DNA of 28,740 nt from a virus. Both the position numbers and the translations under genes were made by a program. The stretch is from positions 1 through 28,740 of the IMG/VR virus record IMGVR_UViG_3300025079_000017, one strand, 5' to 3'. Positions 1-28,740 of this stretch are shown here, piece by piece. The notes beneath the pieces were generated by a model. That model saw nothing but the letters and a program-made list of their open reading frames with translations, ran no database searches and was not told where the DNA came from. Position 1 is the stretch's first letter, and each line of letters opens with the position of its first letter.

Positions 1-147
1 TTTAATTATGTAAGGCTTTGCTTTTTTATAAAATTAGTGTTCATAAACCTATCCCCTTCAAAGATTGCTGTTTTATTTACTTTATTAATATAAACTAGCA
101 TTTTATCTAGGTCTTTCATTACCGCCATACTTAACTTATCGCTACCC
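1..147. repeat. Left copy of the terminal direct repeat (contig-end redundancy)
   Basis: Bases 1-147 are repeated at 28593-28740. The only difference I see is a T run after 'aaggctttgc' that has six T here and seven in the right copy. The repeat lies inside the kinase gene and has no feature of its own. It may be a true short direct terminal repeat, or the overlap left when a circular or circularly permuted genome is linearised. The homopolymer mismatch suggests that the two ends were sequenced independently (long-read type error), because an exact k-mer overlap would be identical. Confidence 0.93.
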
Positions 148-302
148 TCAAAAGTAGAATTATCATATTTACCTACTACTATATTTTTATCTGTTTCGTT
201 AAAATAATTTAAACCAAGTTTAAATCCTTTACTGTTTTTAATTAGTTGTTTTAAAACCCAAGTCTTGCCAACTCCACACTCTCCAATTACCAATATAATC
301 AT
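6..302 (-). CDS. P-loop kinase of DNA base-modification type, frameshifted left copy
   Basis: A small P-loop NTPase with a Walker A motif GECGVGKT at residues 7-14 after a hydrophobic first strand. It also has GKYD at 44-47, EGSDKLSM at 52-59, and a Walker B-like strand ending FEGDRF at 81-86. This pattern fits the phage nucleoside/DNA-base kinases described next to TET/JBP dioxygenases and in 5-hydroxymethyluracil hypermodification pathways; that assignment is from family knowledge. The start overlaps the stop of the ParB-like gene by 4 bases (ATGA type). After residue 94 this copy ends in an aberrant QSLT because a T run is one base short. The right-end copy continues in frame, and joining the two gives a protein of about 163 residues. 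I read the break as a sequencing error rather than a real pseudogene. Confidence 0.85.
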   Translation of the reverse strand: MIILVIGECGVGKTWVLKQLIKNSKGFKLGLNYFNETDKNIVVGKYDNSTFEGSDKLSMAVMKDLDKMLVYINKVNKTAIFEGDRFMNTNFIKKQSLT

Positions 303-859
303 CTATCGTTTTTAAAGGCATTTAAAACAATTAATCCTACATTCATACCATCCTTTCTTGCTGTGTTTATTAATTCAGCAGCTTGATCGTAATGCTCAGG
401 TTCAAATTCAATTTGGATTGCCCTCTTTACTCCATCTATTTTGTCTTGTAAAGTATTGCCTAAATCTATATCATCTAAGGCTGAATAGTCCACAGCTTCT
501 TCCGGTTGCCAAACATCCATTCCCCATTCTCCTAGCTTTACATTATCCCATTCGTTTCCTAAACTATCCCAATCCCACTCTCCGAATCCTACATTATCCT
601 TTACGATAAATTCTTTTTTTTGTTCTTCTGTTAATCCTTTGGCTATCTTTACATTAACTTCTTTTAAACCTGCCTGAACACAGGCTTTGTAACGCATATT
701 GCCGCCTAGTATAGTCATATCTTCATCAACTATAATAGGTCTAAGTTCTAACATTTTAGGAAAATCCTTTATGCTTTGCACTAGTTTTTTAAATTTAGCT
801 TCCTTGATAATTCTAGGATTGCTTTCGTTTGGTTTTAACTGATTGATTTTTAGTTTCAT
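299..859 (-). CDS. ParB/Srx-like domain protein, probable DNA-modification partner
   Basis: A 186-residue protein with an N-terminal ParB/sulfiredoxin-like fold: ESNPR at 12-16, a hydrophobic strand near 41-50, and GGNMRYKA at 52-59. It then has KDNVGFGEWDWD near 88-99. Free-standing ParB-like domains of this kind are common in phages beside DNA methylases, kinases and TET/JBP oxygenases, where they probably bind or act on DNA; they are not partition proteins there. A second small region (146-183) is not recognised. It is the first gene of its operon. The late element TTCTATTATAT ends only 3 bases before its ATG, and its stop overlaps the kinase start. No methyltransferase domain is fused to it or encoded nearby. 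Confidence 0.88.
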   Translation of the reverse strand: MKLKINQLKPNESNPRIIKEAKFKKLVQSIKDFPKMLELRPIIVDEDMTILGGNMRYKACVQAGLKEVNVKIAKGLTEEQKKEFIVKDNVGFGEWDWDSLGNEWDNVKLGEWGMDVWQPEEAVDYSALDDIDLGNTLQDKIDGVKRAIQIEFEPEHYDQAAELINTARKDGMNVGLIVLNAFKNDR

Positions 860-862
860 AAT

Positions 863-873
863 ATATAATAGAA
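863..873 (-). promoter_or_regulatory. Repeated late element TTCTATTATAT (site 1)
   Basis: On the minus strand the 11-base string TTCTATTATAT ends 3 bases before the ATG of the ParB-like gene at 859. The same string precedes 12950, 15104 and 25317, and its 8-base core precedes 15802. It resembles an extended -10 box. At this spacing transcription would start almost at the ATG, so either the mRNA is nearly leaderless or the element works in translation. Confidence 0.55.
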
Positions 874-888
874 TTTTTTAGTATTTAT

Positions 889-1137
889 TTAGTAGTCCTC
901 ATTTATTCCCCTTTCTCCTATTAGCTTTTCTTTTGCTCCTTTCCATAAGTTATCTCTGTTTTTGCTTAGGCTTTCTTCAGTTCGTTTAAGACTTGGTATT
1001 CCTTCAAGTGGTTTGCTATCCATATACTTTCCACACTTACAAAGAGCCTCTTTTGTTTGCCACTCCCCATCAATATAGGATATAGTTGCTTTTGAAATAT
1101 CTTTAGTATTTCCGCACTTACATTTATATTCTGTCAT
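889..1137 (-). CDS. Small zinc-ribbon-like phage protein
   Basis: An 82-residue protein with two paired-cysteine knuckles, CKCG at 6-9 and CKCG at 33-36, which suggests that one zinc is bound. The middle is basic and polar (KPLEGIPSLKRTEESL), and no catalytic motif is seen. It starts with ATGA overlapping the stop of the DUF3310 gene upstream, so it belongs to the early operon and ends it before the late element at 863-873. I do not recognise a named family. It may bind nucleic acid or a host protein. Confidence 0.88.
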   Translation of the reverse strand: MTEYKCKCGNTKDISKATISYIDGEWQTKEALCKCGKYMDSKPLEGIPSLKRTEESLSKNRDNLWKGAKEKLIGERGINEDY

Positions 1138-1391
1138 TTCCTTACTCCTGTTGGTGCTAATGCTCCTGTTCTAGTCTTAGAAGTTAAGACATCTAATTCA
1201 AAATGTAAATGATGTATAGCCTTTCTAATATCTTCAAGACCGCCATCCTTGTGCTTATTCTTTGATCGTATTAAATAAGTTACTGCTGTACCTACATTGT
1301 AGCTAAGATCAAAGTTGCTTACAACATCTTTTGCCATATATCCGTTTTTACCTTTATAGTATTCAGGAATATTATCGTAATCTATTACCAT
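1134..1391 (-). CDS. DUF3310 family protein (nucleotide kinase-like)
   Basis: An 85-residue protein that carries the DUF3310 signature YN-x-G-x-AVTYLIR at 31-42, followed by K46, a GGLEDIRKAIHHL helix at 50-62 and a further helix. DUF3310 is frequent in phages and is often annotated as a nucleotide-kinase-like protein because a domain of this kind is found in the phage T7 nucleotide kinase. On its own it lacks a P-loop, so its activity is uncertain. It overlaps the stop of the small membrane-protein gene upstream and the start of the zinc-ribbon gene downstream, so it is translationally coupled in the early operon. Confidence 0.88.
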   Translation of the reverse strand: MVIDYDNIPEYYKGKNGYMAKDVVSNFDLSYNVGTAVTYLIRSKNKHKDGGLEDIRKAIHHLHFELDVLTSKTRTGALAPTGVRK

Positions 1392-1512
1392 TTTTAAAGT
1401 TTTTTAAATTATTATTAAGTTTCTTTCTCTCTATACTTCTTTCTACTTTTGCCAATATAAACACAAATAAAAAAACTAATACAACAATTCCTATAACTAA
1501 TTTAATTAGCAT
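1372..1512 (-). CDS. 46-residue single-span membrane protein
   Basis: A short open frame beginning MLIKLVIGIVVLVFLFVFIL, followed by a strongly basic and polar tail (KVERSIERKK and onward). This is a typical single transmembrane helix with a positive cytoplasmic tail. The ATG overlaps the last codons of the upstream 61-residue gene, and the stop lies 20 bases inside the DUF3310 gene. It therefore fills an otherwise empty gap of about 110 bases in a tightly packed operon, which supports it as a real gene. Function is unknown; small phage membrane proteins of this type can affect host envelope or superinfection processes. Confidence 0.6.
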   Translation of the reverse strand: MLIKLVIGIVVLVFLFVFILAKVERSIERKKLNNNLKNFKNGNRLR

Positions 1513-1687
1513 CTTCTAAAAGCTCTAAAAGTTGTACAGGTGTGTATATTGTTAAGTTGTTGCTGTAGTTTTTATAAATACAAGTAAAGTTTTCGTTCTT
1601 TCCTTTTTCCCAAGTCCAAAGGTTCTTTACGCCATTCTTGATGTTTTCTTTAAGTACCCACTTAATTGTTTTGTAAGTCTTTTTCAT
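1502..1687 (-). CDS. Hypothetical 61-residue early protein
   Basis: A small basic and aromatic-rich protein (MKKTYKTIKWVLKENIKNG, with WTWEKGKNE near 24-32 and a C-terminal helix TPVQLLELLEDAN). No family is recognised. Its ATG overlaps the TGA of the 40-residue gene upstream by 4 bases, and its end overlaps the membrane-protein start, which supports the reading frame. Length and context suggest an accessory early protein that takes over or modifies the host. Confidence 0.7.
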   Translation of the reverse strand: MKKTYKTIKWVLKENIKNGVKNLWTWEKGKNENFTCIYKNYSNNLTIYTPVQLLELLEDAN

Positions 1688-1806
1688 TTCTTTCTTTTTT
1701 TATATTTAACTCTATTGTCTTTCACATAATTTAAAGGCTGTTTAAATCCAAACATCATTACAAAAGTTCCTGTGGTATCAGGGCAGTACATTTTTATTTT
1801 AGTCAT
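1684..1806 (-). CDS. Hypothetical 40-residue basic protein
   Basis: A short frame, MTKIKMYCPDTTGTFVMMFG and onward, that ends in a highly basic tail (VKYKKRKK). The ATG lies within the last 8 bases of the upstream cysteine-rich gene, and the TGA overlaps the next ATG (ATGA). This double coupling is the main evidence. Without it there would be an unexplained gap of about 110 bases. No family is recognised. Confidence 0.6.
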   Translation of the reverse strand: MTKIKMYCPDTTGTFVMMFGFKQPLNYVKDNRVKYKKRKK

Positions 1807-2203
1807 TGTATTTGTTATAAAGTTTCTTTATTCCATCAAAACAAGTTGCTATACAAGAACCGCAATTAGTTCCTGTTCCATAGTTAGTATTGTGTATAGT
1901 ATTGTACAAAGTTATCATTCTTTTTTTGGCTGCTTGATTTTTTGCCCTTCCTGTTTTTAAGTCTTTCCATAAGTCAAGTATTTCATCTATCAAATGCTGA
2001 GGCAATTCATCAGGTGCTTTTATTACTTCTGTAGTTTTTAGCCAATATTTTTGCGGACATTCTTGACCTCCTATCCTAGCTTTAATTTTCATAAAACAAA
2101 GGCAACGCTTACAACTTCCAGTTGGCTTAAAGTAATATACACATTCCTTACATATTGCTAAGCGTTCTTCATATATTTCATCAGTAACAAAAAACCTATT
2201 CAT
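1799..2203 (-). CDS. Cysteine-rich zinc-binding phage protein
   Basis: A 134-residue protein. The N-terminal part has ERLAICKECVYY, then GSCKRCLCFM and QECPQKYW, so six or more cysteines within residues 13-52 suggest a zinc ribbon. A helical middle with DEILDLWKDL follows, and the C-terminus holds another cysteine cluster (TGTNCGSCIATCFDGI). The tail region resembles proteins seen widely in Bacteroidota phages and prophages, but I know no function. It sits directly downstream of the sigma-like gene with an 8-base overlap, so a role with transcription is possible but unproven. Confidence 0.88.
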   Translation of the reverse strand: MNRFFVTDEIYEERLAICKECVYYFKPTGSCKRCLCFMKIKARIGGQECPQKYWLKTTEVIKAPDELPQHLIDEILDLWKDLKTGRAKNQAAKKRMITLYNTIHNTNYGTGTNCGSCIATCFDGIKKLYNKYND

Positions 2204-2744
2204 CTACTAACTCTTTTTTAAGTATCTCTCTTACCTTGTCTATTGTAGTGAAAAGACTGTTTCGGCTTATGCCTGTTTTCTTTGCTAAAGAATCTAGTGT
2301 TTCTCCTGAGTAATAAAGTTGAAACACCTTTCTATCATACCAATATAAATCATTTAAAACTAAGTCTATTTTATCTAACTTTGTGAACCCTATATTTTCT
2401 ACTACTTCTTCAGGTAGATTATATATGCTTTTATGAAAATTATCAGCTTTTGTATTAGTCATATTATACCCTGATAAATTAGTGTAATATTTTTTGTACT
2501 TATAATAAAATGGGCTTCTTTTACTTGTTAAAGACCTCCTTAATACTACAGCACCGTACTTAGTTATTCCTTCTATTCCATCTTTATTATATATTTTTTC
2601 AAGTGTTTCAGGATTCATTTGAAGAAAGTAAAGCATACATTCTTGTACTGCATTGTCTATGTCTGTTTTGTCTGTTGTAAGTCCATAGCACATTTTTCTG
2701 AACTTATCACTTAGCTTTGATATTTCTAGATAGATTTTATTCAC
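2196..2744 (-). CDS. Sigma-70-like factor encoded by the phage
   Basis: A 182-residue protein with the layout of a small sigma-70-family factor. The N-terminal helical region includes DKTDIDNAVQECMLYFLQ, which resembles region 2 (the ECF/RpoE type begins similarly). The C-terminal region 4-like helix-turn-helix is DRKVFQLYYSGETLDSLAKK then TGISRNSLFTTIDKVREIL, near residues 135-175. Such factors recruit host RNA polymerase to phage promoters, or act as DNA-binding late regulators. The repeated TTCTATTATAT element in front of late genes is a natural candidate target (inference). It is less than the usual sigma length and poorly conserved in the middle, so it could instead be a transcriptional activator with only the region-4 fold. 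Confidence 0.75.
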   Translation of the reverse strand: MNKIYLEISKLSDKFRKMCYGLTTDKTDIDNAVQECMLYFLQMNPETLEKIYNKDGIEGITKYGAVVLRRSLTSKRSPFYYKYKKYYTNLSGYNMTNTKADNFHKSIYNLPEEVVENIGFTKLDKIDLVLNDLYWYDRKVFQLYYSGETLDSLAKKTGISRNSLFTTIDKVREILKKELVDE

Positions 2745-3093
2745 TTGGTTCTTCTAAGTTATCTATCTTATCTGCAACATCTGAAACTAATTGTTCTAAT
2801 ATTACTTTGTAGGCTCTTATTACAGATCTATTTTTATTAGTTTCTAGCCCTGCAAAAAAGCCATTTGTAGCAACTGATAGATTAATAGGAATTATCATAA
2901 GCCAGTCGTACCAATTATTCTCTCTTTTTCCTGATCCGTAATTATTATGGTATTCAATTATTACTTCTATAACATCTAAGTAATTGTGGTATCTTGATTT
3001 AGAGCCAACTTCTTTAGCAAACTCTTTACACAATGCAATGTAACCTTCTATAATTGTTTGGTGTTCAGCACTTGCATAAATTGGCTTTATCAT
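2737..3093 (-). CDS. Hypothetical 118-residue early protein
   Basis: A mostly helical protein with an aromatic patch (NNWYDWLMIIPINLSVATNG) and a charged C-terminal helix ending NLEEPSE. No catalytic motif or known family is seen. It overlaps the sigma-like gene start by 8 bases, so the two are likely translated together, and it could be a partner or regulator of that factor. A 21-base spacer separates it from the NinG gene upstream. Confidence 0.82.
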   Translation of the reverse strand: MIKPIYASAEHQTIIEGYIALCKEFAKEVGSKSRYHNYLDVIEVIIEYHNNYGSGKRENNWYDWLMIIPINLSVATNGFFAGLETNKNRSVIRAYKVILEQLVSDVADKIDNLEEPSE

Positions 3094-3114
3094 TTGCCAA
3101 ATTTAAGAAAACTT

Positions 3115-3522
3115 TTATTCTATTCCTTTTTCTTTTTTTAAGTTTTCAACAAGGTCTTTATAATAACTCACCTCCTCCTCATACCAATATTTATGAGTCT
3201 TTATGGTTTTTCTAGAAATACGCTCTAATTCTTCAGCAGTTCCTTCTCCATACTTTGAGTCTAAAGCTACTGAGAATTTATATTGCTCACCTGCTTTGAA
3301 CATATTACAGCCCACACATTGGACTTGACAATTCTCTTCATCCCACCTAGTAGCTAAATGTTTTCGACTTTGAAAATGACCGTTTTGCATACCTTTTTTA
3401 TAATGCTTAACACAACCGCAAGTAAAGCATTGTACCATTCCCTCATCTGTTGCATCTCTAAGCCTTATGTAAAGGCTAAACCATTTGTCTAGTTCTTTTT
3501 TAAGTTTGCTTATTGACTTCAT
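3115..3522 (-). CDS. ninG: NinG/Rap-like recombination nuclease
   Basis: A 135-residue protein matching the lambda NinG (Rap) family. It has paired cysteines CFTC at 32-35, NGHFQSR at 47-53, RWDEENCQVQC around 59-69, and a second knuckle C-V-G-C with N73 and G78. These are the zinc and HNH-like residues of the family. Lambda NinG/Rap cuts Holliday-type and branched recombination intermediates; a similar role in phage recombination or resolution before packaging is likely here. It overlaps the HNH gene upstream by 23 bases. Length is shorter than the lambda protein (about 200 residues), but the core is intact. Confidence 0.85.
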   Translation of the reverse strand: MKSISKLKKELDKWFSLYIRLRDATDEGMVQCFTCGCVKHYKKGMQNGHFQSRKHLATRWDEENCQVQCVGCNMFKAGEQYKFSVALDSKYGEGTAEELERISRKTIKTHKYWYEEEVSYYKDLVENLKKEKGIE

Positions 3523-3721
3523 ATATCTGTATTAAATTTTCTATTTCATCTCTTGGAATAAATCCTGATTGATGTATTACCATATGAACCATAGAAGGGA
3601 TTGCAATTAAATTATCTAAACTATTATTTTCGTGATTAAAGTCTATATGGTGAACTTCCCAATTATCGGGAATTTGACCTATATTTTGTTCATAGAGTTT
3701 TCTGTAATTAGTTGTTTTCAT
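3500..3721 (-). CDS. Small HNH endonuclease
   Basis: A 73-residue protein that is essentially one HNH domain: VHHIDFNHENNSLDNL at 23-38 with catalytic H24-H25, N33 and the DNL turn, then HMVIHQ with H46 and H50. HNH proteins nick or cut DNA, either as homing enzymes or in phage DNA processing. No DNA-recognition domain is attached. It sits between replication-type genes and NinG, with overlaps at both ends, so it may be a mobile homing gene that has settled in the operon or a working partner of NinG. Confidence 0.85.
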   Translation of the reverse strand: MKTTNYRKLYEQNIGQIPDNWEVHHIDFNHENNSLDNLIAIPSMVHMVIHQSGFIPRDEIENLIQIYEVNKQT

Positions 3722-4016
3722 ATCCTAAGTCTTTACGCCATTTATCTTGATAAGTTCCTTTTCTTAAGTAGTATTTTTTCCCTCTGTATTTAGGTTCTTC
3801 TTCTTGTAGCTTTGCTCTTGCTCTTTTAATGCTTGGGGCTGAAGTAAATTTATTACTAGCATATAGTTTTAAAAACTCTACGATTGGTGTTGATTGAGTT
3901 ATTCCTTCTATATGTGTAAGTTCTTCAGCCCATATATTAGAACATAACCTATTATCATTATCTCTTAAATCAGGGTACATATTTAGCCAAAATTTAACTT
4001 TTTCTTTTGTTTTCAT
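3708..4016 (-). CDS. Conserved phage hypothetical, replication region
   Basis: A 102-residue protein with a motif near the N-terminus, MYPDLRDNDNRLCSNIW, then LKLYASNKFTSAPSIKRARA and a basic C-terminus (KYRGKKYYLRKG). I recognise this pattern as common in flavobacterial phage early regions but know of no function. The basic tail suggests nucleic-acid binding. It is coupled by a 4-base overlap to the gene upstream and by 14 bases to the HNH gene. Confidence 0.88.
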   Translation of the reverse strand: MKTKEKVKFWLNMYPDLRDNDNRLCSNIWAEELTHIEGITQSTPIVEFLKLYASNKFTSAPSIKRARAKLQEEEPKYRGKKYYLRKGTYQDKWRKDLGYENN

Positions 4017-4381
4017 CTTAATAGTTTTAAAGGTTCTTGATAATATAATGTTTCTTGTTTTGGTTTTCCTAAAGTGTGAACTTCATAGTAAGCATTGTCT
4101 ATTACTTTCTTATGGGCATAAGACCAACGATAAAAAGTTCTGATGTTTAAAAAGGGTTCTTCTTTTCCAAACCTTACGCCTAATCTAAAGGCATCTTCAA
4201 TTTGATTAAAAGTCATATTACCAAACCTCTTTTCTTGTATTAAGTCCTGAGCAAATATCTTAGAAAGACTAGCTAATGTTTTTCCATCAGTATTATGACC
4301 TATTTCTACTTTTGTGGTATTTAATAAATCATATACCTTTTCAGTAAGTTCTTGTAAGTTTTCTTTTTTTAATGGTTTCAT
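4013..4381 (-). CDS. Conserved phage hypothetical, replication region
   Basis: A 122-residue helical protein with KVEIGHNTDGKTLASLSKIF at about 25-44, FNQIEDAFRLGVRFGKEEPF near 79-98, and IRTFYRWSYAHKK after it, ending YYQEPLKLLR. It is typical of Bacteroidota phage replication blocks. It lies directly after the winged-helix gene with a 4-base overlap. Its place suggests a replication accessory role such as helicase loading, but I cannot show this from sequence. Confidence 0.88.
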   Translation of the reverse strand: MKPLKKENLQELTEKVYDLLNTTKVEIGHNTDGKTLASLSKIFAQDLIQEKRFGNMTFNQIEDAFRLGVRFGKEEPFLNIRTFYRWSYAHKKVIDNAYYEVHTLGKPKQETLYYQEPLKLLR

Positions 4382-4995
4382 AAGTATTCTTTTCCTTTTA
4401 GGTATTCGTTAATTTGTGAATCTATTTTTGACATTGTAGGTTTTTTATAATTTCTTTTCTCCCAAGTAATTACAGCTTGTTTCCAATCCTTCATTTTATT
4501 TTTACCAATCATCCAACCCTTAGATTCGTAGAAACTTATAAAAGCCTCTGCATCTATATTATTATTTCTTTCTTTACAATATTTTTCAACTTCTAAAATA
4601 GTGGGCTTTTTAAAGTATTTATTTATTATTTTTATTTCTTTATTCTTATTAATAGAAGTTAAGTTTGTAGCTGACAAGTTGTTTAGAAACTTAACAACTA
4701 GTTGTTCATTTATTTTAAAGTATTGTTTTGCAGGTATGCCTTTTCTTTTGACTTCTATAAGCCCCTCCTTTTTAAGCGTTGTAAGACACTTTCTTTGCTG
4801 ATAAGCAGTTAGTGTAGTGTCTTTCTCTATGTTAGCTTCAGTATTAAAAAACCACCCATCAGTCATACCATTTGCTATAAAGTATTCTTCTTTTGAAATT
4901 AGGTCAGCAAGTAGGACTGCTTCTTTCAACCCTACTCGCTTTGCCAATTCTTTGTTCAATACTATAAAAGCGGTGCTACTTAAAAGGTGTTTCAT
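4378..4995 (-). CDS. Winged-helix replication initiator/organiser-like protein
   Basis: A 205-residue protein. Residues about 45-115 form a winged helix-turn-helix (FFNTEANIEKDTTLTAYQQR, then LTTLKKEGLIEVKRKGIPAK with the wing ending YFKIN). The C-terminal part (about 130-185), including EKYCKERN and FISFYESKGWMIGKNKMKDW, has the DnaD/replisome-organiser-like pattern seen in phage initiators. It probably binds the phage origin and recruits the host helicase. It overlaps the DnaA-like gene by 4 bases. There is no primase, helicase or polymerase in the window, so this protein is the best candidate for replisome recruitment. Confidence 0.75.
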   Translation of the reverse strand: MKHLLSSTAFIVLNKELAKRVGLKEAVLLADLISKEEYFIANGMTDGWFFNTEANIEKDTTLTAYQQRKCLTTLKKEGLIEVKRKGIPAKQYFKINEQLVVKFLNNLSATNLTSINKNKEIKIINKYFKKPTILEVEKYCKERNNNIDAEAFISFYESKGWMIGKNKMKDWKQAVITWEKRNYKKPTMSKIDSQINEYLKGKEYL

Positions 4996-5501
4996 ATAAT
5001 CTTAATTGTATAGTGGTAATCTTGCAGGGCTAAATTAACATTTTCTAATTGATTAGAGAAATCAAAATAAGAAGTTTTTATTATACATTTTATTTGACCA
5101 CTAGTTACTTCTAGAAATACATCAGGGTCTAAAGTTTCTTTAACACCATTTTTTAACAAGTACCTTTTCATAAAATCTTTATCTAAGAAAAATTCTTTAG
5201 TTCCCCCAATATCTTTATAGGCTTTATAAATTTTATTAAAGGTATTTCTATACACTAAACAGGTAGCATAGTTTTTTTTGTGTGTATATTCATAATGATA
5301 AATAAGACTTCTATCTCTATTTAAAACTTTACCTATAATTGATCTATGTATATCTTCTTCAGTTCTACCTATATACCCTGCAACAGCCCTAGCTACTTGT
5401 AAGGGTCGCTTCCTACTTCTTAAAGCAAGTGCGCCATCAGGCAGCCCTAGAACCCTAGTTGTAAGGCTGCATAGTTTTTTAAAGTTATCTTCTGCTGTCA
5501 T
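4992..5501 (-). CDS. DnaA domain-IV-like DNA-binding protein
   Basis: A 169-residue protein. Residues 28-77 resemble the C-terminal DNA-binding domain of DnaA: RSRKRPLQVARAVAGYIG, then a spacer and IIGKVLNRDRSLIYHYEYTH, which parallels the IG-x-x-F-x-R-D-H-S/T-x-V signature. The usual histidine is replaced by arginine (RDRS). There is no AAA+ ATPase domain; the C-terminal 90 residues are unlike DnaA and are not recognised. It may bind DnaA-box-like sites at the phage origin, or compete with host DnaA. It sits between the SSB-like and winged-helix genes, so a role in initiation fits. Confidence 0.75.
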   Translation of the reverse strand: MTAEDNFKKLCSLTTRVLGLPDGALALRSRKRPLQVARAVAGYIGRTEEDIHRSIIGKVLNRDRSLIYHYEYTHKKNYATCLVYRNTFNKIYKAYKDIGGTKEFFLDKDFMKRYLLKNGVKETLDPDVFLEVTSGQIKCIIKTSYFDFSNQLENVNLALQDYHYTIKII

Positions 5502-5812
5502 TAGAAAGGCATTTCATCAGTTTCTCCAACAGTTTCTTTCCCTAGTTTAGCAATAAGCCACCCATCTATATTATGAAAGTATTTGCCGTTGTACTCCCTT
5601 GAAGATAAGTTAATTGAAACATTTACATCAGATCCTACTTCAATATCTCTAAGGCTTTTGATCTTATCACCAAAGAAACTTATTGCTACTTCTTTGTTAT
5701 AGTCTGTCCCTGACTGCTCTACAAGTATAGACTGTTTTCTCCATTCTTTTCCTGCTTTTGATATACCGCTTTCTATTGGTAATTTTTGTGTTAATTTTCC
5801 TATAATATCCAT
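5501..5812 (-). CDS. DUF3127 OB-fold single-strand DNA-binding-like protein
   Basis: A 103-residue protein of DUF3127 type, a Bacteroidota OB-fold family. Seen here are the IIGKLTQKLP first strand, SGISKAGKEWRKQSILVE, VAISFFGDKI and NLSSREYNGKYFHNIDGW. The last residues, DEMPF, mimic the acidic hydrophobic tip of bacterial SSB (D-D-D-I-P-F) that docks partner proteins. It probably coats single-stranded phage DNA and recruits host replication or repair enzymes. It is coupled by TAATG to the basic coiled-coil gene upstream and overlaps the DnaA-like gene by one base. Confidence 0.85.
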   Translation of the reverse strand: MDIIGKLTQKLPIESGISKAGKEWRKQSILVEQSGTDYNKEVAISFFGDKIKSLRDIEVGSDVNVSINLSSREYNGKYFHNIDGWLIAKLGKETVGETDEMPF

Positions 5813-5976
5813 TATTTGTTTTTTATTTGATTAATTTCATTTTTAGATTCTGCTACTATTTTTTGTTCTTCAGGTGTCATAGCTGACCATTTATCCTGTA
5901 TTTCCTTGATTCGTTTCTCTAACAATTCAAGCCTAGCTTTACTAGGGTTTTCTTTTTTTGCTTTCTTTTTTGCCAT
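5812..5976 (-). CDS. 54-residue lysine-rich coiled-coil protein
   Basis: A short frame beginning MAKKKAKKENPSKARLELLE, continuing as a charged helix (KRIKEIQDKW, then MTPEEQKIVAESKNEINQI). It starts 8 bases after the stop of the annealase-like gene and ends with TAATG overlap with the SSB-like gene, so it fills a gap of about 170 bases exactly. The basic N-terminus suggests DNA or RNA binding. No family is recognised. Confidence 0.75.
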   Translation of the reverse strand: MAKKKAKKENPSKARLELLEKRIKEIQDKWSAMTPEEQKIVAESKNEINQIKNK

Positions 5977-5984
5977 TTTATTTA

Positions 5985-6386
5985 TTATTGATTATTACTC
6001 TTTTTAAATGATTCACTTTCATCTTCTCCAAATACTCCTAACTCGTAGAAGCCTGTTAGCTTTAATACTGCTCGGCTCATTGCCCTTTTCTCTGCCATTT
6101 CCATAACATACCAAGTATTGCAGTTCCCATCTTTAAACCCTTCTCCTTTAAGGGCTGAACCGAATGTTTGTATATATGTTTCAGTTTCATCTTTCTTTGC
6201 GTGAGCTTTAACAACACAAAAGTCCTTTTCACATTTAATAACTTCATAGTCAATTTCTATGTTTTCTATTGCCTGAATCTTATCTATTCCGCTTCTAGTT
6301 ATGATGACATAATGTTGATGCTTAAAAACATCTTCTTTTTCTAATCCGTAATGTAAATACTTTTGCTTAATCTTTTCTGTTTTCAT
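5985..6386 (-). CDS. Possible single-strand annealing (Rad52/Erf-like) protein
   Basis: A 133-residue protein. The N-terminal part (HYVIITRSGIDKIQAIENIE) and the later helix MEMAEKRAMSRAVLKLTGFY at about 94-113 recall the layout of phage annealases, in which an A-E-x-R-A-x-x-R-A-L helix follows a beta sheet. The C-terminus is acidic (FGEDESESF). Its place just before an SSB-like protein also fits recombination. This is a fold-level guess; profile search would be decisive. It is the first gene after an untranslated stretch of about 70 bases that holds candidate promoter boxes. Confidence 0.55.
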   Translation of the reverse strand: MKTEKIKQKYLHYGLEKEDVFKHQHYVIITRSGIDKIQAIENIEIDYEVIKCEKDFCVVKAHAKKDETETYIQTFGSALKGEGFKDGNCNTWYVMEMAEKRAMSRAVLKLTGFYELGVFGEDESESFKKSNNQ

Positions 6387-6435
6387 ATATTCTTTTTTTG
6401 TGCCTACTTAAAAGGGCTTCGGCTTTCCCTGTGAA

Positions 6436-6453
6436 CAAATATAAACAAATTTA
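6436..6453 (-). promoter_or_regulatory. Candidate Bacteroidota -7 boxes before the replication genes
   Basis: In the 71-base gap before the annealase-like gene, the minus strand has two strings that fit TAnnTTTG: TAAATTTG (6453-6446) and TATATTTG (6443-6436). I see no TTG at the expected -33 position for either, so this is a weak promoter call. The gap is one of few in the early region, which supports some control function. Confidence 0.35.
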
Positions 6454-6457
6454 TTAA

Positions 6458-6754
6458 CTAAAATTTCTGTATAATAAAAGAATCCCCAAAAGCCCAATAG
6501 AATGTAGCATCCATTATTGATCCTTTATCAGGATAATCATTTTTGTCATATTCTAGCCAGAACTCATCTAAGTTTTCATATTCTGAATATTCACAACACA
6601 AAGCTATTGGGTCAAATTCTATTTGTTCTCCAGTATCATCTTCATAAGATTCAAGCATTTCAAATAAAGCCCTTCTACCTCTTGGACTAAAATCATTAGG
6701 TCTATTTAACTGAAACCAATCACAAAAGCCATTTTCATTTATTGTCATCTTCAT
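6458..6754 (-). CDS. Acidic conserved hypothetical protein
   Basis: A 98-residue acidic protein with RRALFEMLESYEDDTGEQIE and then IALCCEYSEYENLDEFW. The C-C-E-Y-S/T-E-Y core is widespread in phage and prophage hypothetical proteins, with no function known to me. Strong acidity could mean DNA mimicry, but the motif is too regular to claim that. It overlaps its upstream neighbour by 4 bases and ends the first early operon before the spacer at 6387-6457. Confidence 0.85.
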   Translation of the reverse strand: MKMTINENGFCDWFQLNRPNDFSPRGRRALFEMLESYEDDTGEQIEFDPIALCCEYSEYENLDEFWLEYDKNDYPDKGSIMDATFYWAFGDSFIIQKF

Positions 6755-7002
6755 TTCGTTTTGATGTGTTTGATTAATTGTTCTTTTATATATTCTAAAT
6801 GTTCAGTATCAATCCATTCTAAAAAGTTATAGCTATCAAAACAGATCTGAAAGTCTTTGCCGTACTCATCTATGCCTCTTAAGTATAGTTCGTTTTCGTG
6901 AGCTTGGAATGTATTAATATCATTCATTCTTTTGTGTATTAGTTCATCCTGTTCTATTTCAGGCATTTTTACTATCTTTTCTTCTAATTCTTTTTTTGTC
7001 AT
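6751..7002 (-). CDS. Hypothetical 83-residue early protein
   Basis: A charged, mostly helical protein: MTKKELEEKIVKMPEIEQDE, then a strand-rich middle DEYGKDFQICFDSYNFLEWI and a C-terminal helix YIKEQLIKHIKTK. No family is recognised. It overlaps both neighbours by 4 bases (ATGA couplings), which supports the start and the frame. Confidence 0.82.
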   Translation of the reverse strand: MTKKELEEKIVKMPEIEQDELIHKRMNDINTFQAHENELYLRGIDEYGKDFQICFDSYNFLEWIDTEHLEYIKEQLIKHIKTK

Positions 7003-7301
7003 ATTCTTTGTTTTAAATTAATTATTAAAGGCTTCTTGTTATTATCTTTATAAGCTTCAAGGTATTCAGGTAGTAGTTCGTCTTGGTAGTCTAAGTTAAT
7101 TTGCCAAGCATCTTTTCCTTTTAGTTTCTCAGAAAATAAATTATAGCATTGTAGTTCCGTACCTATGACTTTTACATCAGGAGCATTTTTTAAAGCCCAA
7201 TACTCGCATAGTACTTTTTTATTGTCTAATGGTTTCTTTGACCAATAACCTATTTGAGGTTCATTAAACCATTCTTGATATTCAGCATCTCTTATTTCCA
7301 T
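6999..7301 (-). CDS. Hypothetical 100-residue early protein
   Basis: An aromatic-rich protein (QEWFNEPQIGYWSKKPLD and VLCEYWALKN in the first half, LDYQDELLPEYLEAYKD in the second). It is acidic in the middle with a basic C-terminus. No motif or family is recognised. It overlaps the membrane-anchored protein upstream by about 10 bases and the next gene by 4 bases, as expected for an early operon. Confidence 0.82.
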   Translation of the reverse strand: MEIRDAEYQEWFNEPQIGYWSKKPLDNKKVLCEYWALKNAPDVKVIGTELQCYNLFSEKLKGKDAWQINLDYQDELLPEYLEAYKDNNKKPLIINLKQRI

Positions 7302-7546
7302 TGCATTACAATTTCAGTTGCTATAATAATTATCGCCATTCCTAACAAAGCAAAACCTATAACTTCTAACCAAGATTCTACAGGTTGTTTTACTTTACTT
7401 CTAGCATAATCTCTTGGATGATTTTTGTATTTTATTTTTTGAGTTTGTTTATCGTACTCACAATGGAAAAACCTTTCTAATTCTTTTGAGTTAAAAATTT
7501 GCTCCTCTCTTGTTGTTCTGTTAATTACTCTAAATTCATTTTTCAT
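7292..7546 (-). CDS. Early protein with a C-terminal membrane anchor
   Basis: I chose the internal ATG at 7546 (84 residues, MKNEFRVINRTTREEQIFNS) over the longer frame from 7585. A good promoter lies at 7575-7604, so a transcript starting near 7568 would lack the upstream ATG. The soluble basic N-terminal part is followed by one transmembrane helix near the C-terminus (GFALLGMAIIIIATEIVM) and a short tail, WK. It is the first gene of the early operon, so it is probably made immediately after infection. Function unknown; it may act at the inner membrane. Confidence 0.75.
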   Translation of the reverse strand: MKNEFRVINRTTREEQIFNSKELERFFHCEYDKQTQKIKYKNHPRDYARSKVKQPVESWLEVIGFALLGMAIIIIATEIVMQWK

Positions 7547-7574
7547 ATTCTTGTTGTTTTGATTAATTATACAA

Positions 7575-7604
7575 CAAAGATACAATAATAAATGATATAA
7601 ACAA
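7575..7604 (-). promoter_or_regulatory. Bacteroidota-type early promoter TTG-N19-TATCTTTG
   Basis: On the minus strand TTG (7604-7602) is followed after 19 bases by TATCTTTG (7582-7575), a full match to the TAnnTTTG -7 box with a -33 TTG known for Bacteroidota housekeeping promoters. It lies in the longest early intergenic gap, directly before the first early gene, with an A-rich leader and no Shine-Dalgarno sequence. It is the best evidence in the window for the host group. Confidence 0.75.
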
Positions 7605-7684
7605 CTATATTAACAGAAATATTAACAAATAATGAATTTAACTCTAGGAAAGACTTTAGGGCTTGTATAGTATATTGGGGTTTA

Positions 7685-7735
7685 AAAGAAAAGAAAGTGC
7701 CTTAAAAACGAAAGGGAGGGTGTTATAAAGGCATT
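7685..7735 (-). terminator. Probable terminator after the lysis/phosphoesterase genes
   Basis: On the minus strand TGCCTT (7733-7728) and AAGGCA (7703-7698) form a 6-bp stem with some extra inner A-T pairs and a loop of about 24 bases. A T-rich run (CTTTCTTTTCTTTT) follows. The left arm overlaps the end of the phosphoesterase gene. The long loop makes this a moderate call, but it separates the late block from the early promoter at 7575-7604. Confidence 0.45.
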
Positions 7736-8454
7736 AATAGATTGATAGGAAGCGTTCCGTTATTCAAAACAACTGAACACCCTATTGATTGTTTTTTGAA
7801 GTTCTTAGCATAGGCTGCTGCATAAGTGGTACAGTCCACGCCACAGCCGACCTGCATTCCAAAGACCCTATACTTCTTACCACAGAACCATTGTACATAA
7901 GCTAAAGTATGAGTATGACCACAAACGCTAGACATTAGGTTGTTCTTAGACTTAGCTGCTGCCTGACCTCCTTCTCCGTGTTCATAAAGTACATCATCAT
8001 AAACTACTGATTCTACCCAATTCCAATTAGGAGTTCCTAAAACTTCATTATAAGATTTAATCCAAACAGAAGGAATACCGCCTGACATACCTTTTCTTGC
8101 AGCCATTCTATCGTGATTGCCAATACAAACATCAGCATAAGGAAAAGCCTTATACCATTGTGCTACTCTTTTTATTGATTTTTCTAATTCATCACCTGCT
8201 GACATTCCATCAGGATCAGGCTCGTGATAACTGAATGCGTGATTATCAAGTATATCTCCAATGAATATGACCTGATTGCAATTATAGGTTTCGTACTGTT
8301 CTAAACACCAATCAAGGTAGCCATCTAAACAGAAGGGTTCGTGCAAATCTCCAATAACTAAGATGTTCCTAGTTTCAGTTTCTCGCATTTTCTGTATAGC
8401 GGCAACCTCGTGGGGTTTTAATCTGTATCTATTATTTCTTTCCACTATCAGCAA
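7723..8454 (-). CDS. Calcineurin-like metallophosphoesterase
   Basis: A 243-residue protein with the complete set of metallophosphoesterase motifs: GDLHEP (D36, H38), GDILDNH (D67, N71), GNHDR (N113, H114), H159 in YEHGEGG, and GHTHT (H180, H182). It should hydrolyse phosphoester bonds with two bound metals. Phage members may remove phosphate from protein or nucleotide, or cleave nucleic acid; the substrate cannot be told. It overlaps the small membrane protein upstream by 23 bases, so it is expressed with the lysis block and ends it. The start could also lie a few codons later, but the first ATG fits the overlap. Confidence 0.9.
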   Translation of the reverse strand: MLIVERNNRYRLKPHEVAAIQKMRETETRNILVIGDLHEPFCLDGYLDWCLEQYETYNCNQVIFIGDILDNHAFSYHEPDPDGMSAGDELEKSIKRVAQWYKAFPYADVCIGNHDRMAARKGMSGGIPSVWIKSYNEVLGTPNWNWVESVVYDDVLYEHGEGGQAAAKSKNNLMSSVCGHTHTLAYVQWFCGKKYRVFGMQVGCGVDCTTYAAAYAKNFKKQSIGCSVVLNNGTLPINLLMPL

Positions 8455-8617
8455 TCCCTTGTCCGATAACTAGAGTTAAACTTGCATAGAATAGATTTCT
8501 AGCAGTTTCCTCATCAACGCCTAAATAGGTCATAATGATAGGAACTACTACACTTGATACGGTGTACCAAAATTTCTTAGATTTAAAAATTTGTGAGATG
8601 AGCCATTTCTTAAACAT
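8432..8617 (-). CDS. Small membrane protein, holin-like
   Basis: A 61-residue protein. A basic N-terminus (MFKKWLISQIFKSKKFWYTV) leads into a hydrophobic segment (SSVVVPIIMTYLG), an acidic turn (VDEETARN), and a second, weaker hydrophobic stretch (LFYASLTLVIGQGIADSG). Two short membrane spans with charged ends and this size fit a holin or a holin partner. It lies one base after the DUF5675 gene. The other candidate holin is the 56-residue protein at 9177-9347, and which of them forms the hole is unclear. Confidence 0.7.
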   Translation of the reverse strand: MFKKWLISQIFKSKKFWYTVSSVVVPIIMTYLGVDEETARNLFYASLTLVIGQGIADSGKK

Positions 8618-8618
8618 A

Positions 8619-9107
8619 TTATTTATTTTTAATTATTAAATTTATATTAGTGCCGCCTAAATTAATTATTTCTTTCATAAGTAAATCCATAGCTAAAGTT
8701 GAATTATGAACAAAGTCCTGTTTGCGACCTATCCCTACTAGGATGCAACCTCTTGTATCTTTAGCTGAATTTCCTCTATGAAATAGTATATAAGTGCGGT
8801 CTTTTACATCTTGCACTAACAAGTGAAGATAGTTTCTTGTAGCTGATTCCCTAGCATATCTCATTCTTACTTTGTAATGACCATCAGGAATACAACTTAT
8901 GCTTCTTTTATTATCAAGATAAGGAAGCTCTAAAGTATCACACATCCACTCACCATTAATAAATAACTTTCCAACAGTAGAATTTTCTGTAAAAGTATCT
9001 CGTATTATTAAAAGATTAATTTTAGAATCCAACTCTTTAGGAATGGATTGAATAAACTTTAACTCCTTTAACTTCTTGAACAAATCTTTTATCCACTTTA
9101 ATATCAT
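8619..9107 (-). CDS. DUF5675-type protein, candidate cell-wall lysis enzyme
   Basis: A 162-residue protein. After a basic N-terminal stretch (ILKWIKDLFKKLKELKF) the DUF5675-like domain runs from about residue 30 with GEWMCDTLELPYLDN, CIPDGHYKVRMRYA, and ILFHRGNSAKDTRGCILVG near 112-130. The H-x-G-N...T-x-G-C-I pattern recalls the HG...S-x-G-C core of L,D-transpeptidase-like folds, so it may cut or rearrange peptidoglycan. That is inference, because DUF5675 has no established activity that I know of. No lysozyme, amidase or peptidase is seen elsewhere in the window, and the gene lies between two holin-like genes. This makes it the best endolysin candidate. Confidence 0.75.
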   Translation of the reverse strand: MILKWIKDLFKKLKELKFIQSIPKELDSKINLLIIRDTFTENSTVGKLFINGEWMCDTLELPYLDNKRSISCIPDGHYKVRMRYARESATRNYLHLLVQDVKDRTYILFHRGNSAKDTRGCILVGIGRKQDFVHNSTLAMDLLMKEIINLGGTNINLIIKNK

Positions 9108-9177
9108 CTTTAATTGTTTTTTGATATTTAGGGTTTTTTGAATTTAACTTACGTTTTTTATTAGTAGGTATATCCAT
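9037..9177 (-). CDS. Possible 46-residue basic protein, overlapping
   Basis: An open frame beginning MDIPTNKKRKLNSKNPKYQK, highly lysine-rich. Its ATG overlaps the stop of the holin-like gene (TAATG), which suggests coupling. However, its last 70 bases overlap the DUF5675 gene in another frame, which is long for this genome. It may be real, or only the leader of the DUF5675 gene. Confidence 0.42.
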   Translation of the reverse strand: MDIPTNKKRKLNSKNPKYQKTIKDDIKVDKRFVQEVKGVKVYSIHS

Positions 9178-9347
9178 TATCTATTTTTTGTATTGTACCA
9201 CCATTTGTCTACAGTATATGCTATTGTAACAACTAATAATAAAATCTTAAGAATTACCTCTAAGTTACTGAAAGTTGCTACACTTAATATTGTTGTGTTT
9301 ACTGCTATTACTTCCCCTACTTCCTTTGTTATTTGTTTTAGTGGCAT
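9177..9347 (-). CDS. 56-residue holin-like membrane protein
   Basis: A small frame in a region of about 300 bases between the connector and DUF5675 genes. It has an amphipathic start (MPLKQITKEVGEVIAVNT), one strong membrane helix (LEVILKILLLVVTIAYTV), and a tail, DKWWYNTKNR. Small size, a single span with an aromatic interface and a basic tail, and a place directly before the candidate lysis enzyme all fit a holin. Its stop overlaps the next ATG by one base. No Shine-Dalgarno sequence is seen, as elsewhere in this genome. Confidence 0.65.
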   Translation of the reverse strand: MPLKQITKEVGEVIAVNTTILSVATFSNLEVILKILLLVVTIAYTVDKWWYNTKNR

Positions 9348-9407
9348 CCTTTAAGTATGATTTTAATTTAATTTTATTCTTTTCTTTTACTTTATAATTT
9401 CTTTTCA

Positions 9408-9980
9408 TTAATCAGAAGCATTTAAAAAGTTTCTTAGTGTCAGTCTAGTACCCTGCTGATTAGGTCTTTCAAGATTCATATTGGAGTAATAAGAGTTTCG
9501 GTCAGGATTTACATCTGCTCCTGTGTTAGTTGAGTATTCTGGAAAACTGCTTGTATTGTTTCTTATGTAGTCTATCATTCTTTCCATATAATACTCCGCA
9601 GTATTCAAAACTTCATTTCTAAGGTGTTGTGCTTCTTCTGTGCTTAAAGCCGTACCTGTTTCTGAGGTTTTAGAATAGATATTCCCATTCTCAATTTTAA
9701 AACGGAGAAACGGCAAAGCCATATAAAGAGCGAATGATGGGAGCATTTCCCCTACATAATCATTCAACAAAGTTGCATAGGCTTCATTTCCTACATTGTT
9801 TACAGTTCCTGCAACAATTAAAGTTTTTAATTTGTCGGTTAAATTTGTACCAAGCTTTGTTTCCACATAGAGCTTTTGGCTCTGCTTGATATACGGAAGT
9901 AACAGATCAGGGTCTACATTTAATCCGATAGTAGTTGAATCCTTTAGCTTTTCTTCTGATATGAATAGTACGTATGCCAT
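9408..9980 (-). CDS. Head-tail connector/adaptor-like protein (DUF6712 type)
   Basis: A 190-residue protein following the portal with a one-base overlap. The segment VDPDLLLPYIKQSQKLYVET at about 22-41, with GTNLTDKLKTLI after it and a long helical region (LRNEVLNTAEYYMERMIDYI), resembles DUF6712-type structural proteins in Bacteroidota phages, which have the helical character of head-tail adaptors. It would sit below the portal ring and join the tail. The C-terminus (PDRNSYYSNMNLERPNQQG) is polar and may be an extended arm. The family name is from memory and not proven. Confidence 0.65.
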   Translation of the reverse strand: MAYVLFISEEKLKDSTTIGLNVDPDLLLPYIKQSQKLYVETKLGTNLTDKLKTLIVAGTVNNVGNEAYATLLNDYVGEMLPSFALYMALPFLRFKIENGNIYSKTSETGTALSTEEAQHLRNEVLNTAEYYMERMIDYIRNNTSSFPEYSTNTGADVNPDRNSYYSNMNLERPNQQGTRLTLRNFLNASD

Positions 9981-11971
9981 TATGTTACATTTTTATATTT
10001 AGCAATTAATTTAGGGTTTACAAATCCGTGATTAGGCATATCGTGTGGAGCTACTGATACTTCTTTTGCGTTTCTTGGTAGCTTCACTCCTCTACTTCTT
10101 GCTTCTGTTGATGTTATTATTTTGTCTGAGTTCTTTGGTCTATTGCCTTCTTGTACTAGAATGATTCTGAACCATTTGTGCTTACACAATGCGCCGCCTT
10201 TCCATTTCCAAATTGAATACTGATTTGATCCATAAGCACCCCATCCTGGATTAACTGTTTTACTTCCCATTGCTATAATATCCTCTTTACGATAGATTTT
10301 ATTAGCATTTGTCATTTTTCTGCAAAAATCTCTTTCTCCAACTAAGCTACCTACATACCTATATCTTACTCTATAAATGTCATCTTGGTAATCTGTTTGC
10401 TTACTCTTTTGGTCTTGTCCTGACTTTCTGTTTGGATATGCAGAGCCTGTACTAGCAAATTCATAGTAATCTGAATTTAATTCGCTTTCAAAATTAAAAT
10501 CCTCAATTTCATCTTCAGCTTCTTTTTCGCTTATTATTTCCCATCCTTCAGGCACATCTTCTCCGAACTCTTGAATACAAGAACTTAACTCAGTAGCTTC
10601 TGAATGGTCTTTACAAGCCATATAAGAGGTTTTGCCGTTGTATTCGTGTTCGTGGTACCCTTCACACCCTAAAGTCTTAGCGTGAGCCTCAGCCTCTCCT
10701 ATGGTGCTAAAAACAGGCTTTCCATCTACCATACCAACTTTACTAAAGTCCTCTCTTACTTCTACATCTACATTTAATGGAGCAAGTCCGAGTTCTTCCC
10801 TAATTTCATCCTGTGTCATTACAGCCATCAAATCTTGATTTGTAAACCTTGTTGTAATTGGCTTAAGCTGTTCAAACCTTACTGGCATATCCATTCCATT
10901 AACTGTAAATATTTTTCTTAAAGTCTTTATTATATGATTTTGAAACGGCATACACACAGTATTTAAGTAGTAATTCGAAGCGGAATTTAATTCATCAGCA
11001 TTATTTCCTAATCCTGTATCAGACTTTATTCCCATTAATACTGGGCTTGTTACCCTATGCCCTGTCAAGATGTTTTGCACCAAGAGTTCTTGTAAAGCTA
11101 AAAATTGCTTATCTAAATCAGAAGGAGTAATAGCTGTTATTTCAGGAGTTCTAGTCTTATCGTCTGAAAATGTCAAAATGAATTTTCCTGCATTTTTCTC
11201 AGAAGCGAACTTGTCAGTAAGGCTTTGCTCTATTTGAAAACGCTCCTCTTGAGTTGGCACTCCATTCGCAAAGCTGATCATAAAAGAACCTGCGAACCCA
11301 TTTGAGATATTGTTAAGATGGAACTCAGCTACTCTTTGATCAACCAATGCCCAATTATTTGCAGCTACATAATCAGGAGTGTAATAAGCGTTCATATTAG
11401 GACTGTAAAGCCCTGTATAAAGAATTTGATTTGCTGAAGTCCTGTCATTAGTATTAAAGGCAGGAACTCTATAAGGCTTGTTTTTTCTAGTATTTGACCA
11501 ATCTGAAGAAACATAATATGCCTCTACCTTGCCTAAATCATTAGGCTTTTCTGCTCTGACCTTATCCGCTCCGATATGATAGATTTCTGATATGCGTGTT
11601 CTATCTTGCGACCATACTATGTTAAGGGCAAATGCTCCTTGTAGCTTAAAGTCAAAAGCTATTTTTTTAATTACTTCATCTAAACTTTCATTACCATTAG
11701 CACTAGCAAAAAATTTCTTTAACTTAACAACTGCTTCTAAATCTCTTTCTTCTTCATCTTCTATTACTAAGCCTTCCCCTGCTATTAGTTCAGAAGTAGC
11801 GTTAATAATTGCAGCCTGAGTTGAACTGTTGTAGTAAAGGTCTATTAGAAACTGAGGGTAGAGGTTTGCCCAATCTTCCGTTCCATACGAAATGTACTCT
11901 CTACCACTTACTTCACTTACAACAGGTGCTGTTGTTGTGCTTAAATTTATTGCGCTTAAAATATTTTCCAT
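9980..11971 (-). CDS. Portal protein with a long extra C-terminal region
   Basis: A 663-residue protein. Residues 1 to about 405 look like an HK97/SPP1-type portal: an N-terminal clip region, a long stem helix area with LDKQFLALQELLVQNILTGH at 286-305, and a C-terminal VMTQDEIREELGLAPL typical of portals. Residues 410-663 are an added region. It has a short module IGEAEAHAKTLGCEGYHEHE at 424-443 with MACKDH at 451-456, an acidic linker (484-500), and a domain with GERDFCRKM (545-553), NPGWGAYGSNQY (574-585) and KGGALCKHKW (591-600). Cysteines and histidines in both parts could bind zinc. The portal forms the DNA entry ring at one capsid vertex; what the extension does is unknown. Confidence 0.85.
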   Translation of the reverse strand: MENILSAINLSTTTAPVVSEVSGREYISYGTEDWANLYPQFLIDLYYNSSTQAAIINATSELIAGEGLVIEDEEERDLEAVVKLKKFFASANGNESLDEVIKKIAFDFKLQGAFALNIVWSQDRTRISEIYHIGADKVRAEKPNDLGKVEAYYVSSDWSNTRKNKPYRVPAFNTNDRTSANQILYTGLYSPNMNAYYTPDYVAANNWALVDQRVAEFHLNNISNGFAGSFMISFANGVPTQEERFQIEQSLTDKFASEKNAGKFILTFSDDKTRTPEITAITPSDLDKQFLALQELLVQNILTGHRVTSPVLMGIKSDTGLGNNADELNSASNYYLNTVCMPFQNHIIKTLRKIFTVNGMDMPVRFEQLKPITTRFTNQDLMAVMTQDEIREELGLAPLNVDVEVREDFSKVGMVDGKPVFSTIGEAEAHAKTLGCEGYHEHEYNGKTSYMACKDHSEATELSSCIQEFGEDVPEGWEIISEKEAEDEIEDFNFESELNSDYYEFASTGSAYPNRKSGQDQKSKQTDYQDDIYRVRYRYVGSLVGERDFCRKMTNANKIYRKEDIIAMGSKTVNPGWGAYGSNQYSIWKWKGGALCKHKWFRIILVQEGNRPKNSDKIITSTEARSRGVKLPRNAKEVSVAPHDMPNHGFVNPKLIAKYKNVT

Positions 11972-11972
11972 T

Positions 11973-12647
11973 TTATAAAGTTGAAAGTCTATTGTTTATA
12001 TTAGCAGTTAATTCTGCTGAAGAACTGTTATATATTTGTATTTCTTTTATTGTACCATCAAAGGCATCAGTATCAGTTGCCCTAGCACCTATTGTATCAA
12101 TATCAGCCGTTCCTGCTGCGGTCGGTGTTCCTGATTGTGCTACTCCGTTTTTATATAAAGTCAGGACATCAGAAACTCTAGTAATTATTATATAATCATC
12201 TCCAAAAGTTCCTGAATCTAAGTCTAAATTTACATTAGCTGAATCTATTTTAACTTTAATTCTTGTAGTGCTATTGTATTTGAACAATTCATTTGATGTT
12301 GTATTATCGCCTAAAAAAGTTCCTGCTGCTGAAACCGCAGGGGTTGATTTAATCCCAACTGTAAAATCTCCAGCAATAGAAATTTGTCCTGTTGTTTGTA
12401 AGTTATTATTATCAGCTCTTACAAAAGTCAAAACCCCTCCTGAGAAAGCAGGTTGTTCTGTAGCAGTAGCCTGTACCATATCATAACTATTACTAGAACT
12501 GTCAGCCCAAGCAGAAACATCAGAGCCGTTAAGAGTTATGCCAACTGCATTTTGATACCAAGCCTCAAGACTTGATTCATCACTAGGCGACCATTTACCT
12601 TGTATACGTATTGATTCTAGGCTTAGACCTTGTTTTAATGATAACAT
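11973..12647 (-). CDS. LamG/concanavalin-like lectin domain structural protein
   Basis: A 224-residue protein built of one jelly-roll (LamG_3-type) domain: SLEAWYQNAVG and VSAWADSSSNSYDMVQAT near 29-63, GDFTVGIKS, VLTLYKNGVAQSGT, and FDGTIKEIQIYNSS near the end. These are the standard strands of such lectins. It probably decorates the capsid or forms part of a fibre and binds host or environmental glycans. It lies between structural genes, one base from the portal gene. The N-terminal 25 residues (SLKQGLSLESIRIQGKWSPS) may dock it to the virion. Confidence 0.8.
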   Translation of the reverse strand: MLSLKQGLSLESIRIQGKWSPSDESSLEAWYQNAVGITLNGSDVSAWADSSSNSYDMVQATATEQPAFSGGVLTFVRADNNNLQTTGQISIAGDFTVGIKSTPAVSAAGTFLGDNTTSNELFKYNSTTRIKVKIDSANVNLDLDSGTFGDDYIIITRVSDVLTLYKNGVAQSGTPTAAGTADIDTIGARATDTDAFDGTIKEIQIYNSSSAELTANINNRLSTL

Positions 12648-12650
12648 ATT

Positions 12651-12926
12651 TTATGTAGTTATTCCTTCATAATAACCTATTCCTATTCCACTAGTCAGCG
12701 TAATTGCTGTAATATTCATAAACAGGGTAGTTCCAGCAGGTAAAGTAGTTTGTAAAGCACTTTCGCCTGTTGCATCAGCTACTGTTATTGAAGCAACTAC
12801 ACTTTCAACAGGAAAGTAAACACAATACCAGTCTTTACTTGTTTGTGCTACAGTTGTAAAAACTACTGTATTGCCGTTTTTCCCTAGTTGCTCTGTTAAG
12901 AGTTGTTGTACATTTTCTATTGCCAT
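12651..12926 (-). CDS. Small hypothetical structural protein
   Basis: A 91-residue protein rich in T, V and A with short strands (NTVVFTTVAQTSKDWYCVYF, ALQTTLPAGTTLFMNITAI) and a C-terminal GIGIGYYEG. It looks like a small all-beta virion protein, such as a decoration or head-closure protein, but I recognise no family. It lies between the 162-residue structural gene and the lectin gene with short spacers. Confidence 0.8.
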   Translation of the reverse strand: MAIENVQQLLTEQLGKNGNTVVFTTVAQTSKDWYCVYFPVESVVASITVADATGESALQTTLPAGTTLFMNITAITLTSGIGIGYYEGITT

Positions 12927-12949
12927 TTTTTTTATTTTAAGATTTTATA

Positions 12950-13438
12950 TTATTGTCCGTAGTATATTGTATTAGTTGAAGCAGGTGCTTCATATTCTGT
13001 GTACTGAACTTCCTCACTTCCTGATTTTTCTGCTAAATAAAGTTTACCTATCGCTACAAGTCCTTCTACAACTCCGTTTTCATCTCTTACAGGTAATACG
13101 GTAGTTTCTGTACTAGGAGCTGTAATAGCACTTAAAACCACCTCATCTCCTACCCAAGTAACTTCATAGACTTCATATTTAAAATATCCTGCTGGTATTA
13201 AATCTAATTTACCTAAATAAACATCTCCGTTTACAGTTGGTGATGAATAAATAAAATTTGCCTGAAAGTATCTATCAAGATAATTGTAAGATGCTGGATA
13301 AGCATAAAAGACTGCACCATCCAAGTCATTAATAAACTTAAACAAATGTCTTACATAAGTTATATTTCTATTAGATATTCTAGTATCGTAAACATTTACA
13401 AAAGCTTCAAAATTAGTTTCTCTTATTGCTTGTATCAT
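12950..13438 (-). CDS. Hypothetical virion protein after the tube-like gene
   Basis: A 162-residue protein. The first half has basic and aromatic strands (VYDTRISNRNITYVRHLFKF, FYAYPASYNYLDRYF) and the second half is acidic and beta-rich, ending ASTNTIYYGQ. No family is recognised. It begins a new transcription unit, because a terminator lies at 13468-13500 and the element TTCTATTATAT ends 3 bases before its ATG. The unit then continues with the small structural, lectin, portal and connector genes. Confidence 0.82.
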   Translation of the reverse strand: MIQAIRETNFEAFVNVYDTRISNRNITYVRHLFKFINDLDGAVFYAYPASYNYLDRYFQANFIYSSPTVNGDVYLGKLDLIPAGYFKYEVYEVTWVGDEVVLSAITAPSTETTVLPVRDENGVVEGLVAIGKLYLAEKSGSEEVQYTEYEAPASTNTIYYGQ

Positions 13439-13441
13439 ACT

Positions 13442-13452
13442 ATATAATAGAA
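13442..13452 (-). promoter_or_regulatory. Repeated late element TTCTATTATAT (site 2)
   Basis: A minus-strand copy that ends 3 bases before the ATG at 13438. It shares 16 bases (ACTTTTTCTATTATAT) with site 5 before 25961. It lies just after the terminator of the tube-like gene, as expected for a promoter that restarts transcription. Confidence 0.6.
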
Positions 13453-13467
13453 AAAGTCTTTAAATAT

Positions 13468-13498
13468 TTGCTATAAAGAAAAGAGGGCTAAAAAGCCC
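13468..13498 (-). terminator. Rho-independent terminator after the tube-like gene
   Basis: On the minus strand GGGCT (13498-13494) pairs with AGCCC (13489-13485) around a TTTT loop, followed by TCTTTTCTTTAT. It lies about 30 bases past the stop at 13528 and before the next late element. It is a compact, classic stem with a U tract. Confidence 0.75.
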
Positions 13499-13527
13499 CC
13501 TGTTCAAGAATATATTAAAACTACAAA

Positions 13528-14109
13528 TTAAGATGTAACTATTGTACCCATTGTAAATGCACCATTATCAAAAGGAACTGTAGTGTAATCCGCAACCATT
13601 GGAAAAGGAATTGCTTCAATTCCATCAAAGGTAAGAGTGTAACCTCCTCTATCTCCCCAAGCAGCACCGCTATCCATTGTACCTGCATTTAATTCCATAC
13701 CATTTGTAACACCTAATCCAACTATTACATCGTGACCGTTTGGTAATTGTGCGTTTAATTGAGCAAAACAAACTACTTTTGTTGCTCCTAATAATTTAAT
13801 TTGATTTTGATCCTCTTTTGTAAGTCTGTTAAGAATTACACTTAAAGAAGGAGTATAGTAAATTGTTCCGTTCTCACGAGAACCCACTATTGTTTCTGTC
13901 ATACTAGCTACACCTAAAGGCATAGTGTATCTATAAAGTACACTAGAACCCATTTCAATATCTGAAATCTCTCCTGATGCTTGTACTATTCCTACTGTTT
14001 CTATTGGTGCTGTAAATTGATCATAGACACCGAAATAGACGAATTTAATTCCGCCACTCGTTCTATTACAGTCTAATCCACGCCCCTTAGATAATATTCC
14101 ACACGCCAT
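13528..14109 (-). CDS. Probable major tail tube/virion protein
   Basis: A 193-residue, beta-rich protein directly after the capsid gene: MACGILSKGRGLDCNRTSGG at the start, IKFVYFGVYD, GEISDIEMGSSVLYRYTMPL, then AAWGDRGGYTLTFDGIEA. The N-terminal C-G-I-x-x-K-G-R-x-x-x-C and GGIK-x-VYF pattern is common in structural genes of Bacteroidota phages, often next to the capsid. It has its own terminator and lies beside the capsid gene, so it is likely made in large amounts. That fits a tail tube protein. The alternative is a capsid decoration protein. Confidence 0.72.
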   Translation of the reverse strand: MACGILSKGRGLDCNRTSGGIKFVYFGVYDQFTAPIETVGIVQASGEISDIEMGSSVLYRYTMPLGVASMTETIVGSRENGTIYYTPSLSVILNRLTKEDQNQIKLLGATKVVCFAQLNAQLPNGHDVIVGLGVTNGMELNAGTMDSGAAWGDRGGYTLTFDGIEAIPFPMVADYTTVPFDNGAFTMGTIVTS

Positions 14110-14130
14110 TTTATTTTATTTTTTAAGGTT

Positions 14131-14155
14131 AAAAGTTGGGGGCTTTTACACCCCC
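14131..14155 (-). terminator. Rho-independent terminator after the capsid gene
   Basis: On the minus strand GGGGG (14155-14151) pairs with CCCCC (14142-14138) around an 8-base loop, followed by AACTTTT. It lies 12 bases after the capsid stop codon and before the tube-like gene. It is likely a partial terminator or mRNA end that allows high, separate capsid expression. Confidence 0.7.
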
Positions 14156-14167
14156 TTCTTTATATTA

Positions 14168-15076
14168 TTACGATTGTCTTACAATATCAGCTCCAGTTCC
14201 TGTTTGAACACCTGCTGAGTATCTTGCTACTAAACGCATATTGTCTGAACCATCCAAAGCAGCCATATCCATCAAAGTAATTCTTGTTGCATCCGAAATC
14301 AGATCCGTTCCAAAGAACAAGTTAGACTTCTGAGCTATTACTAACTCATTTTCTGCCATCCCATTACAAGGAGCGATTTTGTAGCCTTCGAACATTGGTA
14401 CATAATCTCCATTCATATTGTAAGCATTTACATAACCTAAAGTAGATACTGCTGAAATGTAGTATTGGTAAGTTCTTTGGCTCATATATATATGTAAATC
14501 TTCTTTACCTAATGTTGTAGTAGGTATAGAAGCTACTGCACCTTGAAGCTCAGCAATAATTGTTCCTGCTGTATATGCTCCTGCTGCTGCATCTTGAACA
14601 ACTGTAGGGTCAGGTCCTGGTAAAAGTAAACCTGTTACAGCTCCTAAGAAGCCATTAAATTTTCCTGCTACATTAGTTCCAGTCCATATAGAATCTTCAG
14701 TTGCATTTGCTATGATTTCACCCATATAAGAGATAACATAGTCATCAAAAGAAGCTGGAGGTGGTGCTCCTGCACCTGCTCTCATTTGTAATGCTTCCCA
14801 AGAATCTAAAAGAGTTTTTTTACAAAGATCAAGATTAACTTGTAGATTTTTAGGTTCTAAAACCTTTTCTGTTAAAGCTAAAGTACCAGCACTTGTGAAA
14901 TCACACGTTGCATCCGCTACAGATGAAACGGTATTATTCATAGCCTGTATGTTACTTTTATACTTGATATTTTCTATCATTGTTAGATAATCTAACGAAT
15001 TTGAAGCTTTTAATGCAGCACTGATATAGAATCCAGCGGCTTTCCCTGCAAAATTTGAAGTCGTAGTAAACGCCAT
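14168..15076 (-). CDS. Major capsid protein (HK97-like fold)
   Basis: A 302-residue protein in the expected place: after protease and scaffold and before the tube-like gene. It has the features of HK97-type capsids: a helical N-arm, VSSVADATCDFTSAGTLALT in the E-loop region, a spine helix with DDYVISYMGEIIANATEDSI, then the P- and A-domain strands with KEDLHIYMSQRTYQYYISAV and VPMFEGYKIAPCNGMAENEL. The C-terminus has DNMRLVARYSAGVQTGTG. No cleavage site is obvious. The gene is followed by its own terminator and should be among the most strongly expressed. Confidence 0.85.
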   Translation of the reverse strand: MAFTTTSNFAGKAAGFYISAALKASNSLDYLTMIENIKYKSNIQAMNNTVSSVADATCDFTSAGTLALTEKVLEPKNLQVNLDLCKKTLLDSWEALQMRAGAGAPPPASFDDYVISYMGEIIANATEDSIWTGTNVAGKFNGFLGAVTGLLLPGPDPTVVQDAAAGAYTAGTIIAELQGAVASIPTTTLGKEDLHIYMSQRTYQYYISAVSTLGYVNAYNMNGDYVPMFEGYKIAPCNGMAENELVIAQKSNLFFGTDLISDATRITLMDMAALDGSDNMRLVARYSAGVQTGTGADIVRQS

Positions 15077-15103
15077 TTTTTTTGTTTTTTAAATTATTAA
15101 TTT

Positions 15104-15760
15104 TTATTTATATAGTTCGTATAAGAACTTTTCTTGTTTATTCATTCTCCTAAAGTCTTGTTTAGTAGGAGTACGTCTTTCTGAGCTAAATTTATTTGTA
15201 TTAATTGGAGCTTCAGCAGGACTTTCTGCTAATTCCATTTTAAGTTTTTCGTTTTCAGCTTTCAATTCTTCAACTGAAAATTCTTTTACTTCTGTAGTCT
15301 TAATAGACTTAGGGTTTGTAGATGGAGCTTCTTCTGACATTTCTTCAACATCATCATCACCGCCTACTTTTGATTCTTTTAGGTCAGCAACCGCATCCTC
15401 TAAATTCTGGATTCTTTTTTCCATCCCTTCCCAGTCCTCAACATCTGCATATCTTTTTTTGTCATCTTCTTCAGCCATTTCTTCTTCTTCCACCACTTCT
15501 TCTGTTTCTGATTCCATTACTTCAGCAACTACTCCTTCTGCTTCAATTCTAAAGCTAAGACCATCCTCTGTCTTATACGTTCCGATCGGTAAAGGTATTG
15601 TAGTTCCATCTTCTGTTAGTACGGAAGCATCAACACCTGCTTCTAAAGTTTCTGCCGTAGATACGACAATAGTACCATCTTCTAATTTTGACTGCCAAGC
15701 TAATTGAATTGCTTTTTCATCAAGACCAAGAGCTACTAATATTTGCTTTTTAATATCCAT
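15104..15760 (-). CDS. Scaffold-like capsid assembly protein
   Basis: A 218-residue, highly acidic protein. The N-terminal part (about 1-80), with GLDEKAIQLAWQSKLEDGTI and SVLTEDGTTIPLPIGTYKTE, is a compact beta domain seen before capsid genes in Bacteroidota phages. The middle is an acidic run (EEVVEEEEMAEEDDKKRY) and a coiled coil (MEKRIQNLEDAVADLKES, later EELKAENEKLKMELAES). The basic C-terminus (RRTPTKQDFRRMNKQEKFLY) is typical of scaffolds that bind capsid subunits. It lies between the protease and capsid genes, which fits the role of an internal scaffold that is later degraded. Confidence 0.75.
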   Translation of the reverse strand: MDIKKQILVALGLDEKAIQLAWQSKLEDGTIVVSTAETLEAGVDASVLTEDGTTIPLPIGTYKTEDGLSFRIEAEGVVAEVMESETEEVVEEEEMAEEDDKKRYADVEDWEGMEKRIQNLEDAVADLKESKVGGDDDVEEMSEEAPSTNPKSIKTTEVKEFSVEELKAENEKLKMELAESPAEAPINTNKFSSERRTPTKQDFRRMNKQEKFLYELYK

Positions 15761-15790
15761 TGTTTCTTTTTTTAATAGTGAGTTAGTATA

Positions 15791-15801
15791 ATATAATAGA
15801 A
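15791..15801 (-). promoter_or_regulatory. Repeated late element TTCTATTATAT (site 3)
   Basis: This copy directly abuts the TAG stop of the protease gene and lies 30 bases before the scaffold ATG, with an A-rich leader (AAAAAAAGAAACA) between. It has the most promoter-like spacing of the five sites. It would drive scaffold and capsid independently of the protease. Confidence 0.6.
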
Positions 15802-16524
15802 CTATTTGTTCTTTATTTGATTTTCATTTATTATCTCATTTAAAGCTTCTAAAATCTCTTGGTCTGTTGGGGTTGTTTCTGACATCTTTTCCATCTTGTC
15901 TGTGAAGTAACCTTCAATGGATAGCCCTTTCAATTCCCCATCTTTTATCTTGCTCCATAGATCATTGTTCTCTATCTTCATTTTTACCATCCAAGTTCCT
16001 TTAGGAAGTGAAAAGCCATAAAGATTAGACTTATCCATTTTAGTATCTTCTATTATCCAAGATTCAACTGTTAAAACTCCTGAAACTCTATCTTGATGTT
16101 CGTAAGTAGCTTTATGATGATTATTATTTTTTAAGTACAACTCACTAGCTTTTCTTACAGTATCTTTAGAAAAGTAAACGTAATAATCTTCTTGCGTATT
16201 GGGATTATGTCTAAAGATTTGCTTGTCAGGGATGAGAGCAGGGCTTACAATGATTCTCTTATCTTCATCTACTTTTGCAAAAGTTAAGTTGTTTTTCTCT
16301 TTTCCAAAGAATACAAAGTCTTGTTCTATTGCAGGAGCAGAAACAAGGCTTATTGCATCTATTGCTAATTCTTGACTATCATCATCTATTACTAATTCTA
16401 CTATTGATGTTGTCTTTTCGTAATAGTCTTTATTATCAGCTTCACACTCAGCTACGGAATCATATTTACAGCTTCCTGTTTCTCCCCATTTAGTTTTTCC
16501 ATTTTTACATTTAGTACACGGCAT
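15802..16524 (-). CDS. XkdF-like prohead serine protease
   Basis: A 240-residue protein. A cysteine-bearing N-terminal module (MPCTKCKNGKTKWGETGSCK) precedes an XkdF-type region. It contains AIDAISLVSAPAIEQDFVFF at 55-74, KRIIVSPALIPDKQIFRHNP at 89-108, NNHHKATYEHQ at 134-144, VESWIIED, and KGTWMVKMKI with LKGLSIEGYF at 199-208. In this family H and S residues of these segments make the protease that matures the head: H136 or H137 and H143, and the serine in GLSIEGYF, are candidates. It would cut scaffold and perhaps capsid. It begins its own unit with the late core TATTATAT 3 bases before the ATG. Confidence 0.8.
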   Translation of the reverse strand: MPCTKCKNGKTKWGETGSCKYDSVAECEADNKDYYEKTTSIVELVIDDDSQELAIDAISLVSAPAIEQDFVFFGKEKNNLTFAKVDEDKRIIVSPALIPDKQIFRHNPNTQEDYYVYFSKDTVRKASELYLKNNNHHKATYEHQDRVSGVLTVESWIIEDTKMDKSNLYGFSLPKGTWMVKMKIENNDLWSKIKDGELKGLSIEGYFTDKMEKMSETTPTDQEILEALNEIINENQIKNK

Positions 16525-16527
16525 AGT

Positions 16528-16535
16528 ATATAATA
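16528..16535 (-). promoter_or_regulatory. Late element core TATTATAT (site 4)
   Basis: Only the 8-base core is kept here; the preceding TTC is replaced by TAA. It ends 3 bases before the ATG at 16524, the same spacing as sites 1 and 2. It is weaker than the other sites. Confidence 0.42.
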
Positions 16536-16560
16536 TTATTTAATTAAATTTATTTGATTT

Positions 16561-18582
16561 TTAGATTGTAGCCCTTCTTCTTATAATGGCTAATTTGTTT
16601 TGATTCGCTGTAATATCATCACTTACTACATAAGCTCTAGTAGGTTCTATTGTTTGCCCACCACTTAAAGTAAACGCCCCTGACATCATCTCAGGAGCAG
16701 GAGGAGTAGGAGTTGCAGCTACACCACCACCACCACCACCACCACCACCTGCTTCAGGATTAGTAGATAATATCTTTTGTATAGCAGCCGCCCCCATAAC
16801 TCCTGTAGCTATTGACTGTGCTATATTAAATGGAGCAGGAACTGTAGCCATAGCGTTCATTATAGCTTGTTGAGTGTTAAAAATAGTTCTAGCTACTGCA
16901 ATTCCTTTTGCTATGCCTGAACCTTCTTTAGCTAAACTAGAAGCAGCATCAAAGCCCATAGCAATAGTTTTTTGTTTTGCAGCTTCATAAGCATCATCTA
17001 ATTTCTTTTTCTTTGCATCAGTTATTTCTTGGTCAGCTAATTGTTGTTTATTCCAAGCATCATTATCTGCTATTTTTTTATCAAAAGCCTTATCATCTGC
17101 CTTTGTTTGTATAGCTGCTAAATCTGATTGGAATTTTTCTTCTAAAACAAGAAGGGCTTCATCTTTTACTTCTTTAGAAGCTGTGCTATCTAATATTGCT
17201 TGGTCAGCTGCTTCTTTAGCATCTTCTAGTTTTGCTTCTTCAACTTCCTGCTCTGTTTCTAAAGTCCTATAAAATAATTCTTGCTTTACCTTTTCAAGTT
17301 GTTTAGCAATAGACAATTCATCTGCTGCCGTTTTATCTCGTTTTTGTTTCCTTGCTTCTACATTTTTCTTTCTTGTTTCTTCTAATTTTTCTGCATCTAT
17401 TACTGCTTGGTCTGTATTTGTTTTCCTAATAGTTACTAACTCATCTTCAGCAGCAAGACTATCCGTATAAAGTTGATTTTCTAATTTTTGTAATTCCTGA
17501 GTTGCGGTATTTAGTTTTTTGGTGGCTAAAGTTTTTGCATCTCTTGATTTAGAAAAAGCACTCTCATTATCATTTGCAACCTTATTCCATACATCAGCAG
17601 CTTTTGCGTTTTTTTGCTCCCACTTATGCCAACCTTGCATTTTGATATGGTTTGTCTGTGCTGCACTTATAACTTTCTTCTGTGCTTCTATTTTAGCTTC
17701 AAGTATTTCTTTATCTGCTTTAGCGTTCTCGTTAGAAGCTTTTAGTCTTTCTTCTTCACTTTTTGTAGTATCATCTATTATACGCTTATTATCAACTCTA
17801 GCTTTTTGATTTTCCAACTCTTTTAGAGCTATCTTATCCATTTCAATACCTAATCTTTCATAAGCCTTTTCTAGTGCTTCTGCTGAAGATACTGCTGTAC
17901 TTGTAGAACTATCAAATCCAAATACTGATAACATAGCATCCCCTAAAAATGTAAGCGTATCAGTAACAGCTTTAGTAACTGCTCCAATAGCTGCCATCAT
18001 TACCTTAAAAGCCTTAGCTCCTGCTACAGTCTTTTTCATTGAAGTTCCAATAGAAATTAGAGCTAAAATAAGAACACCTATACCTGTAGAAGCTATTCCT
18101 GTTTTAATAGTTCCAAATAGTAATTTGAACATAGGAATTATACCACGCACCATAAATTTTAGCTTTCTAATAGAAACGCCCATAATTTGATAGTGTTGAA
18201 TACCCCTTATAGCTGCATTGGTATTTTGTTTTTGCGCAATAGTAGCTGCTCTTGTTGCTTTATTGTTGCTTGTTTGTTCGGCTTTCAACTTTTTTAAAGC
18301 TACTTTTTCGGTTCTTAAAGAAGAAGTAACTTCATTTATATCCTCACTTAATTTAGCTTGACCTGCGTACCAAGCACCTTTAGGAATAGAATCTTGTATT
18401 GCTTTTAGTCTTGCCAATTCAACCTCTTGGTCTATAATATACTCATTCTGAAATTGGATATTCTTGTTTAATTCTTGTTCAGCATAATTTGCATTTTCTA
18501 CTGACTTAGCTAAAGCATCAACATCTTTTGTAGCACCCTTTATATTTGACTTGACTTCTAAATTAATTATTTCTGTTGCCAT
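16561..18582 (-). CDS. Tail tape measure protein
   Basis: A 673-residue protein, largely coiled coil, with the layout of a tape measure. A coiled-coil N-terminus (1-125) is followed by a hydrophobic membrane-active section (about 148-220, with STGIGVLILALISIGTSM and AFKVMMAAIGAVTKAV). A long charged helix (230-530) follows, and the C-terminal hydrophobic region has AKGIAVARTIFNTQQAIMNA-type sequence and APFNIAQSIATGVMGAAAI. A run of ten glycines comes near the end. It sets tail length and may pass through the membrane during DNA entry. At about 1.5 angstrom per residue the tail would be near 100 nm (inference). It is the longest coiled-coil gene and defines a long-tailed phage. Confidence 0.85.
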   Translation of the reverse strand: MATEIINLEVKSNIKGATKDVDALAKSVENANYAEQELNKNIQFQNEYIIDQEVELARLKAIQDSIPKGAWYAGQAKLSEDINEVTSSLRTEKVALKKLKAEQTSNNKATRAATIAQKQNTNAAIRGIQHYQIMGVSIRKLKFMVRGIIPMFKLLFGTIKTGIASTGIGVLILALISIGTSMKKTVAGAKAFKVMMAAIGAVTKAVTDTLTFLGDAMLSVFGFDSSTSTAVSSAEALEKAYERLGIEMDKIALKELENQKARVDNKRIIDDTTKSEEERLKASNENAKADKEILEAKIEAQKKVISAAQTNHIKMQGWHKWEQKNAKAADVWNKVANDNESAFSKSRDAKTLATKKLNTATQELQKLENQLYTDSLAAEDELVTIRKTNTDQAVIDAEKLEETRKKNVEARKQKRDKTAADELSIAKQLEKVKQELFYRTLETEQEVEEAKLEDAKEAADQAILDSTASKEVKDEALLVLEEKFQSDLAAIQTKADDKAFDKKIADNDAWNKQQLADQEITDAKKKKLDDAYEAAKQKTIAMGFDAASSLAKEGSGIAKGIAVARTIFNTQQAIMNAMATVPAPFNIAQSIATGVMGAAAIQKILSTNPEAGGGGGGGGGVAATPTPPAPEMMSGAFTLSGGQTIEPTRAYVVSDDITANQNKLAIIRRRATI
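16722..16749 (+). repeat. Trinucleotide (CCA)n repeat encoding polyglycine
   Basis: About nine tandem CAC/CCA units on the plus strand read GGT on the coding strand and give ten glycines near the end of the tape measure protein. It is a flexible linker and a site prone to slippage in replication and sequencing. Confidence 0.9.
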
Positions 18583-18593
18583 TGTATTCTTAT

Positions 18594-19436
18594 TTATAAA
18601 CCTGTTCCTGTTTTTATTTGTGTTATTCTAATAGTAGTAGCCCACATTATTCTCCTATTATTTGCGCCTTTTACTGTTTGTATAAGATTACCGTCTCTAA
18701 CTATAATATCTGTAATCCACCCTGTAGTAGTACCTGAATTTGCAATTACAGTTCTTGATTTGTCTAAAACCACAGCGCCATCATTATATTTAACAGCTGC
18801 ACCTACTTCTATTGCAGCTTTAAAATCCCCTGTGCTACCACTTCCTGTACCACCTGTTCTTACTCCTACTGTTTCTGTCTGAAAACAAACAATTGTATTT
18901 AAAGGTATTTCAAAATAACTGCCAACAGTATTATTTAAATAACTATCTACAACACTATTATCAGTAGTTGATGTTCCAAACATTAAAGTAATGTTTTGTC
19001 TTTCTCCTAAAGAATCTGAACCTTTGTTACCACCTAAAACAATAGAGTTAGTTGCTGTAGCTTCTGCTAAAGTACCTGTAACGCTTGTATTGTCTACCCC
19101 ATTTGCTATTTCATTTGCAGTACCATTTACAAAGCAATTATTATTAAAACCTTTTGTGGTGTTATTAGTTCCGTTTACTTGAATAGTATTTGAGCCTAAT
19201 TCATTAGTGTTTCCTGAACCGTTATTCTTATTGTTTAAATTACTTATGTTTCTTGCAAGGCTTGTGTTTAGAGTAAAAGCCCTACAAGTTCCAGTTGCTA
19301 TGTCATAAGTATATCCATAAGCCTCACAAGTTTGCTGATTTGTTCTTAAATAAGTGTTAGTGCCATCAGTAAAAGTAACTTCTCCAAGTGCTGTTGTAGA
19401 ATAAGGCTTTACGGTATATCCTGATAAGTATTCCAT
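18594..19436 (-). CDS. Tail fibre-like protein with Asn/Gly-rich repeats
   Basis: A 280-residue protein. The N-terminal part, up to ATGTCRAFTL near 50, is followed by an N/G/T-rich section (60-140), with SGNTNELGSNTIQVNGTNNT and later VTGTLAEATATNSIVLGG. Its spacing is like the left-handed beta-roll repeats of adhesins. The C-terminal domain (about 170-280), with TVGSYFEIPLNTIVCF and GWITDIIVRDGNLIQTVKG, is beta-rich. This suggests a trimeric fibre or tip protein that binds the host. It lies between tape measure and baseplate genes, which supports a tail role. Confidence 0.72.
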   Translation of the reverse strand: MEYLSGYTVKPYSTTALGEVTFTDGTNTYLRTNQQTCEAYGYTYDIATGTCRAFTLNTSLARNISNLNNKNNGSGNTNELGSNTIQVNGTNNTTKGFNNNCFVNGTANEIANGVDNTSVTGTLAEATATNSIVLGGNKGSDSLGERQNITLMFGTSTTDNSVVDSYLNNTVGSYFEIPLNTIVCFQTETVGVRTGGTGSGSTGDFKAAIEVGAAVKYNDGAVVLDKSRTVIANSGTTTGWITDIIVRDGNLIQTVKGANNRRIMWATTIRITQIKTGTGL

Positions 19437-19441
19437 TTTTT

Positions 19442-22174
19442 TTATGGTATTAAAATAAATTCAACTGTTGCTAAGTCATTTGGCTTGTAGTCTATCTTGT
19501 TTACTCTAAAGGCTCTATTCTTAATAAATACTGTATCATAGAATTTAAAACTTGCTACATCTGAAGGGCTTAGATTTACCTTTAAAATCATAGTTCTTGT
19601 ATCTGCGTTGTAGAGTTCATTAAAGTAAGGCTGCCAATATATAGAGTATAAATTATCTACAGGAGCATTACCTACTCCACTAATTAATTGTTGGCTTTCA
19701 AATACAAAATCTCTAGTGTCTGTTGCAGCAGGTGGTGTTGATACTATTGTAGGTATATCAGACAAATGACTAAACTGTAAAAAATCAGGTTGGTTTTCAC
19801 TTGACAATCCATTTTGTTCAGGAATAAAATAAGAAGTACCTGTATCTTGCTCTCCATTATTATAAAATATTCTAGGAGAGTTATCAAAACCTTCTGTAGT
19901 TCCATCATCTGACATAGAGTATAGACTAGGCACTACAAAAGATGGAAATTGAACACCTAAAGGCTTTGAAACAGTAGCAGCAAAAGGTTCTGCAATTATT
20001 TCTTGCGTTCCTTCTAAAATTGTAAATGCTGAAGCATCTATCTTTTTGCTTCCATAAAGTCTACGAGTAGTATCTTTATACACATTAAAGCAATAATCAT
20101 CTTCATCTTCAACGAACTTAAAGATAGTTGTTTTGTTTAGGTCGGCTAAAGGTCTTAGTTCCATTTCTGAAGCATCTATCTTTTCAGTCCAGTCTAATCT
20201 TTTACTATTAGAATTTGTTACAAAAATATCTGAATAAGGTTCTATCAATATATTATCAGGATCATTTTCATCTACCATAGAAACTAAATTAAACATAGTC
20301 ATAATTCCTTTAATAAAATCCCATTGACCCAATTCGCCCCTTAAATTTTGTAAAAGAGTATTATTTGTAAAAACATCTGAACTAACATTGCCCCAATACA
20401 CACCTCCTTCTGCAACTGTATTATTTTGCTTTACTCTACTTGCCCCTGTTGCTTTAAATCTACAAAATAAAGTATCACCTGAATTTAATATAGTTACTAG
20501 ACTTCCTGAGTAAAATGGTGTATCACCGATTACTCCTGAAATAGTAGTTTGGTTAATAACACCATCAGTAGCAGAAACCCATTCTAAAGTAACATCTGTT
20601 GTGCCTGTAAATTCTAACATTATATTAAAACTAATTTGGTAAGTAGTATTATTACTTACTGAAGTAAAAATGCTTGTACCTGAATCAAAACCTGATTCGT
20701 GTTGCCAAAGATTAATATTACCCCAATAATTATTAGGCACTAAAATATTTGAGTAAGAAGTACCTGCGAAATTATCAGCATCAGTAGATTTTACAATACT
20801 CACACCAGCAGTTACAAAATTATCAGGGCTATTACCTGCACCCCAATTAAAGTCCATAAACAACTTGCCAAAGTCTGCACTATCAAAAAAGCTAGAAGTC
20901 CAATTAAAACCTGAAGCTGCAAAGATTTTATTAATTAAATATTTTAATTGAATACAAGGTCTGAAGGCTTGTTCTAAAGTTGTTAATTGTGGATTTCCTG
21001 CTGTTGGTGTTCCCCCTGAATCTGCTATTATAAATTGATGATCCCAGTCTATAAAAGGGTATTTTAATACCTGAGTGTTATTTATCCCTGTAACTGCATC
21101 ATAAGCAAAACTAGTGATAGGTAATGGATTAATTAAAGGAAGCCCTGTACTATCCCAACTGTTTTTAATTGAAGTTTTATTATAATCGTGTTCTAATTCT
21201 GTAAAATCTAAGTCTGCAAATGTAGAATCTTTTAATACATCAGCTAAAGCAATTACATCAGAATATAAATTTACATTATAGCTTATTTCTCCCTCTTTGT
21301 CTTTAACATCTATAAGCCTCAAATAGCCTTCAAATAAAATAAAACCATCTTGTTTTAAAACGGACTTAGTTTTTACATAAGGATTAAATATTAAGCCATC
21401 ATCTGCCCTTGTAATCTCAAACATATTGTTGAATATTTGATTGTTTCTTTTTGTGGCAGGTAAATCAAAGTCTTTAGAATATGATTGCACTTTTTCAGCT
21501 ACATTTTTAAAATCATCTATTGACAAAGTTAAAGGTATATCTTCTTCTTCATATAGGTCGCATATTACTTGCCCATCTTGTAAATCTGTATAAACTAATG
21601 AAGGAGAAGTGGGGCTTTGTAAAATGGATATTTTAGAAATTGATAGATTAGCAGCTATTCCTTCATAATATATTAAGAAAATATCATTAGAAGTTTGTGC
21701 TGTAAAAGTAGTAGTTATTGTAGATGTATTTGCTGATAATGGCGCTTGATGAACAATTACATTACCGCTATACATTTCAAAAGTTAATATTTCAGATTGT
21801 GGTGCTACAATACTAATTTTGACATCATACACAGCACCTACTACTAAGTTCGATAGTTTTTGGTATAATCCTGTTTGCCCTGGAGTTACTGCATTAAAAG
21901 ATAATTGTACTGCACCTGCACCATAAGTAGGAGCTGTAACTGCTCCGTAATCCCCTCCTGTTGTTGTGAATCTGTACCAATTACCTAAAATAGAAGGAGG
22001 AGAGTTATCAATAGCATCCTGTGAAGGATGAACGGCTGTAGTGTTATATAATGTTGTGCTACTGAATCCTGTAAAGTTTATTCCATTAACTATATATTGA
22101 AAAGAATTAGGATTAGCAATAAAACTATATTGCCCTTCATAACTTTGAGGATATAATATTAATTGAGTACTCAT
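19442..22174 (-). CDS. Large tail tip/baseplate protein with a carbohydrate-binding-like domain
   Basis: The largest protein in the window, 910 residues. Residues about 60-185 look like an inserted carbohydrate-binding module (NWYRFTTTGGDYGAV, GLYQKLSNLVVGAVYDVKIS, FLIYYEGIAANLSISKISIL). From about 200, DLYEEEDIPLTLSIDDFKNV and VQSYSKDFDLPATKRNNQIF form a pattern common in Bacteroidota phage tail proteins: S-K-D-F-x-LP-x-T-x-x-N-x-x-IF. A second carbohydrate-like beta domain lies around 470-580. The C-terminus ends in a compact beta domain (VFIKNRAFRVNKIDYK). It is likely the central tail hub or receptor-binding organiser. Two genes of this block overlap by one base at 22174. Confidence 0.78.
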   Translation of the reverse strand: MSTQLILYPQSYEGQYSFIANPNSFQYIVNGINFTGFSSTTLYNTTAVHPSQDAIDNSPPSILGNWYRFTTTGGDYGAVTAPTYGAGAVQLSFNAVTPGQTGLYQKLSNLVVGAVYDVKISIVAPQSEILTFEMYSGNVIVHQAPLSANTSTITTTFTAQTSNDIFLIYYEGIAANLSISKISILQSPTSPSLVYTDLQDGQVICDLYEEEDIPLTLSIDDFKNVAEKVQSYSKDFDLPATKRNNQIFNNMFEITRADDGLIFNPYVKTKSVLKQDGFILFEGYLRLIDVKDKEGEISYNVNLYSDVIALADVLKDSTFADLDFTELEHDYNKTSIKNSWDSTGLPLINPLPITSFAYDAVTGINNTQVLKYPFIDWDHQFIIADSGGTPTAGNPQLTTLEQAFRPCIQLKYLINKIFAASGFNWTSSFFDSADFGKLFMDFNWGAGNSPDNFVTAGVSIVKSTDADNFAGTSYSNILVPNNYWGNINLWQHESGFDSGTSIFTSVSNNTTYQISFNIMLEFTGTTDVTLEWVSATDGVINQTTISGVIGDTPFYSGSLVTILNSGDTLFCRFKATGASRVKQNNTVAEGGVYWGNVSSDVFTNNTLLQNLRGELGQWDFIKGIMTMFNLVSMVDENDPDNILIEPYSDIFVTNSNSKRLDWTEKIDASEMELRPLADLNKTTIFKFVEDEDDYCFNVYKDTTRRLYGSKKIDASAFTILEGTQEIIAEPFAATVSKPLGVQFPSFVVPSLYSMSDDGTTEGFDNSPRIFYNNGEQDTGTSYFIPEQNGLSSENQPDFLQFSHLSDIPTIVSTPPAATDTRDFVFESQQLISGVGNAPVDNLYSIYWQPYFNELYNADTRTMILKVNLSPSDVASFKFYDTVFIKNRAFRVNKIDYKPNDLATVEFILIP

Positions 22175-23580
22175 TATACAGACTGTGTTCTTTTCATTTT
22201 ACTCTTTTCAATTTCTATTGTATATTGCATAATCTTATCATTTGCTATTGTCTTTGTAATATAGCTTGAAGTAGTCAAGACAACAGGGTCTATGTATTTG
22301 TTAGTAATAGTATTGGCTGTATCTGTTGAGAAGCCATTTACTATATATACTTCAGTACTATTGATAAGTTCTTGAAACCATAGCCCTTCTGCTTCAGTAA
22401 CAAAGTCAGTGTTTAGTTTTATCTTTTCGGTAGAATTTACTCTAAAGTTTTTCTTTCCTCCTTTATATCCTGCTATTTTAAAAGTGCTTTCATTCCAAGT
22501 GCCACCTAATTGAGTGTAAGAAGTTCTGTTAGTTTGTATTGTTCTTGTAGACTTCATATTAAATGTATAGTAATCCCAAGCACCCCATTGGTTTAACCAA
22601 GTAAGTCTAATTCCTTCATATCCCCTTTCATTAGGGCAAATTATATTAATAGTGTAAATCTCGCTTAGTGTTGGTGTCTGTGCTTGAACTGTATAATAAG
22701 ATAAATCATTAGCAACGGCTGCTGCAAAGTTTGTAGACCAATTTTTTAAGTTTGCAGGAAATGCCCCAAAATAACTTAGCCTTGTGTTAGATTCTGAGCC
22801 TCCTGAATTAGCACCACCTGTAGAGGCTGTGTTTAAAATTGTATCACTTGCTCCTGCTGAAGTTCCATCTGCTTTGTAATACTTTATTTCCATAAAATCA
22901 ACATCAACTAAAGAACCGCCTGTACTTGGATCAATATAATTTAAAAAAGGTAAAGTACCATAGTCTGTAAGCCTTGCATACTGAGTTGTAGGGGCGTTGC
23001 TTAAAAATTTACTATCATTATCAGTTAGCTCAAAAAGATTTAAGTTGTAACCATAATTGTATGCATCTAAAGTAAGTACATCATCATATTGCAGCACTCC
23101 ATTGAACATTGTGTATTGTACAGAATTTTCTGCACTTGTTGGCGCTCCTACTGATCCTGTTGCTGTTTCAGCATACTCTATTTTAAACTGTATGGCAAAG
23201 AATTTAATACTATCATTACTTAAAGAAAACTTATCTACTAAATGAATAGGGAACATCTGAGTAAGTGCTGGAGTTCCTTTATATTCAGAAACTGCTGGAG
23301 AAGTAGAGTATGGTTCGTTATCAGGCTTTACAAAAGTTTCTAGTATAGGTCTTAGGTCAAATATACCTACTCCTGCATTATTAGGTGTGGTCTTGAAAGT
23401 ACCTATCCTATCATCAGCTACAGATAAATTAATAGGTGTGTTGCTAACGTGAACTTCAGCAATAAACTTTACTTTAAATTTGTTAGCTACTATTGAAGGC
23501 AATGCTACTGAGAATATGATTTGCTGCCCTATTGGTAGAACTTTATATAATGGTCTTTGTTCTATTGATACTTGTGCCAT
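22174..23580 (-). CDS. Tail/baseplate structural protein
   Basis: A 468-residue beta-rich protein: RPLYKVLPIGQQIIFSVALP at the N-terminus, then GTFKTTPNNAGVGIFDLRPI, NIICPNERGYEGIRLTWLNQ near 310-329, WGAWDYYTFNMKSTRTI, and a C-terminal region with KGGKKNFRVNSTEKIKLNTD. The F-D-L-R-P-I-L-E pattern and the G-x-x-x-x-W-x-N-x-W-G-x-W-D-Y section recur in Bacteroidota phage tail clusters. It is likely a distal tail or baseplate protein. It overlaps the 910-residue gene by one base, so the two are probably made in step. Confidence 0.75.
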   Translation of the reverse strand: MAQVSIEQRPLYKVLPIGQQIIFSVALPSIVANKFKVKFIAEVHVSNTPINLSVADDRIGTFKTTPNNAGVGIFDLRPILETFVKPDNEPYSTSPAVSEYKGTPALTQMFPIHLVDKFSLSNDSIKFFAIQFKIEYAETATGSVGAPTSAENSVQYTMFNGVLQYDDVLTLDAYNYGYNLNLFELTDNDSKFLSNAPTTQYARLTDYGTLPFLNYIDPSTGGSLVDVDFMEIKYYKADGTSAGASDTILNTASTGGANSGGSESNTRLSYFGAFPANLKNWSTNFAAAVANDLSYYTVQAQTPTLSEIYTINIICPNERGYEGIRLTWLNQWGAWDYYTFNMKSTRTIQTNRTSYTQLGGTWNESTFKIAGYKGGKKNFRVNSTEKIKLNTDFVTEAEGLWFQELINSTEVYIVNGFSTDTANTITNKYIDPVVLTTSSYITKTIANDKIMQYTIEIEKSKMKRTQSV

Positions 23581-23588
23581 ATTATTTG

Positions 23589-24122
23589 TTATTTAGGTCT
23601 GTAAAAAGTTGTAATATAAGTTTCTATATCTGACTTTAATTCTGTTAATAGTTCTTCATTTAATTTTTTATACTCTATCCCAAAAGGTTGTTGAAAAAAA
23701 CTTAGGCTTTTAATTCCATCTCTTTTAATCTTTCTACCTATAATAAAAGCTAAAGAAAGGTTAGTTATAAACCTTCCTGATTTTTTATCTCTACCTTTAA
23801 TTCCTTTTCTTTTTATCCATTTAGATAAAATGCCAGGAGGTGGCTGTTTTGTTGTATAGCTGTAAGGACTTGATTGTTTTTGCCCTTTGTAGTTTTCAAA
23901 TGAACGTTTCTTCTTATTTCCTGAAACACCTTTATCTAAAAACTCTCCATAGTCTAGCATATAGAATTTAGTACTAAAACCTGTATCAGTAGGTACAACT
24001 TCAAATCTAATTGAATTACCTAAAGCTGTGCTTCCTTTATCGCTTTGTAATTTAGACTTAGCATCATTTACTACTTGCTGACCAAAAGAGTTTAAGTATT
24101 TTTCTATATTGGTAGTGTCCAT
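23589..24122 (-). CDS. Tail completion protein (HK97 gp10-like)
   Basis: A 177-residue basic protein. The N-terminal amphipathic helix (YLNSFGQQVVNDAKSKLQ), the small strand F-x-M-L-D-Y-G-E-F-L-D-K-G-V-S-G, and the later basic IIGRKIKRDGIKSLSFFQQP followed by a long helix match HK97 gp10-type neck or tail-completion proteins. The middle has PPPGILSKWIKRKGIKGRDK. It probably joins the tube to the connector. It is preceded by the 149-residue structural gene with a one-base overlap. Confidence 0.75.
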   Translation of the reverse strand: MDTTNIEKYLNSFGQQVVNDAKSKLQSDKGSTALGNSIRFEVVPTDTGFSTKFYMLDYGEFLDKGVSGNKKKRSFENYKGQKQSSPYSYTTKQPPPGILSKWIKRKGIKGRDKKSGRFITNLSLAFIIGRKIKRDGIKSLSFFQQPFGIEYKKLNEELLTELKSDIETYITTFYRPK

Positions 24123-24571
24123 TATACTAGCCCTACAAACACTTCTAATTGTACATCTGCTGTGCCTATTGGTCTAGCTTCTAAGTTTGCTAATTCATCA
24201 GTAACACCAAATACAATAGTTGTACTTCCTGCACCCTTAATAATATCATCCCCATTAAAAAGAATATGTGAAGCCCCTGCTCTAAGCCTTACAATATATG
24301 AAGTCGCCACACCTACTACAGCTAATTCTATTTCTGTTGTAGTATCTAAATTAGTAACTCGGATGTACTTAGCATTATCCCTGTCTATAGCTCCTGGACT
24401 ACTATAAGGAGCTGTATCAAATACTGCTATTATTGTATCTTGTGAATGAGTACAAGTTACTATTCTTTCAAATACATCTACAATGCCTGTAGTTGTAAGT
24501 GAATTAGAACTACCCCTTAAAGCCCCATTCAAGACTACGCTCTCAGTCAATGTTGTTGTTAAATCTGCCAT
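24122..24571 (-). CDS. Small beta-rich virion protein
   Basis: A 149-residue protein rich in T, V, A and I with no lysine-rich region: MADLTTTLTESVVLNGALRG, VFERIVTCTHSQDTIIAVFD, ASHILFNGDDIIKGAG, and ending VQLEVFVGLV. It looks like an all-beta virion or fibre-associated protein. No family is recognised. It lies in the tail block between the 182-residue and gp10-like genes; 67 AT-rich bases with no clear site separate it from the gene upstream. Confidence 0.78.
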   Translation of the reverse strand: MADLTTTLTESVVLNGALRGSSNSLTTTGIVDVFERIVTCTHSQDTIIAVFDTAPYSSPGAIDRDNAKYIRVTNLDTTTEIELAVVGVATSYIVRLRAGASHILFNGDDIIKGAGSTTIVFGVTDELANLEARPIGTADVQLEVFVGLV

Positions 24572-24638
24572 TTTTATATTTTTATTGTTATTTTAAAAAA
24601 CCCTATTATTATTTTATATTTTCCTATTTTAAATTTCA

Positions 24639-25187
24639 TTAATGTCCTATTGGTACATTTGATACAGGTATTTCACAAGATTGGAAATCATTCTGTACTA
24701 CTATTCCAATAGAGAAAACCCACCCTGTTACTAAATTATCGAACCTCTCGCTGAAAGGCTCTAAAGTATATTCTCCATCTGTAAAATAAACAGGTTTATT
24801 GATGTCTTGTGTTCCTGTTAAGGATGCTGATTGCCATTTACTATTTCTTAACATAGCTATAATATCACCACAAACCTGAAGGCAACTTGAAAGAACTTCC
24901 TGCTCATTGCTTAAAAAGTCTGCAGATTCAAAATTAGCTTCAGTCCAATTCTCTTTTTCGCTTACTAGATCACAAACAAAAAGCTGAAAATTGTATGTAA
25001 GACTTGCCTCTCCTGTAGTTACATTTACAGGATTGATATGAAACAAAGGAAACAATGTATTCTTTGCCATATCTATTTGCCAAATATCCCCAGTTGTTGT
25101 TGTTGTAATTTGGTCGTGTGCAGCTCCTAATCTCTTTAAGAAATTAATAGCGTTGTTGTATGTTTTATTTTCAGGACTATTCCCCAT
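24639..25187 (-). CDS. Tail terminator-like structural protein
   Basis: A 182-residue protein. An N-terminal helix (NKTYNNAINFLKRLGAAHDQ), a beta sheet with NTLFPLFHINPVNVTTGEAS and YNFQLFVCDLVSEKENWTEA, a helix (EVLSSCLQVCGDIIAMLRN), and a final strand pair with FDNLVTGWVFSIGIVVQND give the alpha/beta layout of tail terminator proteins. This is a fold-level judgement. It lies before the gp10-like gene, the usual neighbour. Its ATG overlaps the stop of the 46-residue gene upstream. Confidence 0.68.
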   Translation of the reverse strand: MGNSPENKTYNNAINFLKRLGAAHDQITTTTTGDIWQIDMAKNTLFPLFHINPVNVTTGEASLTYNFQLFVCDLVSEKENWTEANFESADFLSNEQEVLSSCLQVCGDIIAMLRNSKWQSASLTGTQDINKPVYFTDGEYTLEPFSERFDNLVTGWVFSIGIVVQNDFQSCEIPVSNVPIGH

Positions 25188-25317
25188 TGTTTACTGTATT
25201 TACTTTATTACTCATATTTAAATCTGTTTCAAAACTTAACCAAGTTAAACATTCTAATAAATTCAGTTTAGTTACCGCATCTAAATTTACTATTTGTTCG
25301 TTACATAACCTGTGCAT
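25177..25317 (-). CDS. 46-residue small protein coupled to the chaperone-like gene
   Basis: A short frame, MHRLCNEQIVNLDAVTKLNL, continuing with LECLTWLSFETDLNMSNK. Its ATG overlaps the stop of the upstream gene (TAATG), and its stop lies 11 bases inside the next gene, so it exactly fills a gap of 129 bases. It is a helical protein with a C-x-x-x-L pattern. Together with its upstream partner it could be the second part of a tail assembly chaperone pair, made here by reinitiation instead of a frameshift (inference). Confidence 0.65.
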   Translation of the reverse strand: MHRLCNEQIVNLDAVTKLNLLECLTWLSFETDLNMSNKVNTVNNGE

Positions 25318-25961
25318 TACTCCGAACCATCCCCATTTTTTTGCAAAGCTGCCGTCTGTAATGCTTTCATTACCTTCTTCTGTTCCGTTGAATATGATTC
25401 CATAGTCTGCAAGAATACCATCACGAAAGCGTAAAAAAAAACCAGCGCACTTTGCACTTGACTAGCTGTCATCTTTTTCATTGCCTCCGCCCTTATCTTA
25501 ATTTTACCATCATAGGCTTCTATGTCATATACATCCTCACTTTCTCCTTTAGCTGTTATAGGTCTAAATAGTATTGCCATTAATTCAGCTAAATTATCTT
25601 CTATTCCCTCTTTTATTATTGTTTCAATATCTGCGAACTCACCTAAAGTAATCTCATCAAGGTTTGGATGCATCCCATACTCAACACCATCTATTTCAAT
25701 TACCTTTTTTAAAATAGTATCTTGTTCTCCCTGCAACTCTGCCATCTTACCTAATATCACAGAAACATCTCTCAAAGAAAGTTTCTTAATTAATTCTTTA
25801 GGCATATCAGATAAAGTAGCTAAAGTTTCTTCTGCTTCTTTTGATGTACTTCCTTTAGATAATTCTGTTAATTGTGCGAATTTTTCTAATGTAACATCTG
25901 ACCAAGAGTTAATAGTATTGTAAGTTTCCTTCTTGCCTTTATTTTTTATCTTTACTTTCAT
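25317..25961 (-). CDS. Tail assembly chaperone-like protein, tentative
   Basis: A 214-residue, mostly helical protein: INSWSDVTLEKFAQLTELSK near 17-36, a central section with KKLSLRDVSVILGKMAELQG and DGVEYGMHPNLDEITLGEFA, and a C-terminal hydrophobic helix (SALVFFYAFVMVFLQTMES). The W-x-D-x-T-L-x-x-F-x-x-L start is frequent in flavobacterial phage tail clusters. The first gene after terL, it opens the tail block and has the late element 14 bases before its ATG. I infer a chaperone role from position and helical make-up; the tape measure gene is 7 kb away, which is unusual for that role. Confidence 0.62.
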   Translation of the reverse strand: MKVKIKNKGKKETYNTINSWSDVTLEKFAQLTELSKGSTSKEAEETLATLSDMPKELIKKLSLRDVSVILGKMAELQGEQDTILKKVIEIDGVEYGMHPNLDEITLGEFADIETIIKEGIEDNLAELMAILFRPITAKGESEDVYDIEAYDGKIKIRAEAMKKMTASQVQSALVFFYAFVMVFLQTMESYSTEQKKVMKALQTAALQKNGDGSE

Positions 25962-25975
25962 AGTGTTTTGTAATA

Positions 25976-25986
25976 ATATAATAGAA
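25976..25986 (-). promoter_or_regulatory. Repeated late element TTCTATTATAT (site 5)
   Basis: Lies in the 135-base gap between terL and the tail block, 14 bases before the ATG at 25961. It shares 16 bases (ACTTTTTCTATTATAT) with site 2. It would start the tail operon. The rest of this gap has no convincing gene, only a hairpin at 26067-26092. Confidence 0.6.
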
Positions 25987-26066
25987 AAAGTTAGTTTTTA
26001 GTTTACTGTTTGTTTTAATAGTGTATATTTGTCCAAGTTCTTCATATTCTTTCTTAGTTGTGAAAT

Positions 26067-26092
26067 AGGGTTGCTTATAATTAGGCAGCCCT
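26067..26092. terminator. Hairpin just after terL
   Basis: AGGGTTGC (26067-26074) and GCAGCCCT (26085-26092) form an 8-bp stem around a 10-base loop. On the plus strand the only imperfection is a G-T pair, and TTTTTCTAT follows, so it would stop rightward transcription. On the minus strand, in the sense of the genes, there is a C-A mismatch and no U tract. It could still be an mRNA end or stabilising stem for terL. Confidence 0.4.
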
Positions 26093-26096
26093 TTTT

Positions 26097-27299
26097 CTAT
26101 TGTACAAAATACTTACCTGCATTTGGATTGTCTAAATGGTATATAACATTGTAACGAATACCATCAATAGCGTGATTGTAATTATCTACATATAATTTTG
26201 AGGATTTGTCGCTGTAAATATAATTATTTAATTCTTTAGCTATGTTAGTTGATTCAGGGCTTACTATTAAATGATAATCTTGCATACGAGTTATACCGCT
26301 TTCAATAGTTCCTTTCTTTACAGGCTTAATGTTTACTCCTAAATGCTTTAAATCTGCTATCAGTCTAGGTTCTGAGCTATCAGCAATTATTAAAGTTTGT
26401 TCTACTTTGTCTAAAACTATCTTAGCTAATTCTTGCGACTTTAATCCATTCTGATAGATATGTTCCTTTAAATATATCTTCTTATGCTTTTTATCTATGG
26501 CTACTTCTGTGAGGCTATCAGGGTCTACTGAGAATCCAAAGTCCATTCCACAAGAAGTTTGTAAGTTATCAGGATTAAATTCGCCTATTGACCAATTTTC
26601 AAATACAACACCCTCAGCTTTGTCTAGCCACCCTCCTAAGATTTTATGCGTGTACTTCTTAAAGTTATTATGCTTTATGCTCTTAATACGCTCTAGGAAG
26701 CTCGTAGAAAGATTATCTTTATTGTCTAAGTAAGTGCTATGAATGTAGCATACATTGTCTTTAACGCCATTAAAACCACCCTCTACACCTTTTTCTTGGA
26801 AGAACCTGTTATAAATCCAATGTTCTTTAGTAACTGGGTTTAATATTAGTATGATTCTATTCTGAATGTCTTTCTCCCTAATACTTAAATCAATAGTATC
26901 AAAGATGTTTTCATCTACAAGTTCTTCAGCTTCATCTAATACCCAAGTGCTTATTCCCTGTAAAGACTTAAGACTAGCTGTTTGGTTTCCTGCTGAAGTT
27001 CTAATACCTCTAAACAGAATGTCTGACTGATTGCTTGTATTTAATACTTCTGCTTTATTAATACTAAAGACTTCATCAAACCCTAATAGCCCTATCTTTT
27101 CTAAGAACTCAGGAATGATTGACAAATGAGCTGAAGTCATTGTAAATCTTGTAAAGAGTATTCTAATACCCTTAGTCATAGTAAGTAAAGTCAGAAATAC
27201 TGTGGCTGCAAAAGACTTCCCTGATCCTCTACCACCTGTTATAATAAAGTAACGGCAATTAGATTCAAAGAGTGGATTGTATTTTTTATTCAGTATCAG
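26097..27299 (-). CDS. terL: Terminase large subunit, non-ATG start
   Basis: A protein of about 400 residues of the PBSX-like (Terminase_3) type. Counting from the CTG at 27299, the Walker A motif GGRGSGKS is at 22-29, Walker B WVLDEAEE at 119-126, a coupling motif LILNPV at 151-156, and the nuclease acidic residues D253 (GMDFG), D307 (IIADSS) and D379 (HAIDGIR). It pumps DNA into the prohead and cuts it. The first in-frame ATG, at 27179, lies after Walker A, so it cannot be the real start. The frame is open to 27302 without ATG; CTG (27299) and ATA (27296) are the only candidates and give an N-terminus of ILNKKYNPLF. The start overlaps the last codons of terS, so coupled reinitiation is likely. 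A sequence error is the alternative. Confidence 0.88.
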   Translation of the reverse strand: MILNKKYNPLFESNCRYFIITGGRGSGKSFAATVFLTLLTMTKGIRILFTRFTMTSAHLSIIPEFLEKIGLLGFDEVFSINKAEVLNTSNQSDILFRGIRTSAGNQTASLKSLQGISTWVLDEAEELVDENIFDTIDLSIREKDIQNRIILILNPVTKEHWIYNRFFQEKGVEGGFNGVKDNVCYIHSTYLDNKDNLSTSFLERIKSIKHNNFKKYTHKILGGWLDKAEGVVFENWSIGEFNPDNLQTSCGMDFGFSVDPDSLTEVAIDKKHKKIYLKEHIYQNGLKSQELAKIVLDKVEQTLIIADSSEPRLIADLKHLGVNIKPVKKGTIESGITRMQDYHLIVSPESTNIAKELNNYIYSDKSSKLYVDNYNHAIDGIRYNVIYHLDNPNAGKYFVQ

Positions 27300-27639
27300 T
27301 TTCTACAAATGTTATTACAGGCATATTTATAGCCTTATCACCTGAAGTAATGTCTAGCCTATTTGTTTCATTCCATCCAAGTCTAGTCTTAGCAGCGTGT
27401 ATTACAACTGAAGGTACTTTGTCCTTTACACATTCATAATACTTTGATTTAATAAAATCTTGCTGTATGCTTTCTATTTCTTCTACTTTACCTGCAAATT
27501 CCTTATCTTCTTTTAGCCATTTATAGAAATTAGTTCTTGATAAATCAGTTGCCTTTAATGCAGTTGTTATTACTCCTAGACTACTTTCTAAAGCCTTTAA
27601 CATTCTTTCTTTGTTGATTTGTGTTCTATTCTGTTCCAT
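27286..27639 (-). CDS. terS: Terminase small subunit
   Basis: A 117-residue protein directly before terL. The N-terminal helix-turn-helix reads MLKALESSLGVITTALKATD then LSRTNFYKWLKEDKEFAGKV (13-52), as in DNA-recognising small terminases. A central helix (EEIESIQQDFIKSKYYECVK) serves oligomerisation, and a V-P-S-V-V-I-H-A-A-K-TRLGW section follows, the common end of the family. It recognises the phage DNA for packaging. It is followed by terL with a short overlap, and one base separates it from the dioxygenase gene upstream. Confidence 0.88.
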   Translation of the reverse strand: MEQNRTQINKERMLKALESSLGVITTALKATDLSRTNFYKWLKEDKEFAGKVEEIESIQQDFIKSKYYECVKDKVPSVVIHAAKTRLGWNETNRLDITSGDKAINMPVITFVETDTE

Positions 27640-27640
27640 T

Positions 27641-28444
27641 CTATATTCCTTTAAATGCTTTCAATGGGTAGAAGATTAAGCTATTTCTATACCCATCTTC
27701 GCTTATTTGTTTTATTGGTGTTACTCCGTGTACATTCTTCCAAGCAGGGTACACTAACATTGAATTGTCAGCTTGTTCAAAGGTTACATTATAGTCAGGC
27801 ACATTTAAGCACCCCCCATTTGCATTGTTTCTTTTAGTTAAGATTGTGTTTACTGTGCCTTGAATGTTTCCTGTATCTCTGTGGAAAGCTGCTGCTATAT
27901 TGAAGTTAGATATACTGCTTGTGTACATATTACCAAACCTCCATTCTTTTTTTACATCTTTAAATAATTCTATTTGCCTTTTATAAATATGAGGGGTTAA
28001 TTTCTTGATGATTTGCTCTGCTTCTAAACAAGCACCCCACATAGCTTTAATAAATATTTGTGCTTTTGGCTCTCTATGTACTGGAGTTATGCTTGGGTAT
28101 GGCATTCTCATATGAGGTTTAGGAGCTCTACTTCCAAGTATTGTACTGTATTGAGTTACTAAATTCTTACCTTCTATTTGTCTTTTGAATTTATCGTGCT
28201 TATTCCCTTGGGGACCTCTACTCATTTCTGCTTTAGGTACATTATCACTTCTAAATTCTTTATTAGCTATTGCTATTAATTGCTGTAACTTGTTACTATA
28301 CTTTTTTACATCTTTAATATAAAAACCAATTATCTCGCCATCTAACTCTAATAAGCAATCTTCTTTTACATTAGGCTCAAAGTAAGGACAGTCTTTACCA
28401 ATCTTAGTTTTGTGTTCTACTTGTTCTAATTTTAGTGTTTTCAT
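27641..28444 (-). CDS. TET/JBP-like 2-oxoglutarate/Fe(II) DNA dioxygenase
   Basis: A 267-residue protein. The C-terminal half holds the double-stranded beta-helix signature of TET/JBP oxygenases: TSSISNFNIAAAFHRDTGN with H188 and D190 as iron ligands, a GGCLNVPDYNVTFEQADNS section at 210-228, the distal H239 in NVHGVTPI, and R253 in YRNSLIFYP for 2-oxoglutarate. The N-terminal 100 residues are a basic region (RGPQGNKHDKFKRQI) and may bind DNA. TET/JBP enzymes oxidise 5-methylcytosine or thymine in DNA to hydroxymethyl bases. It is embedded between kinase (41-base overlap) and terS (one-base gap), so it is a component of a modification cassette. The alternative is a 2-oxoglutarate enzyme acting on another substrate. 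Confidence 0.85.
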   Translation of the reverse strand: MKTLKLEQVEHKTKIGKDCPYFEPNVKEDCLLELDGEIIGFYIKDVKKYSNKLQQLIAIANKEFRSDNVPKAEMSRGPQGNKHDKFKRQIEGKNLVTQYSTILGSRAPKPHMRMPYPSITPVHREPKAQIFIKAMWGACLEAEQIIKKLTPHIYKRQIELFKDVKKEWRFGNMYTSSISNFNIAAAFHRDTGNIQGTVNTILTKRNNANGGCLNVPDYNVTFEQADNSMLVYPAWKNVHGVTPIKQISEDGYRNSLIFYPLKAFKGI

Positions 28445-28740
28445 AGCTTTGTATTATATTTAAACATTCATTTGAATTTTCTACTTCTTTGTCTGCTTTT
28501 ATGTTTTTAACTCTTGTCTTAATAGTTTTTAATTGTCTTTCTGTTTGTTGACTTCCTCTCTTTAGCCTTCCACCCTTACCATCTCCTTTTATTTTAATTA
28601 TGTAAGGCTTTGCTTTTTTTATAAAATTAGTGTTCATAAACCTATCCCCTTCAAAGATTGCTGTTTTATTTACTTTATTAATATAAACTAGCATTTTATC
28701 TAGGTCTTTCATTACCGCCATACTTAACTTATCGCTACCC
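28404..28740 (-). CDS. P-loop kinase of DNA base-modification type, C-terminal part cut by the contig end
   Basis: The in-frame right-end copy of the kinase. The 5' part lies beyond the window edge and corresponds to bases 148-302 at the left end. Here the T run has seven bases and the frame continues through NTNFIKKAKPYIIKIKGDGK into a basic tail, KRGSQQTERQLKTIKTRVKN. The R...Q-x-E-R-x-L-K...T-R-V-K-N-I series recalls the lid and substrate section of phage base kinases. Joined with the left part, the full protein is about 163 residues. Its end overlaps the dioxygenase start by 41 bases, so the two are closely coupled. Confidence 0.85.
   Translation of the reverse strand, partial: GSDKLSMAVMKDLDKMLVYINKVNKTAIFEGDRFMNTNFIKKAKPYIIKIKGDGKGGRLKRGSQQTERQLKTIKTRVKNIKADKEVENSNECLNIIQSYENTKIRTSRTQN
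28593..28740. repeat. Right copy of the terminal direct repeat
   Basis: Repeats bases 1-147 with one extra T (seven instead of six) in the run near 28614-28620. The unique genome is therefore about 28.59 kb. The right copy restores the kinase reading frame, so it is the more likely correct version. Confidence 0.93.

Follow-up and report, generated by a model that had tools for sequence, protein, structure and literature searches.

Hypermodification of DNA bases by TET/JBP enzymes is already known, and systems of this general kind are said to have been predicted in earlier work. In phage systems that combine a TET/JBP oxygenase (PF12851) with a TET-associated glycosyltransferase (TAGT; PF20691), the TET gene adjoins the gene for an enzyme that decorates hydroxyls, in the company of a ParB-like gene and a terminase. 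Phages M6, ViI and PhiW-14 hypermodify thymidine by pathways in which a 5-hmdU DNA kinase and an amino-acid:DNA transferase are followed by later enzymes, and in M6 a gene of the thymidylate synthase family lies near the kinase gene; thus, 5-hydroxymethyluracil (5hmU) is made at the nucleotide level in that phage. Actinophages carry modules of the order ParB-TET-ADDT-Ploopntkinase3 (LilMcDreamy and Tonitrus) or ParB-TET-Ploopntkinase3-TerL (MementoMori), where ADDT is an amino-acid:DNA transferase (PF18724). Finally, Melnitz-type marine myophages encode a C5-methyltransferase, a TET and a kinase in a system that presumably modifies cytosine.

Here we describe a locus in a small marine phage whose nearest relatives are exactly of the TET/JBP plus TAGT type. 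The phage itself differs from them in having a kinase candidate in the position of the glycosyltransferase, with no other later-step enzyme found. This kinase-only arrangement, together with the exchange of genes at that position, is what is new. We propose that the locus is a packaging-linked module for DNA base hypermodification in which a TET enzyme and then a kinase would convert thymine to 5-phosphomethyluracil, and we place the probability of this proposal as a whole at roughly 0.68.

Results

Organization of the locus

The window, by which we mean the entire 28,740-nt record analysed, is a circular phage genome, since the ends of the record repeat one another: positions 1 to 147 equal positions 28593 to 28740 except for one T in a T run. 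Read on the minus strand across the circular junction, the genes encode a ParB-N protein, a P-loop protein, TET, TerS and TerL, in that order. The first gene (299 to 859, minus strand) encodes a 186-aa protein with a ParB-N domain (PF02195, 29.4 bits against a cut-off of 26.3) and overlaps the start of the P-loop gene by 4 bases. The P-loop gene is split by the ends of the record with nothing missing. Its N-terminal third lies at 148 to 302 (minus strand) and its C-terminal two thirds at 28404 to 28740 (minus strand), and rejoining the parts through 302 to 148 yields an in-frame protein of 163 aa. A listed open reading frame of 98 aa at 6 to 302 (minus strand) is a frame-shifted copy of the 5' part of this gene, produced by the lack of one T in a homopolymer at the end of the record. 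The P-loop frame ends at 28404, and its overlap with the TET gene (27641 to 28444, minus strand, 267 aa) is exactly the 41 bases that the sequence-only reading had given.

Directly after TET come a candidate terminase small subunit with a helix-turn-helix (27286 to 27639, minus strand, 117 aa; phrog_4044, 4e-5) and the terminase large subunit (26097 to 27179, minus strand; PF04466, 2.9e-26, and PF17288). This is the gene order claimed in the sequence-only reading, which had described a cassette of TET and kinase ahead of the packaging genes. That description stands, with the correction that the upstream ParB-like gene also belongs to the module. The TerL open frame extends 5' to about 27290 and takes in a Walker A motif (GGRGSGKS), and this extension has no ATG, GTG or TTG start. 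A TTG-TTG in the relative L010 corresponds to TTG-TAG in the window frame, and the options for the TerL start are CTG or ATA, re-initiation, or a sequence error.

Elsewhere in the window, positions 5501 to 5812 and 8619 to 9107 encode DUF3127 and DUF5675 proteins, which may suggest a Bacteroidetes host. A scan of genome contigs returned four MAG contigs (from a beta-proteobacterium, Flavobacteriaceae and Oscillatoria), which do not settle the host.

The TET/JBP oxygenase

The oxygenase scores 37.5 bits against PF12851 (Tet_JBP), above the curated cut-off of 34.9 bits. This is the relevant Pfam family, rather than PF20515, which had been named earlier as the one to check. A profile of 29 relatives retrieves human TET2 from the PDB, with the HRD, H and R residues lined up in the profile alignment. 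The predicted H188-x-D190, H239 and R253 are all present in the frame, and on the TET2 alignment H188, D190 and H239 would be the metal ligands and R253 the 2-oxoglutarate ligand; the HxD...H triad and the arginine are invariant among the 29 sequences. When an AlphaFold2 model of the protein (pLDDT 87) was searched against the PDB, ranks 1 to 26 were all members of the TET family (TET2, CcTet, NgTET1 and CMD1), followed by FTO and AlkB. Membership in a protein-hydroxylase family is therefore unlikely, because the TET2 residues align and TET-family structures precede FTO and AlkB, and the assignment to TET/JBP made from the sequence holds in profile, catalytic residues and fold. The enzyme probably hydroxylates a base in the phage's own DNA, most likely thymine.

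A label of queuine tRNA-ribosyltransferase (phrog_6059 and RefSeq names) was also considered and rejected, as that family was named from a wrong annotation and both Pfam and fold indicate Tet_JBP. The same mislabel is widespread in RefSeq phage records and PHROGs, as seen for the TET/JBP proteins of L084, L085 and L111 and for phrog_6059.

The P-loop kinase candidate

The rejoined P-loop protein contains a Walker A motif (GECGVGKT) and the GKYD motif in its N-terminal third, and the EGSDKLSM motif, whose E spans the circular junction; the latter two had been noted before. We modelled the structure of the kinase from the relative L010, which is 90% identical to that of the window (pLDDT 89, pTM 0.86). 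The PDB fold matches of this model are P-loop kinases (phosphoseryl-tRNA kinase, guanylate kinase and shikimate kinase). In a viral library, the 5-hmdU DNA kinase of PhiW-14 (C9DG08) is among the best matches (Foldseek probability 1.00, E 1.8e-5, TMq 0.62), and a kinase from Klebsiella phage KpS110 also matches. The possibility of an AAA, KAP or STAND NTPase was rejected, since Pfam gives just weak sub-threshold matches to the Walker A region and the fold search returns kinases.

By sequence the relationship to known base kinases is distant. The protein does not match the profile of 5-hmdU DNA kinases (PF18748, HMUDK_HMUD1), hhalign shows no significant similarity between it and the 5-hmdU kinase of M6 (probability 8), and a sequence search of solved structures with the kinase returned P-loop noise only. 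Profile-profile alignment to 18 Ploopntkinase3 proteins (PF18751) gave a probability of 98.6 (E 1e-15, 132 columns), with Walker A, G.(F)xGxD, EG(D/A)R and Q...N as shared invariant columns. However, the PF18751 cut-off of 27 bits was not reached, the best score being 16.5 bits in a relative, and 2 of 17 members match. Thus, the earlier designation as a phage-type base kinase is upheld as to kinase fold and distant relationship, and fails as to membership in the curated 5-hmdU kinase family. Fold, motifs and context indicate a protein that works like a base kinase and lies outside both curated families.

Purifying selection acts on the kinase (dN/dS of about 0.05-0.13) and on TET (0.03-0.14, both where calculable), and the pair is seen again in more than 10 other records; the association is therefore far beyond chance.

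Exchange of the gene between ParB and TET

Among relatives, the order ParB-[slot]-TET-TerS is fixed and the content of the slot varies. Where there is room to see them, a ParB homologue lies upstream of TET in 60/60 relatives and a TerS homologue downstream in 74/74. The gene before TET is readable in 78 relatives and encodes a TAGT-like glycosyltransferase in 69, the kinase described here in 8 and an FkbM methyltransferase in 1; cyanophage MED4-184 also has FkbM in the slot. The 69 glycosyltransferases fall into seven subfamilies, and of six representatives, three pass the TAGT cut-off, two are slightly under it, and one has no match yet clusters with the others by BLAST. A PF20691 gene next to TET, which relatives have in the slot, is absent from the window and from the other kinase-carrying records searched. 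On a quickly built TET tree, in which two rows are long branches, the kinase label requires at least 10 changes, 5 of them forced by well-supported branches. Moreover, pairs of records whose flanking DNA is 89-96% identical differ solely in the slot, with DNA homology stopping at the end of ParB and restarting at the TET start codon. Hydroxyls are the target of all three families (TAGT, kinase and FkbM), and this is the best reason to propose that the kinase acts on the hydroxyl generated by TET.

Relatives of the kinase in other phages occur beside or fused to the ADDT domain, which links them to the M6, ViI and PhiW-14 pathways, where the kinase has a similar fold; those pathways differ in having the transferase and later enzymes, and the window kinase lies outside the curated family PF18748. 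Thus, L100-L102 have the order ParB-ADDT-DAO-kinase-TET-TerS, and in L095 (2936-4468) ADDT is fused to the family of the window kinase. A PLP-enzyme-like frame and ParB lie upstream of the L095 fusion, and together they form a compact thymidine hypermodification operon. In L097-L099 the kinase follows TET and an ADDT-like gene. The actinophage modules contain the same core genes as the window, with the kinase downstream of TET and mostly next to terL, and their similarity is distant enough to need profile comparison. Among 53 actinophage-like loci with room, the kinase is present in 39/40 with ADDT and in 2/13 without (Fisher 1e-8; 2e-4 when loci are clustered by TET at 90% identity).

The location of the P-loop gene in the packaging region also permits a different explanation, namely that its product serves packaging, either as an NTPase or as a second factor resembling the small terminase, and that TET alone modifies the DNA. 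The N-terminal half of the protein matches phrog_800, a 'terminase small subunit' family (1.6e-5), and homologous Ploopntkinase3 genes lie just before terL in many mycobacteriophages, in at least one of them (Soto) without a TET beside; a packaging role is therefore possible for the wider family. For the window protein we consider such a role very unlikely, as a separate TerS exists and is retained where a glycosyltransferase takes the place of the P-loop gene. In L097-L099 the kinase accompanies TET and an ADDT-like gene and no terminase was detected, L095 has the kinase-ADDT fusion, and in actinophage-like loci the kinase tracks the presence of ADDT. In addition, the modelled fold points to a kinase of small molecules or nucleic acids.

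In mycobacteriophages Stinger, Vincenzo, CRB2 and Soto (L111, L112, L113 and L115), the Ploopntkinase3 gene immediately before terL is annotated as 'terminase small subunit' or 'adenylate kinase' and is accompanied by TET, by 7-deazaguanine genes, or by neither. In Mycobacterium phage Acadian (L114, 1707-3588), a TAGT-like gene, a PIG-L/LmbE-like deacetylase (identified by eye) and a Ploopntkinase3 gene lie between TET and terL, an arrangement for which N-acetylhexosamine decoration followed by deacetylation is possible.

The substrate base

The sequence-only reading had left the substrate as either host-made 5-methylcytosine or thymine, and comparative data now favour thymine. Neither a C5-methyltransferase (PF00145), a thymidylate-synthase-family hydroxymethylase (PF00303), ADDT (PF18724) nor TAGT (PF20691) was found in the window, and thymine is therefore the simplest substrate. 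In an M6-type scheme, TET would replace the thymidylate-synthase-family hydroxymethylase and would make 5hmU in DNA.

The kinase alone does not point to thymine, because Melnitz-like phages pair a relative of it (25-28% identity) with TET and a C5-methyltransferase. In Methylophilales phage Melnitz-3 (L107, 2454-6534), an HhaI-like C5-methyltransferase, TET, a 427-aa protein of unknown function and the homologous kinase lie in a row, which is likely the cytosine counterpart. A cytosine version of the pathway, in which TET would oxidize host-made 5-methylcytosine to 5hmC for phosphorylation by the kinase, draws on these phages: 66/71 Melnitz-type loci have the C5-methyltransferase with TET, and in 22 of the 66 a relative of the kinase is found too. 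A host that methylates cytosine could supply the 5-methylcytosine. However, C5-methyltransferase genes are found in 1/240 ParB-type loci and 0/80 close loci, and neither the window nor 15 relatives contain PF00145; with none in these 16 records or the 80 close loci, the cytosine version would have to rely entirely on methylation by the host.

The Melnitz-type systems further differ from the window in lacking ParB and in two TET positions. By alignment only, N193 and L261 of the window TET correspond to TET2 N1387 and H1904, two base-contact positions. These positions are N/L in ParB-type groups, with few exceptions, and D/D in the readable Melnitz-type proteins. The asparagine is also that of TET2, as a cytosine substrate would allow, but the leucine is shared with ADDT-linked TETs, the methyltransferase-linked TETs being D/D. 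As two sister groups also bear thymidine-hypermodification transferases, we regard cytosine as an improbable substrate and continue with thymine.

The end product

The sequence-only reading had also stated that the genome encodes neither a methyltransferase nor an enzyme adding a final group, and profile searches and direct comparison found neither a C5-methyltransferase nor a later-step enzyme. No ADDT, PLP or DAO-type enzyme was found in the window by either approach, including direct comparison with five transferase sequences. When 4 kinase records were compared with 8 TAGT records for gene content, the kinase was the sole family present in 4/4 and 0/8, and a second partner enzyme elsewhere in the kinase genomes was rejected as none is common to all four. 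A 102-aa protein of no known family (3708-4016, minus strand) occurs in 3/4 kinase genomes and 0/8 glycosyltransferase genomes.

That the phosphate might be the end point had been left open earlier, and it is now plausible because the kinase exchanges with glycosyl- and methyltransferases. Kinase-only modules recur in MementoMori, which has TET and a distant homologue of the window kinase with no transferase beside, and in L214 and L218. Restriction enzymes cut DNA less readily once 5hmdU is phosphorylated, even by this step alone (PMC7653180). Given also the sole kinase-specific family, 5-phosphomethyluracil could therefore be final. We advance only tentatively the idea that 5-phosphomethyl-2'-deoxyuridine is the final nucleoside in virion DNA, made by TET and the kinase with no more steps, and that the lineage swaps phosphate, sugar and O-methyl groups through one gene, since an unrecognised phage gene or a host enzyme could act next.

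In that event the phosphate would be an intermediate, replaced as by the amino-acid:DNA transferases of M6, ViI and PhiW-14. Known phage base kinases reportedly act before a transferase. A predicted system with this order is cited in PMC11955845. Many genes of the window are of unassigned function, the gene at 3708-4016 with its skewed distribution among them. Against this, the window carries no ADDT, PLP or DAO-type enzyme, no family apart from the kinase is in all kinase genomes yet absent from TAGT genomes, and MementoMori, L214 and L218 have kinase-only arrangements; on balance an intermediate seems somewhat unlikely.

Discussion

These observations fit a pathway in which the TET/JBP enzyme would act on a base after its incorporation into phage DNA and hydroxylate its 5-methyl group, most likely converting thymine to 5-hydroxymethyluracil. 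The P-loop kinase would then move the gamma-phosphate of ATP onto the hydroxymethyl hydroxyl, giving 5-phosphomethyluracil in DNA. Relatives would use the exchangeable slot upstream of TET to add a sugar (TAGT) or probably a methyl group (FkbM) to the same hydroxyl. The phosphate may be a finished mark that shields the DNA from host nucleases, and the ParB-like protein and terminase neighbours suggest that modification may take place on concatemers near packaging.

If this proposal is true, swapping a single gene gives the modified DNA of a phage lineage a different end group with hardly any change in the oxidase, and the arms race with modification-dependent restriction could be followed clearly in such a lineage. 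A base that ends in a phosphate would add a new type to the known natural DNA modifications, and a phage TET that oxidizes thymine could be used to introduce 5-hydroxymethyluracil into DNA. The contrast between N/L and D/D at the two TET positions provides a testable rule for the choice of base.
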